Source: Streptomyces himastatinicus ATCC 53653 (GTDB lineage: Bacteria > Actinomycetota > Actinomycetes > Streptomycetales > Streptomycetaceae). Taken from it: a DNA stretch of 64,000 bases. Each line of letters begins with the position of its first letter. Position 1 is the stretch's first letter. Location: the NCBI RefSeq assembly GCF_000158915.1, contig NZ_GG657754.1, positions 7,100,220 through 7,164,219 of the forward strand, given 5' to 3'. The notes beneath the pieces are model-generated. The model had not been told where the DNA came from. It did no database searches and saw only the letters and a list, made by a program, of their open reading frames with translations. The position numbers and the translations under genes were made by a program. Of this stretch, positions 1 to 64,000 are shown one piece after another.

Positions 1-585
1 TGCGTCCAGGGCGTGGAGGCCGGTGGCCACCAGGGCGGTTTCCGCAACGACCCGGCCGACGACGCCCCGGGCGCCGTGCTCGGGCTGCTGTCGCTGGTCG
101 CGCTGGTGCGCGAGACCGTGCAGATCCCGATCATCGCGGCGGGCGGGCTGATGCGCGGCTCGCAGATCGCCGCGGTGCTGGCCGCGGGCGCGGCCGCGGG
201 GCAGCTGGGCACCGCGTTCCTGGTGTGCCCCGAGTCGGGGGCGAACGGCCTGCACAAGGCGGCCATGACCGATCCGCTGTTCGGCCGGACCGAGCTGACC
301 CGGGCGTTCTCCGGCCGCCCGGCCCGCGGCCTGGTCAACCGGTTCATCCGTGACCACGGCCCGTACGCCCCGGCCGTCTACCCCCAGCTGCACCACCTCA
401 CCTCCGGGCTGCGCAAGGCGGCGGCCAAGGAGGGCGACCCGCAGGGCATGGCGCTGTGGGCCGGGCAGGGGCACCGGCTGGCGCGCGAACTGCCCGCCGC
501 GCGGATGGTGGAGACGCTGGCCGTCGAGCTGAGCGCGGCGGGGTCCGCGTACGGGCTCCAGGCGCCGCGAGGCGTGGTGTCGTGA
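1..585 (+). CDS. Nitronate monooxygenase (2-nitropropane dioxygenase family), 5'-truncated
   Basis: The 5' end lies outside the window; about 194 C-terminal residues are present. The reading frame opens at base 1 with CVQGVEAGGHQGG, the phosphate/FMN-binding signature of the NPD family, in which the histidine is the catalytic base. IPIIAAGGL and GAAAGQLGTAFL are the usual flavin-phosphate loop of a TIM barrel. The family oxidises nitronates (for example propionate 3-nitronate) to carbonyl compounds plus nitrite using FMN and O2. Its stop (TGA) overlaps the GTG start of rsmE by 3 bases (GTGA), so the two are probably translationally coupled. The exact physiological substrate cannot be read from the sequence. 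Confidence 0.85.
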   Translation, partial: CVQGVEAGGHQGGFRNDPADDAPGAVLGLLSLVALVRETVQIPIIAAGGLMRGSQIAAVLAAGAAAGQLGTAFLVCPESGANGLHKAAMTDPLFGRTELTRAFSGRPARGLVNRFIRDHGPYAPAVYPQLHHLTSGLRKAAAKEGDPQGMALWAGQGHRLARELPAARMVETLAVELSAAGSAYGLQAPRGVVS

Positions 586-1325
586 CCGCCCCGGTGTTCG
601 TGGCCGACTCCCTCGCGGGAGCGGCCACCGGGGCCCGTATCGCGCTGGAGGGCCCCGAGGGGCGGCACGCGGTGTCGGTGAAGCGGCTGCGGGCCGGCGA
701 GGCGGTGATCCTCACGGACGGCGCCGGTACGGGCGTATCGGGCACCGTGGCGGCCGTCGAGGGCAAGGACCGGCTGCTGGTCGAGGTCGACGGCGTACGC
801 CATGAGGCGGCGCCGAGCCCGCGGATCACGGTCGTCCAGGCGCTGCCCAAGGGCGACCGCGGCGAGGTGGCCGTGGAGACCATGACCGAGACGGGCGTCG
901 ACGCGATCGTCCCGTGGACGGCCGCCCGCTGCATCACCCAGTGGAAGGGCGAGCGCGGGCAGAAGGCGCTCGGCAAGTGGCGGTCGACCGCGCGCGAGGC
1001 GGGCAAGCAGTCCCGTCGGCTGATCTTCCCCGAGGTCGCGGACGCGATGACGACCAAGGAGGTTGCTCGACTTCTCGCCGATGCCGACCTCGCGGCCGTG
1101 CTCCACGAGGAGGGCAGCGACCCCCTGGCGACGGCTCAACTGCCCCACGAGGGCCATATCGTGCTCGTCGTGGGCCCCGAAGGGGGCGTCTCGCCGGAGG
1201 AGTTGGCGGCCTTCGCCGCGGCGGGCGGGCGCCCGTACCGGCTGGGCCCGAGCGTCCTGCGCACCTCCACGGCGGGAACGGCCGCCGCCGCACTGCTGCT
1301 GGGGCGCACCGGCCGCTGGGGCTGA
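582..1325 (+). CDS. rsmE: 16S rRNA (uracil(1498)-N(3))-methyltransferase RsmE
   Basis: A 247-residue protein of the SPOUT RNA methyltransferase class. The N-terminal PUA-like part (APVFVADSL, HAVSVKRLRAGE) precedes the catalytic part, which carries QALPKGDR, the KWRSTAREAGKQSRR motif, IVLVVGPEGGVSPEE and the knot motif LGPSVLRTSTAG, all standard for RsmE. It transfers methyl from S-adenosylmethionine to U1498 of 16S rRNA in the 30S subunit. The GTG at 582 was chosen because it gives the normal family start (VTAPVF) and the 4-base GTGA overlap with the preceding gene. In many Streptomyces genomes rsmE lies beside the dnaJ/hrcA heat-shock cluster, but here only the downstream side is visible. 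Confidence 0.93.
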   Translation: MTAPVFVADSLAGAATGARIALEGPEGRHAVSVKRLRAGEAVILTDGAGTGVSGTVAAVEGKDRLLVEVDGVRHEAAPSPRITVVQALPKGDRGEVAVETMTETGVDAIVPWTAARCITQWKGERGQKALGKWRSTAREAGKQSRRLIFPEVADAMTTKEVARLLADADLAAVLHEEGSDPLATAQLPHEGHIVLVVGPEGGVSPEELAAFAAAGGRPYRLGPSVLRTSTAGTAAAALLLGRTGRWG

Positions 1326-1398
1326 CCCTCCTCGGGGAGCCGCGAGGTGGCCGACGATGGTCTTCCGGTTCGCCGTGGGTGATGGGAACCTGACCCCT

Positions 1399-1935
1399 AT
1401 GGGGGTATTGAGCCATCATGTACGGCATGGAAGGCCGCTGCTGGCGGCCGTGGCCGCGGTCGCCGCGGCCTTCGCGGTGACGGGGTGTGAGCCGAGGGAC
1501 GGCGGGGTCACCGCGATCGCCGTCTCGATCACCACGGACAAGGTCTCCACCTCCGCCCTGGAGCGGGGCGGCATCGGGGTGCGCTGGCTGACCTGCAACG
1601 CGGATCTGAAGACCGGCCCCACCGCCGGGGCCTCGGCCTCCCGCGCCGGTGACTCGGGCACGACGGACGCCTCCGTGGACTGCCGGGGCAGGACCGAGGA
1701 CGACAAGGCCATCGGGATCCGCGGCAAGGTCACCTATGTGCGGGAGAACCACTGCGTGCGCGGCGATCTGACCGGCACGGTCGAGGGCCACAAGGTCTTC
1801 CGGGCCGATGTGATCGGCGAGTGCGACGGCGGCGACGCCACCGAGAGCCCCACGGCGGAGCGCACCCACCCCTGGGACGAGGCCACCAGCTCCCGCCACA
1901 CGTACGACGCGAGGACCACCGCACCCGGGAAATAG
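1399..1935 (+). CDS. Putative secreted lipoprotein, function unknown
   Basis: A 178-residue protein. The N-terminus has basic residues (HHVRHGR), a hydrophobic Ala/Val segment ([14 protein letters not shown]) and the lipobox-like AVTGC near residue 31, consistent with lipid anchoring after signal peptidase II. The mature part has four further cysteines (TCNAD, VDCRG, NHCVR, IGECDG) that could form two disulfides outside the cell. No enzymatic motif is recognised. It is tail-to-head with the AAA+ gene at 1957 and may share its transcript. The start at ATG 1399 is the only ATG giving a signal peptide; the ribosome-binding site is weak (GGTGATGGGAA). Confidence 0.6.
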
Positions 1936-1956
1936 CGTCCGCATAAGCTGTGGCCC

Positions 1957-3282
1957 ATGTCGGACGAGTCACCGCTGATCCAGAGCCTGCGCACGGCCGT
2001 CGCCGCCGCACCGGACGATGTACCCCTGCGGCTGCACCTGGCGGGGCTGTTGCTGGACGGCGGGCGCGGGCAGGAGGCGATATCCGAGGTCGCGGCGGCG
2101 CTTCAGCGCGACCCCGGGAACGCCGAGGCGCAGGCCCTGATGGCGCGCGCCGTGGCGCCCCCTGCCCCGCCCGCCCCTGCCACCGCCCCGGCTCCGCCTG
2201 CCGCCCCTGACGCTCCCGGCCCCGCGTCCGGAGCCGGTTCGTACGATTGGCGGCGGGCCGAGGGCGAGTTGGCGGACGTCGTCCCACCGCGTTTCGTGGA
2301 GTCCCCTGACGACCCCGGGGACTCCGAGCACCGTGACGAGGGTCCGCAGCCCCACAAGCCGCTGGCCGCCGACGGCTCCGACGACCCCGGCGAGACCTCC
2401 GCGTGGGAGGTGGAGCGCACCGGTGTGCGCCTGGCCGACATCGGCGGCATGGACGAGGTCAAGGAACGCCTCGACGCCGCCTTCCTCGCCCCCATGCGCA
2501 ACCCCGAGCTGCGCAAGCTCTACGGCAAGAGCCTGCGCGGCGGGCTGCTGATGTACGGGCCGCCCGGATGCGGCAAGACGTACATCGCGCGCGCCGTGGC
2601 CGGGGAGCTGGGCGCCCACTTCATGTCGGTCAGCATCAGCGACGTTCTCGACATGTGGATCGGCAATTCCGAACGGAACATGCGCGAGCTGTTCCAGACC
2701 GCCCGCCGCAGCGCCCCCTGCGTGCTCTTCCTGGACGAGCTGGACGCCCTCGGCGCCAAGCGCAGCCAGCTCCGCCACAGCGGGCTGCGCACCACCGTCA
2801 ACCAGCTGCTGGCCGAGCTGGACGGGGTCGACGCGGCGGCCAACGAGGGGCTGTTCGTGCTCGCCGCCACCAACCACCCCTGGGACGTGGACGGCGCCCT
2901 GCGCCGCCCCGGCCGCCTCGACCGCACCCTGCTGGTGCTGCCGCCCGACCAGCCCGCGCGCGAGGCGATCCTCCGCCACCACCTGGCCGACCGTCCCATC
3001 GCGGGCGTCGACGTGCGCAAGCTGGCCAAGCGGACCGATGGCTTCTCCGGCGCGGACCTCAAGTACTTGTGCGAGACGGCGGCCGAGCGCGCGCTGATGG
3101 ACTCCGTACGGACCGGGCAGGCCCGGATGATCGGCCAGGACGATCTGCTGGCCGCGCTGGGCCAGGTGCGGCCCTCGACCCGCCCGTGGTTCGACACCGC
3201 GCGCAATGTGGCCCAGTTCGCCAACGAGGGCGGCACGTACGACGATCTGCTGGCCTACCTCAAGAGCAAGCGGATGCTGTGA
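1957..3282 (+). CDS. AAA+ ATPase with N-terminal TPR-like domain (Cdc48/FtsH-type AAA core)
   Basis: A 441-residue protein. Residues about 5-70 form TPR-like helices (LAGLLLDGGRGQEAISEVAAAL). An Ala/Pro-rich and then acidic linker follows, and a classical AAA module spans about 150-340. Walker A is GPPGCGKT (about 201-208), Walker B is LFLDELDAL (about 257), sensor 1 is AATNHPW, and the arginine-finger region is RRPGRLDR. The second region of homology FSGADLKYLCETAAERAL follows. It probably forms an ATP-driven hexameric ring that remodels or unfolds client proteins; the client is unknown. No protease domain or membrane segment is present. The next gene, a TPR membrane protein 22 bases downstream, is a likely partner. 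Confidence 0.85.
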   Translation: MSDESPLIQSLRTAVAAAPDDVPLRLHLAGLLLDGGRGQEAISEVAAALQRDPGNAEAQALMARAVAPPAPPAPATAPAPPAAPDAPGPASGAGSYDWRRAEGELADVVPPRFVESPDDPGDSEHRDEGPQPHKPLAADGSDDPGETSAWEVERTGVRLADIGGMDEVKERLDAAFLAPMRNPELRKLYGKSLRGGLLMYGPPGCGKTYIARAVAGELGAHFMSVSISDVLDMWIGNSERNMRELFQTARRSAPCVLFLDELDALGAKRSQLRHSGLRTTVNQLLAELDGVDAAANEGLFVLAATNHPWDVDGALRRPGRLDRTLLVLPPDQPAREAILRHHLADRPIAGVDVRKLAKRTDGFSGADLKYLCETAAERALMDSVRTGQARMIGQDDLLAALGQVRPSTRPWFDTARNVAQFANEGGTYDDLLAYLKSKRML

Positions 3283-3304
3283 ACGCCGCGAACGGGGACC
3301 GTAC

Positions 3305-4381
3305 ATGAGCGAGACAGGAACCGAGCACCCGCTGACCGCCCAGGCGGCCGCGCTGATCGAACTCGATCGGTACGACCAGGCGAAGGAGCTGCTGGCCCGC
3401 CGTCTGGCCGGTGATCCGGACGACGTCCGGGCCTGGGCGCGGCTGGCCGTCTGCCACAACCACGCCGAGGACTTCGAGGACGCGCTGCACGCGGCCCAGG
3501 AGGCGCTGCGCCGCGCCCCGGAGGACTTCGCCACGCACCGGATACGCTCGTACGCCCTGCGCCGGCTCGGACGTGCGGACGAGGCGGTCGCCGCCGCCCG
3601 TGAGGCCGTCCGCATCCTGCCGGACCACTGGGCGGGGTACGTGACGCTCTCCGAGGCGCTGATCGGGCAGCGTGAGTGGTCGCAGATGTACGAGGCGGCG
3701 GTGACCGCGGTGCGGCTCGGTCCGGAGGAGACCGAGACCCACCACGGCCTGTGGCGGGCGGCCCTGGTCACCGGGCGGCAGGACGTATGCGACCAGGCGG
3801 TGCGCGAGGTGCTGCGCCTCGACCCGTCCAACGCCTGGGCGCTACAGCAAGTCGCCACCCGTAAGGCCGCCGCGAAGGACGCCAAGCTTCCGGAGGTCGC
3901 CCAGGGCTACGCCCAGGCACTGGCCGCCGCCCCGGGCAACGAGGGGCTGCGCAAGGGCCTGGAGGGGACGCTGTTCCGGATGGTGCGCGGCACCCGCTGG
4001 CTCGCCCTGCTGTGTCTGCTGATCGCCGTGCTGACCGCCAGGGTCTTCCCCACCGAGGACGATCCGACCGCGCTGCCCGCGCCCCTCGGTACGAGGCTCT
4101 ACGCGCTCGTCCTGATGGGGGTCGTCTGGGCCGTGGGCGCCTGGCGCGCGTACCGCAAGCTGCCGCAGGGCGCCAAGCTGGGCGTCTGGTCGCTGGTGCG
4201 GCGGGAGTTCTGGGTGAAGGTCTCGTTGTACGAGGCAGTGTGGAGCATGCTGTGCGCGGTGCTGATCGTGATCGTCCCGTGGACGGACCGGCTGTTCCTC
4301 CAAGTGCTCACGCACGCGGGCTGGGTGCCGCCCTTGATCACCATATGGTTCGAGCGGGCTGCCCTGAGGGAGGCCCGGTAG
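3305..4381 (+). CDS. TPR-repeat membrane protein, partner of the AAA+ ATPase
   Basis: A 358-residue protein. The N-terminal ~220 residues are TPR-like helical pairs (RYDQAKELLARRLAGDPDDVRAW, EDFEDALHAAQEALRRAPED in consecutive repeats). The C-terminal ~120 residues hold about four hydrophobic segments (WLALLCLLIAVLTA; LYALVLMGVVWAVGAW; WSMLCAVLIVIVPW; VPPLITIWF), so the TPR domain probably faces the cytoplasm from a membrane anchor. It is co-directional with the AAA+ gene, with 22 bases between them. TPR modules usually dock proteins, so a role as membrane adaptor for the ATPase is an inference from context. ATG 3305 follows GGGGACC. Confidence 0.75.
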   Translation: MSETGTEHPLTAQAAALIELDRYDQAKELLARRLAGDPDDVRAWARLAVCHNHAEDFEDALHAAQEALRRAPEDFATHRIRSYALRRLGRADEAVAAAREAVRILPDHWAGYVTLSEALIGQREWSQMYEAAVTAVRLGPEETETHHGLWRAALVTGRQDVCDQAVREVLRLDPSNAWALQQVATRKAAAKDAKLPEVAQGYAQALAAAPGNEGLRKGLEGTLFRMVRGTRWLALLCLLIAVLTARVFPTEDDPTALPAPLGTRLYALVLMGVVWAVGAWRAYRKLPQGAKLGVWSLVRREFWVKVSLYEAVWSMLCAVLIVIVPWTDRLFLQVLTHAGWVPPLITIWFERAALREAR

Positions 4382-4451
4382 CATCCCGTGCGAAGGCGTT
4401 GATGATCCAGAAGTGCCGATGATCCAGCCGACGATCCGTAAGGAGCCACCG

Positions 4452-4811
4452 GTGGCGGGAGAACCGCAGGCCGACTGCCTGTTCTGCAAGATTGTCTCGG
4501 GGGAGGTGCCGGCGACCGTCGTCCGCGAGACGGACACCACCGTCGCGTTCCGCGACATCAACCCCCAGGCACCGACGCATGTCCTGGTGATCCCCAAGGT
4601 GCACTATCCGGACGCCGTGTCCCTGGCGGCCGCCGAGCCGCGGATCGCCGCCGACGTGCTGGTCGAGACGGGTGCGGTCGCCGCCCACGAGAAGATCGAC
4701 GGCACGGGCTACCGGGTGGTGTTCAACACGGGCTCGGGCGCCGGGCAGACCGTTTTCCACACGCATGCCCACGTCCTCGGCGGCCGTGGTCTCAACTGGC
4801 CCCCCGGGTAG
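4452..4811 (+). CDS. HIT family nucleotide-binding hydrolase
   Basis: A 119-residue histidine-triad protein. [13 protein letters not shown] at the N-terminus and HTHAHVLGG at the C-terminus (the HxHxHxx triad) are diagnostic. HIT proteins of the HinT branch hydrolyse nucleoside phosphoramidates such as adenosine 5'-monophosphoramidate through a nucleotidyl-His intermediate. The GTG at 4452 was preferred to ATG codons further upstream because a strong AAGGAG lies 6 bases before it and because family members begin just before the CxFC motif. It sits 5 bases before the RNase Z gene and probably shares its transcript. Confidence 0.9.
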
Positions 4812-4816
4812 TTCCG

Positions 4817-5737
4817 TTGTCCGCACGGGAACTGGTCGTCCTCGGCACCGCGAGCCAGGTGCCCACCCGGCACCGCAACCACAACGGCTATCTGCTGCGC
4901 TGGGACGGCGAGGGCCTGCTGTTCGACCCCGGCGAGGGCACGCAGCGGCAGATGCTGCGGGCCGGGGTGGCGGCCCATGACATCAACCGGATCTGCGTCA
5001 CCCACTTCCACGGGGACCACTCGCTGGGGCTGGCCGGGGTCATCCAGCGGATCAACCTCGACCGGGTCCCGCATCCGGTGACCGCGCACTACCCGGCCAG
5101 CGGACAGCGCTTCTTCGACCGGCTGCGGTACGCCACGGCCTACCGCGAGACGGTCCGGCTGACCCAGCGGCCGGTCAGCGGTGACGGCGGGGTGATCGCC
5201 CGTACCCCCGCGTACACCTTGGAGGCGGTCCGGCTCTCGCACCCGGTCGAGTCGTACGGCTACCGCCTGATCGAGCCCGACGGCCGCCGGATGCTGCCGG
5301 AGCGGCTCGCGGCCCACGGGGTGCGCGGGCCCGAGATCGGGCGGCTCCAGCGGGAGGGCGCGATCGAGCGGGACGGGCGCACGGTCACGCTGGAGGAGGT
5401 CAGCGAGGCCCGGCGCGGCCAGCGGTTCGCGTTCATCATGGACACCCGGCTGTGCGAGGGCGCGCACGCGCTGGCGGAGGGCTGCGATCTGCTGGTGATC
5501 GAGTCGACGTTCCTGGACGAGGACGAGCCGCTGGCGACCGAGCACGGCCATCTGACGGCCGGGCAGGCGGCCCGGATCGCGGCCGGGGCGGGCGTACGCC
5601 ACCTGGTGCTGACGCACTTCTCGCAGCGGTACGGCGACCCGGCCGAGTTCGAGCGCCAGGCGCGCTCGGCAGGCTTCGACGGGGAGCTGACCGTCGCCCA
5701 GGACCTGATGAGCGTGGCCGTGCCGAAGCGGCGCTAG
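4817..5737 (+). CDS. rnz: Ribonuclease Z (tRNA 3' endonuclease)
   Basis: A 306-residue metallo-beta-lactamase-fold nuclease. The Zn-binding motif is [11 protein letters not shown] (HxHxDH). Further ligands are visible in SHPVESYGY, in the Asp of [11 protein letters not shown], and in LTHFSQRY. The N-terminal [15 protein letters not shown] loop is typical of RNase Z. It cleaves tRNA precursors after the discriminator base so that CCA can be added, acting as a dimer in the cytoplasm. The start is TTG at 4817, directly after the HIT stop; no better start occurs before the conserved [10 protein letters not shown] strand. Confidence 0.9.
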
Positions 5738-5868
5738 CGCCGCCGCGGGACGGGCGCCATCGGGCACACTGGCCGCATCCGCCCCAGCGGCAGCGAGGCG
5801 GAACGAAGCATCAGCAACGGAACAAACCGGTAGTAAACGAACAGAACGGTCCGACCTGGGAGCACACG

Positions 5869-6981
5869 GTGACGACACACGACGCTGACCAGCCCTCGGC
5901 GAGCCGCCCCCTGCTCGATCCGCTGGCGGCCGTCCGCGGCCCCGGCGACCCCGGCTGTGACGTCTATCTCACCGGCACCGTCTTCCTCGACATCATCTTC
6001 ACCGGCCTCGACTCCGCGCCCGTCCGCGGCACCGAGTCCTGGGCGCGCGGCATGGGTTCGAGCCCCGGCGGCGTCGCCAACATGGCCACCGCGCTGGCCC
6101 GGCTGGGGCTGCGCACCTCGCTCGCCGCCGCCTTCGGCGACGACCACTACGGCGACTACTGCCGGGACGCGCTGGAGCGCGGCGAGGGCATCGATCTGTC
6201 GCTGTCCCGCACCATCCCCGGCTGGCACTCCCCGGTGACCGTCTCCATGGCGTATGAGGGGGAGCGCACGATGGTCTCGCACGGCCACGAGGCGCCGCCG
6301 CCCGAGGAGCCCGCGCCCAGCTGTCCGCCCCCGGCCAGGGCCGCCATCGCCTCCCTCGTTCCCGGCCGCCGGGAGGAGTGGGTCGCCGAGGCCGCCCGGC
6401 GCGGCAGCCGGATCTTCGCGGACGTCGGCTGGGACGACACCGGCCGCTGGGACCCGGCGGACCTCGCCGACCTGGAGCACTGCGAGGCGTTCCTGCCCAA
6501 CGCGGCCGAGGCGATGTCCTACACCCGCACCGACTGCCCCCGGGCCGCCGCCCGCGCGCTCGCCGAGCGGGTGCCGCTCGCCGTGGTCACCCTGGGCGCG
6601 GAGGGGGCGTACGCGGTGGACGGCCGCACCGGCGAGACCGCCGAGGTGCCCGCGATCGCGGTGGAGGCCCTGGACCCGACCGGCGCCGGGGACGTGTTCG
6701 TCGCGGGCTTCGTCACCGGCACCCTCGCCGACTGGCCGCTCGCCGACCGGCTGGCGTTCGCCGGGCTGACCGCCGCGCTGTCCGTCCAGGAGTTCGGCGG
6801 GTCGCTCTCCGCGCCCGGATGGTGCGAGATCGGTGCCTGGTGGCAGCACGCCCGCTCCTACGACGACCAGTCGCCGAGCGCGCTGCGCCGCTACGCCTTC
6901 CTGGACCGCCTGCTGCCCACCGCCGCCCGCCCGAGCCTGCTGCGCCGGGCCGTCCCCACGATCGGCTTCCGCCGGGCGTGA
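5869..6981 (+). CDS. PfkB family carbohydrate kinase
   Basis: A 370-residue ribokinase-family protein. GMGSSPGGVANMATALARLG is the N-terminal substrate-binding signature. DPTGAGDVFVAGFVTG is the C-terminal PfkB signature containing the catalytic Asp, and VVTLGAEGAYAV is the ATP-site strand. It phosphorylates a sugar or nucleoside from ATP; the substrate cannot be named from sequence. GTG 5869 is preceded by GGGAG 6 bases upstream. The 131 bases before it hold no gene. It precedes phoH, from which a 171-base gap with its own leader separates it. Confidence 0.88.
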   Translation: MTTHDADQPSASRPLLDPLAAVRGPGDPGCDVYLTGTVFLDIIFTGLDSAPVRGTESWARGMGSSPGGVANMATALARLGLRTSLAAAFGDDHYGDYCRDALERGEGIDLSLSRTIPGWHSPVTVSMAYEGERTMVSHGHEAPPPEEPAPSCPPPARAAIASLVPGRREEWVAEAARRGSRIFADVGWDDTGRWDPADLADLEHCEAFLPNAAEAMSYTRTDCPRAAARALAERVPLAVVTLGAEGAYAVDGRTGETAEVPAIAVEALDPTGAGDVFVAGFVTGTLADWPLADRLAFAGLTAALSVQEFGGSLSAPGWCEIGAWWQHARSYDDQSPSALRRYAFLDRLLPTAARPSLLRRAVPTIGFRRA

Positions 6982-6986
6982 ACACC

Positions 6987-7007
6987 CGTGCCCGGTACCA
7001 GGCACGA
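6987..7007. terminator. Small hairpin after the PfkB gene
   Basis: CGTGCC and GGCACG form a 6-bp inverted repeat around CGGTACCA just after the PfkB stop codon. There is no T-run, as is common for GC-rich actinobacterial terminators. It is short, so termination is only plausible. Confidence 0.3.
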
Positions 7008-7152
7008 CGCGCCTGCGGCCCGGTGTGATGAAGGGTATGGAGTAAAAGCACTCGGGTCCTGTCGGTGGCCCGTCGTACCCTGGTATCTCAAGGTTGTCGA
7101 GCAGCGAGAACCCTTGTCGCAGGAGGTAGGAGCAGGCCGCAGAGCCGAGCCC

Positions 7153-8157
7153 ATGACGCAACCAACCACAGCACCGCAGGCGCATGCGCAGTTCACGGTC
7201 CCGACCAAGCACCCGATGGTCATGGTCCTGGGATCGGGTGACTCGTTGCTGCGTGTGATCGAAAAGGCGTTCCCGTCGACCGATATCCATGTCCGGGGCA
7301 ATGAAGTCAGCGCGACCGGGGACCCTGAGGAAGTCGCCCTGGTCCAGCGTCTGTTCGATGAGATGATGCTGGTGCTCCGCACCGGTCAACCGATGACGGA
7401 GGACGCGGTGGAGCGCTCCATCTCCATGCTGCGCGCAGCCGAGAACGGTGAGGGCGAGGCGGCGGAGACGCCCGCCGAGGTGCTCACTCAGAACATTCTC
7501 TCCAACCGCGGCCGCACCATCCGCCCCAAGACGCTCAACCAGAAGCGCTATGTCGACGCGATAGACAAGCACACCGTCGTCTTCGGCATCGGCCCCGCGG
7601 GTACCGGCAAGACCTATCTGGCCATGGCCAAGGCGGTCCAGGCCCTCCAGTCCAAGCAGGTCACCCGGATCATCCTGACCCGCCCTGCGGTCGAGGCGGG
7701 GGAGCGGCTCGGCTTCCTGCCCGGCACGCTCTACGAGAAGATCGACCCGTATCTGCGGCCTCTGTACGACGCGCTGCACGACATGCTCGACCCCGACTCC
7801 ATCCCGCGCCTGATGGCCGCGGGCACGATCGAGGTCGCCCCGCTCGCGTACATGCGCGGCCGGACGCTCAACGACGCGTTCATCATCCTCGACGAGGCGC
7901 AGAACACGAACCCCGAGCAGATGAAGATGTTCCTCACCCGGCTCGGCTTCGACTCGAAGATCGTGATCACGGGTGACGTCACCCAGGTCGACCTCCCGGG
8001 CGGGACCAAGAGCGGTCTGCGCCAGGTGCGGGACATCCTGGACGGCGTCGACGACGTCCACTTCTCCCTGCTCACCAGTAAGGACGTGGTCCGGCACAAG
8101 CTGGTCGGCCGTATCGTCGACGCGTACGAGCAGTACGACAGCCGCAACGGCAAGTGA
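7153..8157 (+). CDS. PhoH-like ATPase (PhoH/YbeZ type)
   Basis: A 334-residue P-loop protein. Walker A is GPAGTGKT (about 146-153) and Walker B is [10 protein letters not shown] (about 243-252), with the N-terminal KH-like stretch [19 protein letters not shown] before them. It belongs to the YbeZ type that works with YbeY and CorC/YbeX in ribosome and rRNA maturation, and both partners follow it directly. Its TGA overlaps a GTG (GTGA), although the favoured ybeY start is 39 bases downstream. GGAGGTAGGAG at 7120-7130 is unusually far (22 bases) from ATG 7153, so the precise start is less certain than the identity. Confidence 0.9.
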
Positions 8158-8195
8158 CCGTCCCCGAAGAGACCCGAGAAAAGACGAACCACCCC

Positions 8196-8693
8196 ATGGC
8201 GATCGACGTCAACAACGAATCCGGTACGGACATCGACGAGCGGGCGATCCTGGACGTCGCCCGTTACGCACTGGCCCGGATGCGTATCCACCCGCTCTCC
8301 GAGCTGTCGCTGATCGTCGTCGACGCCGACGCCATGGAGCAGCTCCACATCCAGTGGATGGACCTGCCGGGGCCGACCGATGTCATGTCCTTCCCGATGG
8401 ACGAGCTGCGGCCGCCCGTCAAGGACGACGACGAGCCCCCGCAGGGCCTCCTCGGTGACATCGTGCTCTGCCCCGACGTGGCCAAGAAGCAGGGGGAGGA
8501 GGCGCCGACCGGGCACTCCATGGACGAGGAGCTCCAGCTGCTCACCGTCCACGGCGTCCTTCATCTCCTCGGCTACGACCACGAGGAGCCGGACGAGCGC
8601 GCCGAGATGTTCGGCCTCCAGGCGGCGATCATCGACGGCTGGCGGGCCGAGTACGGCCTGACCGGGCCCTCCCCGGCCCCCACCACCCGATGA
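8196..8693 (+). CDS. ybeY: Endoribonuclease YbeY (rRNA maturation)
   Basis: A 165-residue Zn-dependent RNase. The signature [11 protein letters not shown] (H3 ligand motif) is intact, and [12 protein letters not shown] and [12 protein letters not shown] match the family. YbeY takes part in 16S rRNA 3'-end processing and 70S quality control. ATG 8196 gives the usual Streptomyces N-terminus ([10 protein letters not shown]); an in-frame GTG at 8154 overlapping the phoH stop would add 14 residues and cannot be excluded. It lies between phoH and corC, and its stop overlaps the next ATG (ATGA), indicating an operon. Confidence 0.93.
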
Positions 8694-9997
8694 ACGGGCA
8701 GCTCCTCACGGCGGCCGTCCTGCTGGTGGTGGTCGCCTGGCTGGCGGCCTGCGCCGAGGCGGGCCTCGCCCGCACCACCCGGTTCCGCGCCGAGGAAGCG
8801 GTGCGGAACGGGCGGCGGGGCAGCGCCAAGCTGATGCTGGTCGCCGAGGACCCCACCCGCTACCTCAACGTGGCGCTGCTGGTGCGCGTCGCGTGCGAGG
8901 TGGCGGCGGGTGCGGTCGTCACGTACGGCTGTCTGCACGCGTTCCCGGAGACCTGGAAGGCGCTGACCGTCGCGATCGGCGTGATGGTCCTGGTGTCGTA
9001 CGTGGCGGTCGGCGTCTCGCCGCGCACCATCGGTGCGCAGCATCCGCTCAACACCGCGACCGTCGCCGCCTACGTACTGCTCCCGCTGGCCCGGATCATG
9101 GGCCCCATCCCGCCGCTGCTGATCCTCCTCGGTAACGCGCTCACCCCCGGAAAGGGCTTCCGGAAGGGCCCGTTCGCCTCCGAGGCCGAGCTGCGCGCGC
9201 TGGTCGACCTCGCCGAGCAGGAGTCGCTGATCGAGGACGACGAGCGGCGCATGGTGCACTCCGTCTTCGAGCTGGGCGACACCCTGGTGCGCGAGGTGAT
9301 GGTGCCGCGCACCGATCTGGTGGCCATCGAGCGCTTCAAGACGATCCGGCAGGCGCTCACCCTCGCGCTGCGTTCCGGCTTCTCCAGGATCCCGGTCACC
9401 GGGGAGAACGAGGACGACATCGTCGGGATCGTCTATCTGAAGGACCTGGTCCGCAAGACGCACATCAACCGGGAGTCCGAGTCCGAGCTGGTCTCCACCG
9501 CCATGCGGCCCGCCGCCTTCGTCCCCGACACCAAGAACGCGGGCGACCTGCTGCGCGAGATGCAGCAGCAGCGCAACCACGTGGCCGTGGTGATCGACGA
9601 GTACGGCGGCACCGCGGGCATCGTCACCATCGAGGACATCCTGGAGGAGATCGTCGGCGAGATCACCGACGAGTACGACCGCGAACTGCCGCCCGTCGAG
9701 GACCTCGGCGACGGCACCCACCGGGTCACAGCCCGGCTCGGCCTCGGCGACCTCGGCGAGCTGTACGGCACGGCCCTGGAGGACGAGGACGTCGAGACGG
9801 TCGGCGGGCTGCTCGCCAAGTCGCTGGGCCGGGTGCCGATCGCGGGCGCCACGGCCCAGGTCGACATCCCCGAGGGCGGCACCGATCCGGCCCTGAAGGC
9901 GCTGCGGCTGACCGCCGAATCTCCGGCGGGCCGCCGCAACCGCATCGTGACGGTGCTGGTGGAGCCGGTGCGGGAGACGGCTGCGGCCGAGTCGTAG
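8690..9997 (+). CDS. Hemolysin-family CNNM/CorC transporter (DUF21 plus CBS pair plus CorC_HlyC)
   Basis: A 435-residue membrane protein. The N-terminal ~140 residues hold hydrophobic segments ([54 protein letters not shown]) of the DUF21/CNNM domain. A CBS pair follows ([27 protein letters not shown]), with [26 protein letters not shown] between CBS2 and the C-terminal transporter-associated domain. The CNNM/CorC class is linked to Mg2+ (and Co2+) transport. It starts at ATG 8690, overlapping the ybeY stop, and completes the phoH-ybeY-corC block. Confidence 0.88.
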
Positions 9998-10001
9998 GGC
10001 G

Positions 10002-10025
10002 TACGGGGCGCGGGGGCGCCCCGTA
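10002..10025. terminator. Strong hairpin after corC
   Basis: TACGGGGCGC and GCGCCCCGTA form a perfect 10-bp inverted repeat around a GGGG loop, starting 5 bases after the corC stop. The position and strength fit a rho-independent-like terminator without a U-tract. It would isolate the phoH operon from the repeat protein gene. Confidence 0.65.
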
Positions 10026-10315
10026 TCACGCCCGCGCGGGGAGGCGCACGGACGCGCGGGGTCGCGCTGCGCCATACGGATGCATTCACCCTCTGCGGTC
10101 TGGCCCATCTGGCGTAGGCAGCGGCTTACTTGCAGATACCGACCGGTGGGCCGCCCATACCCCTGTCGGGGGACAGCCGACTTGTCGTTCCGACGTAGGC
10201 AGGTCGGCCGTATGGGCACCCCCACGCAGGGCGAACACGGTCTCCGCGGGCTTGCGCGCGGAGACCCGGGCGGTCCACCCCTCCCCATACCGCACCCCGG
10301 GAAGGGGCCGCTCCC
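10026..10315. other. Leader region of the Ig-repeat protein gene, rich in inverted repeats
   Basis: No gene is seen here. CTGTC-GGGG-GACAG (10163-10176) is a perfect small hairpin nested inside a wider inverted repeat GCCCATAC (10153-10160) / GTATGGGC (10210-10217). These may form RNA structure in the 5' UTR or bind a regulator. No known riboswitch consensus was recognised. GAAGGGG just before ATG 10316 serves as ribosome-binding site. Confidence 0.4.
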
Positions 10316-13279
10316 ATGGCTTCCTCGACCACCACGGTCACCTCCACCCCGAACCCCTCCGTCCCCGGTCAGGCCGTCACCTACACCGCGACCGTCGCCT
10401 CTGTTCCACCGGGCGCGTTCACCCCGACCGGCACGGTCGCCTTCACCCTGGACGCCGGTGCGCCGGTGACCGTCGCGGTCGACGCCGCCGGACAGGCCTC
10501 CTTCACCGACAGCTCCCTGTCCGTGGGCTCCCACACGGTGACGGCCACCTACAGCGGCGACGCCAACCTGGACCCGTCGACGGGCACCAGCATCCAGCAG
10601 GTCAACCAGGGGGCGACGACCACCACCCTGACGGCCTCGCCCAACCCCGCGGTCTGCGGCGAGGCGGTGACCCTGACGGCGACCGTGGCGGCCACCCCGC
10701 CCGCCTCGGGGGTCCCGACCGGCACGGTGACGTTCATCATCAGCGCCGACGGACCGGCCCTCACCGCGCCCCTCGACGCGACCGGCCAGGCGTCCGTCAC
10801 GGTCGCCGATCTGGATGTGGGCACCCATCTGGCGGTGGCCTTCTACGGCGGGGACACCGAGTTCTCCGCGTCCAACTCGGCCCTGGTCCCGGTGACGGTG
10901 AACCAGGCGTCCTCGACCACCGCCTTCACCGCCACCCCCGACCCGTCGGTGTGCGGCGAGACGGTGACGCTGTGCGCGACGGTGACCGTGGAAGAGCCGG
11001 GGACCTGTACGCCCACCGGGACGGTGACCTTCACCGTCCCCGGAGGCCCGACCCTCACCGCCCCGCTCGACGCGACCGGCCAAGCCTGTGTGACGACCGA
11101 CGAACTGCCCCTGGGCACCAACTCGGTGACCGCCACCTACTCCGGTGACACCGGTGTCGCGGGCTCCTCGAGCACCGGGACGGTCACCGTCGACCAGGCC
11201 ACGTCCTCGACCGCCGTCACGGTGACGCCGGCCACGTCCGTATGCGGCGAACCGGTGACCCTCTGCGCGCAGGTGACGGTGGCTCCGCCCAGCGACTGCA
11301 CCCCGATCGGCACGGTGACGTTCGTGGTCTCGGGCGGTCCGACGCTGACCGCGCCGGTGGATGCCACCGGCCAGGCGTGCGTGACCACCAGCGCCATCCC
11401 CGTCGGCACCCACACCGTGACCGCCACCTATGGGGGCGACTCCGGAATCGCGGGTTCCACGGGCACCGCGAGCGTGACGGTGAATCAGGCGGCCTCCACC
11501 ACCACCGTCACCAGCCCCGCCCCCGGCGCCTGCGGCGAGTCCGTGACGCTCTGCGCCCAGGTGACGACCGTCCCGCCCGGCACCTGCCCCCCGACCGGCA
11601 CGGTGACGTTCGTGGTCTCGGGCGGTCCGACGCTGACGGCCACGGTGGACGGCACGGGCATGGCGTGCGTGACCACCAGCGCCATCCCGGTCGGCACCCA
11701 CACCGTGACCGCCACCTACTCCGGTGACACCGGAGTCGCGGGCTCCTCGGGCACCGGGACGGTCACCGTCAACCCGGGCACGTCCACGCTGACGGTCTCG
11801 GCCACACCGAGCCCGTCCGTCTGCGGCGAGGCGGTGACCATCTGCGCCCAGGTGACGGTGGCTCCGCCCAGCACCTGCGTCCCGACCGGCACCGTCACGT
11901 TCGTGATCACCGGCGGTCCGACGCTCACGGCGACGCTCGACGCCACCGGCCAGGCGTGCGTGACCACCACGGCGGTCCCGGTCGGCACCCACACGATCAC
12001 CGCCACCTACGCGGGCGACTCCGGCGTCGGGGGCTCGACGGGCACGACCTCGGTGACGTTGAACCCGGCGTCGTCCACCACCACGGTCTCGGTCACGCCC
12101 TCCCCGACGGTCTGCGGCGAGTCCGTCCTGCTGTGTGCCCAGGTGACCACCGTGCTACCCGGCACCTGCACCCCGACCGGCACGGTGACCTTCGTGGTCT
12201 CCGGCGGCCCGACCCTCACGGCCACGGTCAACGCCAGCGGCCAGGCGTGCGTCTCCACCACCGCCATCCCGGTCGGCAGCCACACCGTGACGGCGACCTA
12301 CGGCGGAGGCGGCGGCGTCGCGCCCTCGACGGGCACCGGGACGGCCAACGTCAACCAGGCCAGCTCCACGACTGCGCTGACGATCACGCCCAACCCGTCC
12401 GTGTGCAGCCAGTCGGTGACGCTCTGCGCCCAGGTGACGACCACGGCGCCGGGCACCTGCACCCCGACCGGCACCGTCACCTTCGTGATCAGCGGCGGTC
12501 CCACCCTGACCGGCACGCTCAACGCCGGCGGCCAGGCGTGCGTCACCACCAGCGCGCTGGGCGTGGGAGCACACACGGTCACGGCCACCTACGGGGGCAG
12601 CACGGGCGTCGTGGGCTCGTCGGCCACCGGTACGGCCACGGTGAACACGGCCAGTACCACCACCACGATCACCTCCACCCCCAACCCCTCCGCCCCCGGC
12701 CAGACGGTGACCTTCACCGCCACCGTGGCCCCGGTGGCGCCCGCGACCGGCACCCCGACCGGCACCGTGACGTTCGTGATCAGCGGCGGTCCGACCCTCG
12801 TCGGAACGCTCAACGCGGCCGGACAGACGACCGTGAGCACCAACGCGCTCACCACCGGCTCCCACACGGTCACCGCCACCTACAGCGGTGACAGCTGCTT
12901 CAACTCGTCGACCGCGACGCTCACCCAGACCGTGGCGGGCTCGACGACCACCACCCTGACCGCCACCCCGGCCGTCATCCGGCTGCGGATGAACGGCCAG
13001 CTCGTCATCCCCACCCTGAGCGCCACGCTCAAGAACCAGGCCAACAACCCCGTCCCCGGCCAGACGATCGTCTTCACGGCCAACACCGTGCTGGGCCCGA
13101 TCGCCCTGGGCAGCGCGGTCACCAACGCCTCCGGCGTTGCGACGCTGACCAATGTCACCGTCCCGCCCTCGGTCCTGACCGCCAGTACGTACACCGCCAC
13201 CTTCGCGGGTGGTCCGGGCCTCAGCCCGGCCACGGCGTCGGCCTCGCTGACGTTCCAGCCGCTGCCGCTGCTCCCGTAG
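10316..13279 (+). CDS. Tandem Ig-like (Big_3_5-type) repeat protein without signal peptide
   Basis: A 987-residue protein made of nine consecutive ~97-residue Ig-like repeats and a divergent tenth one. Each repeat follows the plan (S/T)TTT...P.PSV.G..VT...V, then PTGTVTF, GGPTLT, G.A.V and HTVTATY.GD, the pattern of the bacterial Ig-like Big_3_5 family. Repeats 3-8 each contain four conserved cysteines (CGE or CSQ, LCA, a TC before the PTGTV strand, and QAC), whereas repeats 1 and 9 lack them and repeat 2 keeps one. The N-terminus starts straight into repeat 1: no signal peptide, Tat motif, LPXTG or transmembrane anchor is visible. Such domains are usually extracellular adhesive or structural modules, so how this protein leaves the cell, if it does, is unexplained. 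A perfect terminator follows. Confidence 0.8.
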   Translation: MASSTTTVTSTPNPSVPGQAVTYTATVASVPPGAFTPTGTVAFTLDAGAPVTVAVDAAGQASFTDSSLSVGSHTVTATYSGDANLDPSTGTSIQQVNQGATTTTLTASPNPAVCGEAVTLTATVAATPPASGVPTGTVTFIISADGPALTAPLDATGQASVTVADLDVGTHLAVAFYGGDTEFSASNSALVPVTVNQASSTTAFTATPDPSVCGETVTLCATVTVEEPGTCTPTGTVTFTVPGGPTLTAPLDATGQACVTTDELPLGTNSVTATYSGDTGVAGSSSTGTVTVDQATSSTAVTVTPATSVCGEPVTLCAQVTVAPPSDCTPIGTVTFVVSGGPTLTAPVDATGQACVTTSAIPVGTHTVTATYGGDSGIAGSTGTASVTVNQAASTTTVTSPAPGACGESVTLCAQVTTVPPGTCPPTGTVTFVVSGGPTLTATVDGTGMACVTTSAIPVGTHTVTATYSGDTGVAGSSGTGTVTVNPGTSTLTVSATPSPSVCGEAVTICAQVTVAPPSTCVPTGTVTFVITGGPTLTATLDATGQACVTTTAVPVGTHTITATYAGDSGVGGSTGTTSVTLNPASSTTTVSVTPSPTVCGESVLLCAQVTTVLPGTCTPTGTVTFVVSGGPTLTATVNASGQACVSTTAIPVGSHTVTATYGGGGGVAPSTGTGTANVNQASSTTALTITPNPSVCSQSVTLCAQVTTTAPGTCTPTGTVTFVISGGPTLTGTLNAGGQACVTTSALGVGAHTVTATYGGSTGVVGSSATGTATVNTASTTTTITSTPNPSAPGQTVTFTATVAPVAPATGTPTGTVTFVISGGPTLVGTLNAAGQTTVSTNALTTGSHTVTATYSGDSCFNSSTATLTQTVAGSTTTTLTATPAVIRLRMNGQLVIPTLSATLKNQANNPVPGQTIVFTANTVLGPIALGSAVTNASGVATLTNVTVPPSVLTASTYTATFAGGPGLSPATASASLTFQPLPLLP

Positions 13280-13293
13280 CGGATTCCGTACCG

Positions 13294-13330
13294 CCCGCGC
13301 CGGGCCGTCGCCACTGCGGCCCGGCGCGGG
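13294..13330. terminator. Perfect 14-bp hairpin after the Ig-repeat gene
   Basis: The arm at 13294-13307 (CCCGCGCCGGGCCG) is exactly complementary to that at 13317-13330, with a 9-base loop. It begins 15 bases after the stop codon. No U-tract follows, which is usual in Streptomyces. Confidence 0.75.
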
Positions 13331-13386
13331 TCCATGCGTACAACCGGTGTCACACCCGGTCAGTGGCCCGTCCTATGCTCATCCGT

Positions 13387-13737
13387 ATGAGCGATGCAGC
13401 GCAGCTGGACCCCGAAGACCGCAAGATCATCACGCTGGCCCGCTCCGCGCGCGCCCGCAACGGCGTCGCGGAGGGCGCCGCGGTGCGTGACGAGACGGGC
13501 CGTACGTACGTCGCGGGCACCGTCGCCCTCGACTCGCTCCAGCTCAGCGCGGTGCGCACCGCCGTCGCGATGGCGGTCGCCAGCGGGGCGAAGTCGCTGG
13601 AGGCCGCGGCCCTGGTGACCGACGCGGAGACCGCCACCGACGAGGACCGCGCGGCCGTACGGGACCTGGGCGGGGCCGGGACCCCGATCCTGCTCGCGGG
13701 CACCGACGGCACCCTGCGCGCCTCGCTGTCCGTGTGA
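13387..13737 (+). CDS. Cytidine deaminase-like fold protein lacking the zinc-binding motifs
   Basis: A 116-residue protein. The frame AAVRDETGRTYVAGTVALDSLQL...AVRTAVAMAVASGAK follows the beta-alpha pattern of short cytidine deaminases. The Zn/catalytic C(H)AE triad expected after the VALDSLQL strand reads SAV, and no PCxxC appears anywhere, so deaminase activity is very unlikely. This position immediately before era is where several actinobacteria carry a cdd-like gene. ATG 13387 was taken; an in-frame ATG at 13375 would add 4 residues. Its role is unknown, possibly structural or regulatory. Confidence 0.65.
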   Translation: MSDAAQLDPEDRKIITLARSARARNGVAEGAAVRDETGRTYVAGTVALDSLQLSAVRTAVAMAVASGAKSLEAAALVTDAETATDEDRAAVRDLGGAGTPILLAGTDGTLRASLSV

Positions 13738-13808
13738 GCCACCGGCCGGGAAACGAAGCTGTGGACGGCTGGTCGGAGGTGTCCGGGGCATCGGGGAGAA
13801 TGGTGGCC

Positions 13809-14765
13809 ATGACTGCCGGTACCTCCCCGTCCCCGACCGAGCAGCGGGAGACCCCGCACCGCTCGGGTTTCGCCTGCTTCGTCGGCCGCCCCAACGCGGG
13901 CAAGTCGACCCTGACCAACGCGCTGGTGGGGACGAAGGTCGCGATCACCTCCAACCGCCCGCAGACCACCCGGCACACCGTGCGCGGCATCGTGCACCGT
14001 CCCGACGCCCAGCTGGTGCTCGTGGACACCCCCGGTCTGCACAAGCCGCGCACCCTGCTCGGCGAGCGGCTGAACGACGTCGTACGGACCACCTGGGCCG
14101 AGGTCGACGTCATCGGCTTCTGTCTGCCCGCCGACCAGAAGCTCGGCCCCGGCGACCGCTTCATCGCCGCCGAGCTGGCCGGGATCAAGAAGACGCCCAA
14201 GGTCGCCATCGTCACCAAGACCGACCTGGTCGAGTCCGAGCAACTGGCCCAGCAGCTCCTGGCCATCGACCGGCTCGGCAAGGACCTGGGCATCGAGTGG
14301 GCCGAGATCGTCCCGGTCTCGGCCGTCGGCGACCAGCAGGTGGGCCTGCTGGCCGATCTGCTCGTCCCGCTGCTCCCCGAGGGCCCGACCCTCTACCCCG
14401 AGGGCGACCTGACCGACGAGCCGGAGCAGGTGATGGTCGCCGAGCTGATCCGCGAGGCGGCGCTGGAGGGCGTACGGGACGAGCTGCCCCACTCCATCGC
14501 GGTGGTGGTGGAGGAGATGCTGCCGCGCGAGGACCGCCCGGCGGACAAGCCGCTGCTGGACATCCACGCCAACCTGTTCATCGAGCGCCCCAGCCAGAAG
14601 GGCATCATCATCGGCCCGAAGGGCCGCCGCCTGAAGGACGTCGGCTCCAAGTCCCGCAAGCACATTGAAGCCCTGCTCGGGACTCCGGTGTTCCTCGACC
14701 TTCACGTCAAGGTCGCCAAGGACTGGCAGCGCGATCCGAAGCAGCTGCGCAGGCTCGGTTTCTGA
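13809..14765 (+). CDS. era: GTPase Era
   Basis: A 318-residue GTPase. G1 is GRPNAGKS (about 26-33), G2 is in RPQTTRHTVRG, G3 is DTPGL, and G4 is TKTDL. The C-terminal KH domain contains KGIIIGPKGRRLKDVG, which binds the 3' end of 16S rRNA. Era assists 30S assembly and couples it to growth; it is peripheral to the membrane. ATG 13809 is preferred, about 11 bases after GGGGA; in-frame ATG 13800 and GTG 13803 are alternatives. It lies downstream of the ybeY block, consistent with shared ribosome-assembly function, and converges with the emfourin gene 15 bases away. Confidence 0.95.
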   Translation: MTAGTSPSPTEQRETPHRSGFACFVGRPNAGKSTLTNALVGTKVAITSNRPQTTRHTVRGIVHRPDAQLVLVDTPGLHKPRTLLGERLNDVVRTTWAEVDVIGFCLPADQKLGPGDRFIAAELAGIKKTPKVAIVTKTDLVESEQLAQQLLAIDRLGKDLGIEWAEIVPVSAVGDQQVGLLADLLVPLLPEGPTLYPEGDLTDEPEQVMVAELIREAALEGVRDELPHSIAVVVEEMLPREDRPADKPLLDIHANLFIERPSQKGIIIGPKGRRLKDVGSKSRKHIEALLGTPVFLDLHVKVAKDWQRDPKQLRRLGF

Positions 14766-14780
14766 GCGCGGTCGCGCCCG

Positions 14781-15047
14781 TTACGTGCCCTCCTTCAGGA
14801 CCGTCCGCACCAGCTCCCGCTGGGCGTCGCTGAGGTGCGGGTCCGCGGCGTGGACCGTGCGGCCGTCCACCGTGATCTCGTAGTGGAAGCCGTCCGGGAC
14901 GCCGCGCATGGCCGCCGGGGCGCCGGACTCGACGGCCTGGTGGGCCAGGGCGGCCAGATGGGTGGCGTCGGGCCGACCGGCGGTGTCCAGATCGGCCCGG
15001 CGCTCGATTCCGGCGAATCCGCCGGAGCGGGTCACGGAGATACGCAT
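14781..15047 (-). CDS. Emfourin-type inhibitor of M4 metalloprotease
   Basis: An 88-residue protein matching the protealysin-inhibitor (emfourin) family. It begins MRISVTRSGGFAGI, typical of the family, and contains VPDGFHYEITVDGRTV and a C-terminal DAQRELVRTVL helix. It has no signal peptide. Known emfourins bind and inhibit cytoplasmic thermolysin-like peptidases encoded in the same operon; here the M4 peptidase gene ends 27 bases upstream on the same strand. The assignment rests on pattern recognition plus this neighbour. Confidence 0.75.
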   Translation of the reverse strand: MRISVTRSGGFAGIERRADLDTAGRPDATHLAALAHQAVESGAPAAMRGVPDGFHYEITVDGRTVHAADPHLSDAQRELVRTVLKEGT

Positions 15048-15074
15048 AGGTCCATCAGTACCCGAGGGCGAGGC

Positions 15075-16157
15075 TCAGCGCGCGTCCAGGTCCGTGATCC
15101 CGACGCCCTCCCAGGCCCCCCGCACCGCGTCCCGCTCCTCGCCCTCGCCGAAGCGAGCCTGCGCGGCGGCCACCGTGAGCCGGGCGAAGTCGTCGAACTG
15201 CGCGTCCGGGGACAGCTCGCCGCCGGTCAGCACGTCGTACCAGACCCGCCCGGCCTTCTCCCACGCGTTGCCGCCGAGCGCCGTGGCGGCCAGGTAGAAC
15301 GCGTGGTTGGGGATGCCGGAGTTGATGTGGACGCCGCCGTTGTCGCGCGAGGTGCGCACGTAGTCGTCCATCGTGCCCGGCTGCGGGTCCTTGCCGAGGA
15401 CGTCGTCGTCGTACGCCGTGCCGGGGGCCTTCAGCGAGCGCAGGGCCACCCCGGTGACCCGCTCCGCCAGCAGCCCGGCCCCGATCAGCCAGTCGGCCTC
15501 GTCGGCGCTCTGGCCCAGCGCGTGCTGCTTGACGAGCGAGCCGAAGACGTCGGACATCGACTCGTTGAGCGCCCCGGACTGGCCGAAGTACTCCAGGTTG
15601 GCGGTGTACTGGGTGACGCCGTGGGTCAGTTCGTGGGCCATGACGTCGATGGGGATGGTGAAGTCGAGGAAGATCTCCCCGTCCCCGTCGCCGAAGACCA
15701 TCTGCTCGCCGTTCCAGAAGGCGTTGTTGTAGTCCTGGCTGTAGTGGACGCTCGCGTCCAGCGACAGGCCCGCGTCGTCGATCGAGTGGCGGCCGTACAC
15801 CTTGAGGAACAGCTCGAAGGTCGCGCCCAGACCGTTGTAGGCCCGGGTCACCGATTCGTCCGAGGTCGCCGTGTCGCCCTCACCGCGCACCTTCTTGCCC
15901 GGCAGTGAGTCCTGGTGCTGGGAGTCGTAGATCGTCCGCTTGGGCCGGTCGGAGGGCGCGCCCTCCAGGGTGGGGGCGGCGATCCCGCGGACGGTGGTGA
16001 TCCGGCGGCGCGTGCGCTCCAGGGCGTCCCGCTCCAGAGTGCGGCGGGCGGGATCGGCGAGGGCGGAGTCCTCGTGCTGGGAGACCTTGTCGAGGACATG
16101 CGGCGGCACGATCGTGCAGAAGACACGGCGGCTGCGGGAGTTCGCGTTGACATCCAT
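15075..16157 (-). CDS. M4 family (protealysin-like) zinc metallopeptidase, apparently intracellular
   Basis: A 360-residue thermolysin-family peptidase. The zinc motif VMAHELTHGVT (HExxH, about residue 170) is followed by the third ligand in GALNESMSDVFG and the catalytic His region GGVHINSGIPNHAFYLA. There is no signal peptide. Instead a short propeptide (~50 residues) includes CTIVPPHVLDKVSQHED, resembling the PPH-containing propeptide of protealysin rather than the long secreted thermolysin precursor. The mature domain starts near RTIYDSQHQ. The adjoining emfourin gene supports an intracellular, inhibitor-controlled protease. Substrate unknown. Confidence 0.88.
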   Translation of the reverse strand: MDVNANSRSRRVFCTIVPPHVLDKVSQHEDSALADPARRTLERDALERTRRRITTVRGIAAPTLEGAPSDRPKRTIYDSQHQDSLPGKKVRGEGDTATSDESVTRAYNGLGATFELFLKVYGRHSIDDAGLSLDASVHYSQDYNNAFWNGEQMVFGDGDGEIFLDFTIPIDVMAHELTHGVTQYTANLEYFGQSGALNESMSDVFGSLVKQHALGQSADEADWLIGAGLLAERVTGVALRSLKAPGTAYDDDVLGKDPQPGTMDDYVRTSRDNGGVHINSGIPNHAFYLAATALGGNAWEKAGRVWYDVLTGGELSPDAQFDDFARLTVAAAQARFGEGEERDAVRGAWEGVGITDLDAR

Positions 16158-16316
16158 CCAGGCAATGTCGCACCGCGTCTATCGCTTGTCACGCCTTGCG
16201 GTCATGATTGATGAAATCGAGTGGTTGATGGTCATTCCTCCTTGCGGGATGCCCGTGGTCCGCATAGTGATACGGGGCCACGCGCCGCGCGCGTCTCGGT
16301 TACGCTGCTGGGCATC
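16158..16316. other. Intergenic region upstream of leuA leader
   Basis: This stretch separates the divergent M4 peptidase gene and the leuA leader. It contains an AT-richer patch (about 16200-16240) and the promoter candidate listed separately. No gene was recognised. Confidence 0.4.
16242..16269 (+). promoter_or_regulatory. Candidate promoter of the leuA leader
   Basis: TTGCGG (16242-16247) and CATAGT/ATAGTG (16263-16269) are spaced 15-16 bases apart and lie about 50 bases before the leader peptide start. They resemble sigma-70 type -35 and -10 elements. This is inspection only. Confidence 0.35.
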
Positions 16317-18262
<1,946 letters not shown>

Positions 18263-18290
18263 ATGCCTGCTGAGCTTGTCACCCACAAGG

Positions 18291-18322
18291 GGCCCCGTTC
18301 ACCGTATGAGGTGGGCGGGGCC
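18291..18322. terminator. leuA terminator hairpin
   Basis: The arms 18291-18303 (GGCCCCGTTCACC) and 18310-18322 (GGTGGGCGGGGCC) pair over 13 bp, including two G-U wobbles, around the loop GTATGA. TCGGGTTT follows. It begins 28 bases after the leuA stop. Confidence 0.75.
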
Positions 18323-18354
18323 TCGGGTTTGGCCTGTTGTCTCCGTTCGGGGTA

Positions 18355-18384
18355 CTGACGGCGCATCATGGATGTGGCTAGCAT
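18355..18384 (+). promoter_or_regulatory. Candidate promoter of the TerB-family gene
   Basis: CTGACG (18355-18360) and TAGCAT (18379-18384) are separated by 18 bases and lie 45 bases before the GTG start. Good resemblance to a housekeeping sigma promoter, by eye only. Confidence 0.45.
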
Positions 18385-18428
18385 CACGTCAACGCGGCAA
18401 CGTGGCCGAAGCGTTATGGAGGTGTGAC

Positions 18429-19142
18429 GTGGTGCACGCGCGAGCCCGCCGTGACCGGGACCTGTGTGTGGTAGGCGTCCGCACTCTATGGCGGACGGTC
18501 GGCGATGGTGAGTTCTTCTGCCCCGATTGCGGAGGCGACCGCAACTACCGCCGCCGCACCGGCCGCCGCCGCATCGTGGTGCTCGGCCTGCCGCTGCTGC
18601 CCCGCGGACCGGTCGCACCCGTCGTCGAATGCGCCGCCTGCGCGGCCCGGTTCGGCACCGAGGTCCTGGACCACCCCACCACCACCCGGTTCTCCGCGAT
18701 GCTGCGCGACGCCGTGCACACCGTCGCCCTCGCGGTCCTCGCCGCGGGCGGCACCGAGGCCACGGCGGTGCGTCAGGTGGCGGTCGGCGCCGTGCGCGCC
18801 GCCGGATTCGCCGACTGCGACGAGGACCAGCTCCTCGCCCTCATCGAAGCCCTCGCCGCCGACACCGGCCGCCTCCCCGGCGCCGCCACCGGCGAGCGCG
18901 ACGGCCTCGACCCCTGCGGTACGGCGCTGGCCATCGAACTGCACGAGGCCCTGGAACCCCTGGCACCCCACCTCGCCCCCACCGGCCGCGAAGCGATCCT
19001 CCTCCAGGGCGCCCGTATCGCCGTCGCGGACGGCCCCTACCGCCCCGCCGAGCGCGCGGTGCTCGAAACGGTCGGCCGCGCCCTCATGATCTGTCCCGAC
19101 GACACGGCCCGCCTCCTGGCCGCGACGCGCGCCGCGTTCTGA
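18429..19142 (+). CDS. TerB-family (tellurite resistance-like) protein with zinc ribbon
   Basis: A 237-residue protein. A zinc-ribbon with two CxxC pairs (FFCPDCGGD and ECAACAARF) occupies the first ~75 residues. An all-helical TerB-like domain follows with acidic residues typical of the fold (ADCDEDQLLALIEALA; IAVADGPYRPAERAVLETVGRAL). TerB-like domains bind divalent metals and occur in stress-response or membrane-associated complexes; tellurite itself need not be the ligand. GTG 18429 lies 6 bases after GGAGG; GTG 18432 is an equal alternative. The gene stands alone between terminator and palindromes. Confidence 0.7.
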   Translation: MVHARARRDRDLCVVGVRTLWRTVGDGEFFCPDCGGDRNYRRRTGRRRIVVLGLPLLPRGPVAPVVECAACAARFGTEVLDHPTTTRFSAMLRDAVHTVALAVLAAGGTEATAVRQVAVGAVRAAGFADCDEDQLLALIEALAADTGRLPGAATGERDGLDPCGTALAIELHEALEPLAPHLAPTGREAILLQGARIAVADGPYRPAERAVLETVGRALMICPDDTARLLAATRAAF

Positions 19143-19159
19143 CGTGATGCCCGGTTCCG

Positions 19160-19207
19160 TACTCCCCGGGGAGTAAGCGGCCCGGAGGCGCCACTACCGC
19201 AGTAGTG
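19160..19207. promoter_or_regulatory. Two palindromes ahead of the MMPL/two-component operon
   Basis: TACTCCCCGGGGAGTA (19160-19175) is a perfect 16-bp palindrome. CACTAC-CGCA-GTAGTG (19192-19207) is a perfect 6+6 dyad. The first could be the end of the TerB transcript or an operator; the second lies 57 bases before the MMPL start, where the NarL-type regulator encoded in the operon could bind. No experimental consensus is known to me. Confidence 0.45.
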
Positions 19208-19263
19208 CCCATCTCCCTCGCCGGCGCGACGTTTCGGGTGCGCGGTGCCGGAAGCCTTGGGGC

Positions 19264-21412
19264 ATGCAGACCACATCGCTACGGATACAAAGCGATCCCC
19301 GGCAGCCGGACCCGCCCAACGCGTCCGGCAGAAGGCTGCCTTGGGCGGCCATCGCCGCCTGGATCCTGGTGCTCCTGGTCGCCGTGCCCTTCGCGGGCAA
19401 GCTGAACGACGTCAAGCGCGACACCGCCGTCGACTATCTCCCGGCGGGCGCCGACTCCACCCAGGTCGCCCGGCTCCAGGAGAAGCTGCCCGGCGGTGAC
19501 ACGACCGACCTCGTCCTCGTCTACCACCGCGACGGCGGGCTGACCGCCGCCGACCGCCGGGCGGCCGACGGGCGGGTCGCGGAGGTGGCGGGCCGTCATG
19601 AGCTGGTCGGCGGCGGGGCGGCGCGGGCCGTGCCCTCCAAGGACGGCACCACCGTGATGTACCCGATGGCGCTCACCGGGCTGAAGGACGAGAAGGTGCG
19701 CGCCGAGGCCGTCAAGGACGTCCGTGCCGAGCTGTCGGCCCACCCCGCGGGGCTGTCCGTCCAGGTCGCCGGGCCCGGTGCGCTGGCGGCCGACTCGCAG
19801 GAGGTCTTCGCCTCCACCGACGGGACGCTGATGTTCGCGACGGCCGGGATGGTCGCCGTGCTGCTGATCCTGACCTATCGCAGCCCGTTCCTGTGGCTGG
19901 TCCCGCTGGTGGTGGTCGGGGTGGCGGCGATGGCGGCCATGGCCATCGTCTACGCCCTGGTCCAGGGCTTCGATCTCGTCGTCACCAGCATGAGTTCGTC
20001 GATCATGACAGTGCTGATCTTCGGCGCCGGTACCGACTACGCCCTGCTGATCGTCTCCCGCTACCGCGAGGAACTGCGCCGCCACCGGGCTCCGTACGAC
20101 GCGATGCGCCGGGCTCTGCGCGGTTGCGGTCCCGCCGTCCTGGCCTCCAGCGGTACCGTCGCCGCCGGGCTGCTGTGTCTGCTCGCCGCCGACCTCAACA
20201 GCAGCCGTGGCCTCGGGCCGGTCGGCGCGGTCGGTGTCGTCTGCGCGCTCGCCGCGATGATGACGCTGCTGCCCGCGGTGCTGGTGCTGCTCGGGCGCCG
20301 GGTGTTCTGGCCGCTGATCCCCGCGTACGGCAGTGAACCGCGGGCCCGCCGCAGCGTGTTCGCCGCGATGGGCGGCGCGGCCGCACGGCGGCCCGGCCTC
20401 GTGCTGCTCGGCGGGACGGCCCTGCTGGGGGCCCTCGCGCTCGGCGCGCTGAACATGCCCGGTGACCTCAAGCAGCAGGACACCTTCACCGACAAGCCCG
20501 AGTCCGTGACCGCCGCCCGGACGCTCACCCGTGCCTACCCCGGGGCCGGCACCCAGCCCATCAGCGTCCTCACGCGCTCCCCGCACGCCGCCGAGGTGCT
20601 GGAGCGGGCCCGTGGCACGGACGGCGTCGAACGGGCGGTACGAGGCCGCAGCGGCGGCGGCTGGGCCGAGATCGACGTGTTCGCCGCGGACGCCCCGCAG
20701 TCGGCGGGCGAACTGGCCACGATCCACTCCCTGCGCTCCGGGCTGGAACGGATCGACGGCGCGGACGCCCTGGTCGGCGGTCCCAGCGCTCAGCAGCTCG
20801 ATCTCAAGGACACCAACGCCCACGACCGGAAGATCGTCATCCCGTTCGTCCTCGTCGCCGTCCTGCTGATCCTCGCCGCCCTGCTGCGCAGCCTGATCGC
20901 ACCGCTGGTCCTGGTCGCCGCCGTGATCGCGGTGTGGGGTGCGGCGATGGGTCTCGGCGGGCTCGTCTTCGAGCCGGTCTTCGGCTTCGCCGGCGTCGAT
21001 CCCGGGCTGCCGCTGCTGTCCTTCGTCTTCCTGGTCGCCCTCGGTGTCGACTACGGCATCTTCCTGATGCACCGCATGCGTGAGGAGTCGCTGCGCGGCG
21101 CACCGGTCGCGGAAGCGGCGCTCACCGCTCTGCGCACCACCGGCGGTGTGATCGCCGCGGCGGGCCTGGTGCTGGCGGCGACCTTCGCGGTCCTCGCGTC
21201 GCTGCCGATGGTGATGCTGGTCGAACTGGGCTTCGTGGTCGCGGTCGGTGTCCTGCTCGACACCTTCCTCGTCCGGACGTATCTGGTGACGTCGGCGAGT
21301 CTGCTGCTGAAGCGGCGGGTCTGGTGGCCCGGCCCCCTCTCCCGCCCCGCGGCGGCGGACGCGGATGCCCCGGCCCGAACCGGTCACCCTCGCCCCCGCC
21401 GGGAAGCCCTGA
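19264..21412 (+). CDS. MMPL (RND superfamily) transporter; C-terminal tail probably frameshifted
   Basis: About 716 residues. It has two MMPL/RND halves, each with an external domain and five or six membrane spans. Signature segments GAGTDYALLIVSRYREEL and LGVDYGIFLMHRMREESL are the conserved transmembrane-4-type motifs with the proton-relay Asp. MMPL proteins export lipids, siderophores or drugs across the cytoplasmic membrane using the proton gradient. In the given bases the frame runs on past the transporter into the kinase gene without a stop. A +1 shift near 21340-21362 would give a GC3-rich tail ending PVTLAPAGKP-stop at 21410-21412, the end adopted here. It is the first gene of an operon with a sensor kinase and a NarL regulator. 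Confidence 0.8.
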
Positions 21413-21534
21413 CCCGTACCGCGGGGAGGCGGGTGCCCGGGCCGGCCGCGCAGGGGACGGCCGGCCCGGGGCCCGCCCCGGTGAGCCCGTACGCGCCTAT
21501 GGTCGGCCCGGGGCCGATCCCCGAGGATGGAGCC

Positions 21535-22875
<1,341 letters not shown>

Positions 22876-22879
<4 letters not shown>

Positions 22880-23589
22880 CCACCCCGCAGGACTCGACCC
22901 CCGGGGCCACGACCCCGATCCGCGTTCTGCTCGCCGACGACCAGACCCTGGTCCGCTCCGCCTTCGCCATGCTCGTCGCGTCCGCCCGTGACATGGAGGT
23001 GGTCGGCGAGGCGGGCACCGGCCGGCAGGCCGTCGAACTGGCCCGCACCGCCCGGGCCGATCTCGTGGTCATGGACATCCGGATGCCCGACCTCGACGGC
23101 ATCGAGGCCACGCGCCGCATCGCCGCGGACGAGGACCTCGCCGGGGTCAAGATCCTGATCCTGACCACGTACGACACCGATGAGCACATCGTCGAGGCGC
23201 TGCGCGCGGGCGCGTCCGGCTTCCTGGTGAAGGACACCCGGCCGACCGAACTGCTCGACGCGATACGAACGGTGGCGGCGGGGGAGTCGCTGCTCTCACC
23301 CGGCCCGACCGCCCGTCTCATCGCCCGCGTCCTCCGCCTCCCGGCCACCCCGCCCCCCGGCACCCCGTCCCCGGCGGCCCTGTCCGCCCTCTCCGAACGC
23401 GAACGCCAGGTGCTCGCCCTCGTCGCCCGCGGTCTCAACAACACCGAGGCCGCCCAGGCCCTGGGCCTCTCACCCCTCACCACGAAGACCCACGTCAGCC
23501 GCATCATGGGCAAACTCGGCGCCCGCGACCGCGCCCAACTGGTCATCACCGCCTACGAATCGGGCCTGATCACCCCCTCCGGCCCGTGA
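22876..23589 (+). CDS. NarL/FixJ family response regulator
   Basis: A 237-residue regulator. The receiver domain has acidic pocket residues in VLLADDQTLV, the phospho-acceptor Asp in VVMDIRMPDLDG, the conserved Thr in ILTTYD and Lys in FLVKD. The C-terminal LuxR-type helix-turn-helix reads LSERERQVLALVARGLNNTEAAQALGLS, with TTKTHVSRIMGKLGARDR. It is presumably phosphorylated by the overlapping kinase and controls the MMPL operon; the dyad at 19192-19207 is a candidate site. Its 3' end overlaps the convergent CMD gene by 120 bases. Confidence 0.92.
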
Positions 23590-24144
23590 CCAGCCGCCCC
23601 AGGCGAACGGCGCGAGCCGCTCGTCCAGGGGCGCCCGGGTCATGCGGTTGGCGAACGTGGACAGGGTGTACGCGCCCACGCCCAGCACGACTTCCAGCGC
23701 GTTGCGCCGGGTGAACCCCCGCTCCAGAAAGGCGTCGAACATCTCGTCCCGTACGGCCCCGGCGTCGTCCATCACGGCGAGCGTGAACGTCCTCACGGTG
23801 TCCAGCCGTTCATCGGGCAGCGTGCGCTGTTCCCTCAGCGCGGCGATGAGTTCGCCGTCGGCGTCCAGCGCGGTGAGCTTTCCGGTGTGCATGGCGACGC
23901 ACACATGGCAGGCGTTGCGCGTGGCGATGGTCATGATGACCACCTCACGGGCCAGTGGATCCAGCGTGGACGCCTCGAACAGCCCGCTGAGCCTCAGGAA
24001 TCCGTCCAGCACCTCCGGCGCCTCGGCCAGCCGCCCGACGGGCGCCGGCAGGTAGCCGAGCCGCTGGGTGACGGCCTCCATGGATCTGCGTGCCCCCGGT
24101 GGCGCGGAGTCCGGCGTGTGGTCGGTGAACAGGTCGACGGGCAT
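23470..24144 (-). CDS. Carboxymuconolactone decarboxylase/AhpD-like protein
   Basis: A 224-residue protein of the CMD family. The redox motif is in ATRNACHVCVAMHTGKL (CxxC plus the downstream His), typical of AhpD-like alkylhydroperoxidases, which reduce peroxides through a thiol relay. ATG 24144 follows GGGGGGATCC. The last ~40 residues (after LAPFAWGG) have no family resemblance and run antisense into the response-regulator gene, so the true stop may have been lost by mutation or base error. It is divergent from the MarR gene 86 bases away. Confidence 0.75.
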   Translation of the reverse strand: MPVDLFTDHTPDSAPPGARRSMEAVTQRLGYLPAPVGRLAEAPEVLDGFLRLSGLFEASTLDPLAREVVIMTIATRNACHVCVAMHTGKLTALDADGELIAALREQRTLPDERLDTVRTFTLAVMDDAGAVRDEMFDAFLERGFTRRNALEVVLGVGAYTLSTFANRMTRAPLDERLAPFAWGGWSRAGGGDQARFVGGDDQLGAVAGAEFAHDAADVGLRGEG

Positions 24145-24230
24145 GGTGGATCCCCCCAGGTCTACTATCGACAACGTGGTTGTCGAAAAAGTAAACCAGG
24201 TTGTCGACCTGGGCAAGAGGTGTCGCCGCC

Positions 24231-24700
24231 ATGGCTGACGAAACCTCCGGCTTCGAACTCCCCCTGCTGCTCTTCGCGGGCTTTCGCACCCTCATCGACC
24301 AGCTCCACGCCGAGCTGGCCCGTCAGGGCCATCCGGATGTGCGCCCGGCGTACGGCTTCGCCCTTCAGGCCATCGGGCGCGGCGGTGCCACCGCCAGCGA
24401 GCTCGGCCGCCTCCTCGGCGTCTCCAAACAGGCCGCGGGCAAGACCGTCGACCGCCTGGTGGCCCTGGGGTACGCCGAGCGGGCCGACGACCCCGCCGAT
24501 GCCCGCCGTAAGGTCATCCGGCTCACCCCGCACGGCGTCGACGCCCTGGCCCGTTCGGCGGCCATCTTCGAGCAGCTGCGCGCCCAGTGGGCCACCGCCC
24601 TCGGTCCGGCCCGGCGAGCGGGCCCTCGAGGCGGATCTGAAAAAACATGGCTCCCCTCTCCGGGGCCCGGCTCGATGTGGCGGGCTGGTTCGGCGGCTGA
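24231..24700 (+). pseudogene. MarR-family transcriptional regulator with two frameshifts at the 3' end
   Basis: ATG 24231 opens a MarR winged-helix domain: FRTLIDQLHAELARQG, then ASELGRLLGVSKQAAGKTVDRLVALGYAERADDPADARRKVIRLT, the recognition helix and wing of the family. After LGP the frame breaks twice. Dropping one C in 24610-24612 and one A from the six-A run 24640-24645 yields GERALEADLKNMAPLSGARLDVAGWFGG followed by a stop at 24698-24700, a plausible native end of ~155 residues. Without correction the frame runs on for hundreds of codons of nonsense. It probably represses the divergent CMD gene. Confidence 0.75.
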
Positions 24701-24707
24701 GGGGACG

Positions 24708-25814
24708 TCAGCCCGTGTCCCGGGCGCCCCAGTCCTCGCGGTACGCCGTCCAGTCCGCGTCCGTGGCGGCGAAGTCCACGTACAGCGCGACCCCGAACCG
24801 CTTTCGCCGGCGGTCCTCGCGGCCGAGGCCGAGGCGGGTGCCTCGGACGGCGGCGGTGACGGTTTCGGCCCAGGCGTGGCGGCCCCAGTTGTTGGTGTGG
24901 TAGCCGGGCAGGCCCATGAGGAGGTCCGTGCCCGGCGGGGTGGCCTCGAGGGCGAGTTCGGTCTGCTGGGCCACGTAGCCGCCGTACAGGCTCTCCAGCG
25001 GCATCGACGTGTCGTACGACATGACCGCGATCTGGTCGACCCGCCGCGCCACCTGTCCGAAGAACGCCTGCGACCACCATTTGGGGTGGTTGAAGAGGAA
25101 GCCCGCCACCGAGTGCAGCGCGGGCAGCGGGTCGATCTGGTGGGCGGCGACCGAGAGCGGGGCGCGGCGGGCGCGGGTGAGGGCGTGCAGGCCGTCGAGG
25201 AGGGTGAGGTAGTCGCGGTCGCCGGAGTGCAGCGGCTCCAGGTCGAAGTGGACGCCGTCGAAGCCCGCGTCGAGCACCTGGCGGGCGGAGCGCACCACTT
25301 GGGCCCGGCTGCGCGGGTCGGTGAGCCGCAGCCCGGTCGGGCCCTCGGTGGCCAGGACGTCGCCGAGCCACGCCTGGACCCGTACGCCGGGCAGCTCGCG
25401 GTGGACGGCCTTCAGCAGCCACCCGGCGCGCGGGTAGCGCTTCGCGGACAGGGTGCCGTCGTGGTCCAGCGGGCCCGTGTGGACGTACAGGTCGCGGATG
25501 CCGGTGCCGCGTATCCGCCGGGCCAGGGCGGCGAGTTCGGCGTCGCCCTTGCGACCGTCCACCCAGGCGTGGCCGAGCCACACGGCGTCCCGGCCCCGGG
25601 TGCGGGTGCCGGGCTCCGGATCGCCCGCGTAGTTCAGCCGCAGCGTGATCCCGGCGGCGAGCAGGGAGAGCACCAGGCACCCCACGAGGGTCGCCACCAC
25701 GCGCTTGGGCCACTTCAGCCGGGGATGCGACCAGCAGCGGGCGACGGCGGAGCGGACCCGGCGGAGCCGGGTGCGGGCGGCGGCCAGGGCCTGGGATATC
25801 GGGGATTCGGTCAC
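24708..25814 (-). CDS. Membrane-anchored TIM-barrel protein, GH18-like putative glycosidase
   Basis: A 368-residue protein. An Arg-rich cytoplasmic N-terminus (~40 residues) is followed by one transmembrane helix (VVATLVGCLVLSLLAAGITL), then an extracytoplasmic barrel. DAGFDGVHFDLEPL resembles the DxxDxDxE catalytic strand of GH18 chitinase-like enzymes, with Asp and Glu retained. WLGHAWVDGRKGD, IRDLYVHTGPLDHDG and QIAVMSYDTSMP are other barrel strands. Substrate and activity are unproven. It stops 8 bases from the corrected end of marR. Confidence 0.6.
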   Translation of the reverse strand: MTESPISQALAAARTRLRRVRSAVARCWSHPRLKWPKRVVATLVGCLVLSLLAAGITLRLNYAGDPEPGTRTRGRDAVWLGHAWVDGRKGDAELAALARRIRGTGIRDLYVHTGPLDHDGTLSAKRYPRAGWLLKAVHRELPGVRVQAWLGDVLATEGPTGLRLTDPRSRAQVVRSARQVLDAGFDGVHFDLEPLHSGDRDYLTLLDGLHALTRARRAPLSVAAHQIDPLPALHSVAGFLFNHPKWWSQAFFGQVARRVDQIAVMSYDTSMPLESLYGGYVAQQTELALEATPPGTDLLMGLPGYHTNNWGRHAWAETVTAAVRGTRLGLGREDRRRKRFGVALYVDFAATDADWTAYREDWGARDTG

Positions 25815-25893
25815 GTACGGGAGAGTAGCGAGCGCCGTACGGACGCCTTCGGCCGTACGGCGCGGCTACCGCACCGAACCTGCCCCTCCGGGC

Positions 25894-26085
25894 CTACGAC
25901 TTGTCGGTCGGGATCTCCTTGACCTCGGCCGTGGGCGCGTTCTTCTTGACCGACTCCACGCCTTTCTGGGCCGCGGACTTGGAGTCGTACGACTCGCCGA
26001 CCGCGATGATCTCGCCGTTGCCCGCTTTCAGGCGGAAGCGGTGCTTGCCGCGCTTGTCCTCATAGATCTCGAACTTGCCCGCCAT
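25894..26085 (-). CDS. YegP-family (DUF1508) small protein
   Basis: A 63-residue protein. GKFEIYEDKRGKHRFRLKAGNGEIIAVGESYDSK is the YegP/DUF1508 unit, a beta-rich fold of unknown function found singly or duplicated. Here there is one copy with a short Lys-rich C-terminal tail. It is a single gene; GGAGGTGGCATCAC precedes the ATG as ribosome-binding site. Confidence 0.88.
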   Translation of the reverse strand: MAGKFEIYEDKRGKHRFRLKAGNGEIIAVGESYDSKSAAQKGVESVKKNAPTAEVKEIPTDKS

Positions 26086-26152
26086 GTGATGCCACCTCCA
26101 CGGGTCGTCGCAGCCCCTCGAACCACCGTAAATCGGGCCCCGCGGCCTCGCA

Positions 26153-26818
26153 TCAGGGACGCTCAGGGGCGGGTGCTGGCGCGCCGAACATCTCCCGGCA
26201 CGGCTCCAGCCCCCGCACCTCGACGGGGACGGTGCGCCGCTCCTCCCAGGCCGCGCGGTCCAGCCGCAGTCGCTGGAGCGTCCGCGTCTCGCCCCGTACG
26301 GCGACCGTCTTCAGGCCGTCGGGGCGGTAGCCGAGGCGGCGTGAGACGCCGAGCGAGCGCCCGTTCTCCATGAACGCGGCCGACGTCAGGCTGAGCGCCC
26401 CGACCCCGGCGAACGCCAGATGCGCCACGGCCGCGCGCATCTCCGTGCCGAAGCCCTGCCCCTGGTGGGCGATGCCCAGCCAGGAGCCGGTCTGTGCCTC
26501 GCGTGTCACGGCGAAGTCGGTGGCGCACAGGTCCTGCCGTCCGATCACCGTGCCCTCGTGCAGTACGGCGAGGCTCAGCACCCAGTCTTCGGGCCGCCAC
26601 TCGGCGATCGTGCGCAGGACGTGCTGGAACGTCGCGCGGCCGCGTTCCTCCGGGGCGACGTCGGTCCACGGCACGCTGAACGGCATCTCCGCCGGGTCGT
26701 GCACCCTGCCCGCGGCGACCGCGGCCAGCTCGTCGGTCCGGGCGGTGTCGGGAAGGCGCAGCTCAAGGCGTGGGGTGTGGAGGCGGAGCCCGTAGAGGGG
26801 CCAGTGATGGGGGTCCAT
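26153..26818 (-). CDS. GNAT family N-acetyltransferase (RimJ/RimL-like)
   Basis: A 221-residue protein. LRLHTPRLELRLP at the start and the acetyl-CoA loop GIAHQGQGFGTEMRAAVAHLAF (the Q/RxxGxG/A motif region) mark the RimJ/RimL branch of GNATs. SLTSAAFMENGRSLGVSRRLGYRPDG is the usual final strand-helix. It would acetylate an amino group of a protein or small molecule using acetyl-CoA. ATG 26818 is divergent from the small HTH gene at 26922. Confidence 0.82.
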   Translation of the reverse strand: MDPHHWPLYGLRLHTPRLELRLPDTARTDELAAVAAGRVHDPAEMPFSVPWTDVAPEERGRATFQHVLRTIAEWRPEDWVLSLAVLHEGTVIGRQDLCATDFAVTREAQTGSWLGIAHQGQGFGTEMRAAVAHLAFAGVGALSLTSAAFMENGRSLGVSRRLGYRPDGLKTVAVRGETRTLQRLRLDRAAWEERRTVPVEVRGLEPCREMFGAPAPAPERP

Positions 26819-26873
26819 GGCGAGAGGTTGCCGGAGCCGCGGAGTCCGCGTCGAACCAATTACCGCCGCAGGT

Positions 26874-26919
26874 TGTCAATAAAGGTTGACGCCCGGGCGC
26901 TCGTCAACTTACATTGACA
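26874..26919. promoter_or_regulatory. Nested double inverted repeat (operator) with overlapping promoter for the HTH/Clp-N pair
   Basis: The element reads TGTCAAT-N4-GTTGACG-N10-CGTCAAC-N4-ATTGACA. Both the outer (26874-26880/26913-26919) and inner (26885-26891/26902-26908) 7-bp arms are perfect. TTGACG (26886-26891) and TACATT (26910-26915), 18 bases apart, look like -35 and -10. The expected start point falls at about 26922, which is the ATG of the HTH gene, implying a leaderless transcript repressed by its own product. Confidence 0.75.
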
Positions 26920-26921
26920 GC

Positions 26922-27131
26922 ATGACCGAAGCAACGGATCTCGCCGAGCGCGCCGGCGACCGGGACCCCCGGGTCGGACTGCGCGCCGTCGCCGCGCTGC
27001 GCCGGCTGCTGGAGCAGCTGGAGGCCGTACAGGTGCGCAGCGCCCGCGCCAAGGGCTGGTCGTGGCAGGAGATCGCGGCCGAGCTGGGCGTCAGCCGTCA
27101 GGCCGTTCACAAGAAGCACGGGAGGCGTTGA
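26922..27131 (+). CDS. Small helix-turn-helix DNA-binding protein
   Basis: A 69-residue protein. It has an N-terminal helix pair, then GWSWQEIAAELGVSRQAVHKKHGRR, a clear helix-turn-helix at the C-terminus. It lies immediately behind the nested operator and overlaps the Clp-N gene by one base (TGATG), so the two are co-translated. It is likely an autoregulator of the pair; whether it senses the Clp-N protein is inference. Confidence 0.8.
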   Translation: MTEATDLAERAGDRDPRVGLRAVAALRRLLEQLEAVQVRSARAKGWSWQEIAAELGVSRQAVHKKHGRR

Positions 27132-27679
27132 TGTTCGAGAGGTTCACCACCAGTGCCCGCGAGGTCGTCCGCGGGGCCGTCCGGCAGGCGGACGAGACGG
27201 GCGGCGCCACGGTCGGCGAGCCCGAGCTGCTGCTCGCGCTCCTGGACCGTACGAACACCCCCGCCGCCCACGTCCTGACCACCCTGGGCGCCACCGCGCG
27301 GCGCGCCTCGATCGAACGTGCCCTGGCCGACGTCCGCCGCCGCGGCGGCATCTCGCCCGCGGACGCGGAGGCGCTGGCGGGGCTCGGCATCGACGTGGAC
27401 GCGGTCGTCTCCCGCGTGGAGGAGGAGCACGGCGTCGGCGCCCTGGCCGCCACCCCGCGCCGCCGCCGCTCCCGCGGCCGCTTCGACCCCGAGGCCAAGT
27501 CGGTCCTCGAACGGTCGCTGCGGATCGCGCTCGGCCGCGGCGACAGGCACATCGGCGACGAACACCTCCTGCTCGCGCTCCTCGCCCGCCCCGGTGTCGC
27601 GGCGAACGTCCTCGCCGACCACGACGTGACGTACGTCCAGGCCGAACGGGCCCTCGCCACCCGCGCGCGCTCCGCGTAA
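27131..27679 (+). CDS. Clp N-terminal domain protein (ClpC/ClpA-N-like, no ATPase)
   Basis: A 182-residue protein. MFERFTTSAREVVRGAVRQADETG and ELLLALLDRTNTPAAHVL form one Clp_N repeat, and FDPEAKSVLERSLRIALGRGDRHIGDEHLLLALL forms a second. No Walker motifs follow, so this is a stand-alone N-domain, able to bind Clp substrates or adaptors but not hydrolyse ATP. An Arg-rich linker (TPRRRRSRGR) separates the halves. Pairs of a small HTH protein with a Clp-N protein occur in actinomycetes; function there is not settled. ATG 27131 follows GGAGG by 6 bases. Confidence 0.85.
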   Translation: MFERFTTSAREVVRGAVRQADETGGATVGEPELLLALLDRTNTPAAHVLTTLGATARRASIERALADVRRRGGISPADAEALAGLGIDVDAVVSRVEEEHGVGALAATPRRRRSRGRFDPEAKSVLERSLRIALGRGDRHIGDEHLLLALLARPGVAANVLADHDVTYVQAERALATRARSA

Positions 27680-27681
27680 CG

Positions 27682-27694
27682 GCCCCGCCGGGGC
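27682..27694. terminator. Short GC hairpin after the Clp-N gene
   Basis: GCCCC-GCC-GGGGC forms a 5-bp stem starting 3 bases after the stop. It is weak, so termination is only possible. Confidence 0.25.
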
Positions 27695-27749
27695 TCCGTA
27701 CCGCACAAATAGGTTGCCGCGGGCACGATCCGCCGCGCATCCTGTGCCG

Positions 27750-28268
27750 ATGCTGATCCGACGAGAAACCCGCTCCGACCTCGCCGGCGTACGCGACGTC
27801 ACGGCGGCAGCGTTCGGCAAGTCGGAGGCCGCGGTCCCGGTCGAGGTCACCCTCCTCGATGAACTCCGCACCTGCGACGCCTGGTTACCGGCCCTGTCGT
27901 TCGTCGCGGCCGACGACCGCGGCGACGTGATCGGCCATGTGGTGTGCACCCGCGGCCACGTCGGCCCCGACCTCGCCCTCGGGCTCGGCCCCCTCAGCGT
28001 CCACCCCACCCACCAGCGGCGGGACTTGGGCCTGGCGACTGATGGCACAGGATCCTGGGCGCAGCGGAACGCGTTCGCCGAGTCCCTAGTCGCGCTCCTC
28101 GGCAGCCCCGCCTACTACGGCCGCTTCGGCTTCCGCCCGGCGGCCGCGTACGGCATCACGGCCCCCGACCCGGCCTGGGGCGACTACTTCCAGGCCCGCC
28201 CCCTGACCGCGTATCAACCCACCCTCAAGGGCCCCTTCGCCTACGCCGAGCCGTTCGACCGCGTCTGA
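27750..28268 (+). CDS. GNAT family N-acetyltransferase with an internally garbled segment
   Basis: A 172-residue GNAT. RRETRSDLAGVRDVTAAAFG begins the fold and GLGPLSVHPTHQRR leads into the acetyl-CoA loop, but residues ~95-110 read DLGLATDGTGSWAQRNAFAES instead of the expected helix. Removing single bases at 28038, 28051 and 28073 restores GLALMAQILGAAERFAES. Three +1 shifts cancel out, so the frame recovers at LVALLGSPAYYGRFGFRPAA, the normal C-terminal signature. If the bases are real, the acetyl-CoA pyrophosphate loop is destroyed and the enzyme is probably inactive. Confidence 0.75.
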   Translation: MLIRRETRSDLAGVRDVTAAAFGKSEAAVPVEVTLLDELRTCDAWLPALSFVAADDRGDVIGHVVCTRGHVGPDLALGLGPLSVHPTHQRRDLGLATDGTGSWAQRNAFAESLVALLGSPAYYGRFGFRPAAAYGITAPDPAWGDYFQARPLTAYQPTLKGPFAYAEPFDRV

Positions 28269-28362
28269 GGCCGCGGCCCGACCGCGGCGAGGGGGCTGCC
28301 CCCACCCCCGGGCGGTGGCTCGCCGGATGGGCCGCGGCTCCGCGTGCGGCGATCGTGGCGTC

Positions 28363-29676
28363 ATGACACACCACGAAGGAAGAACGGCTCACGCGGAGCG
28401 CGCTCTCGCACGTCGCACGCTGCTGCTGACCGGCGGGGCGGCAACCGGTGCGGGGCTGGCGTGGGGCACCGCGGGGCGGGCCACAGCGCACGGAGGGACG
28501 CGGGGAGTGGCGCAGGGGGCGGTGGGCGCCGAGGTGGCGCGGCTGGAGCGCGAGCTGATCGCGCTGCGGCGGGACCTCCACCGGCACCCCGAGACGCCGG
28601 GGCAGGAGCGGCGCACCGCCGGTGTGGTGGCGCGGGAGCTGCGGGCGGCCGGGCTGACCGTGGCCACGGGGGTGGGCGGCCACGGCGTGGTCGGTGTCCT
28701 GCGGGGCGTACGTCCGGGCCGGACGGTGGCGTACCGGGCCGACATGGACGCGGTGCCGCCCAAGGACATCATCGGCGGCGGCCTGGCGGCGGCCCACCTC
28801 TGTGGGCATGACGTCCACACCACGGTGTCCCTGGGCGTCGCGCGGGTCCTGGCGCGCCTGCGCACGCGACTGAGCGGCACGGTGGTGTTCGTCTTCCAGC
28901 CCGCCGAGGAGGCCCTGTCCGGCGCCCGCGCGCTGATCGACGCGGGGGTGCTGGAGCGCACCGGCGTCGAGGAGATCCACGCGCTGCACTGCGGGCCGTT
29001 TCCCGTCGGCCGGTTCGCCGTGACGCCGGGCTACGGGCTGCCGGGCCAGGACAAGGGGGAAGTGACGCTCCCGGGGCCGGACGCGGACGGGGCCGCCGGA
29101 CGCCTGGCCGCCGAGATCGCCGCGCTCGCCACGGTGGCCCAGCCGCGGACCCCGGCCGACCTGGAGCGGCTGATCGCCGACGCCCAGGTGCCGGGCGGGC
29201 CGCTGGCCCGGTTCGTGGCTCTCCGGGCGAGCGCCCAGGACGGCAAGGTGAACGTGTCCTACCGCTGCTGGCCGCAGGAGCGGTACCGGGAGGTCCGCGC
29301 GGACATCCGCCGACTGGCCGCCGCGTACCCGGGGGCGAGCGTGAGCTTTCCCGCCGACCCGTTCCCCGCCATGGTCTGCCCGGAGCCCGACGGCCGCAGG
29401 CTCGCCCGCCATCTGCGCCGCACGGTGGGCCGGGACGCGGTGGTCGAGCTGCACGCCGCCTTCCCGCCCTTCAGCGGCGAGGACTTCGCCCTCTACCTGG
29501 ACCGCGTCCCCGGTACGTACACCTTCCTCGGCGTCCGTGCCCCCGGCGCACCCGTCACCACCGCCTATCCGCACTTCCCCGACTTCGCCCCGGACGAGCG
29601 CGCCATCGGCCTCGGCGTACGGGCGATGGCGGGCTGGATCGCGGAGCGGGCCTCGGCCGCTGTGACGGGTCCCTAG
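28363..29676 (+). CDS. M20 family metallopeptidase/amidohydrolase with Tat-like signal
   Basis: A 437-residue protein. The N-terminus ALARRTLLLTGGAATGAGLAWG has a twin-Arg and hydrophobic stretch that suggest Tat export. The catalytic part has LRRDLHRHPETPGQE, the metal ligands in YRADMDAVPP and HLCGHDVHTT, the catalytic Glu pair in VVFQPAEEAL, and HLFxx-type final ligands in PFSGEDFALYL. This is the M20D (amidohydrolase/carboxypeptidase) pattern: it hydrolyses N-acyl amino acids or similar amides with two metal ions. ATG 28363 was chosen to include the signal. The following minus-strand gene overlaps its stop. Confidence 0.85.
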   Translation: MTHHEGRTAHAERALARRTLLLTGGAATGAGLAWGTAGRATAHGGTRGVAQGAVGAEVARLERELIALRRDLHRHPETPGQERRTAGVVARELRAAGLTVATGVGGHGVVGVLRGVRPGRTVAYRADMDAVPPKDIIGGGLAAAHLCGHDVHTTVSLGVARVLARLRTRLSGTVVFVFQPAEEALSGARALIDAGVLERTGVEEIHALHCGPFPVGRFAVTPGYGLPGQDKGEVTLPGPDADGAAGRLAAEIAALATVAQPRTPADLERLIADAQVPGGPLARFVALRASAQDGKVNVSYRCWPQERYREVRADIRRLAAAYPGASVSFPADPFPAMVCPEPDGRRLARHLRRTVGRDAVVELHAAFPPFSGEDFALYLDRVPGTYTFLGVRAPGAPVTTAYPHFPDFAPDERAIGLGVRAMAGWIAERASAAVTGP

Positions 29677-29876
29677 TCCCGGAACGAGCCATCCGCCCTG
29701 CGCGCGTGCCGGGACAGCAGGTGCTTGCACTGCGGACAGTGCCGCCTGAAGCCCTTCTTGATCAGATAGCTGATGCCGAGCGTGCACAGGTGCATCAGCC
29801 CGACGGCCGCGTTCTGAAGCGTCCGCCCCAGCCATGACCTCGTACACGTCCCGCAGTCCCGGCAACCAGCCGCCAT
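29673..29876 (-). CDS. Small cysteine-rich protein, function unknown
   Basis: A 67-residue basic protein with three CxxC pairs or near pairs (CRDCGTC and CPQCKHLL) and a short hydrophobic middle (VGLMHLCTLGISYLI). It could be a small zinc-binding membrane-peripheral protein. Not recognised further. Its stop overlaps the M20 stop codon region by 4 bases. Confidence 0.5.
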   Translation of the reverse strand: MAAGCRDCGTCTRSWLGRTLQNAAVGLMHLCTLGISYLIKKGFRRHCPQCKHLLSRHARRADGSFRD

Positions 29877-30354
29877 GACGCACCTCCGGTGTCGCGTCTC
29901 CGCAGGTCAGCCAGGCGCTGACCCGCTCCGTGGAGTCCAGTGTGCGCAGCCCGCCCGCCCTGCCGCCCCCAACTCTCGCCCCGGGAACGGGTTGTGACCG
30001 GACCAGGCCTGGCCCAGCACAGGGCTGTGACATCGGCCAAGGGGGGGCAATCGGGGGTGGCGGATGAGAGGGACCGGCCCGTACGCGACCGGCGTGCCCG
30101 CGCATACCGTCGGGTAGTGGTCACCAGCGGTCGATACGGGGCCCGGAGCGAGGCGAGTGTGACCAGCGCCACAAGATCACCCCGATGGCGGGCGCTTCCG
30201 CCTCGCAGTCGCGTCAACTCGCCGCACACAGCGCCGCAGTCGGCCGTACGGAGGCCCTTCGCCGACCTTCCGTGCCACCCTCCCGGCCCCGCGGGTGGGC
30301 ACCGTCACATGGAGAAGGATCGGCCGTCGCGCCGCCTGTGCGTAGCGTCGTGCC
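29877..30354. other. 478-base region without a recognised gene
   Basis: Open frames exist on both strands but have Arg/Pro-rich shadow composition and no family resemblance. TAGCGT at 30343-30348 sits 6 bases before the methyltransferase ATG and could be the -10 of a leaderless promoter. Nothing else is seen. Confidence 0.35.
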
Positions 30355-31095
30355 ATGCACGACTCGATCACCCCCTCGCACCATCGTGTCCTCGCGCAGA
30401 GCGGTGCCGGAAACTGGATGTTCCTCCTGGAGGCGGCCCGGGATATACGCACCACCGGGGCGCTCGCCCCCAGTGGCCGGGCGCTGGCCCATGCGCTGAC
30501 CGAGCCGGTGCGCGCACAGGCGGGGCGGCGGCTGAACGTCCTGGAGGCCGGTGCCGGTACCGGCTCGGTCACCCGCTCCCTCATCCCCCAGCTCCCGGCG
30601 GGCAGCCGCCTGGACATCGTCGAGGCCAATCCCCGCTTCACCGACCGGCTGCGCCACCTCGTCCGCACCCACCCCGGCCTGAGCGGACAGCCCGGCCAGG
30701 CCCGGGTGCACCACGCCTATGTGGAGGAGCTGGACACAGGCCAGCGCTACGACGCGATCATCTCGGGCCTGCCCTTCGCCAACTTCGACCCCCACCAGGT
30801 GGAAGCGATCATGGGCCGGTATCTGGAGCTGCTGCGCCCCGGCGGCCTGCTGACCTACTTCGCCTACCGCGGCACCCGGCAGGCCCGCACCCTGCTGTCC
30901 CTGGCCTCCCGCGCCCAGGCGCGGCGGCAGCGGGCCTCCGAAGAGGTGCTGGCCGACTACCAGCGCCACTACGCCACGGGCCGCAGCGCGGTGTGGGCCA
31001 ACCTGCCCCCGGCCCACGTCTGGCAGCTCCAGCGCCCCGCGGAGCGGGGCCCGGGGGCGAGCCCGACGTCCGCCGGAGCCGTGGTCGCCGGGTGA
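30355..31095 (+). CDS. SAM-dependent methyltransferase, phospholipid N-methyltransferase (PmtA)-like
   Basis: A 246-residue class I methyltransferase. NWMFLLEAARDIRTTGALAPSGRALAHAL matches the start of PmtA-type enzymes. The SAM loop is VLEAGAGTGSVTRSLIP, and DAIISGLPFANFD is the motif IV/post-IV region. PmtA methylates phosphatidylethanolamine stepwise toward phosphatidylcholine at the inner membrane face, but members also include rRNA-adenine-dimethylase-like enzymes, so the substrate is tentative. A 16-bp palindrome (GACCGCGATCGCGGTC, 31094-31109) spans the stop codon region and may act as terminator. Confidence 0.75.
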   Translation: MHDSITPSHHRVLAQSGAGNWMFLLEAARDIRTTGALAPSGRALAHALTEPVRAQAGRRLNVLEAGAGTGSVTRSLIPQLPAGSRLDIVEANPRFTDRLRHLVRTHPGLSGQPGQARVHHAYVEELDTGQRYDAIISGLPFANFDPHQVEAIMGRYLELLRPGGLLTYFAYRGTRQARTLLSLASRAQARRQRASEEVLADYQRHYATGRSAVWANLPPAHVWQLQRPAERGPGASPTSAGAVVAG

Positions 31096-31193
31096 CCGCG
31101 ATCGCGGTCGGTGCGCGCCGACCCCGTCTCCTCCGCCCGCGGTGTCCGACGTAGTCTTCGCCCAAGTCGTCCGCCGGCGCCTGGAGTTGCCCC

Positions 31194-32665
31194 ATGACGC
31201 TCACCGAGCCGGAGCGGCGACTCCACGAAGCGTTCGCGACCGGCGCCAAGGTCGACGTCCGGGACGCCGCGACGGCGGACGAGCCGGAGGAGGACGGTTC
31301 CGGCTGGGGTCCCCGGCGCACCGTACGGGCGGAGGTCATCCGTTCCCTGCTGCTCGGCGGCGCCGACACCCGGCCGGGCGAGACCCCGGTCGTCCACCTC
31401 GTCGGAGCCCGGGTGACGGGGCGGCTGAAGCTGGTCTTCTCTCAGGCGTGCTGCGTACTGCGGCTGGAGAAGTGCTGGTTCGAGGAGCCGCCCCAGCTGT
31501 ACGGGGCCACGCTGCACGTCACCGGTTTCGGCGGTTCGTATCTGCCCGGACTCGCCCTCAGCACCGTGACGGTCGCGGGCTTCCAAGACCTGATGGAGAC
31601 CGCATCCCGGGGCAAGGTCAACCCTGACGGGCCGCCCGTATTGGAGGGCAGTTTGGTTCCTTCCAGGGCGCGCACCTGTCCCACCCCGGCGGGGGTGGCC
31701 CTCGACGGCTCGCGGAAGGGGGGTCCGGAAGCGGCATCGTCGGCCGGGAGGGGTTCCGCGCCGAGGGCGGGATACGGCTGCACGAGGCGCGGGTGGGGGA
31801 GGCGCTGCGGTTGGAGGGGGCGCACCTCCACCACCCCGCCGGCGACGCCCTGTGCGCCGAGAGCATCCAGGTCGGCTCCCGTATCGACTGCGGCGAGGGC
31901 TTCCGCGCCGAGGGCGCGGTCGTGCTGACGAGCGCCACCGCCGGCCGTGCCGTCAGCTTCCGGGGCGCCACGCTCCTGCACCCCACCGGGCACGCCGTGG
32001 ACGCCCGGCACCTCCAGACCGGGGAACTGGACCTGCGGACCGCGCGGGCGGAGGGCACCGTCGATCTGCGCCACGGCCGCCTCGACGTATGGCACCTCCC
32101 GACCGGCACGCCTCCCGCCCCCGTCCACCTCGACGGGCTCACCTACCGGGCGCTGGAGCCGCAGCTGCCCGTCGACCGCTGTCTGGCGTTCGTCGCGCGC
32201 GACCCCGACGGATACCGCCCACAGCCGTACCAGCAGCTCGCCGCCACCTACCAGGCCATCGGCCACGACGACGACGCGCGCGCCGTCCTGCTGGCCAGGC
32301 AGCGCCACCGCCGCGCCACACAGCGCCCCCTCGGCCGGGTCTGGGGTCATCTCCTCGACGCGACGGTCGGCTACGGCTACCGCCCCTGGCTCGCCGGACT
32401 CTGGCTCACCGCCCTCACCCTGCTCGGTACGGCGGTCTTCCGCGCCGCCCACCCGAAACCGGTCAAACCGGGGGAGGGCGCCCCGTTCAGCCCGCTCGTC
32501 TACACCCTGGACCTGCTGATCCCCATCGGTGGCCTGGGTCAGCGCAACGCCTGGTACTGGCCGTCGGACTACGTCCAATGGCTCGCCTACGCGCTCGTCG
32601 CGGCGGGCTGGCTGCTGACGACGGCGGTCGTCGCGGGCGTCACGCGGGTGCTGAACCGCAGCTGA
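31194..32665 (+). pseudogene. Pentapeptide-like repeat membrane protein, broken by several +1 insertions
   Basis: ATG 31194 opens MTLTEPERRLHEAFATGAKVDVRD, and the fold continues with alternating short hydrophobic units (VVHLVGARVTGRLKL; LYGATLHVTGFG) to about 31620. The same protein resumes in another frame from about 31728 (GSGIVGREGFRAEGGIRLHEARVGEALRLEGAHLHH) to 32665. Dropping bases at 31623, 31633 and 31694 gives VNLTGARIGGQFGSFQGAHLSHPGGVALDGS in between, with two more extra bases by 31727. The C-terminus has two membrane helices (WLAGLWLTALTLLGTAVF; ALVAAGWLLTTAVVAGV). Such proteins are often mislabelled membrane-associated oxidoreductases; the true function is unknown. Confidence 0.7.
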
Positions 32666-32675
32666 CGGACGGACC

Positions 32676-32706
32676 GTCGGCAGGGCGGCCGGTCGGCAGG
32701 GCGGCC
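32676..32706. repeat. Two tandem copies of a 15-bp sequence
   Basis: GTCGGCAGGGCGGCC occurs at 32676-32690 and again at 32692-32706, one base apart, just after the pentapeptide gene. No function is evident. Confidence 0.6.
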
Positions 32707-32848
32707 CGTTCGGGCGGACCGCCCCATTTTGGCCGGTATAGGTATCCACTCCGAGGAATGTTCCACGGCAGAATTCATGATGAACCAACGCAATAGGACA
32801 CATGACCGGAGATGACCGCCGGTCGGTCCACGAACGGGGAGCATGCGC

Positions 32849-33229
32849 ATGAAGACGATCACGGCACTGCTGGTCGCGGGCGCCGCGACGGCGGCGGTCC
32901 TGACGGCGGCCCCGGCCGCACAAGCCGACGCCGCCGCGGGCCAACTGCTGCTGGGAAGGGACCAGAGCCTCACGGGGACGGTGTGGGCCCACCGGAACAG
33001 CATCGCCAACCTCGGCTCCTCGGAAGGCGACAAGGCGAGTTCGGCCAAGAACGAGGACTCCGTCGCGTGGGTGCTCTACGACGACAAGAACTACAAGGAC
33101 CGCCGCTACTGCCTCACCCCCGGCCGCTACATCCGCGATCTGCACGGCGGGTCATGGAACTTCGGCGACAAGATCTCCTCGGTGTACCGCCTGAGCACGG
33201 CAAGCTGCGCCGGCTACCCCACCTTCTGA
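32849..33229 (+). CDS. Secreted peptidase inhibitor family I36-like protein
   Basis: A 126-residue protein. The signal peptide KTITALLVAGAATAAVLTAAPAAQADA has a likely AxA cleavage site near residue 27. The mature domain has WVLYDDKNYKDRRYCLTPGRYIRDL and DKISSVYRLS, typical of the crystallin-like I36/SMI fold of Streptomyces metalloproteinase inhibitors; paired Cys residues could form a disulfide. ATG 32849 lies 7 bases after GGGGAG, while ATG 32843 is only one base from it. It acts outside the cell, target unknown. Confidence 0.75.
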   Translation: MKTITALLVAGAATAAVLTAAPAAQADAAAGQLLLGRDQSLTGTVWAHRNSIANLGSSEGDKASSAKNEDSVAWVLYDDKNYKDRRYCLTPGRYIRDLHGGSWNFGDKISSVYRLSTASCAGYPTF

Positions 33230-33230
33230 C

Positions 33231-33257
33231 GGCGCCGACCGGTAGGGTCGCGGCGCC
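33231..33257. terminator. Hairpin after the I36 gene
   Basis: GGCGCC-GACC pairs with GGTC-GC-GGCGCC around GGTA, giving a 10-bp stem with a 2-base bulge directly after the stop codon. Confidence 0.5.
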
Positions 33258-33347
33258 GCGCCGCGGCCCTGCCGGGCTGTGACGCCCGTGTGCCAGGCTG
33301 GGTCGGGCCGGTTCGACCACCTGTCCCCTTGAGGGACAATGAGGCGC

Positions 33348-34094
33348 ATGAGTCTGTTCCGCGACGACGGCATCGTGCTGCGCACCCAGAAGCTGGGTGA
33401 AGCGGACCGGATCATCACCCTGCTCACCCGCAACCACGGCCGCGTCCGCGCCGTGGCCCGCGGGGTGCGCCGTACGAAGTCGAAGTTCGGCGCGCGTCTC
33501 GAACCGTTCTCCCATGTGGACGTGCAGTTCTTCGCCCGCGGCGGCGAGCTGATCGGCCGCGGGCTGCCGCTGTGCACACAGAGCGAGACGATCGCTCCGT
33601 ACGGTGGCGGAATCGTCACCGACTACGCCCGCTACACCGCCGGTACGGCGATGCTGGAGACCGCTGAGCGGTTCACCGACCATGAGGGCGAGCCCGCCGT
33701 GCAGCAGTATCTGCTCCTCGTCGGCGGGCTGCGTACGCTGGCCTCCGGGGAGCACGAGCCGCATCTCATCCTGGACGCGTTCCTGCTCCGCTCACTCGCC
33801 GTGAACGGCTACGCGCCCAGCTTCGACGACTGCGCGAAGTGCGGGATGCCCGGTCCGAACCGGTTCTTCTCGGTCGGCGCGGGCGGGGCCATCTGCGGAG
33901 AGTGCCGGGTGCCCGGAAGCGTCGTACCCTCTGCGGAGTCCCTGACGCTGCTGGGCGCGCTGCTGACCGGCGACTGGGAGACGGCGGACGCCTGTGAGCT
34001 GCGCCATGCCCGGGAGGGCAGCGGGCTCGTCGCGGCGTACCTGCACTGGCACCTGGAGCGGGGCCTGAGATCGCTCCGGTACGTAGAGAAATAA
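33348..34094 (+). CDS. recO: DNA repair protein RecO
   Basis: A 248-residue protein. The N-terminal OB-fold starts [28 protein letters not shown] zinc finger is visible in CAKCGMPG and CGECRVPG, and the helical C-terminus ends in [14 protein letters not shown]. RecO loads RecA with RecFR and anneals SSB-coated strands at gaps. ATG 33348 (MSLFRDD) is preferred; ATG 33339 would add 3 residues. It lies 43 bases before uppS, as in other Streptomyces. Confidence 0.92.
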
Positions 34095-34137
34095 CACCAA
34101 GCACACAGCACACCGCATACGAGGAGACGCGAAAGCC

Positions 34138-34977
34138 ATGGCACGACGCGGGATTCTGGGCCGACAGCGGCGCGAGTACCGGGCCCCGGACCCGCACCCG
34201 TCCGGCGCCCGCCCGCCGAAGATCCCCGGCGAGCTGGTGCCGAACCACGTGGCCTGTGTGATGGACGGCAACGGCCGCTGGGCCAAGGACCGCGGGCTGC
34301 CGCGTACGGAGGGCCACAAGGTCGGCGAGGGCGTCGTGCTGGACGTGCTCAAGGGCTGCCTGGAACTCGGCGTCAAGAACCTCTCCCTCTACGCCTTCTC
34401 CACCGAGAACTGGAAGCGCTCGCCCGACGAGGTGCGCTTCCTCATGAACTTCAACCGTGACGTCATCCGCCGCCGCCGCGACGAGATGGACGAGCTGGGC
34501 ATCCGCATCCGCTGGGCGGGCCGGATGCCGAAGCTGTGGAAGTCGGTGGCCCAGGAGCTCCAGGTCGCGCAGGAGCAGACCAAGGACAACGACGCCATGA
34601 CGATGTACTTCTGCATGAACTACGGCGGCCGCGCCGAGATCGCGGACGCGGCGAAGGCGCTGGCCGAGGACGTGCGCGCGGGCAAGCTCGACCCGTCGAA
34701 GGTGAACGAGAAGACGCTCGCCAAGTACCTCTACTACCCCGACATGCCGGATGTGGACCTCTTCCTGCGCCCGTCGGGCGAGCAGCGCACCTCGAACTAC
34801 CTGATCTGGCAGAGCGCGTACGCCGAGATGGTCTACCAGGACGTCCTGTGGCCGGATTTCGACCGCCGCGACCTGTGGCGCGCCTGCCTCGAATACGCTT
34901 CCCGCGACCGCCGCTTCGGCGGGGCGATCCCGAACGAGGACCAGCTGAAGAAGGAGGACGGCCCCCAGTCGGCCTGA
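34138..34977 (+). CDS. uppS: Isoprenyl (undecaprenyl-type) diphosphate synthase
   Basis: A 279-residue cis-prenyltransferase. [20 protein letters not shown] contains the catalytic Asp, and [25 protein letters not shown] and [21 protein letters not shown] are the conserved regions III-V. It elongates farnesyl diphosphate with isopentenyl diphosphate to make the lipid carrier used for peptidoglycan and wall polymers. The N-terminal ~25 residue basic/proline-rich extension is usual in actinobacteria. It is co-directional with recO. Confidence 0.93.
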
Positions 34978-35164
34978 GGGCCTTTCAGCAGGTCCGGGTC
35001 GGGGCCGCTCTGTTCAGCCCCTGGTCCGGGCGCTAGTGTGGCTGCCCAGTAGCGGGTCGATTTCGCTCCGTGTCGCGCGACAGGATGCCCTGTGGCTCTT
35101 CCCCCACCACGGACCACGAGGCCTGGCCGGAATGAGCACTGCTGTCGTACCAAGGACAACGAAC

Positions 35165-36565
35165 ATGCAATTCCCCCCGTCCGAGTTGGCATCCCTGGCC
35201 GTTGAGCCGCTGATGACCCGGGATTTCGAGACCCGGCCCGGGTCGGTCTACGCACGGTTGCGGGGGAGGTACGGGCCAGTGGCGCCCGTGGACCTGTACG
35301 GCGTCCCGGTGTGGCTGGTTCTCGGCTACCGCGAGGTGTGGGAGGTCCTGCGGGACGAGAGCAAGTGGAAGAAGAACGTCCAGCACTGGCGGTTGATGCG
35401 TGAGGGCGGGGTGCCGTCCGACTGGCCGTATCTGGCCGGCTATCAGGTCGGCCATCTGCTGCTGAGCGACGATCAGGAGCGCAAGGCGACGCGCGCCGCC
35501 GTGGACGACGCGCTCGGTCCCTTCCAGGACACTCGGGCGCCCCAGTCCTGGGATATGCAAAAGGCCATCTCCCGGCACGCCGACGAGCTGATCACGTTCT
35601 TCGCGGACGGCAGCGACAGCGGATGGGTGGACCTGGGCGCACAGTTCGCGCGTCCGCTGCCGCTGATGGTCGTCAACCGGCTGTTCGGCTTCCCGGTCGA
35701 CCAGGGTGACGACGTCTTCATGGACTCGTGGCGGATGGTGGACGGTGGCCCGGACGCCGGTGCGGCCGTCGGGCGGCTGGTGGCGGCGACGACCGAGCTG
35801 GCCGCGTACAAGCGGGAGAACCCGGGCGACGACCTGACCACCCGGCTGCTCGCCGCCGACCCTCCACTGACAGTGGAACAGATCGGCGTCGAGCTGTACG
35901 CGATCCTCGTCATCATGTCCGAGCTGGTCAGCCACGCCGTCACCAACAGTGTGCTGGAGGTGCTGGACGGAGAGGCGGGGGCGCAGGCGGCCCTCATGGC
36001 GGGCCCCACCGAGGAGCTGGTCAACCGCGTGCACATCGCCTCGCCCCCGTGGTTCAACCTCACCGCCCGCTACCCGGTGGCCGACACCGATCTGGGGGAC
36101 TTCCGGCTCGCCGCGGGCGACATGGTCATGCCCTCGATCGCCGCCGCGCACGGCGACCCGCTGTTCATGACGACCAACAGCTATGAGCGGTCGACCAGCT
36201 CGCGCGCCCATCTGGCCTGGGGCACGGGGCCGCACCAGTGCCCGGGGCGGGAACTCGCGGACATGATCGTGACCACGGCGGTGGGCAGGTTGTTCGAGCG
36301 GTGCGACTTCGAACTGGGGCTGCCCGCCGACCAGTTGCCGTGGCGCTCGTCGGCGTTCGTACGCGGCCTGAAGTCCTTCCCGGTCCGGTTCCGGATGCGC
36401 GCGCGGCAGGCCCCGGTGCCACCGTCCCCCGGTCTCCCCGTGCCCGCGTCCGCTCCGACCCCCGGGCCGACCGCCCCGGCCCCCGGGCCCGCGGCCGCGC
36501 CCACCCGGCCGGCCCGCCCCCGCTCCGCGCTCTGGCGGTTCCTGGCGAGCCTGCGCCGGGGGTAG
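35165..36565 (+). CDS. CYP157-like cytochrome P450 lacking the EXXR motif
   Basis: A 466-residue P450. The heme loop is HLAWGTGPHQCPGRELA with the Cys ligand, and the C-terminal ADQLPWRSSAFVRGLKSFPVRFRM is typical of this family. In the K helix the segment reads TEELVNRVHIASPPWFNL, where Glu and Arg are not spaced as ExxR. The I helix VIMSELVSHAVTNSVLEVL lacks the usual AGxxT acid-alcohol pair. Streptomyces CYP157 proteins are known to lack EXXR, and start (LAVEPLMTRDFE), core and end all resemble them. Unlike most, it has a ~55-residue Pro/Ala tail ending RSALWRFLASLRRG and is not in a conservon. ATG 35165 follows AAGGA by 8 bases. Substrate unknown. Confidence 0.82.
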   Translation: MQFPPSELASLAVEPLMTRDFETRPGSVYARLRGRYGPVAPVDLYGVPVWLVLGYREVWEVLRDESKWKKNVQHWRLMREGGVPSDWPYLAGYQVGHLLLSDDQERKATRAAVDDALGPFQDTRAPQSWDMQKAISRHADELITFFADGSDSGWVDLGAQFARPLPLMVVNRLFGFPVDQGDDVFMDSWRMVDGGPDAGAAVGRLVAATTELAAYKRENPGDDLTTRLLAADPPLTVEQIGVELYAILVIMSELVSHAVTNSVLEVLDGEAGAQAALMAGPTEELVNRVHIASPPWFNLTARYPVADTDLGDFRLAAGDMVMPSIAAAHGDPLFMTTNSYERSTSSRAHLAWGTGPHQCPGRELADMIVTTAVGRLFERCDFELGLPADQLPWRSSAFVRGLKSFPVRFRMRARQAPVPPSPGLPVPASAPTPGPTAPAPGPAAAPTRPARPRSALWRFLASLRRG

Positions 36566-36566
36566 G

Positions 36567-36582
36567 GCGGGCCGCAGCCCGC
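36567..36582. terminator. Small hairpin after the P450 gene
   Basis: GCGGGC-CGCA-GCCCGC forms a perfect 6-bp stem two bases after the P450 stop. Confidence 0.35.
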
Positions 36583-36606
36583 GTAAGACGACGAGACGGG
36601 GGACGC

Positions 36607-37134
36607 ATGGGGGAACAGCGCGCGGTGGAACTGGTCTACCGGACCACCGTGGACGACATGACGGAGGCCCTGAGGGCCAGGGCGCGGCACACCACCCAGG
36701 GCCGTGTTGCCCGGGTGGCGCCGGTCTTCGGAGCGGTGGTCCTGGGGATCGGGATCGCGACCGCGATCCTCACGCGCGGTGGCGAGAGGACACCGTGGCT
36801 GCTGCTCCTGGCCGGGGCGATGGTGATGTTCGCCTCGCACCGGCAGCCGGTGGTGCAGGCCAAACAGTTTCGGGAACTGTTCGACGAGCAGGGGGAGTCC
36901 CGGGTCGTCGTCAGCGAGACCGGAATCGAGATGGTGACGGCGAACAGCACCACCACCCTGGGCTGGCACATGTATCCGCGCTACCTGGAGACCCAGGGCT
37001 TGTTCGTGCTGCTGAGCGCGGACAAGGGCGCCACGGGCCTCGCGGTCCTGCCGAAGCGGGGCGTCACCGGGGGCCCGTACGAGGTCGACCGGCTCCGCAA
37101 CGTTTTCGACCAGCGCCTGACCCGGCTCGCCTGA
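36607..37134 (+). CDS. YcxB-like membrane protein
   Basis: A 175-residue protein. It begins EQRAVELVYRTTVDDMTEALRARARHT, has two adjacent transmembrane helices (VAPVFGAVVLGIGIATAIL; WLLLLAGAMVMFA), then a cytoplasmic beta domain (VVVSETGIEMVTANSTTTLGWHMYPRYLET; LFVLLSADKGATGLAVLPKR) that matches the YcxB-like family, whose function is unknown. It follows the P450 gene by 41 bases. Confidence 0.75.
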   Translation: MGEQRAVELVYRTTVDDMTEALRARARHTTQGRVARVAPVFGAVVLGIGIATAILTRGGERTPWLLLLAGAMVMFASHRQPVVQAKQFRELFDEQGESRVVVSETGIEMVTANSTTTLGWHMYPRYLETQGLFVLLSADKGATGLAVLPKRGVTGGPYEVDRLRNVFDQRLTRLA

Positions 37135-37243
37135 ACCACCTGGGGCACAGCGGCGTCCACAGCTTCATACGGAACATGGAACCTACGTGCGATCATGCGC
37201 GCTGGGGATGGTCCGTCAGTGGCACCAGTGAAACGGGGGAAGA

Positions 37244-37594
37244 ATGTCATTGCGCGATCTGGTCCGTGCGGAGGCGGCCGCGTCGATGTCCGATGCGGAG
37301 CGGTTGGCGGCGATGCGGCAGTGGCGTCTGTACTTCCAGCGGCCGGAGGAGCCGGGCTTTTTGGTCTCCGAGACCGAAGAGGGCCCGGTGGTGCCGGTCT
37401 TCACGTCCTGGGAAGGCTTGGCGCTGTTCGCGGGGGCGTGTGGGTGGGCGTCGACGACGGTGGCGGATCTGGTGGAGCTGTTGCCCGAGGGTGTGCGTGC
37501 GGTGGTGGATCCGCTGGGCCCCAGGGCGTTCGTGCTCGATACCGAAGCGCTGAAGGCCGCGGACGACCAGGGGGAACGCGATGGCGGAGCATGA
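37244..37594 (+). CDS. SseB-like N-terminal domain protein, first gene of toxin operon
   Basis: A 116-residue protein. PVVPVFTSWEGLALFAGACGWA is the typical strand-helix of SseB/type III enhancer-like domains, and VDPLGPRAFVLDTEAL continues the fold. In actinobacteria such proteins are often encoded next to WXG100/ESX-type secretion substrates. It overlaps the next gene by 14 bases, which supports cotranscription with the WXG-like and RHS genes. A chaperone role is inference. Confidence 0.65.
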   Translation: MSLRDLVRAEAAASMSDAERLAAMRQWRLYFQRPEEPGFLVSETEEGPVVPVFTSWEGLALFAGACGWASTTVADLVELLPEGVRAVVDPLGPRAFVLDTEALKAADDQGERDGGA

Positions 37595-38162
37595 CGGCGG
37601 GGCGGCGAGTTCTGGTGGCGCCGGCGACCCGAAGCCGGGCGACGGCTACAAGATCGAGATCGCCTCGGTGCGCAAGGTGCTGACTCCGCTGGAGGAGTCC
37701 GTGGTCGCCGCGCGAAAGATCAAGGGCGACTGGAAGAACCTGTCCGAACACATTCAGAACTCGGCCGACTTCGACATCTACGACTCGAGCGAGAAGATGC
37801 TCTCGGCCTGGGGTTTTGGCATGGGCCGGGTGGCGGAGCACACGAACACGGTGGTGGAGACGCTGCGGCAGGTGATCGCCGCGTACATGCTGGCTGATCT
37901 GCTGCGTATCAAGGATTTCGCGCCGACCGAGGACAACATGGCCAAACTCCCCTTCGGTGAGGCCGGTATGAAGGCGTGGGAGGCAGGCTCGCGGCCGAAG
38001 TTCGATCCGCCGCCGGAGATCTACCAGGAGCCGTGGCTCGACGATGGCGGCGGCAGCGACAGCGGGGGCACGGGCGGGACGTATGAGCCGCCCAAGAATC
38101 CCCGTCAGCTCTACGACGGGGGATGGGTGGATGACGGCGGGTCGAAGGGGACGATCGCATGA
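37581..38162 (+). CDS. WXG100-like (ESX/type VII-associated) helical protein
   Basis: A 193-residue protein. The central ~110 residues are helical (IASVRKVLTPLEESVVAARKIKGDW; VVETLRQVIAAYMLADLLRI) and resemble the WXG100-type partner proteins of polymorphic toxins. The C-terminus is acidic and Gly/Pro-rich (DDGGGSDSGGTGGTYEPPK), ending in a flexible tail. No enzymatic motif was found. It overlaps the RHS gene start by 4 bases (ATGA), so stoichiometric production with the toxin is likely. Confidence 0.65.
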   Translation: MAEHDGGAASSGGAGDPKPGDGYKIEIASVRKVLTPLEESVVAARKIKGDWKNLSEHIQNSADFDIYDSSEKMLSAWGFGMGRVAEHTNTVVETLRQVIAAYMLADLLRIKDFAPTEDNMAKLPFGEAGMKAWEAGSRPKFDPPPEIYQEPWLDDGGGSDSGGTGGTYEPPKNPRQLYDGGWVDDGGSKGTIA

Positions 38163-41100
38163 CGCAGCGTGATGCGACCGAGGGCGGGACGGCCGAGCGG
38201 ATACCGCCGCATGCGAAGCCGTCGGACGTCATTCCCGGCACGCCGTCGGACATCGAGGACCTGGCCGTCAAGCTGCGCGCGTATGCGGGGGCGTTCAAGG
38301 ACGGATACGACAAGCTGGATGTCTTGTCGTTGATGGACTGGACCGGTGCCGCCTCGGACGGCTTCAAGGACGCGACGAAGAAGCTGCCCAGGGAGCTGGA
38401 GTCGGCACAGACCTACTTCAAGGCGGCGGCGAACGCGCTGGATTCGTACGCGGACAAGCTGCGGTCGGTGCAGAAGCGGGTCAAGCCGATCATCGAGGAC
38501 GCGGACGACGCGCGCGCGAAGTCCAAGAGCTACTGGAACAAGGTCACCGACTACAACGCGGCGGTGGACCGCAAGGACGAGACGCTGCCGGACCGTCCGC
38601 CGGAGGACGATCCGGGGATGTCCGCGCTGGAGGGCTGCTACAAACGGCTGGACAAACTCGAGGGCGAGCTGAAGCTGGTCGTCGACGCGGCCAAACGGAA
38701 AATCGACAAGGCTGCGGAGAAAGCCCCCAACAAGCCCCCGGGCCCCAGCGGCATGCAGAGGTTCAAGGACTTCCTCGGCGGCACGGGCGACACCCTGGGC
38801 AGCTGGTACGAGGGCTTCGACGACATGGTCCACGACGGGCCCGACGGCGTCGGGCTGCGGCTGGCGGGCACCGTCGACGGTGCCGTCTACGCCGCCCAGC
38901 ACCCCAAGGAGTTCGCCAAGGCCGCCGTCAACTGGGACGAATGGCAGAAGAACCCCGCCCGCGCCGCCGGCCAGCTCACCCCCGACCTCCTCCTGGCCCT
39001 GGCCACCGGCGGCACCGGAACCGCACGCCGCGGTGCCAGCGTGGCCAAGAGCGCCGCCCAGCGCCTCGCCGGCCGCGAACGCGGACTGCGCCGCGACGGC
39101 AGCGCCCGCGAGCACGCCGAAGCGGACCCGAAGAAGAACTCCATCTCGGACGGCGAGAAGAAGTGCGATGGCGATCCGATCGACGTCGCGACCGGCGAGA
39201 TGGTCATGTCCGCCACCGACGTCACCCTGCCGGGTGCGCTGCCCCTGGTGCTGGAGCGGCACTATGTCTCGGGCCACCCGTGCGGTGGCTGGTTCGGCCG
39301 CACCTGGGCCGGCACGCTCGATCAGCGCTTGGAGCTCGATGACAAGGGCGTCGTCTACATCGCCGACGACGGCATGCTGCTCACCTACCCGGTGCCGAAG
39401 CCGGATGTCCCCGTGCTGCCCACCCACGGGCCGCGCTGGCCGTTGCACTGGGACGGCAAACCGGACGGCACGTTCACCGTCACCGCCCCCGAACGCAACC
39501 GCACCCTGCACTTCGCGCCCCTCCCGGCAGGCGGCCGGGAACTGGCCCTGACCGCGATCACCGACCGCACCGGGACCGGCGACCGCATCGACATCGCCTA
39601 CGACACCCACGGCGCGCCCACGCAGGTCACCCACTCCGGCGGCTACCGCATCGCCGTAGACACCGACCCGCAGCTCCTGCGCGTCACCGCTCTGCGGCTG
39701 CTGCACGGCCGGGAGCATGAGCAGAGCACGACGCTGATCTCCTTCGGCTACAACCAGGCCGGAGACCTGACCGAGGTCAACAACTCCACCGGGCTGCCGC
39801 TGCGGTACCAGTACGACGACGAGCACCGCATCACCTCCTGGACCGACCGCAACGGCACCTGCTTCGCCTACGTCTACGACCACCGCGGCCGGGTCCTGCG
39901 CACCATCGGCCCCGACGGCAACATGTCCGGCCGTCTCCACTACGACACAGCCGCCCGCACCACCCGCTACACCGACTCCCAGGGCAACACCACCACCTAC
40001 GTCTGCAACGAGGCGTACAAGGTGATCGCGGAGACGGACCCGCTGGGCAACACCACCCGCACCGAGTGGGATCCCGGCAACCGCCACCCCGTCGCCGTCA
40101 CCGACCCGTTGGGCCACACCACCCGCTACCGCTACGACGACGATGAACGGCTCATCGCCGTCGAGCGCCCCGACGGCACGGTGGCCGAAGCCGTCTACGA
40201 CGCCTGGGGCCTGCCGCTGGAAATCCGCGAGCCGAGCGGCTCGACCTGGCGCCACACCTACGACGACCGCGGGGCCCGCACCGCCACCACCGACCCCACC
40301 GGCGCCACCACCCACTACGCCTACAACGCGCGCGGACACCTCACCGCCATCACCGACGCCCTGGGCCACACCACCGAGGTCATCCCCAACCCGGCGGGTC
40401 TACCGGTCGCGGTCACCGACCCGCTGGGCCAGACCACCGAGGTCCGCCGGGGTCCACACGGCCGCATCACCGCCGTCACCGACCCCCTGGGACATACGAC
40501 CCGCCACGGCTGGACCATCGAAGGCAAACCCGCATGGCGCGAGGCCCCCGACGGCACCCGGGAGGCATGGCAGTGGGACACCGAGGGCAACCTCGTCACC
40601 CACACCGACGCCGCGGGCCACACCACCACCCATACCCACACGCACTTCGACCTCCCCGCCACCCGCACCGACCCCGACGGCGCCCACTACGCCTTCACCT
40701 ACGACACCGAGCTACGCCTCACCACCGTCACCAACCCCCAGGGCCTGACCTGGGACTACACCTACGACGCGGCGGGCCGCCTCACCGCCGAGACCGACTT
40801 CAACGGCCGTACGCTCGCGTACACCCACGACGCGGCCGGAAACCTGCTGTCCCGCACCAACGGCGCCGGTGAAACCCTGCACTTCACCCGCGACGACCTC
40901 GGCCGCACCGTCGAACAACGCACAGACACCGGCGAGACCACCACCTTCGCCTGCAACCCCGCAGGCCAACTGCTGCAAGCGGCCAACGCGGACGCGGAGC
41001 TGACCATCGAGCGGGACGCCCTGGGCCGCGTCCTGTCGGAAACGGTCAACGGCCGCAGCGTGTCCTACGCGTACGACGCGACAGGTCGCCGCACCCAGCG

Positions 41101-42571
41101 CACCACCCCTAGCGGCCTTCGGACTCAGTGGACCTACGACCCCGCAGGCCGCCCCACCCACCTCGACAACGGCTCAGGTGCCCTGTCCTTCACTTACGAC
41201 GCGGCGGGCCGTGAAACGGAACGCCGTCTGGGCGACGGCGTCACCCTCACCCAGACCTGGGACACCTCCGACCGCCTCACCACCCAGACCCTCACCCGCG
41301 CCCCGCAGGCCGCCGACAGCCTCCTCCAGCACCGCTCGTACGCGTACCGCGCGGACGGCTACCTCACCGAGATCCGCGAACTCACCTCCGGTACGCGCCG
41401 CTTCGACCTCGACCCGGCCGGCCGCGTGACCGCCGTCCACGCCCACGGCTGGACCGAGACCTACGCCTACGACACGGCGGGCAACCTCACCCACGCCACG
41501 GCCCCGGACCACGAAACCCCTGGCGACCGGAGCTTCACCGGCACGATCATCCACCGCGCGGGCCGCACCACCTACGAACACGACGCCCAGGGCCGCCTGA
41601 CCCGCCGCACCCGCAAACTCCTCAATGGCCAGACCCGCACCTGGACCTACACCTGGAACGCTGAAGACCGCCTGGTCAAAGCCACCACCCCCGATGGCCC
41701 CGAGTGGGCATACGCCTACGACCCCCTGGGCCGCCGCATATCCAAACACCGCCTCACCGAGGACGGCACCGCGGCCGACGCCCTGCACTTCACCTGGGAA
41801 GACACCCGCCTGGCGGAACAGTCCACCCCGGACGGGGTCCACACCACCTGGGACTACACCCCGGGCACCCACCGCCCCCTCACCCAGACCAACCGTGACC
41901 TGGGCACGTCCCGCTTCCACGCCGTCATCACGGACCTGGTGGGCACCCCCACCGAACTGGTCACCCCCGATGGCCACCTCGCCCGGCAAACCCGCACCAC
42001 CCTCTGGGGCACCCCCCTCCCCGCCCCACCATCCGCCACGGACTGCCCCCTCCGCTTCCCCGGCCAATACGCCGACCCCGAAACGGGCCTGTACTACAAC
42101 TACTTCCGCCACTACGACCCCGAAACGGCCCGCTACGCTACCCCGGACCCTCTTGGCCTAGAGCCGTACCCCAACCACCACTCCTACACCCCCAATCCAT
42201 ACACCTGGCTTGATCCTCTCGGTCTGGCTTGCAAGAAAAAGCCAACCAGCGAACTAAACTGGAATACCAAGAGCCGCCCGACATTCGGTCATAGCTTCAG
42301 CGAACACGGCGCCGGCGCGAAGAATACGCAAAGCTTGACGGATCGTGCCCGCAGTACTGAGAATCCTCAGGGGCAGTGGCTGGACAATGACAAGGCCCTG
42401 GACCTTCTTAAGTCCCACCATGACCCTAATGCCGGAGTGCGCGAGGTGGAGATTCCGAAGGGGATGGGGCAAGTTATCATGCCTGACGGCAGGATAGTAG
42501 AAGCAACCCACGCTAGGTTGGTCCCCAAGCCGGATGGGACCTATAAGACTGCATTTCCGATCGTGAAGTGA
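38159..42571 (+). CDS. RHS/YD-repeat polymorphic toxin with WXG-like N-terminus and low-GC C-terminal toxin domain
   Basis: A 1470-residue protein. Residues ~20-190 form a helical hairpin with the WxG motif DWTGAASDGF, typical of type VII export. A DUF6531 segment begins near 334 (DPIDVATGEMVMSATDV). YD repeats (YDxxGRxx) fill ~470-1290 and would form the hollow RHS cocoon. The core ends at ~1298-1335 with FPGQYADPETGLYYNYFRHYDPETARYATPDPLGL. The last ~115 residues (GHSFSEHGAGAKNTQS onward) are a separate tip with His residues and ~50-55% GC, probably an RNase-type effector, but the family is not certain. It ends by overlapping the immunity gene. Confidence 0.88.
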   Translation: MTQRDATEGGTAERIPPHAKPSDVIPGTPSDIEDLAVKLRAYAGAFKDGYDKLDVLSLMDWTGAASDGFKDATKKLPRELESAQTYFKAAANALDSYADKLRSVQKRVKPIIEDADDARAKSKSYWNKVTDYNAAVDRKDETLPDRPPEDDPGMSALEGCYKRLDKLEGELKLVVDAAKRKIDKAAEKAPNKPPGPSGMQRFKDFLGGTGDTLGSWYEGFDDMVHDGPDGVGLRLAGTVDGAVYAAQHPKEFAKAAVNWDEWQKNPARAAGQLTPDLLLALATGGTGTARRGASVAKSAAQRLAGRERGLRRDGSAREHAEADPKKNSISDGEKKCDGDPIDVATGEMVMSATDVTLPGALPLVLERHYVSGHPCGGWFGRTWAGTLDQRLELDDKGVVYIADDGMLLTYPVPKPDVPVLPTHGPRWPLHWDGKPDGTFTVTAPERNRTLHFAPLPAGGRELALTAITDRTGTGDRIDIAYDTHGAPTQVTHSGGYRIAVDTDPQLLRVTALRLLHGREHEQSTTLISFGYNQAGDLTEVNNSTGLPLRYQYDDEHRITSWTDRNGTCFAYVYDHRGRVLRTIGPDGNMSGRLHYDTAARTTRYTDSQGNTTTYVCNEAYKVIAETDPLGNTTRTEWDPGNRHPVAVTDPLGHTTRYRYDDDERLIAVERPDGTVAEAVYDAWGLPLEIREPSGSTWRHTYDDRGARTATTDPTGATTHYAYNARGHLTAITDALGHTTEVIPNPAGLPVAVTDPLGQTTEVRRGPHGRITAVTDPLGHTTRHGWTIEGKPAWREAPDGTREAWQWDTEGNLVTHTDAAGHTTTHTHTHFDLPATRTDPDGAHYAFTYDTELRLTTVTNPQGLTWDYTYDAAGRLTAETDFNGRTLAYTHDAAGNLLSRTNGAGETLHFTRDDLGRTVEQRTDTGETTTFACNPAGQLLQAANADAELTIERDALGRVLSETVNGRSVSYAYDATGRRTQRTTPSGLRTQWTYDPAGRPTHLDNGSGALSFTYDAAGRETERRLGDGVTLTQTWDTSDRLTTQTLTRAPQAADSLLQHRSYAYRADGYLTEIRELTSGTRRFDLDPAGRVTAVHAHGWTETYAYDTAGNLTHATAPDHETPGDRSFTGTIIHRAGRTTYEHDAQGRLTRRTRKLLNGQTRTWTYTWNAEDRLVKATTPDGPEWAYAYDPLGRRISKHRLTEDGTAADALHFTWEDTRLAEQSTPDGVHTTWDYTPGTHRPLTQTNRDLGTSRFHAVITDLVGTPTELVTPDGHLARQTRTTLWGTPLPAPPSATDCPLRFPGQYADPETGLYYNYFRHYDPETARYATPDPLGLEPYPNHHSYTPNPYTWLDPLGLACKKKPTSELNWNTKSRPTFGHSFSEHGAGAKNTQSLTDRARSTENPQGQWLDNDKALDLLKSHHDPNAGVREVEIPKGMGQVIMPDGRIVEATHARLVPKPDGTYKTAFPIVK

Positions 42572-43059
42572 GTGTGTCGATGAAACTTCAGATGTCTGTG
42601 ACGCCTCCGTCGAACTCTGTCAGGCTGACCCCAGACTTCGAACTTGACGAAGACTATGAATCTCTGGTTATGGACGTTTGCCAACTCCTGTCGCAGACAG
42701 ACTGTCGATTTCATGTGTCTGGCTTTGGTCAAGACTCGTGGCCGGTGGATATTTCCTACGACCTTTCATCGGCCATCGAGCAGCTACCAGAAGCGCTGGA
42801 ATCTCTGCAGCGCGGCCTTCCTGCAAAGATTGACTTCTATGGGCAGGGAATTGAGCGACTTGTCACGTTCACTCCTGGCAGGAAGTCGGTGATCATCAAG
42901 TGCACCTCCAATACTGCGTGGGCCCCTGACCCGGATACAGAAGAGGTATCTCTAGGAAAGGTAGAAGGCATGCTCGTCGCGTTCGCGCGCGACTTTAAAA
43001 TCTCCTTGGAGCGAGCATGCCCAGACGTTGCAGCTCTAGATTTCTTCGCTGGCTGGTGA
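42568..43059 (+). CDS. Putative immunity protein for the RHS toxin
   Basis: A 163-residue acidic protein directly after the toxin; the GTG start overlaps the toxin stop (GTGA), with ATG 42580 as alternative. Codon use is unlike the window: GC is about 48-50%, with many A/T third positions. No known immunity family was recognised by eye; the fold appears alpha/beta (RLTPDFELDEDYESLVMDVCQLL; IDFYGQGIERLVTF). Position, size, coupling and matching low GC support its pairing with the toxin tip. Confidence 0.75.
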   Translation: MSVSMKLQMSVTPPSNSVRLTPDFELDEDYESLVMDVCQLLSQTDCRFHVSGFGQDSWPVDISYDLSSAIEQLPEALESLQRGLPAKIDFYGQGIERLVTFTPGRKSVIIKCTSNTAWAPDPDTEEVSLGKVEGMLVAFARDFKISLERACPDVAALDFFAGW

Positions 43060-43060
43060 A

Positions 43061-43271
43061 CAATCTAGGCGCTGTTGGCAGGTGTCGGCCCAGGATTGGT
43101 CACGGCGAAGGATTAAAGCTGCGGCACTCGCATTGGGGCATCTGGCCAGGAATCATGGTTGTGTCGGCGATGCAGCCGTGGCTGCGGTGGAGGCCCTCAC
43201 GGACGACGCGGCCCTGTCCGGTGCCCCAGGATGCACGTGAAGACGTCGAGATCTTCACACGCCCGAAGTGA
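43061..43271 (+). pseudogene. Remnant of a second (HEAT-repeat) immunity gene
   Basis: After the immunity stop the frame reads WQVSAQDWSRRRIKAAALALGHLARNHG and AVAAVEALTDDAALSGA, then, one base shifted, QDAREDVEIFTRPK and a stop at 43269-43271. This is the end of the HEAT-type proteins commonly found as immunity proteins in Streptomyces. One extra C in the run 43224-43227 breaks it, and no start codon or N-terminal half is present. It overlaps the end of the convergent AraC gene by 17 bases. Confidence 0.6.
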
Positions 43272-44070
43272 GCGCAATCCCCGTGCGGGCGTACCGGCCC
43301 GGGGCCACCCCCACGACCCGCTTGAAGTGGCGCGTCAGGTGGGACTGGTCGTAGAGGCCCACCGCGGTCGCCACCTCGCCCGGCGGCCGGCCGTCGAGGA
43401 GGAGGCGACGGGCGAGGTCGATGCGGCGGGAGGTGACGTACTGGTGCGGGGCGATGCCGTACGCGGTGCTGAAGGCGCGTACGAGGTGGGTGGGGTGGGC
43501 GTGGAGGAGGCGGGCGGCCTCTTCCAGGGTGGGGGCTTCGACGTAGCGCTCGTCGAGGAGGTCCCGCAGGTTCTGGGCGATGCCGCGGTCGGGCACCGCG
43601 CCCGCGACGGTCAGCCCGGGGCGCAGGTGTTCGCGGAGGCGCTGGCTGATGAGGGCGAGGCGGCTCTCCGCCTCGAGTTCGTCCCCCGGGGTGGCGAGGG
43701 CGGCGTGCAGCTGGGCGATGCGTCGGCGCAGGAGGGGATCGGTGAGGTCCGGGCCGTCGACCGCCGGTCCGATGTAGCTCGCGTCCAGCTGGGTCAGGTC
43801 GAGGTAGATCACGCGCTTGCGGAAGCCGTGGGCGGTGGCGGGTGAGCCGTTGTGGGGGACCTGCGGCGGCAGCAGGCTGACGGTGTCGTTGGGGGTGCCG
43901 CGTTCATGGCGGTCCAGGTCGTAGCGGACCGCACCGTCGTCGACGATCAGCAGGGTCCAGGCGTCGTGGACGTGCATGGGGTACGCGTGCTCGGTGAAAT
44001 GGGCGTGGAAGACCTCGCTGACGCCCGGGACCGACGGGCGCCAGGCAGAGATTTCCTGTCGGGACGCCAT
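43255..44070 (-). CDS. AraC-family transcriptional regulator with cupin-type sensor domain
   Basis: A 271-residue protein. The N-terminal AraC ligand domain contains HAYPMHVHDAWTLLIVDDGAV, a cupin histidine pattern. The C-terminal double helix-turn-helix includes TLEEAARLLHAHPTHLVRAFSTAYGIAPHQYVTSRRIDLARRLLL and VATAVGLYDQSHLTRHFKRVVGVAPGRY. ATG 44070 (MASRQEI) is preferred to an upstream ATG. It is divergent from the DUF2000 gene, with 49 bases between them, so probably controls both. Confidence 0.9.
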   Translation of the reverse strand: MASRQEISAWRPSVPGVSEVFHAHFTEHAYPMHVHDAWTLLIVDDGAVRYDLDRHERGTPNDTVSLLPPQVPHNGSPATAHGFRKRVIYLDLTQLDASYIGPAVDGPDLTDPLLRRRIAQLHAALATPGDELEAESRLALISQRLREHLRPGLTVAGAVPDRGIAQNLRDLLDERYVEAPTLEEAARLLHAHPTHLVRAFSTAYGIAPHQYVTSRRIDLARRLLLDGRPPGEVATAVGLYDQSHLTRHFKRVVGVAPGRYARTGIALTSGV

Positions 44071-44119
44071 GCAAAGAACGTACAAGACGACGGAGGCCGG
44101 CAGCCGTCAGTCTCGAAGC

Positions 44120-44569
44120 ATGAGAACGAGTGAGGAGAACGGGGCGGAGAGCGCTCCCGTTCGGTTCGACACGAAGATCGCCGTACTGCTGCGCGACGAC
44201 CTGGAGACCTGGCAGCGGCTGAATGTGACCGCGTTCCTCGTCAGCGGGCTAGGCACCGCGGCCCCCGAGGTGATCGGCGACCCGTACGCGGATGCCGACG
44301 GGACCGCGTATCTGTCGATGTTCCGCCAGCCCGTGCTGGTCTTCGAGGGGACGAAGGAGACGCTGACCACGGCGCACGGTCGGGCGCTGTCCCGCGCGCT
44401 GCCGAGGGCCGTGTTCACCTCGGATCTGTTCAGCACGGGCAACGACCGGGACAACCGGGCGGCCGTACGGGCGGTGGGCACCGACCAGCTCGACCTGGTG
44501 GGGCTGGCGGTCTACGGGCCGCGCAACGCGGTGGACAAGGTTCTCAAGGGCGCGCGGATGCACCACTGA
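44120..44569 (+). CDS. DUF2000 family protein
   Basis: A 149-residue protein. FDTKIAVLLRDDLETWQRLNVTAFLVSGL and YADADGTAYLSMFRQPVLVFEG are typical of DUF2000, whose fold resembles peptidyl-tRNA hydrolase 2 but whose function is unknown. Divergent AraC/DUF2000 gene pairs occur in many bacteria, suggesting the regulator controls this gene. Confidence 0.85.
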   Translation: MRTSEENGAESAPVRFDTKIAVLLRDDLETWQRLNVTAFLVSGLGTAAPEVIGDPYADADGTAYLSMFRQPVLVFEGTKETLTTAHGRALSRALPRAVFTSDLFSTGNDRDNRAAVRAVGTDQLDLVGLAVYGPRNAVDKVLKGARMHH

Positions 44570-44599
44570 GCAGGCCGACCGTGAGGCCGGCCGGCCTGC
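44570..44599. terminator. Bidirectional hairpin between convergent genes
   Basis: GCAGGCCG (44570-44577) and CGGCCTGC (44592-44599) are perfectly complementary and lie between the ends of two convergent genes. Confidence 0.55.
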
Positions 44600-44605
44600 C
44601 TCTCG

Positions 44606-45283
44606 CTACGTGAACTTCGCGGTGACGGCGCGGACGAGTTCGGGAGTCACCTTGTCGCGCCAGTCGAAGGGTGCCGCGTCCGGCATACCTTCGAACGTCG
44701 CGGTGGTCTGCCCGCCGACCGTGAACAGGAGCGGGCCCTTGCGGCACGTCCAGTTCTGGTCGATGGCGAAGGCCATGACGCACTTGTCCGCCCCGTCCGT
44801 ACCCTCACTGGAGTTGGTTCCCGGCGCGCCACGCTCGAAGTAGTCGGCTATCAGTTTGGGGTCGGCCACGGCGTCGATGCGGACCCAGGCCTGGGTCGCG
44901 CTGTACGTCTCGCCCGGTAGCCGCATGACGTAGTCGCACTCGCCGTAAGGGGCCCGGTTGCTCTCCTTCCATGAGGAGTCCGCGCGGAAGTCCTTGATCG
45001 GGAGGGCGGCGACCGGGCGACCGGCCTGCTGGATCTCTTCGGCGTCCGGAAGGATCGCCGCGATGTCCTCTTGGGTCACCAAGGAGCAGGCGTCCGGCCA
45101 CTCGTCGGCAGGCAGGATCTTTCCGTCCTTCAGCGTGGGCACGTTGGCGGCCGTGCCCCGCGACGGGGCCTTCCCGACGGATGTCTCCTCGGCAGCAGGG
45201 GAGATCAGGAGGGTCGTCAGAACGGAGGCGGAGGCCACCAGGACGCCGAAGAGGGTGAACTGGCCGATGCGCTTTTTCTTCAC
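44606..45283 (-). CDS. Membrane-anchored protein resembling DUF3558 lipoproteins
   Basis: A 225-residue protein. VKKKRIGQFTLFGVLVASASVLTTLLIS is a basic N-terminus plus one transmembrane segment; no lipobox Cys follows. The external domain starts DACSLVTQEDIAAILPDAEEI, similar to the DUF3558 pattern seen in actinobacterial lipoproteins, with later Cys in GECDYVM, DKCVMAF and WTCRKG. GTG 45283 is 7 bases after AGGA; longer starts add an Arg/Pro-rich stretch without conservation. Function unknown. Confidence 0.65.
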   Translation of the reverse strand: MKKKRIGQFTLFGVLVASASVLTTLLISPAAEETSVGKAPSRGTAANVPTLKDGKILPADEWPDACSLVTQEDIAAILPDAEEIQQAGRPVAALPIKDFRADSSWKESNRAPYGECDYVMRLPGETYSATQAWVRIDAVADPKLIADYFERGAPGTNSSEGTDGADKCVMAFAIDQNWTCRKGPLLFTVGGQTTATFEGMPDAAPFDWRDKVTPELVRAVTAKFT

Positions 45284-45500
45284 GAGGCCGTCCTGCCCCA
45301 CGGGCCCGGACCGAAGCGTGTTCGTGGCGATCTTCCCAGAGGCTTCACGCCGGGCGTGCATGGCGGCCGACGAGCCGCCGGGCCCAGTCCGGCGAGCGGG
45401 GGCCGGCCGGGAGGGCGCGCCGACGCCGCGGTCATGGCGGACACGACGCGATGTCTCACCATGATCAGCAATCAGGGGACAGCCGCTTAGCCTGAGGATC

Positions 45501-45983
45501 ATGGAATTCGCGAGGGCTGATTGGGACCCGGAACTGCATGGGTTCCGGGTCGATCCGTCCGCCTATCTGGCGGAGCTGCCGCGGCTGCGGGCGGCTCTGC
45601 CGCCCGGCGCGTGGGCGTTCGCTTCCGACGAGGGGCACTATCGCCTCGGGAGCGGCACCAGGTGTGTGAAGGACCTGGGGCTGGCCGGGGTCGACATCCC
45701 CGGGGGCAAGGACAGCGGGCTGACGCTCGCTTTCGTGCCGAGCAAGTGGAAGCACGACGCGGGGCTGCGCATCCGCTACACCGGAGTGCGGCACTTCTCG
45801 ATCACGTACAAGCACGCCATCGACTGGATGGAGACGGATACGGTCCTGCTCGACGAGATCCTTCCGCATGACGCCGGATGCAGCCATGAGATCGTCCTGA
45901 CCGATGCGGTGATCATCGTCCACTGCCGGGATCTGGCAGCCGTCTGGGGCGGCGTGGGATCCTCTGGGCGTGAATCTGGATGA
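45501..45983 (+). CDS. Hypothetical protein
   Basis: A 160-residue protein beginning MEFARADWDPELHGFRVDPSAYLAELPRLRAALPPGAW, with later LTLAFVPSKWKHDAGLRIRYTGVRHFSI and an acidic C-terminal half (DEILPHDAGCSHEIVLTDAVIIVHCRDL). Soluble, no membrane segment. Not recognised. Its end overlaps the next gene by 14 bases. An immunity-like role is possible given its size, but nothing shows it. Confidence 0.6.
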   Translation: MEFARADWDPELHGFRVDPSAYLAELPRLRAALPPGAWAFASDEGHYRLGSGTRCVKDLGLAGVDIPGGKDSGLTLAFVPSKWKHDAGLRIRYTGVRHFSITYKHAIDWMETDTVLLDEILPHDAGCSHEIVLTDAVIIVHCRDLAAVWGGVGSSGRESG

Positions 45984-46401
45984 CCTGGTCCGGTTGCGGC
46001 GGGCGCGGGACCGGATGGACCGGGACTACGCGCAGCCGCTCGACGTCCCGGCGCTGGCCCGCGGGGCGCTGATGTCGACGGGGCACTTCGCGCGGAGCTT
46101 CCGGGACGCGTTCGGGGAGACGCCGTACAGCTACCTGATGACGCGCAGGATCGAGCGGGCCAAGGCGTTGCTGCGGCGGGGGGACCTGTCGGTGACGGAG
46201 GTCTGCTTCGCGGTCGGGTGTACGTCGCTGGGGTCGTTCAGCTCGCGGTTCACGGAGCTGGTGGGGGAGAGCCCGAGTGCGTACCGGGCGCGCGATCATG
46301 AGCACGGTGCGGAGATTCCGGCGTGTGTCGCCAAGGTCTTCACCAGACCGGTCAGGGATCCGGTCAGGAATGGAGAAGCGAAGCCCGCTTCCCGGCCGTA
46401 G
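45970..46401 (+). CDS. AraC-family regulator, DNA-binding domain only
   Basis: A 143-residue protein starting at GTG 45970. It is essentially just the double helix-turn-helix: LDVPALARGALMSTGHFARSFRDAFGETPYSYLMTRRIERAKALL and VTEVCFAVGCTSLGSFSSRFTELVGESPSAYRAR. There is no ligand domain. It is directly followed by a VOC-domain gene (10 bases), a common pairing in Streptomyces where the AraC protein regulates the glyoxalase-like enzyme. Confidence 0.88.
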   Translation: MNLDDLVRLRRARDRMDRDYAQPLDVPALARGALMSTGHFARSFRDAFGETPYSYLMTRRIERAKALLRRGDLSVTEVCFAVGCTSLGSFSSRFTELVGESPSAYRARDHEHGAEIPACVAKVFTRPVRDPVRNGEAKPASRP

Positions 46402-46411
46402 CGTGACAGAC

Positions 46412-46831
46412 ATGAACACCAACATCACGCTTTCGACCTGCTTCATCGCCGTCGACGACCATGACAAGGCGCTCGAGTTCTACCGCGACATCCTGGGCCT
46501 GGAGGTGCGCCAGGACGTCGGTTTCGAGGGGATGCGCTGGGTGACCGTGGGCTCGCCGTCGCAGCCGGACGTCAACATCGTCCTCGAACCGCCCGCCGCG
46601 AACCCCAACGCCTCGCCCGCCGACAAGCAGGCCATGGCGGAACTGCTCGCCAAGGGCATGCTGCGCGGGGTCCTCTTCGCCACCGACGACGTCGACGCCA
46701 CGTTCGAGCACATCCGGGCGGCGGGCGGCGAGGTGTTGCAGGAGCCGATCGACCAGCCGTACGGCGTGCGGGACTGCGCTTTCCGCGATCCGGCGGGGAA
46801 CCTGCTGCGGTTCAACCAGCCGAAGCGCTAG
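46412..46831 (+). CDS. VOC (glyoxalase/bleomycin-resistance) superfamily protein
   Basis: A 139-residue protein. Two beta-alpha-beta-beta-beta units: STCFIAVDDHDKALEFYRDILGLEVRQDVG and GVLFATDDVDATFEHIRAAGGEVLQEPIDQPYGVRDCAFRDPAGNLLRF. The family comprises metal-dependent glyoxalases, dioxygenases and antibiotic-binding proteins; the substrate cannot be named. An in-frame GTG at 46403 would add three residues. Confidence 0.87.
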   Translation: MNTNITLSTCFIAVDDHDKALEFYRDILGLEVRQDVGFEGMRWVTVGSPSQPDVNIVLEPPAANPNASPADKQAMAELLAKGMLRGVLFATDDVDATFEHIRAAGGEVLQEPIDQPYGVRDCAFRDPAGNLLRFNQPKR

Positions 46832-46870
46832 CGGACAGCAAGGACAGCCAGGCCCCCGGTGGGGTAGCGG

Positions 46871-47290
46871 TCAGCCGGTCGCCGGGGCCGCGCAGTCGCC
46901 GCAGGTGCCGAAGATCTCGATCGTGTGGGCGACGTCCACGAAGCCGTGCTCGGCGGCGATCGCGTCGGCCCACTTCTCGACCGCCGGCCCCTCGACCTCG
47001 ACCGCCTTGCCGCAGGAGCGGCAGACGAGGTGGTGGTGGTGCTCCTCGCTGTTGCAGCGGCGGTAGACGGCCTCGCCCTCGGTGGTGCGCAGGACGTCGA
47101 CCTCGCCGGCGTCGGCGAGGGACTGGAGGGTGCGGTAGACGGTGGTCAGGCCGACCGAGTCGCCCCGGTGCTTGAGCATGTCGTGAAGCTCCTGCGCACT
47201 GCGGAACTCGTCCACCTCGTCCAGCGCCGCCGCCACCGCCGCGCGCTGCCTGGTGGACCGGCCGCGTACTGGGGGACCCGCGGTCGCCAC
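46871..47290 (-). CDS. zur: Zinc uptake regulator Zur (Fur family)
   Basis: A 139-residue Fur-family repressor. The winged helix is in VRGRSTRQRAAVAAALDEVDEFRSAQELHDMLKHRGDSVGLTTVYRTLQSLADAGEVD. Zinc sites are visible in EEHHHHLVCRSCGKAVEVEG and the C-terminal CGDC pair. In Streptomyces Zur senses Zn(II) and represses the znu uptake genes. GTG 47290 follows GAGGAGG by 5 bases and gives the known N-terminus. It lies downstream of znuBCA in the same direction. Confidence 0.93.
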   Translation of the reverse strand: MATAGPPVRGRSTRQRAAVAAALDEVDEFRSAQELHDMLKHRGDSVGLTTVYRTLQSLADAGEVDVLRTTEGEAVYRRCNSEEHHHHLVCRSCGKAVEVEGPAVEKWADAIAAEHGFVDVAHTIEIFGTCGDCAAPATG

Positions 47291-47400
47291 AGCTGCCTCC
47301 TCAACCTCACTTGCCCGTAGCGCTCTGTCTGCCGCTCTGTCTGCTTGGCCATTGTGCCAGCTAACGGATCCGCTACGGACTAGCTGTGGATGACTCCGTG

Positions 47401-48288
47401 CTACACGAGCACATCGTCCTTCAGGGTGCACCGCCCCTCGGCCGCCGCGGCGGTGCGCCCGGCGCGTTGGGTGGCCCGGCGTTTGGCCAGGGGCGCGGCG
47501 AGCGCGGTGATGACGGCGAAGACGCCGATGGCGAGGACGACGATGCTCGCCCCGGGCGGCACGTTCTTGTAGAAGGAGAAGACCGTGCCGGACAGGGTGA
47601 CCACGACGCCGATGCCGACCGCCAGCGCCAGCGTCATCGCGAAGCCGCGGGTGGCCTGCTGGGCGGCGGCGACCGGAACCACCATGAGGGCGCTGACCAG
47701 CAGCAGGCCGACGACGCGCATCGCGACGGTGACCGTGACGGCCGCCGTGATGGCCAGCAGCAGGTTGAGCGTACGGACCGGCAGCCCGGTGACCCGGGCG
47801 AACTCCTCGTCCTGGCAGACCGCGAACAGCTGCCGCCGCAGCCCGAGCGTGATCAGTACGACGAAGGCGGCGAGCAGGCTGATCACGACCACGTCCTGCT
47901 CCGACACGGTGGTGATCGAGCCGAAGAGATACGTGGTGAGGTTGGCGTTGGAGCCGGTCGGCGAGAGATTGATCAGCAGGACGCCGCCCGCCATGCCCCC
48001 GTAGAAGAGCATCGCGAGCGCGAGGTCGCCGCGGGTCTTGCCGTACCAGCGGATCAGCTCCATCAGGACGGCGCCGAGGGCAGAGACGAGGACGGCGGTC
48101 CAGACCGGGTTGGTGCCGGTCAGGAAGCCGAGCGCGACCCCGGTGAGCGCGACGTGGCCGATGCCGTCGCCCATGATCGCCTGGCGGCGCTGGACGAGGT
48201 AGATGCCGACGGCGGGGGCGGTGATGCCGACGAGGACGGCGGCGAGCAGGGCCCGCTGCATAAAGGCGTAGTCGAGGACTTCCAGCAT
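47401..48288 (-). CDS. znuB: Zinc ABC transporter permease ZnuB
   Basis: A 295-residue ABC-3 family permease with about eight membrane spans (LLAAVLVGITAPAVGIYLV; VWTAVLVSALGAVLMELI; MRVVGLLLVSALMVVPVAAAQ). RRQAIMGDGIGHVALTGVALGFL is the typical cytoplasmic loop. It would form the channel for zinc with ZnuC and ZnuA. It follows znuC with 1 base between, so they are cotranscribed. Confidence 0.93.
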   Translation of the reverse strand: MLEVLDYAFMQRALLAAVLVGITAPAVGIYLVQRRQAIMGDGIGHVALTGVALGFLTGTNPVWTAVLVSALGAVLMELIRWYGKTRGDLALAMLFYGGMAGGVLLINLSPTGSNANLTTYLFGSITTVSEQDVVVISLLAAFVVLITLGLRRQLFAVCQDEEFARVTGLPVRTLNLLLAITAAVTVTVAMRVVGLLLVSALMVVPVAAAQQATRGFAMTLALAVGIGVVVTLSGTVFSFYKNVPPGASIVVLAIGVFAVITALAAPLAKRRATQRAGRTAAAAEGRCTLKDDVLV

Positions 48289-48289
48289 G

Positions 48290-49225
48290 TCAGGTCAGCA
48301 ACCCTGTCCGGATCGGTTCGGCGTCGGGCGCCGCATGGGGATGGACGTGATCATGGCCGGGCAGCGCATGCTGGCCGACGGCCTTGGGCGGCGGGCCGTC
48401 GTGGACGACACAGCCGTCGCGGAGCACCACCGCGCGGTCGATCAGCGGCTCCAGCGGGCCCAGCTCATGGAGGACGAGGAGGACGGTGGTCCCCGCGGCG
48501 ACCTGTTCGCGCAGCGTCCCGGCGAGGATCTCCTGGCTGGCCAGGTCGACCCCGGCCATCGGCTCGTCCATGATCAGCAGTTCGGGTTCACCGGCCAGCG
48601 CGCGGGCGATCAGCACCCGCTGGTGCTGGCCGCCGGAGAGCGCGCCGACCGGGTCGCGGGCGCGGTCGGCCATGCCGACCAGCTCCAGGGCGCGGCGGAC
48701 GGCCGCCCGGTCCGCCTTGCGCGGCGGCCCGAACCGGCGGCGGGCCAGCCGCCCGGCCGAGACGACCTCGCGGACGGTGGCGGGGACGCCGCTGGCCGCG
48801 GTCGTCCGCTGCGGTACGTAGCCGACGCGGGCCCAGTCGCGGAAGCGGCGGCCGGGGGTGCCGAACAGCGCCAGCTCGCCGCCGGTCAGCGGCACCTGGC
48901 CGACGACGGCGCGTACGGCGGTGGACTTGCCCGAGCCGTTCGCGCCGAGCAGCGCGACGACCTCGCCGCGGCCCACGGCCAGGTCGACGCCGCGCAGGAT
49001 CGGGCGGCCGCCGAGCGAGGCGGTGGCGCCGCGCAGGGATATGACCGGGTCGGCGTCGGCCGCTGCCGAGGCGTGCTCGGTCGCCGCCCCGCGCTGGGTC
49101 GCTGTGTCGCGTTGCGACGCCGGTTCGTCGGGCCGTGCGCTGCCGTCGGGTTCCTTGGGCATGGATTCCTCCGTCGTATCGCGCGTCTCAGGTGTATCGC
49201 GCGTATCGGGCGTCTCGCGCGTCAT
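48290..49225 (-). CDS. znuC: Zinc ABC transporter ATP-binding protein ZnuC
   Basis: A 311-residue ABC ATPase. Walker A is GANGSGKST, the signature is LSGGQHQR, Walker B is LLIMDEP, and the His switch is in LLVLHEL. The C-terminus is His-rich (GHDHVHPHAA), suggesting zinc binding. ATG 49225 overlaps the znuA stop (ATGA) but gives a Thr/Asp/Glu-rich repeat (ETPDTRDTPETRDT); ATG 49162 with GGAGG ahead is an alternative, shorter start. Confidence 0.93.
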   Translation of the reverse strand: MTRETPDTRDTPETRDTTEESMPKEPDGSARPDEPASQRDTATQRGAATEHASAAADADPVISLRGATASLGGRPILRGVDLAVGRGEVVALLGANGSGKSTAVRAVVGQVPLTGGELALFGTPGRRFRDWARVGYVPQRTTAASGVPATVREVVSAGRLARRRFGPPRKADRAAVRRALELVGMADRARDPVGALSGGQHQRVLIARALAGEPELLIMDEPMAGVDLASQEILAGTLREQVAAGTTVLLVLHELGPLEPLIDRAVVLRDGCVVHDGPPPKAVGQHALPGHDHVHPHAAPDAEPIRTGLLT

Positions 49226-50208
49226 CCCGCGCCGAGCGCCTTGCGCAGGGCCGTCAGGTTGGACCGCATGACCTCCAAGTAGTCGCGGCCCTTGGACTTG
49301 TTCCCGATCCCCTCGATGGGGTCGAGGACGTCCGTCTTCAGATGGAGATCGCCCGCCAGGGTCTTCGCCGTCTTGTCGCTCACCAGCGTCTCGAAGAAGA
49401 CGGTGTTGACCTTGTCCTTCTTGGCGGTCGTGTGCAGCGCCCGCATCCGCGCCGGGCTCGGCTCGGATTCCGGGTCGAGCCCGGAGATGGCCTCCTGGCG
49501 CAGCCCGTAGCGTTCGGAGAGGTAGCCGAACGCGGCGTGGGTGGTGATGAAGGTATCCGTGCCGCGGTCCTTCAACCCGGTCTTGAAGTCGTCATTGAGG
49601 GCGCCGAGCTGCTTCACCAGGGCGGCGGTGTTCTTCTTGTACGCGGCGGCGTGGTCCGGGTCCGCCTTCTGGAGCGCCTTGCCGACGCCCTCGGCGACCT
49701 GGGCGTAGCGCACCGGGTCGAGCCAGATGTGCGGATCGGCGGAGGCGTCGCCCTCGTGGGCCTCGTGCGCCTCGTGCCCGTGCTCGCCGGACTCGCCGTG
49801 CCCGTGGCCTTCCTCGCCCTCCACCTCTGTCCCGTGGTCCTCCAGGGAGGTGTACGAGGCGGCGTCGGCGACGTGCCGCGGCTCGGCCTGACCGATGGCG
49901 CGGTCGACGGACGGCTGGAGCCCCTTGAGGTAGACCACCAGCCCGGCCTTGCTGAGGTCGGCCGTCTGCCGGGGGCTGATCTCCAGGTCGTGCGGTTCGA
50001 CGCCCGGCTTGGTCAGGGTGGAGACATTCACATGGCTCCCCCCGATGCGCTGCGCGAGAAACTGCATCGGGTAGAACGACGCCACCACATCGAGCTTGCC
50101 GTCCGTCCTTCCGTCGCTGGAGTTGGAGGAGCAGGCTGTGAGGGTGGTCAAGCCCATCGCGGCGGCCCCGACGAGGGCTGCTGCGGGGGAGAGGCGGCGT
50201 ATGTTCAT
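49222..50208 (-). CDS. znuA: Zinc ABC transporter substrate-binding lipoprotein ZnuA
   Basis: A 328-residue lipoprotein with the lipobox LTTLTAC and a metal-binding domain of the A-1/ZnuA class. VVASFYPMQFLAQRIGG begins the fold, and KPGVEPHDLEISPRQ contains the first His ligand. A His-rich acidic loop (HGHGESGEHGHEAHEAHEG) is characteristic of zinc receptors, followed by the ligand DPHIWLDP and TTHAAFGYL. Start ATG 50208 was chosen; a further ATG lies 18 bases upstream. Its promoter region contains the Zur box. Confidence 0.94.
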   Translation of the reverse strand: MNIRRLSPAAALVGAAAMGLTTLTACSSNSSDGRTDGKLDVVASFYPMQFLAQRIGGSHVNVSTLTKPGVEPHDLEISPRQTADLSKAGLVVYLKGLQPSVDRAIGQAEPRHVADAASYTSLEDHGTEVEGEEGHGHGESGEHGHEAHEAHEGDASADPHIWLDPVRYAQVAEGVGKALQKADPDHAAAYKKNTAALVKQLGALNDDFKTGLKDRGTDTFITTHAAFGYLSERYGLRQEAISGLDPESEPSPARMRALHTTAKKDKVNTVFFETLVSDKTAKTLAGDLHLKTDVLDPIEGIGNKSKGRDYLEVMRSNLTALRKALGAG

Positions 50209-50229
50209 GACTCTCATTTTCAACAAAAA

Positions 50230-50244
50230 TGGAAACGGTTGTCA
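50230..50244. promoter_or_regulatory. Zur box between znuA and glyS
   Basis: TGGAAAC-G-GTTGTCA fits the 7-1-7 Zur-box layout (TGNNAAN-N-NTTNNCA) used in Streptomyces. A weaker related 15-mer (TGACTCT-C-ATTTTCA) lies at 50208-50222, overlapping the znuA start. Zur with zinc would block znuABC transcription here. Confidence 0.7.
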
Positions 50245-50280
50245 ACAAGGGTCTTGTTCTTGATCAGTTCCGGTATCGAT

Positions 50281-50311
50281 TTGATCCGGGGGGTGCCGCC
50301 GCCGGTAACCT
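50281..50311 (+). promoter_or_regulatory. Candidate glyS promoter
   Basis: TTGATC (50281-50286) and TAACCT (50306-50311), 19 bases apart, are plausible -35 and -10 elements about 50 bases before the glyS start. Inspection only. Confidence 0.35.
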
Positions 50312-50361
50312 GAAGCATTCGCTTCGCGTCCTCCAATGTCGTCATCAATGAAGAGAGCACC

Positions 50362-51744
50362 GTGGCCGCCGACAAGATCGACACCATCGTCAGCCTGAGC
50401 AAGCGCCGTGGCTTCGTCTATCCGTGCAGCGAGATCTACGGCGGCCAGCGCGCCGCCTGGGACTACGGACCGCTCGGCGTGGAGCTGAAGGAGAACATCA
50501 AGCGCCAGTGGTGGCGTTCCATGGTCACCTCGCGTGACGACGTCGTCGGACTCGACTCGTCCGTGATCCTCGCCCGTGAGGTCTGGGAGGCGTCCGGCCA
50601 CGTCGCCACCTTCACGGATCCGCTGACCGAGTGCACCTCCTGCCACAAGCGGTTCCGCGCGGACCACCTGGAGGAGGCCTACGAGGCCAAGCACGGCAAG
50701 CTGCCCGAGAACGGCATGGCCGACCTCAATTGCCCGCACTGCGGCAACAAGGGCAGCTTCACCGAGCCCAAGCAGTTCTCCGGCCTGCTCTCCACCCACC
50801 TCGGCCCGACCCAGGACTCCGGCTCGGTCGCGTACCTGCGCCCCGAGACCGCCCAGGGCATCTTCACCAACTTCCTGGCCGTGCAGCAGACCTCGCGCCG
50901 CAAGCCGCCGTTCGGCATCGCGCAGCTCGGCAAGTCGTTCCGGAACGAGATCACGCCGGGCAACTTCATCTTCCGCACCCGCGAGTTCGAGCAGATGGAG
51001 ATGGAGTTCTTCGTCAAGCCGGGCGAGGACGAGCAGTGGCACGAATACTGGATGGAGCAGCGCTACAACTGGTACCGGGACCTCGGCATCCAGGAAAGCA
51101 ACATCCGCTGGTTCGAGCACCCGAAGGAGAAGCTCTCCCACTACTCGAAGCGCACCGCCGACATCGAGTACCGCTTCAGCTTCGGCGGCTCCGAGTGGGG
51201 TGAGCTGGAGGGCGTGGCCAACCGCACCGACTACGACCTCAAGGCGCACTCCGCGGCGTCCGGCCAGGACCTGTCGTACTTCGACCAGGAGGCCGGCGAG
51301 CGCTGGACCCCGTACGTCATCGAGCCGGCGGCGGGCGTCGGCCGCGCCATGCTGGCCTTCATGCTCGACGCGTACATCGAGGACGAGGCGCCCAACGCCA
51401 AGGGCAAGCTGGAGAAGCGCACCGTGATGCAGCTCGACCCGCGGCTCGCCCCGGTCAAGGTCGCGGTGCTGCCGCTGTCCCGCAACCCGCAGCTGTCCCC
51501 CAAGGCCAAGGGGCTCGCGGCGGACCTGCGCAAGCACTGGAACATCGAGTTCGACGACGCGGGCGCCATCGGCCGCCGCTACCGCCGTCAGGACGAGATC
51601 GGCACGCCCTTCTGCGTCACCGTCGACTTCGACACGCTCGACGACAACGCGGTGACCGTGCGCGAACGCGACACGATGAAGCAGGAGCGGGTCTCCCTCG
51701 ACCAGATCCAGTCGTACCTGGGCGGCCGACTGATCGGCTGCTGA
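50362..51744 (+). CDS. glyS: Glycine--tRNA ligase
   Basis: A 460-residue class II synthetase of the dimeric (eukaryote/archaea-like) type. Class II motifs are visible: [42 protein letters not shown], and the C-terminal [23 protein letters not shown] zinc-binding insert with CTSCHKRF and NCPHCGNKG is present, and the anticodon domain ends the protein. It charges tRNA-Gly with glycine using ATP in the cytoplasm. GTG 50362 follows GAGAG. Confidence 0.96.
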
Positions 51745-51775
51745 CCAGCGCGTACGACAGGGCGCACAGCACGAG

Positions 51776-51823
51776 GACGGGCTCCGGCACCGCGGATAGA
51801 ATGAAGCGGCGCCGGAGCCCGTC
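51776..51823. terminator. 13-bp perfect inverted repeat after glyS
   Basis: The arms 51776-51788 (GACGGGCTCCGGC) and 51811-51823 are exactly complementary with a 22-base loop holding GATAGAATGAA. It can terminate glyS, and the AT-rich loop might also carry a -10 element for the gene at 51881. Confidence 0.65.
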
Positions 51824-51880
51824 GTCGGCTTGGCAGGTTCGGTTCGGCAGGGGTTCGGCAGGAACGGGGGTTCACCAACC

Positions 51881-52183
51881 ATGCGCAGCGTGACGCACCA
51901 CATCACCGCCACCAGCGAGGACGGCACCGTCTTCGAGGTCAGCTATGGCTACGGCCGGGGACAGCGGCGGCTCCTCGGCTGCCTGCACTGTGACTGGCAG
52001 GAACAGATCACCTACGGCGGTGCCCGCCACAAGGGCCTCGACCACCTCGCCCAGGCCCACGGCGCCCTCGGATCCCCTCGCATGACCGCCGACGCGGCCG
52101 CCCGCCGCCAAGCCCTGCTGATCATGTTCGCGTGCTTCGCGGTGGCCGCGGTGATGCTGTGGTGGGCGGCGACCAAGGGGTGA
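51881..52183 (+). CDS. Small membrane-anchored protein, function unknown
   Basis: A 100-residue protein. The N-terminal domain has HHITATSEDGTVFEVSYGYGRGQRRLLGCLHCDWQEQITYGG with a CxxC, then an alpha stretch, and a C-terminal transmembrane helix (LLIMFACFAVAAVMLWWAAT) with the sequence-topology of a tail-anchored protein. Two imperfect copies of GGTTCGGCAGG precede it. It overlaps the minus-strand membrane gene by 62 bases. No family recognised. Confidence 0.55.
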   Translation: MRSVTHHITATSEDGTVFEVSYGYGRGQRRLLGCLHCDWQEQITYGGARHKGLDHLAQAHGALGSPRMTADAAARRQALLIMFACFAVAAVMLWWAATKG

Positions 52184-52628
52184 CCCGCGGGGTGCTCCGG
52201 GGCGAGGCGCCCTGTGGAGCGCCGCCCAGCGCGAGCGCCGCGCACACCGCGGCCAGCGGCAGCTCCGCGCCCAGCGCCATCGCCACGGCACCAGCCAGCT
52301 CTCCGCCCGAAGCGGCCGTCACCGTGTCGAACCACGCGTCCACCACCAGCAGCGCCCCGGTGGCGGCCGCGGTGAGGCGGTGACGGTCGTCCCCGCGCAT
52401 CCGCAGGACGGCGGTGGAGAGCAGCCCGAGCGACTCGAGCGCGTCCAGGCCCACCCAAGCCGCGTTCCAGTGCGCTACGCGGGCGGTGGAGGGGAGCGTC
52501 CGCGCCAGTACGTACAGCCAGGGGACCAGCGCCAGTCCCGAGGCGAGCAACACCGGCTCGGGGCGTACCCGGGTGATCCGGTTGATCCACGTCAGGCGGG
52601 GCCGGGCGGGGGCGTACAGGGCGGCCAT
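52122..52628 (-). CDS. Small integral membrane protein, function unknown
   Basis: A 168-residue protein with about four membrane helices (VLLASGLALVPWLYVLARTL; AAWVGLDALESLGLLSTAVL; LTAAATGALLVVDAWFDTV; AGAVAMALGAELPLAAVCAALAL). The start MAALYAPARPRLTW at 52628 has GGAAGGAGA ahead of it. The tail (after ALALGG) is Pro/Arg-rich and overlaps the preceding gene. Probably divergently transcribed from the kinase at 52801. Confidence 0.6.
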   Translation of the reverse strand: MAALYAPARPRLTWINRITRVRPEPVLLASGLALVPWLYVLARTLPSTARVAHWNAAWVGLDALESLGLLSTAVLRMRGDDRHRLTAAATGALLVVDAWFDTVTAASGGELAGAVAMALGAELPLAAVCAALALGGAPQGASPRSTPRVTPWSPPTTASPRPPRSTRT

Positions 52629-52716
52629 GGGGCGGGTCTCCTTCCGGACGGCCCGGGGATCGGGCCTGTCCGAAAGCCTGGTCGGCGCCACCGCCCGTGT
52701 CGCTCATGGCAGTTGC

Positions 52717-52751
52717 CGAGATGGGGTGGCACTAGTTGCACCCCGATTTCG
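52717..52751. promoter_or_regulatory. Imperfect dyad upstream of the second two-component system
   Basis: CGAGATGGGGTGGCAC and GTTGCACCCCGATTTCG form an inverted repeat (GGGGTG/CACCCC core) centred about 65 bases before the kinase start and within the intergenic region shared with the divergent membrane gene. Candidate autoregulatory site. Confidence 0.5.
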
Positions 52752-52800
52752 GGCCTGAGCTCCAGCGCGCGGCCGCCCCGAGCCGCTCTAGAGTCGCCGT

Positions 52801-54012
52801 ATGAGACTCCCGACCGTGCCGCGGTCCGCACGCGAACGCCTGCACCGGCTGCGGCGCGACCTCGCGTTCGGCGCCGTCGGCGCGGCGGTGCAGTTCGTGG
52901 CCTGGGCGATGCCGATGGCCATACCGTGGCTGATCTACGAGGACACGGCGAACTTGGTCGGGATCATGGTCGCGCTCACCGTCCCCCTCATCGTTCCGGC
53001 CGTGGCCACTCCGCTGCTGACGCGTGTCCAGCGGCGGCGGTTCAGGGCGCTGCCCGGCATCGAGATCACCGGTCCCGGCAGGGCCTGGCGGCAGCTCTGG
53101 TACCACCTCCTCGCGGGCCCGGCGGTCGCCTTCGGCGGGGTGCTGGCCGTCACGATGGGCCTCGTGGGTCTCGCTGCCGCCACCGTGTACATCTGGGTAT
53201 GGGGGCTCCCGCTCTCCTGGCGGCTCGCCCACGTCGGCTACTCGACCCAGGCCGCGTATGTGACGGTCGCCGGGCTGATCGTGCTGACCCTCGCCTACGC
53301 GCTCGTCGGCGCCCTCGTACGGCTCGACGCGCGCGCCGCGACCGCGCTGCTGGGCCCCCTGCCGACCGAGGAACTGGAGCGCCGGGTCGAGGATCTGACC
53401 GAGAGCCGCGCGGGCGCGGTCGACGCGGCCGACGCCGAGCGCCGTCGCATCGAACGCGATCTGCACGACGGCGCCCAGCAGCGGTTGGTCTCCATGGCGG
53501 TCAACCTGGGCCTGGCCAAGGCCACCCTGACCGATCTGCCGGACGAGGCCCGGCAGGTGATCGAGGAGGCGCACCGGGAGGCCAAGGGGGCCATCGAGGA
53601 GCTGAGCAGCCTGGTGCGCGGGCTGCACCCGGCCGTCCTCGACGAACTCGGTCTGGACGCCGCCCTCTCCGGCATCGCGGCGCGCGCACCGCTGCCGGTA
53701 CGGTTGCACGTCCATGTGCCGGAACGGGCCGCCCCGACCGTCGAGGCCGTCGCGTACTTCGTCGTCTCCGAGGCCCTCGCCAACGTCGCCAAGCACGCAC
53801 GGGCCGAGCGGGCCGACGTCACGGTCGTCCGCGCCGGGGGCACGCTGCGGATCGTCGTCGAGGACGACGGGCAGGGCGGGGCCGACGCCGCCCGGGGCAC
53901 CGGTCTCACCGGGCTCGCCAAACGCGCGGGCTCGGTGGACGGCACGTTCGGGATCAGCAGCCCCCGCGGGGGTCCGACCGTCATCACCGTGGAGCTGCCG
54001 TGCGTGCTGTGA
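52801..54012 (+). CDS. Sensor histidine kinase (NarL-type, DesK/LiaS-like)
   Basis: A 403-residue kinase. Four membrane spans occupy residues ~20-185 (GAVGAAVQFVAWAMPMAI; LVGIMVALTVPLIVPAVA; AFGGVLAVTMGLVGLAAATVYIWVW; VTVAGLIVLTLAYALVGAL). HisKA_3 is RRIERDLHDGAQQRLVSMAV with the phospho-His near 220, and the HATPase domain shows SEALANVAKHARAERADVTV and GTGLTGLAKRAGSVDG. There is no extracellular domain, so it probably senses membrane state. The stop overlaps the regulator start by 13 bases. Confidence 0.93.
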   Translation: MRLPTVPRSARERLHRLRRDLAFGAVGAAVQFVAWAMPMAIPWLIYEDTANLVGIMVALTVPLIVPAVATPLLTRVQRRRFRALPGIEITGPGRAWRQLWYHLLAGPAVAFGGVLAVTMGLVGLAAATVYIWVWGLPLSWRLAHVGYSTQAAYVTVAGLIVLTLAYALVGALVRLDARAATALLGPLPTEELERRVEDLTESRAGAVDAADAERRRIERDLHDGAQQRLVSMAVNLGLAKATLTDLPDEARQVIEEAHREAKGAIEELSSLVRGLHPAVLDELGLDAALSGIAARAPLPVRLHVHVPERAAPTVEAVAYFVVSEALANVAKHARAERADVTVVRAGGTLRIVVEDDGQGGADAARGTGLTGLAKRAGSVDGTFGISSPRGGPTVITVELPCVL

Positions 54013-54644
54013 TCGCCGAGGACTCGGTCCTGCTGCGGATCGGCCTGGTCAAAGTGCTCCAGATGGCGGGCTTCGAGGTGACGGCGGAGGCGGCGGACGC
54101 GGAGGGGCTGCTGACGGCGGTGGAGGAGCACCGACCGGACATCGCCGTGGTGGACGTGCGGATGCCGCCGGGCTTCACGGACGAGGGTGTACGGGCCGCC
54201 CTGCTCATCCGGCAGCAGTGGCCGGACACGGCGGTGCTGCTGCTCTCGCAGTACGTGGAGGAGCGCTACGCGACCGATCTGCTCACCGCGCACACGAGCG
54301 GGATCGGCTATCTGCTGAAGCAACGCGTCGCGGACGTGGAGGAGTTCATCGACGCGCTGCGGCGGGTCGCGGGTGGTGGCACCGCGCTGGACCCGCAGGT
54401 CGTCTCCCAGCTCCTCGTCCGCCGCCACAGCGACCCGCTGGACCGGCTGACGCGCCGGGAGCGGGACGTGCTGGAGCTGATGGCGGGCGGCAGGTCGAAC
54501 GCGGGGATCGCCGCGGCGCTGGTGGTCAGCGAGTCCGCGGTGGCGAAGCACATCAACAGCATCTTCGCGAAGCTGGATCTGCCGGTCGCCGATGCGGACC
54601 ACCGCCGGGTGCTGGCGGTGCTGCGGTTCCTGGGGGTGAGCTGA
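54000..54644 (+). CDS. NarL/FixJ family response regulator
   Basis: A 214-residue regulator. Receiver: AVIAEDSVLLR, the phospho-Asp in VVDVRMPPGFTDEG, Ser in LLLSQYVE, Lys in GYLLKQRV. LuxR-type HTH: LTRRERDVLELMAGGRSNAGIAAALVVSESAVAKHINSIFAKLDLP. It is fused in frame by a 13-base overlap with the kinase gene, so both are made together. GTG 54000 is chosen. The dyad at 52717-52751 is a possible target. Confidence 0.92.
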   Translation: MRAVIAEDSVLLRIGLVKVLQMAGFEVTAEAADAEGLLTAVEEHRPDIAVVDVRMPPGFTDEGVRAALLIRQQWPDTAVLLLSQYVEERYATDLLTAHTSGIGYLLKQRVADVEEFIDALRRVAGGGTALDPQVVSQLLVRRHSDPLDRLTRRERDVLELMAGGRSNAGIAAALVVSESAVAKHINSIFAKLDLPVADADHRRVLAVLRFLGVS

Positions 54645-54695
54645 CCCCGGCCGCCGGGTGGCCCGGGGCCGGGGGGTCTCGCCTTCGGATAGGGC

Positions 54696-55283
54696 CTACG
54701 CCCGCAGGCCGTTCAGCAGCAGGTCGAAGAGGTCGGCGAAGGCCAGCTCCGCGCCGGGGTCCGACCACTCCTCGGCGTAGACCGGGTCGTGGAAGTGGGC
54801 CGTCGCGGACCACAGGGCCTGGGCCGTCTTGCGGGGGTTGCGCGTGGTGAACTCGCCGCTCGCGAGGCCGCTTTCGACGATCTTCGTGAGGTCGCCGACC
54901 ATCGTCTCGACGTGCCGGGCGACGGTGCCGCTGTTCTCGTCGGCCAGGGACAGATAGGTGGCGAACAGCTCCGGATCGCCGCCCGCCTTGCGCCGCTTGG
55001 CGGCGAAGAGGGTGGCCAGCCACTCCCGGAGCCGCTCGGCCGCCGGGCCCTTGGCGCGGGCGATGGCGGCCAGTTCGTCGTGTGCCTGGTCGAGCCACCG
55101 CTCGGTGACCGCCTCGCGCAGGGCCGCCTTGGTACGGAAGTGACGGTAGACACTGCCGTGGCTGACCCCGAGCGCGCGGGCGACGTCCACGACCGTGGCC
55201 TTGGCCGGGCCGAAGCGGCGCAGCACGTCCTCGGTGGCTTCGAGGACGCGGTCGGGGGTCAGGGGTGTCTCGGGCGGCGGCAT
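54696..55283 (-). CDS. TetR-family transcriptional regulator
   Basis: A 195-residue repressor. The N-terminal helix-turn-helix is PDRVLEATEDVLRRFGPAKATVVDVARALGVSHGSVYRHFRTKAALREAV. The C-terminal ligand domain is helical and unassigned. It ends an operon whose first gene is the aldo-keto reductase, 7 bases upstream in the same direction. It likely binds the perfect dyad at 56378-56403. Confidence 0.92.
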   Translation of the reverse strand: MPPPETPLTPDRVLEATEDVLRRFGPAKATVVDVARALGVSHGSVYRHFRTKAALREAVTERWLDQAHDELAAIARAKGPAAERLREWLATLFAAKRRKAGGDPELFATYLSLADENSGTVARHVETMVGDLTKIVESGLASGEFTTRNPRKTAQALWSATAHFHDPVYAEEWSDPGAELAFADLFDLLLNGLRA

Positions 55284-55290
55284 CGGGTCC

Positions 55291-56310
55291 CTACTTCTTC
55301 TCGCTGTCGAGGTCGGGCATCCGGCCCTGCGGATAGCGGTCGCCCGCTGCGGCGTCGGCCGGAACGGCCTCCTCGATCGCGGCCAGGTCGTCGGCGTCGA
55401 GCGTAGCGCCCAGGGAGCCGAGAGCCTCCGTCAGCTGCGCACGTGTGCGGGAACCGATCAACGGCACGATGGCCGTGGCGTGCTTGGGGCCCTGGGCGAG
55501 CACCCAAGCGATGGCGGTCTGCGCGACGCTGATGCCCTTGTCGTCGGCGACCTTGCGCAGGGCCTCGACCAGGCCGAGGTTGTGGTCGACGTTCTCGCTG
55601 CCGAAGCGCGGGCTGAAGCTGCGGAAGTCGCCCTCCGCGAGCTTGCGGTCCCGGCTCCAGTGGCCGCTGATCAGCCCGCGGGAGAGCACGCCGTACGCGG
55701 TGATGCCGACGCCCAGCTCACGGCAGACCGGCAGGATCTCGTCCTCGATGCCGCGGGAGATCAGCGAGTACTCGATCTGGAGGTCGCAGATGGGGGCGAC
55801 GGCGGCGGCCCGGCGTATGGTCTCCGCGCCCGTCTCGGAGAGCCCGATGTTCCGTACGTACCCGGCCTCGACCAGCTCGGCGATGGCGCCCACGGTCTCC
55901 TCGATGGGGACGTCGGGGTCGACGCGGGCGATGCGGTAGACGTCGATGTGGTCGGCGCCGAGGCGCTGGAGCGAGTAGGCGGCGAAGTTCTTGACGGCGG
56001 CCGGGCGGCCGTCATAGCCGGACCAGCCGCCATCGGGGCCGCGCAGGGCGCCGAACTTCACGCTGAGCAGGGCCTTTTCGCGGTGGGCTGCGGGGGCGGT
56101 GCGCAGGGCCTCGTTGATGAGCAGTTCGTTGTGGCCCATGGCGTAGAAGTCGCCGGTGTCCAGCAGGGTGACCCCGGCGTCGAGGGCCGCGTGGATGGTG
56201 GCGATGGACTCGGCGCGGTCGGTGGGGCCGTACAGGGCGGACATGCCCATGCAGCCGAGGCCGATCGCGGAGACCTGGGGGCCGGTGGTGCCGAGTTGGC
56301 GCATCTGCAT
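55291..56310 (-). CDS. Aldo/keto reductase
   Basis: A 339-residue NADPH-dependent reductase. LGTTGPQVSAIGLGCMGMS begins the barrel. The catalytic Asp and Tyr are in LLDTGDFYAMGHNE and the Lys in LLSVKFGA. The segment HIDVYRIARVDPDVPIEETVGAIAELVEAGYVRNIGLSE has Ala where most AKRs have the active-site His (LHR), as seen in a Streptomyces subgroup. It reduces aldehydes or ketones; substrate unknown. ATG 56310 follows AAGGAG. It leads the operon with tetR. Confidence 0.92.
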   Translation of the reverse strand: MQMRQLGTTGPQVSAIGLGCMGMSALYGPTDRAESIATIHAALDAGVTLLDTGDFYAMGHNELLINEALRTAPAAHREKALLSVKFGALRGPDGGWSGYDGRPAAVKNFAAYSLQRLGADHIDVYRIARVDPDVPIEETVGAIAELVEAGYVRNIGLSETGAETIRRAAAVAPICDLQIEYSLISRGIEDEILPVCRELGVGITAYGVLSRGLISGHWSRDRKLAEGDFRSFSPRFGSENVDHNLGLVEALRKVADDKGISVAQTAIAWVLAQGPKHATAIVPLIGSRTRAQLTEALGSLGATLDADDLAAIEEAVPADAAAGDRYPQGRMPDLDSEKK

Positions 56311-56377
56311 GGGGGTGCTCCTTGCGGGGACTCGGGGGTTCCATACGGGTGCGTGCGTTGGCAAGCGTGGCAGATGC

Positions 56378-56403
56378 GATGACAGATTTCAATATCTGTC
56401 ATC
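56378..56403. promoter_or_regulatory. Perfect 10+10 operator ahead of the AKR/tetR operon
   Basis: GATGACAGAT-TTCAAT-ATCTGTCATC is a perfect inverted repeat. The centre is about 80 bases upstream of the AKR start, in the expected place for TetR control. Its right arm (TGTCATC) is also the first unit of the tandem array described next. Confidence 0.8.
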
Positions 56404-56544
56404 GCCCACCTGTCATCGTCTGTCTGTCATCCGCTGGATGTCATCGCCCGCCTGATATCGCCCGTCTGCTAGCGCCCGCCTGATATCGCCTGCCCGTTAC
56501 CGCTCGCCCGTCATCGCCTGTCTGCCATCGCCCGTCTGCTCTCC
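56397..56544. repeat. 14-bp tandem-repeat array sharing the operator half-site
   Basis: Ten and a half direct copies of a 14-bp unit with consensus TGTCATCGCCCGCC run from 56397 to 56544 between the AKR operator and the end of the MFS gene. Units diverge (for example TGATATCGCCCGTC, TGCTAGCGCCCGCC), with the first TGTCATC identical to the operator arm. Length 148 bases; no coding potential seen. It might be a sponge for the TetR regulator or simple slippage expansion. Confidence 0.8.
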
Positions 56545-56556
56545 CCACGGGGCCGC

Positions 56557-58029
56557 TCACGCCACCACGCGCGGCAGCCGCAGGCTCATCAGCACCGTCA
56601 GGGCGACCGCCGCGAGCTGTGCCGCGAGCGTGATCACCAGTGCGTCGGCCATCCCCGCCGACGGCGCCAGCGAGAGGAACAGCGTGCCGAGCGTGGCGAC
56701 GCCCAGCGCCAGCGAGGACTGCTGGGTCGTGACCATCACGCCGCTGCCCACCCCGGCCCGCTCGCTCGGCACCTCGGACAGCACGATCCGAATCAGCACC
56801 GGCAGCTGTAGCCCCTGCCCGAAACCGGCCAGCGCGACCCCCGGCAGCAGCCCCGCCAGTGACAGGTCCGGCCAGTCGCGCGCCACGGCCAGCATCAGCA
56901 GACCGAGGCCCACCGCCTGGAGCAGCCCGCCGGCGGTCACCACGCGACTGCCGTACCGGCCGACCAGGCGCGGCCCCATGAGCGAGGCCACGAAGAAGGC
57001 GGCGGCCATCGGCGCCAGCGCCAGTCCGGCCGCGACCGGCCCGTAGCGCAGGCCCTGTTGCAGGGCGACCGCGATGACGAACATGAAGCCGCCGAAGCCG
57101 ATCGAGAACGGCACCAGCATCGGCAGCCCGCGCCGCAGCCCCCGCAGCGCGAACAGGCTCGGCGGCAGCAGCGGAGTGGCACCGGCCCGGTCGGCGCGGC
57201 GCTCGATCACGTAGAACGCCGCCGCAGCGAAGGGGAACACGCCCAGCAGCAGCCAGGTCCACAGTGGCCAGCCCGCCGCCCGTCCCTCGGTCAGCGGCAC
57301 CATCAGCGTGATCAGCGAGACGGCCAGCAGCACCGTGCCCGGCACGTCCACCGGCGCGGGCCGGTCCGAGCGGGTCTCGGGCACCGTACGGAGGGCCAGC
57401 ACCAGGCCGATCAGCGCGACCGGGACGTTGACCAGGAAGACCGCGCGCCACCCGGTGCCCGCGATGTCCGCGGCCACCAGCACCCCGCCCAGGATCTGCC
57501 CCGCCACCATGGCGAGACCGGCCGTCGCGCCGTACATGCTCAGCGCGCGGGCGCGGTGCGAGCCGCTGGTGGAGGAGTGGATGGTGGCGAGCACCTGCGG
57601 CAGCATCAGCGCCGCCGCGGCGCCCTGTGCGACGCGCGCCGCGACCAGGCTCCATGCGTCAGGGGCGAGGCCGCAGGCCAGCGAGGTCACCCCGAAGGCC
57701 GCCATTCCGGCGAGGAAGAGCCGTCGCCGCCCGAAGGAGTCGCCCAGCCGTCCGCCGAGGACGAGCAGTACCGCGTACGCGACGCCGTACCCCGCGACGA
57801 TCAGTTCCAGGAGGGCCGGGCCCGCGTCCAGGTCGCGGTCCATGGTGGGCAGGGCCACGTTGACGATGAAGAAGTCGATCAGAGGAAGCGCCGCCCCGAG
57901 CAGCAGGGTGAACAGCCCCGGGCCGCTCAGCGTCCCACCGGGCGTCCCGCCATGCGGCGTCGTGGCGGTCCCCCGGGCGGCCGGTGCGGCCGGGGCGGCG
58001 GTTCTGGCGCGAATTTCTGTTTCGGTCAC
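56557..58029 (-). CDS. MFS transporter (DHA2/EmrB-QacA type)
   Basis: A 490-residue transporter with 14 predicted spans. GLFTLLLGAALPLIDFFIVNVALPTM opens the fold, and GGRLGDSFGRRRLFLAG is motif A between spans 2 and 3. Proton-driven drug export is the usual role. It is divergent from the XRE/MmyB regulator gene 101 bases away, and the palindrome at 58060-58085 lies between them, so this gene is a probable target. Confidence 0.92.
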   Translation of the reverse strand: MTETEIRARTAAPAAPAARGTATTPHGGTPGGTLSGPGLFTLLLGAALPLIDFFIVNVALPTMDRDLDAGPALLELIVAGYGVAYAVLLVLGGRLGDSFGRRRLFLAGMAAFGVTSLACGLAPDAWSLVAARVAQGAAAALMLPQVLATIHSSTSGSHRARALSMYGATAGLAMVAGQILGGVLVAADIAGTGWRAVFLVNVPVALIGLVLALRTVPETRSDRPAPVDVPGTVLLAVSLITLMVPLTEGRAAGWPLWTWLLLGVFPFAAAAFYVIERRADRAGATPLLPPSLFALRGLRRGLPMLVPFSIGFGGFMFVIAVALQQGLRYGPVAAGLALAPMAAAFFVASLMGPRLVGRYGSRVVTAGGLLQAVGLGLLMLAVARDWPDLSLAGLLPGVALAGFGQGLQLPVLIRIVLSEVPSERAGVGSGVMVTTQQSSLALGVATLGTLFLSLAPSAGMADALVITLAAQLAAVALTVLMSLRLPRVVA

Positions 58030-58059
58030 GCTTCAGACGATCGCGCCCCGCTCAGCCGG

Positions 58060-58085
58060 GTACCAGAGTGTCTTTATCCTGGTAC
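58060..58085. promoter_or_regulatory. Dyad between the MFS and MmyB-type regulator genes
   Basis: GTACCAG (58060-58066) and CTGGTAC (58079-58085) are perfect inverted arms with a 12-base spacer, in a locally AT-richer patch (TGTCTTTATC). A further half, GTACCTGG, is at 58091-58098. A likely operator for the adjacent XRE regulator. Confidence 0.65.
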
Positions 58086-58130
58086 AAGAAGTACCTGGCA
58101 ACCGGCTGAGCCCTGGGGCACTCTGGAGCC

Positions 58131-59009
58131 ATGACCATCACGGTGCAGCGTGCCACGGCCACCGGCGGGGCCGAGATCAGACGGACCGAGCTGGCGGCCT
58201 TTCTGCGCAGCCGCCGGGAGCGGATCACCCCCGAGCAGGTGGGGCTGCCCCGCGGCCGCCGCCGGCGGACCCCCGGGCTGCGCCGCGAGGAGGTCGCCCA
58301 GCTCTCCACGGTGGGCGTCACCTGGTACACCTGGCTGGAGCAGGCCCGGGACATCCATGTCTCGGTGCAGGTCCTCGACGCCATCGCCCGCGCGCTGCTG
58401 CTGGACCGCAGCGAGCGCGCGCACCTCTTCGCCCTCGCCGGGGAGATCGATCCGACCCCCGGGAGCGAGTGCTCCGGGGTACCGCAGTCGCTCCAGGTGA
58501 TGCTGGAGCAGCTGGAGCCGTTCCCGGCGTGCGTGCAGAACGCCCGGTTCGACCTCCTCGCGTACAACCGCACCTACCGGCTGCTGATGTGCGACCTGGA
58601 CCTGCTGCCGCCGGAGGACCGCAACTGCATGTGGCTGGCCTTCACCAACGAGGACTGGTGCGCGAGCCTGGTCGAGCGGGACGAGACGATCCGGATCATG
58701 GCCGCCAAGTTCCGCGCCGCGATGGCCGAACATGTCGCCGAGCCCGCCTGGAAGGCGCTGCTGCGGCGGCTGGAGGAGGCCTCACCGGAGTTCCGGGAGA
58801 TCTGGGCGCGCCATGAGGTGCTGCGGCCCAGCGACAAGATCAAGGTCTTCCGGCAGTCGACGGTGGGCGTGCTGCGGCTGACCTCGAACAGTCTGTGGAC
58901 CGGCCCCAACCAGGGGCCCAAGCTGCTCACGTACACCCCGGTGGACACCGAGACCCGTGAGCGTCTGGAGCGGCTTCACGCCCTCGCGCTCGAATTGGCC
59001 GAGGTCTGA
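58131..59009 (+). CDS. XRE-family regulator with MmyB-like ligand-binding domain
   Basis: A 292-residue protein. N-terminal HTH: ELAAFLRSRRERITPEQVGLP, then TPGLRREEVAQLSTVGVTWYTWLEQARDIHVSVQVLDAIARAL. The C-terminal ~160 residues (PACVQNARFDLLAYNRTYRLL; PSDKIKVFRQSTVGVLRLTSNSLW) match the MmyB-like domain, which binds fatty-acid-like ligands. Such regulators usually control a neighbouring divergent oxidoreductase or exporter, here one of two MFS genes. ATG 58131 follows GGAG. Confidence 0.92.
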   Translation: MTITVQRATATGGAEIRRTELAAFLRSRRERITPEQVGLPRGRRRRTPGLRREEVAQLSTVGVTWYTWLEQARDIHVSVQVLDAIARALLLDRSERAHLFALAGEIDPTPGSECSGVPQSLQVMLEQLEPFPACVQNARFDLLAYNRTYRLLMCDLDLLPPEDRNCMWLAFTNEDWCASLVERDETIRIMAAKFRAAMAEHVAEPAWKALLRRLEEASPEFREIWARHEVLRPSDKIKVFRQSTVGVLRLTSNSLWTGPNQGPKLLTYTPVDTETRERLERLHALALELAEV

Positions 59010-60475
59010 CCCGTCGGCCCGGCGTCCTCGAACAGCGCGGCGGCGTGCCGGGTGGTGGCCAGCGCCCAGCGGCCGGTGGTCAGGGCCCCCAGCAGCAGGA
59101 TGACGGCACCGCATCCGGCGATGATCCACCAGGCGGGCCGGGCGGCGTCCACGAACGCGGCGGCGGCCGCGGCCGATGCCTTGTGGCCCGGCTCCGCACC
59201 CACCGCCCCGGCCGCCGCGCCCGCGGCCAGCACCGCGCCGATCACCGCGACCCCGAGCGACTGGCCCACCTGGCGGCTGGTGGAGGCGACGGCGGAGGCG
59301 ACCCCGGCCTGCGAACGGGGCATCCCGGAGACCGCCGTATTGGTGATGGGCGCGTTGACCAGTCCGAATCCGATGCCGAACAGCACATAGCCGGTCAGCA
59401 TCAGCACATTGCTGGACTCGGCGTCGAAGACGGCGAACAGCACCCCGCTGGCTCCTATCGTCACCCCGGCCAGCAGCAGCGGCAGCCGGGGCCCGCCGTG
59501 GCCCACCAGCCGCCCGGACAGCGGTGCGCAGATGAAGCACATGAACGCCATCGGCAGCATCCACAGCCCGGCGTGCAGGGCGTCGAGTCCGCGGACGTCC
59601 TGGAGATAGAGCGTGTTCATGAAGAGGAAGCCGCCGAGCGCCGCGAAGGCGCTCACCGCGATGACCGTCGCCCCGCTGAAGGGCGCGCTGTGGAAGAAGC
59701 GCACATCGATCAGCGGTTCGGTGCGCCGCCGCTCGTAGCGGATCAGCGCGACCAGCCCGACGACGGCGACCGCCGTGCACACGGAGATCAGCGGCGAGTC
59801 CCAGCCGTGCCCGGGCGCCTCGATGATCGCGTACGTCAGGGAGCCGAGGACGGCGATGACCAGCAGCTGGCCGATGGGGTCGGGCCTGCGGGGCTTCGGA
59901 GCGCGCGACTCCGGTACGAAGCGGGCGGTCAGTGCCATCGCCGCGAGCCCGACCGGAAGGTTTATCCAGAAGATCGAGCGCCAGCCGACCGACTCCACCA
60001 GCACCCCGCCGACGATCGGCCCCGCCGCCATGCTGATGCCGACGACCCCGCCCCACACCCCGATCGCCCGCGCCCGCTCCCGGGGCTCGGTGAAGGTGTT
60101 GGTGATGATCGACATGGCCACGGGGTTGAGCATCGAACCGCCGATGGCCTGCACCATGCGGAAGCCGACCAGCGCCTCCAGGCTGGGCGCGATGCTGCAC
60201 AGCGCCGAGCCGAGGGTGAAGATCACCAACCCGGCCTGGAAGACGCGCTTGCGCCCCAACCGGTCGGCCGTCGACCCGGCGAGCATCAGCAGCGCGGCGA
60301 GGACGAGCGTGTACGCGTCGATCGTCCACTGCATTCCGGAGACGGAGGCGTTCAGATCGCTCCGCATCGAGGGCAGGGCGACGTTCAGCACGGTGTTGTC
60401 GAGGCTGACGATCAGCAGGCTCATGCAGCAGATCGCCAGCACGAGCATGCGCCGCCGAGGGCTGAGCTCAGGCAT
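58976..60475 (-). CDS. MFS transporter (DHA2 family)
   Basis: A 499-residue, 14-span drug:H+ antiporter. RMLVLAICCMSLLIVSLDNTVLNVALPSM is the first span; AGSTADRLGRKRVFQAG is motif A, and VVGISMAAGPIVGGVLVESVGWRSIFWINLP is the antiporter motif C region. It overlaps the convergent XRE gene by 34 bases and is divergent from dusB. Substrate not predictable. Confidence 0.92.
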   Translation of the reverse strand: MPELSPRRRMLVLAICCMSLLIVSLDNTVLNVALPSMRSDLNASVSGMQWTIDAYTLVLAALLMLAGSTADRLGRKRVFQAGLVIFTLGSALCSIAPSLEALVGFRMVQAIGGSMLNPVAMSIITNTFTEPRERARAIGVWGGVVGISMAAGPIVGGVLVESVGWRSIFWINLPVGLAAMALTARFVPESRAPKPRRPDPIGQLLVIAVLGSLTYAIIEAPGHGWDSPLISVCTAVAVVGLVALIRYERRRTEPLIDVRFFHSAPFSGATVIAVSAFAALGGFLFMNTLYLQDVRGLDALHAGLWMLPMAFMCFICAPLSGRLVGHGGPRLPLLLAGVTIGASGVLFAVFDAESSNVLMLTGYVLFGIGFGLVNAPITNTAVSGMPRSQAGVASAVASTSRQVGQSLGVAVIGAVLAAGAAAGAVGAEPGHKASAAAAAAFVDAARPAWWIIAGCGAVILLLGALTTGRWALATTRHAAALFEDAGPTGQTSANSSARA

Positions 60476-60609
60476 GGTTGAACGCTACAACGATGTCGTG
60501 GATTACGGAGGGTACGAACCGCCCGGCCGATCCCCCGCGCGGGTGCGGGACAATGAGAGGTCCGGTCCCTACGAACGCTCTTACCCGCCCCCGAAGGAAG
60601 CCTCACCCC

Positions 60610-61761
60610 ATGACCCAGACGCAGCTGAAGGTCGGCCCGTACACGGTCCAGCCACCGGTCGTCCTCGCACCGATGGCCGGGATCACCAACGCGCCGTTCC
60701 GCACCCTGTGCCGGGAGTTCAGCGGCGGCAAGGGGCTGTTCGTCAGCGAGATGATCACGACCCGGGCGCTGGTCGAGCGGGACGCCAAGACCATGCGGCT
60801 GATCCACTTCGACGGCACCGAGAAGCCGCGCTCCATCCAGCTGTACGGGGTCGACCCGGTGACCGTCGGCAAGGCCGTGCGGATGATCGTGGACGAGGAC
60901 CTGGCCGACCACATCGACCTCAACTTCGGCTGCCCGGTGCCCAAGGTGACCCGCAAGGGCGGCGGCTCGGCGCTCCCGTACAAGCGGAACCTGCTGCGCG
61001 CGATCCTGCGCGAGGCCGTCACCGGCGCGGGCCCGCTGCCGGTGACCATGAAGATGCGCAAGGGCATCGACGACGACCACATCACCTACCTCGACGCGGG
61101 CCGGATCGCCGTCGAGGAGGGCGTGACCGCGATCGCGCTGCACGGCCGCACCGCCGCCCAGCACTACGGCGGCACGGCGGACTGGGACGCCATCGCGCGG
61201 CTGAAGGAGACCGTCCCGGAGATCCCGGTCCTGGGCAACGGCGACATCTGGTCCGCCGAGGACGCGGTGCGGATGATGGACCGGACCGGATGCGACGGCG
61301 TGGTCGTCGGGCGCGGCTGTCTGGGGCGGCCGTGGCTCTTCGGCGACCTGGTGGCGGCGTTCGCCCCCGGCGGCGAGACCGGCGGCGGGGCCGGTTCCGC
61401 CCGGCCCACGCTGAAGGAGGTCGCCGGCGTGATGCGCCGCCACGCCGAGTTGCTCGCCGAGTGGCTGGAGGACGAGGAGCGCGGCGTGATCGACTTCCGT
61501 AAGCACGTCGCCTGGTACACCAAGGGCTTCTCGGTCGGCTCCGAGATGCGCAAGCGGCTCGCGATCACCTCGTCCCTGGCCGAGCTGGACGATCTGCTGG
61601 CCGGGCTGGACCTGGACCAGGAGTGGCCGCCCGGCGCCGACGGCCCCCGCGGCCGCACCTCGGGCCGCAACCGGGTGGTGCTCCCGGACGGCTGGCTGGC
61701 GGACCCGTACGACTGCGCGGGCGTGACCGCGGACGCGGAGCTGGACACCTCGGGCGGCTGA
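60610..61761 (+). CDS. dusB: tRNA-dihydrouridine synthase DusB
   Basis: A 383-residue flavoprotein. VVLAPMAGITNAPFRTLCREF opens the TIM barrel; DLNFGCPVPKVTRKGGGSAL has the catalytic Cys, GITALHGRTAAQHYGG-like segment (AIALHGRTAAQHYGG) the FMN site, and LGNGDIWSAEDAVRMMDRTGCDGVVVGRGCLGRPW the phosphate-binding loop. It reduces uridines of tRNA to dihydrouridine using NADPH and FMN. ATG 60610 follows AAGGAAG. Confidence 0.93.
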   Translation: MTQTQLKVGPYTVQPPVVLAPMAGITNAPFRTLCREFSGGKGLFVSEMITTRALVERDAKTMRLIHFDGTEKPRSIQLYGVDPVTVGKAVRMIVDEDLADHIDLNFGCPVPKVTRKGGGSALPYKRNLLRAILREAVTGAGPLPVTMKMRKGIDDDHITYLDAGRIAVEEGVTAIALHGRTAAQHYGGTADWDAIARLKETVPEIPVLGNGDIWSAEDAVRMMDRTGCDGVVVGRGCLGRPWLFGDLVAAFAPGGETGGGAGSARPTLKEVAGVMRRHAELLAEWLEDEERGVIDFRKHVAWYTKGFSVGSEMRKRLAITSSLAELDDLLAGLDLDQEWPPGADGPRGRTSGRNRVVLPDGWLADPYDCAGVTADAELDTSGG

Positions 61762-61791
61762 GCCTTCAGGGGCCGCCAGCGGGACGAGCCT

Positions 61792-63111
61792 TCAGGGGGA
61801 TGAGCCGACCGCCAGGTCCAGCGTCAGCGCCGCCGTCCAGCTGAAGTCCCGGGTGCCGCGCGCCTCCTCCGTGTACGGGTCGACGTACTCGGCGAACCCG
61901 GAGGCGGCGGCCACCTCCAGGGCCGCGGCCCGCAGCGCGTCCGCCTCGCCCACCGCGCCGTGCAGCCGCAGACCGCGCTCCAGCAGCCAGTTGACGTTGA
62001 ACCAGGCGGGGCCGCGCCAGTAGCGCGACGGGTCGAAGGCGGCGCCGCGCAGGTCGTAACTGGGCACCAGGCGCACCGAGGTGCCCAGCCCGAAGTGCTC
62101 GCCCGCGGCGGTACGGAGCAGCGCGTCGACCGTGGCCCGGGGCAGCTCCGGGACGAGCAGCGGCAGCAGGCCCGCCGCGCTCAGTTCGGGGATCAGGCCA
62201 CCGCCCACCACATCGCGGCACAGGAACAGCCCGGCGGCCGGGTCCCACAGCCGGTCCAGCAGGGCGGCCGTCAGCCGGGCAGCTCGGGCGCGGTGCGGGC
62301 GGGGGTCAGCGCCGAGGCTCGACGCGATCTCGGCCAGGGCGTGTTCGGAGGCGATCAGCAGCGCGTTGACGCCCGGGTCCTCGACGGTGAACGCGTGGCT
62401 GCCGGGGCGGTCCTCGTAGCCCCCGTCCCGGTAGTCCGCCGCGAGGCGCACGTACCGCCCGTAGTCCAGGTCCGTCGGGCGGTCGGTGGCCGCGCCGTGG
62501 TCGAGGTCGGCGCGCTGGAACGTCTCCGGCGGTACGGGGTCGACGCGGGCCAGCGGGGCGTCCCAGCAGGGGCTGTTGTCCATGCCCGGCTCCCAGGGGT
62601 GGACCACCGCCACCAGACCGCCGCCGCCCAGATCGCGCCGGTCGGTCAGATAGCGGTGCCAGGCGGCGAGCCGGGGGTACGTACGCGCCAGGAAGCCGGA
62701 TCCCACCGAGGCGCGCGGGTCGGCGCGGTGCACCAGCAGACAGGCGAGCGCGTGCACCGGCGGCTGGACGATCCCGGAGGTCGCGACGCCGGGCGGGGCG
62801 CCGGTGTGCCCCGTGGACGGCCGCCAGAAGTCGGGGCCCGGGAAGTAGGCGCCCGGCGGCACCGCCTGGTTGTAGACGATGTGGGGGATCCGTCCGTCGT
62901 CCCACTGGGCCGTGAGCAGGGTTTCCAGTTCCCGCTGGGCGCGGCGTACCGAAAGATGACGCGATCCGATCGCGATGAACGCCGAATCCCAGCTCCACTG
63001 GTGCGGATAGAGGCCACGGGAGGGGACTGTGGAGGAGCCCGTCCAGTTCTCGTCGAGGACGCGTCGCGCGCCGGGCACCACCTGCGCGAGCGCGCGCCGG
63101 GCGCTGGTCAC
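61792..63111 (-). CDS. MGH1-type (GH63-like) glycoside hydrolase
   Basis: A 439-residue (alpha/alpha)6-barrel protein. PSRGLYPHQWSWDSAFIAIG is the signature near the N-terminus, GIVQPPVHALACLLVH and HPWEPGMDNSPCWDAPL are the active-site region, and YWRGPAWFNVNWLLERGL leads to the C-terminal catalytic Glu region EEARGTRDFSWTAALTLDL. MGH-type members hydrolyse mannosylglycerate or glucosylglycerate. There is no signal peptide, so an intracellular osmolyte substrate is plausible. GTG 63111 follows GAGGAGG. Confidence 0.85.
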   Translation of the reverse strand: MTSARRALAQVVPGARRVLDENWTGSSTVPSRGLYPHQWSWDSAFIAIGSRHLSVRRAQRELETLLTAQWDDGRIPHIVYNQAVPPGAYFPGPDFWRPSTGHTGAPPGVATSGIVQPPVHALACLLVHRADPRASVGSGFLARTYPRLAAWHRYLTDRRDLGGGGLVAVVHPWEPGMDNSPCWDAPLARVDPVPPETFQRADLDHGAATDRPTDLDYGRYVRLAADYRDGGYEDRPGSHAFTVEDPGVNALLIASEHALAEIASSLGADPRPHRARAARLTAALLDRLWDPAAGLFLCRDVVGGGLIPELSAAGLLPLLVPELPRATVDALLRTAAGEHFGLGTSVRLVPSYDLRGAAFDPSRYWRGPAWFNVNWLLERGLRLHGAVGEADALRAAALEVAAASGFAEYVDPYTEEARGTRDFSWTAALTLDLAVGSSP

Positions 63112-63178
63112 GGGGCCTCCTCATCATGGCGTGTGGGGGCACGATACCGGCCCTGCGACCGCCACCCACCTGCGAATC

Positions 63179-63283
63179 GCTCATCTGAGCGAGCACCCTC
63201 TCGTTGGTGTCCATAGGGTGAGACGAGGCACTCTGGAGGGGGGTGATTCTCGCCACTCTGATCAAGCCCTCGCTCAGATGAGC
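63179..63283. repeat. 15-bp perfect inverted repeat with 75-base spacer
   Basis: GCTCATCTGAGCGAG at 63179-63193 is exactly repeated in reverse complement at 63269-63283. Each arm itself contains the near-palindrome GCTCATCTGAGC. Confidence 0.8.
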
Positions 63284-63333
63284 GGAAGTGGAGGAGTGCT
63301 TCGGCGGTCGGTCGCTGCGCTCACCTCCTCAAT

Positions 63334-63354
63334 GCATGGCACTCAGTGCCATGC
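63334..63354. promoter_or_regulatory. 9-bp perfect dyad
   Basis: GCATGGCAC-TCA-GTGCCATGC forms a symmetric 21-bp element about 250 bases ahead of ppdK. A repressor-binding site or small hairpin. Confidence 0.6.
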
Positions 63355-63431
63355 CTCGATGTTCGAACCCTCGAACCAGCGATAACACACAGTGATCAAT
63401 TGCCTGTCGGTCATATGCGTGGCGTGTGCAT

Positions 63432-63491
63432 GTGTTCGACTCTTGAAGGAGTGACCCACGCCACTCCTTTTGGTGGTGCCCTTTCGAACAC
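63432..63491. promoter_or_regulatory. Nested inverted repeats upstream of ppdK
   Basis: GTGTTCGA (63432-63439) and TCGAACAC (63484-63491) are perfect arms. Inside them AAGGAGTG-ACCCACGC-CACTCCTT (63446-63469) forms an 8-bp stem followed by TT, resembling an intrinsic terminator or attenuator. Confidence 0.55.
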
Positions 63492-63603
63492 GTGGCAGGC
63501 GGGTGGTTACAGCCGAATGACGGTGGAGTGGACATACTCAGGAGCCTTCGATCTGGGTACGCTCCCCGCCGTCAGGGCAGCCGAGCCGAGGAGATCGAGT
63601 CCC

Positions 63604-64000
63604 GTGCCGGAAACACAAGATCAGCAGAAGTTCGTTTACGACTTCACCGAGGGCAACAAGGATCTCAAGGACCTGCTCGGCGGGAAGGGTGCGAACCTCG
63701 CCGAGATGACCAATCTCGGTCTCCCCGTGCCACCGGGATTCACCATCACCACCGAGGCCTGCAAGGTCTACCTCGACAGTGGTTCCGAGCCCGTGGCCCT
63801 CCGCGACGAGGTGAGTGCGCACCTCGAAGCCCTCGAGGGGAAGATGGGGAAGAAGCTCGGCCAGGCCGACGACCCGCTCCTGGTATCCGTACGCTCCGGC
63901 GCGAAGTTCTCGATGCCCGGGATGATGGACACCGTCCTCAACATCGGCCTCTCCGACGAGTCCGTCGCCGGGCTCGCCGCGCAGGCGGGCGACGACCGGT
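63604..64000 (+). CDS. ppdK: Pyruvate, phosphate dikinase, 3'-truncated by the window end
   Basis: 132 residues of the N-terminal ATP-grasp domain are present. KFVYDFTEGNKDLKDLLGGKGANLAEMTNLGLPVPPGFTITTEAC is the family opening, and LLVSVRSGAKFSMPGMMDTVLNIGL is the Arg-containing nucleotide loop. PPDK interconverts pyruvate + ATP + Pi and phosphoenolpyruvate + AMP + PPi through a phospho-His. GTG 63604 lies 11 bases after GAGGAG. The full protein (~900 residues) continues outside. Confidence 0.95.
   Translation, partial: MPETQDQQKFVYDFTEGNKDLKDLLGGKGANLAEMTNLGLPVPPGFTITTEACKVYLDSGSEPVALRDEVSAHLEALEGKMGKKLGQADDPLLVSVRSGAKFSMPGMMDTVLNIGLSDESVAGLAAQAGDDR

Follow-up and report, generated by a model that had tools for sequence, protein, structure and literature searches.

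The 14-bp tandem array that lies upstream of an aldo/keto reductase (AKR)-tetR operon in Streptomyces himastatinicus ATCC 53653 is best explained as a product of slippage that began within a composite TetR operator, and this account, in which the long array is mainly passive, we consider probable. The array was studied within a 64,000-nucleotide stretch (the window) of the 11.0 Mb genome and at the operators of orthologous loci. Slippage as the process, binding by TetR and the lack of an effect of the distal units are points that we infer from the sequence.

On the minus strand the window reads, in order, an MFS permease gene (58029-56557), the array, the operator with its promoter, the AKR gene (56310-55291) and tetR (55283-54696). 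The AKR gene, first in the operon, encodes a protein matching PF00248 (E 1.7e-65). The second gene, tetR, encodes a putative repressor of 195 aa that carries, above the Pfam cut-offs, both the TetR_N DNA-binding domain (PF00440, E 5.7e-12) and the TetR C-terminal domain TetR_C_27 (PF17935, E 3.6e-37). Its AlphaFold model (pLDDT 91.7) agrees in fold with TetR structures, the best PDB match being TetR lmo2814 (4hku), and its top named sequence matches, at 75-77% identity, are from Streptomyces violaceusniger, Actinacidiphila oryziradicis, S. iranensis and S. sabulosicollis. We considered whether TetR might control the MFS gene from the AKR operator and ruled this out: the whole order is read on the minus strand, so that the MFS gene is placed upstream, is read in the direction of the operator and is not a downstream target. 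An MmyB-like (MLTR_LBD) regulator is encoded at window positions 58131-59009, divergently from the permease gene (56557-58029), and is more likely than TetR to regulate the permease.

The dyad ahead of the AKR-tetR operon, GCGATGACAGAT-TTCAAT-ATCTGTCATCGC (56376-56405), is perfect, as the original prediction had it, with a measured architecture of 12+6+12 in place of the 10+10 arms first proposed. Its 22-bp core, TGACAGAT-TTCAAT-ATCTGTCA (56380..56401), was matched, spacer included and with at most 2 mismatches, in 238 of 392 genus genomes, and the reversed-pattern control gave 0. As defined across species the dyad extends to 36 bp (56373..56408), comprising the core and 7-bp outer arms. With loci treated regardless of relatedness, the symmetry of the outer arms at each locus exceeded that of shuffled pairings at positions 1-7 (z 5.2-11.0), and from position 8 on z fell between -2.3 and 1.9. 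Left and right outer arms tend, at a given locus, to be inverted copies, and their sequence varies by lineage (GCTG/GCTG, GTCC/GTCC, TCGC/TCGC, TTCG/TTCG and others); in the window dyad the symmetry covers only the inner 4 of the 7 outer-arm bp.

The orthologous operators were drawn from 300 loci, from which we removed L001 and L002 (copies of the window), 39 near-duplicates, and 15 loci that lacked an operator by pattern or had short flanks, leaving 244 with the window included. The sample was built by fetching 100 of the listed core matches, others being already in the set and a few listed ones, including second sites in a genome, being left out; a further 40 regions were requested by the position of a TetR match, and 38 were returned. 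A set of 243 loci, defined by a slightly different operator pattern and the requirement of an AKR frame, served for the AKR tree, the column table and the array counts. At 243 non-redundant loci an AKR reading frame followed the operator within 1.3 kb on its downstream side, and at one more (L224) it was absent.

The dyad overlaps a promoter. A -35 hexamer, TTGAAA (56387..56392, minus strand), falls within the operator spacer, which is largely conserved in orthologous operators, and a -10 hexamer, CACGCT (56364..56369, minus strand), stands 17 bp from it. The latter conforms to a conserved CANNNT in which the A and the T were each present in 242 of 243 loci; a generic consensus scan did not detect it, and a scan of the locus for a generic sigma-70 consensus or a terminator found neither. 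Because TTGAAA sits in the spacer with CANNNT 17 bp on, we infer that TetR would occupy the -35 hexamer and the spacer. A conserved palindrome with symmetric outer arms, lying over the promoter of the operon that encodes the regulator and overlapping the conserved -35 and -10 elements, looks like the TetR operator that the original prediction supposed, and on these features the dyad is almost surely the operator of AKR-tetR.

The recognition helix of the repressor (SHGSVYRHF) is nearly invariant across 80 named loci. At L076 (Kitasatospora sp. MAA19, operator about 3805) the core arms are symmetrically changed to GAACA/TGTTC, and this is the sole locus among the 80 in which S replaces G in SHGSVYRHF. 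The joint change may represent a natural specificity switch and, as a single instance, ties the operator to TetR indirectly. Helix variants with T for S (L037, L038, L040, L101 and L102) did not cleanly track operator changes, and several operators (e.g. L065 and L099) differ in the core with no change in the helix. These core departures count against the operator assignment, as does the failure to find the core by pattern in 4 of the 38 regions fetched via a strong TetR match (L280, L291, L294 and L298).

The array itself occupies 56396..56549 (plus strand) as eleven in-register units of 14 bp, unit 1 being the operator's own right arm; TRF reported 56396-56538 with period 14, 10.2 copies, 72% matches and the consensus CTGTCATCGCCCGC. 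The claim that 14-bp repeats run from the right arm to the MFS gene held, with eleven units where ten and a half had been counted, and arm and repeat do share sequence, over a longer stretch than the TGTCATC first named. Lag-14 identity across the array is 0.71, and for other 154-bp stretches of the window it averages 0.28 (sd 0.04) with a maximum of 0.43, so the array is not a product of chance.

TGTCA is present in units 1-4 only. Units 8 and 9 read CGTTA and CGTCA, and units 5-7, 10 and 11 read TGATA, TGCTA, TGATA, TGCCA and TGCTC, none of which matches YGTYA; the looser YGNYA fits all of the first ten units, so the sequence of the distal units is not random. The half-site showed no preferential conservation within the window array, its columns 2-6 retaining 42 of 55 consensus letters and the other columns 78 of 99. 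A division of the 14-bp unit into two heptads, each representing the one half-site, was rejected, given that in the window TGTCA is possible in alternate heptads only, the other heptad holding the outer arm TCGCC.

Extra half-sites recur beside orthologous operators. Relative to the right half-site, YGTYA in direct orientation was found at +7 in 103 and at +14 in 81 of the 244 operators, and in the window the in-phase copy at +14, TGTCA, lies inside unit 2 of the array (56411..56415, plus strand). When sorted by phase, offsets 12-139 held 145 YGTYA on the 7-bp lattice vs 20-38 in the other phases, and half-sites in the opposite orientation gave no comparable peak at +7 or +14 over the 244 operators. 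The lattice excess is small past offset 40 (36 vs 17-30 per phase), and column conservation to the right of the operator stops at offset 18. To the left, TRACR occurs at -7 in 150 of 244 operators, and an off-lattice peak at -12 (TRACR in 77 and TGACA in 76 of 244) overlaps the -10 region.

A chained half-site is absent from 102 of 243 operators, and 18 of 244 loci have at least three half-sites on the lattice, the corresponding counts for the six other phases being 0, 0, 1, 0, 1 and 0. On-lattice counts reach 16 in L006, 9 in L284 and 5 in L130, and the units of the two longest foreign arrays, L006 and L284, retain YGTYA well. The 13 loci with at least three chained half-sites amount to 13 parsimony changes on a quick AKR tree and are therefore scattered; the tree was built on no more than 150 aa of AKR, and gain and loss are indistinguishable on it. 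So read, the operator is a composite one: many species add one or two direct half-sites upstream of the promoter, and others add none. Both the operator and its composite half-sites are well supported. Direct half-sites on a 7-bp lattice (+7, +14) beside the orthologous operators are new here. Their recurrence in many species, and the building of the array from the half-site of the operator, support these parts of the original prediction.

The long array is a different matter. It is absent at the operators of the relatives that were read (L004, L023, L025, L026, L113, L115, L134 and L138), all of which have the core, and units 3-11 have no counterpart in them; L004 and L138 (from G055 and G422) retain AGTCATC at +14. 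By eye, the gap from the core to the MFS stop is 22 bp in G055 vs 155 bp in the window. In a family draw of 394 genomes, none of the 393 others holds the first junction of the array (23 bp, at most 2 mismatches); the closest relatives were not part of that draw and were read directly. The array is thus private to its lineage and its flanks are common to relatives, as befits a slippage repeat.

Tandem arrays are present within 160 bp upstream of 41 of the 243 operators, window included, and their consensus unit contains YGTYA in 15 and lacks it in 26. Of the 10 arrays beginning in the first 15 bases of the searched stretch, 9 hold YGTYA, and of the remaining 31, 6 do so. At the junction between the operator and upstream sequence, L023 and L025 have 9-, 17- and 12-bp arrays of unrelated sequence, and L115 has a weaker 9-bp array that falls below threshold. 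Since the closest relatives read lack it, its distal units lack TGTCA and the junction carries differently composed arrays in other species, the suggestion that the long array titrates TetR or tunes its cooperativity found no support and stays a hypothesis; slippage, offered in the original prediction as the alternative, explains the array itself better, given relatives without an array and the 26 of 41 junction arrays without a half-site.

In the mechanism that we favor, the dyad would be the autoregulatory operator of the AKR-tetR operon, and TetR bound to it would, to judge from the anatomy of the site, cover the -35 hexamer and spacer and block RNA polymerase. The operator would be composite, joining a dyad of up to 36 bp to direct half-sites of the same sequence at +7 and/or +14 in many species. 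The right arm, TGTCATC, and its in-phase copy 14 bp on would offer replication a short direct-repeat pair, and slippage between these two half-sites probably multiplied the 14-bp unit until about eleven copies were reached, which widened the distance from operator to MFS gene from about 22 bp, as in the relative G055, to 155 bp. Slippage between the right and the +14 half-sites fits because the array unit equals the distance between them; generic slippage, seeded by any repeat at hand, would give junction arrays with varied units. The +14 unit and possibly units 3-4 still resemble TetR half-sites; the near copies may bind TetR, and the distal units, which would have drifted, are probably passive.

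Some observations count against slippage as the whole explanation. Among the same 80 loci, 5 period-7/14 arrays lie next to the operator (5.0 kb noncoding; these 5 counted irrespective of the coding mask) vs 8 in 129.7 kb of other noncoding sequence; in addition, YGTYA is kept in L006 and L284 and YGNYA in ten window units, and because of this density and retention a partial role in binding is possible. The half-site arrays also share a single lattice and occur at scattered points of the AKR tree, a pattern that selection could give as well. A working extended operator would account for these features, with TetR nucleating on the dyad and loading cooperatively along the 7/14-bp direct half-sites, and so sharpening repression or titrating TetR; the spacing would present three helix faces, with the same face returning each 21 or 42 bp. 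The in-phase copies that many species have at +7 and +14, the recurrent on-lattice arrays of 16, 9 and 5 half-sites and the enrichment of 7/14-bp arrays beside the AKR operator all speak for it, and binding of multiple TetR dimers is known, according to the accessible portions of the sources, from the EthR octamer (PMC5403819) and from CprB and QacR as dimers of dimers (PMC4150764). However, conservation ends at +18 with little lattice excess past offset 40, a chained half-site is missing altogether from 102 of 243 operators, YGTYA is absent from window units 5-7, 10 and 11 and from the units of 26 of 41 junction arrays, and we consider an extended operator of this kind rather unlikely. A more elaborate scheme, in which TetR would load from the dyad (up to 36 bp) along the direct half-sites as a helical filament running upstream, lineages would tune repression by array length, and operator-plus-array decoys would have spread to other junctions in this genome, strikes us as improbable.

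It was also conceivable that the array is one of a family of dispersed intergenic CYGNYA heptad repeats that spread over gene junctions independently of TetR. Six other seemingly intergenic sites in the genome carry such repeats (pattern matches 26+6 vs control 0+1). At three of these, C2:6338999 (L302), 7225900 (L303) and 4937169 (L304), an in-phase heptad array abuts a TGACAG-N10-CTGTCA-like palindrome (exact in two cases and with one arm change in the third; N10 mostly AT-rich), and the other three, C2:2431882 (L305), 1824691 (L321) and 6742220 (L332), lie between neighbouring genes. The palindrome and heptads at L302 stand between two convergent genes, and so do not mark an obvious promoter, and are missing from the six relatives examined, and pattern-matching arrays occur in 115 of 150 genus genomes. 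Arrays of like appearance at other sites weaken a TetR-specific role. Nevertheless, at the AKR site the operator itself anchors the lattice in many species, the 14-bp unit of the window includes the outer arm TCGCC and is unlike the plain heptads elsewhere, and the reversed control pattern also matches many genomes, which leaves an origin among dispersed heptads quite improbable. Less credible by far is a role in the upstream MFS transcript, through all-frame stop codons, a 3' end or termination, in place of one for TetR. The intact half-sites read TGACA in the MFS sense and thus contain TGA, and by eye the stop codon of a gene falls within or beside the first heptad at L302, L303 and L305; on the other hand, the scan found no terminator-like site, several units lack a stop triplet, and the L006 array lies, by eye, between divergent genes, so that all-frame stops have no support there.

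Among known systems, QacR binds with a geometry of two offset dimers, into which the 17-bp spacing of the TGACA/TGTCA half-sites of the window would by analogy fit, the size of the palindrome being compatible as well. Operators for TetR-family dimers of dimers measure 28 bp for QacR, 32 bp for CgmR, 31 bp for Ms6564 and 22 bp for CprB, as listed in the available excerpt of PMC4150764. Like these, the present site pairs a long palindrome with a gene for a TetR-fold repressor that is predicted to bind it; unlike them, a dyad of the window type reaches up to 36 bp and is followed outward by direct half-sites on a 7-bp lattice. EthR of Mycobacterium occupies one intergenic operator as an octamer (PMC5403819, in its accessible part). 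The likeness would be that of several TetR dimers on one extended operator adjoining the regulated gene, and the difference is that the octamer is a feature of EthR and the tandem unit array one of the window. We know of no tandem unit array in the EthR operator.

BldC of Streptomyces is a MerR-like protein that forms multimers on direct repeats with an AT-rich motif. A variable number of direct repeats at a promoter is common to both cases, but the protein family and the motif differ, and the head-to-tail multimers belong to BldC. SARPs are activators of antibiotic clusters that act at spaced heptamers; their sites resemble the present one in having 7-bp direct repeats and differ from it in that the repeats here are contiguous half-sites of a repressor operator. 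Such 7-bp direct repeats in Streptomyces promoters are described in the accessible part of PMC5930380. An ordinary slippage minisatellite would likewise be missing from relatives, degenerate (72% matches here) and accompanied, in other species, by differently composed arrays at the corresponding junction; the window array departs from that type in having been seeded, on our reading, by a functional operator arm. A text search for the operator sequence in print, with most subscription papers outside its reach, found no paper, and among titles and the opening lines of abstracts on TetR operators, half-site arrays, heptamers and AKR-TetR pairs in Streptomyces none describes the operator, which is no proof of its being undescribed.

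If the heptad-phased half-sites bind TetR, tandem repeat number would provide a graded and evolvable setting of repressor occupancy, natural operators spanning 0 to sixteen extra half-sites. If they do not, a functional palindrome would be seeding minisatellites that mimic regulatory arrays, which calls for caution in motif-based reading of intergenic sequence.

Several smaller observations accompany these results. An extra CYGNYA heptad match at 5920375 appears to be coding, and a fourth palindrome, exact and at C2:2425215, has no array and seems to lie within coding sequence. By eye, the L332 array is flanked by a ribokinase-like start on one side and a solute-binding-protein-like 3' end on the other. 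At the junction equivalent to L302, at least 3 of 6 relatives (L389, L390 and L392) carry, by eye, their own unrelated tandem repeats, which also speaks for slippage. In these relatives (L389-L394) the junction is located downstream of a DJ-1/PfpI-like gene, and the repeats there suggest that repeats turn over fast at gene ends in the clade. Elsewhere in the window, about 7 copies of a 291-bp tandem repeat (10890-12893) probably encode the repeated domains of a large protein.
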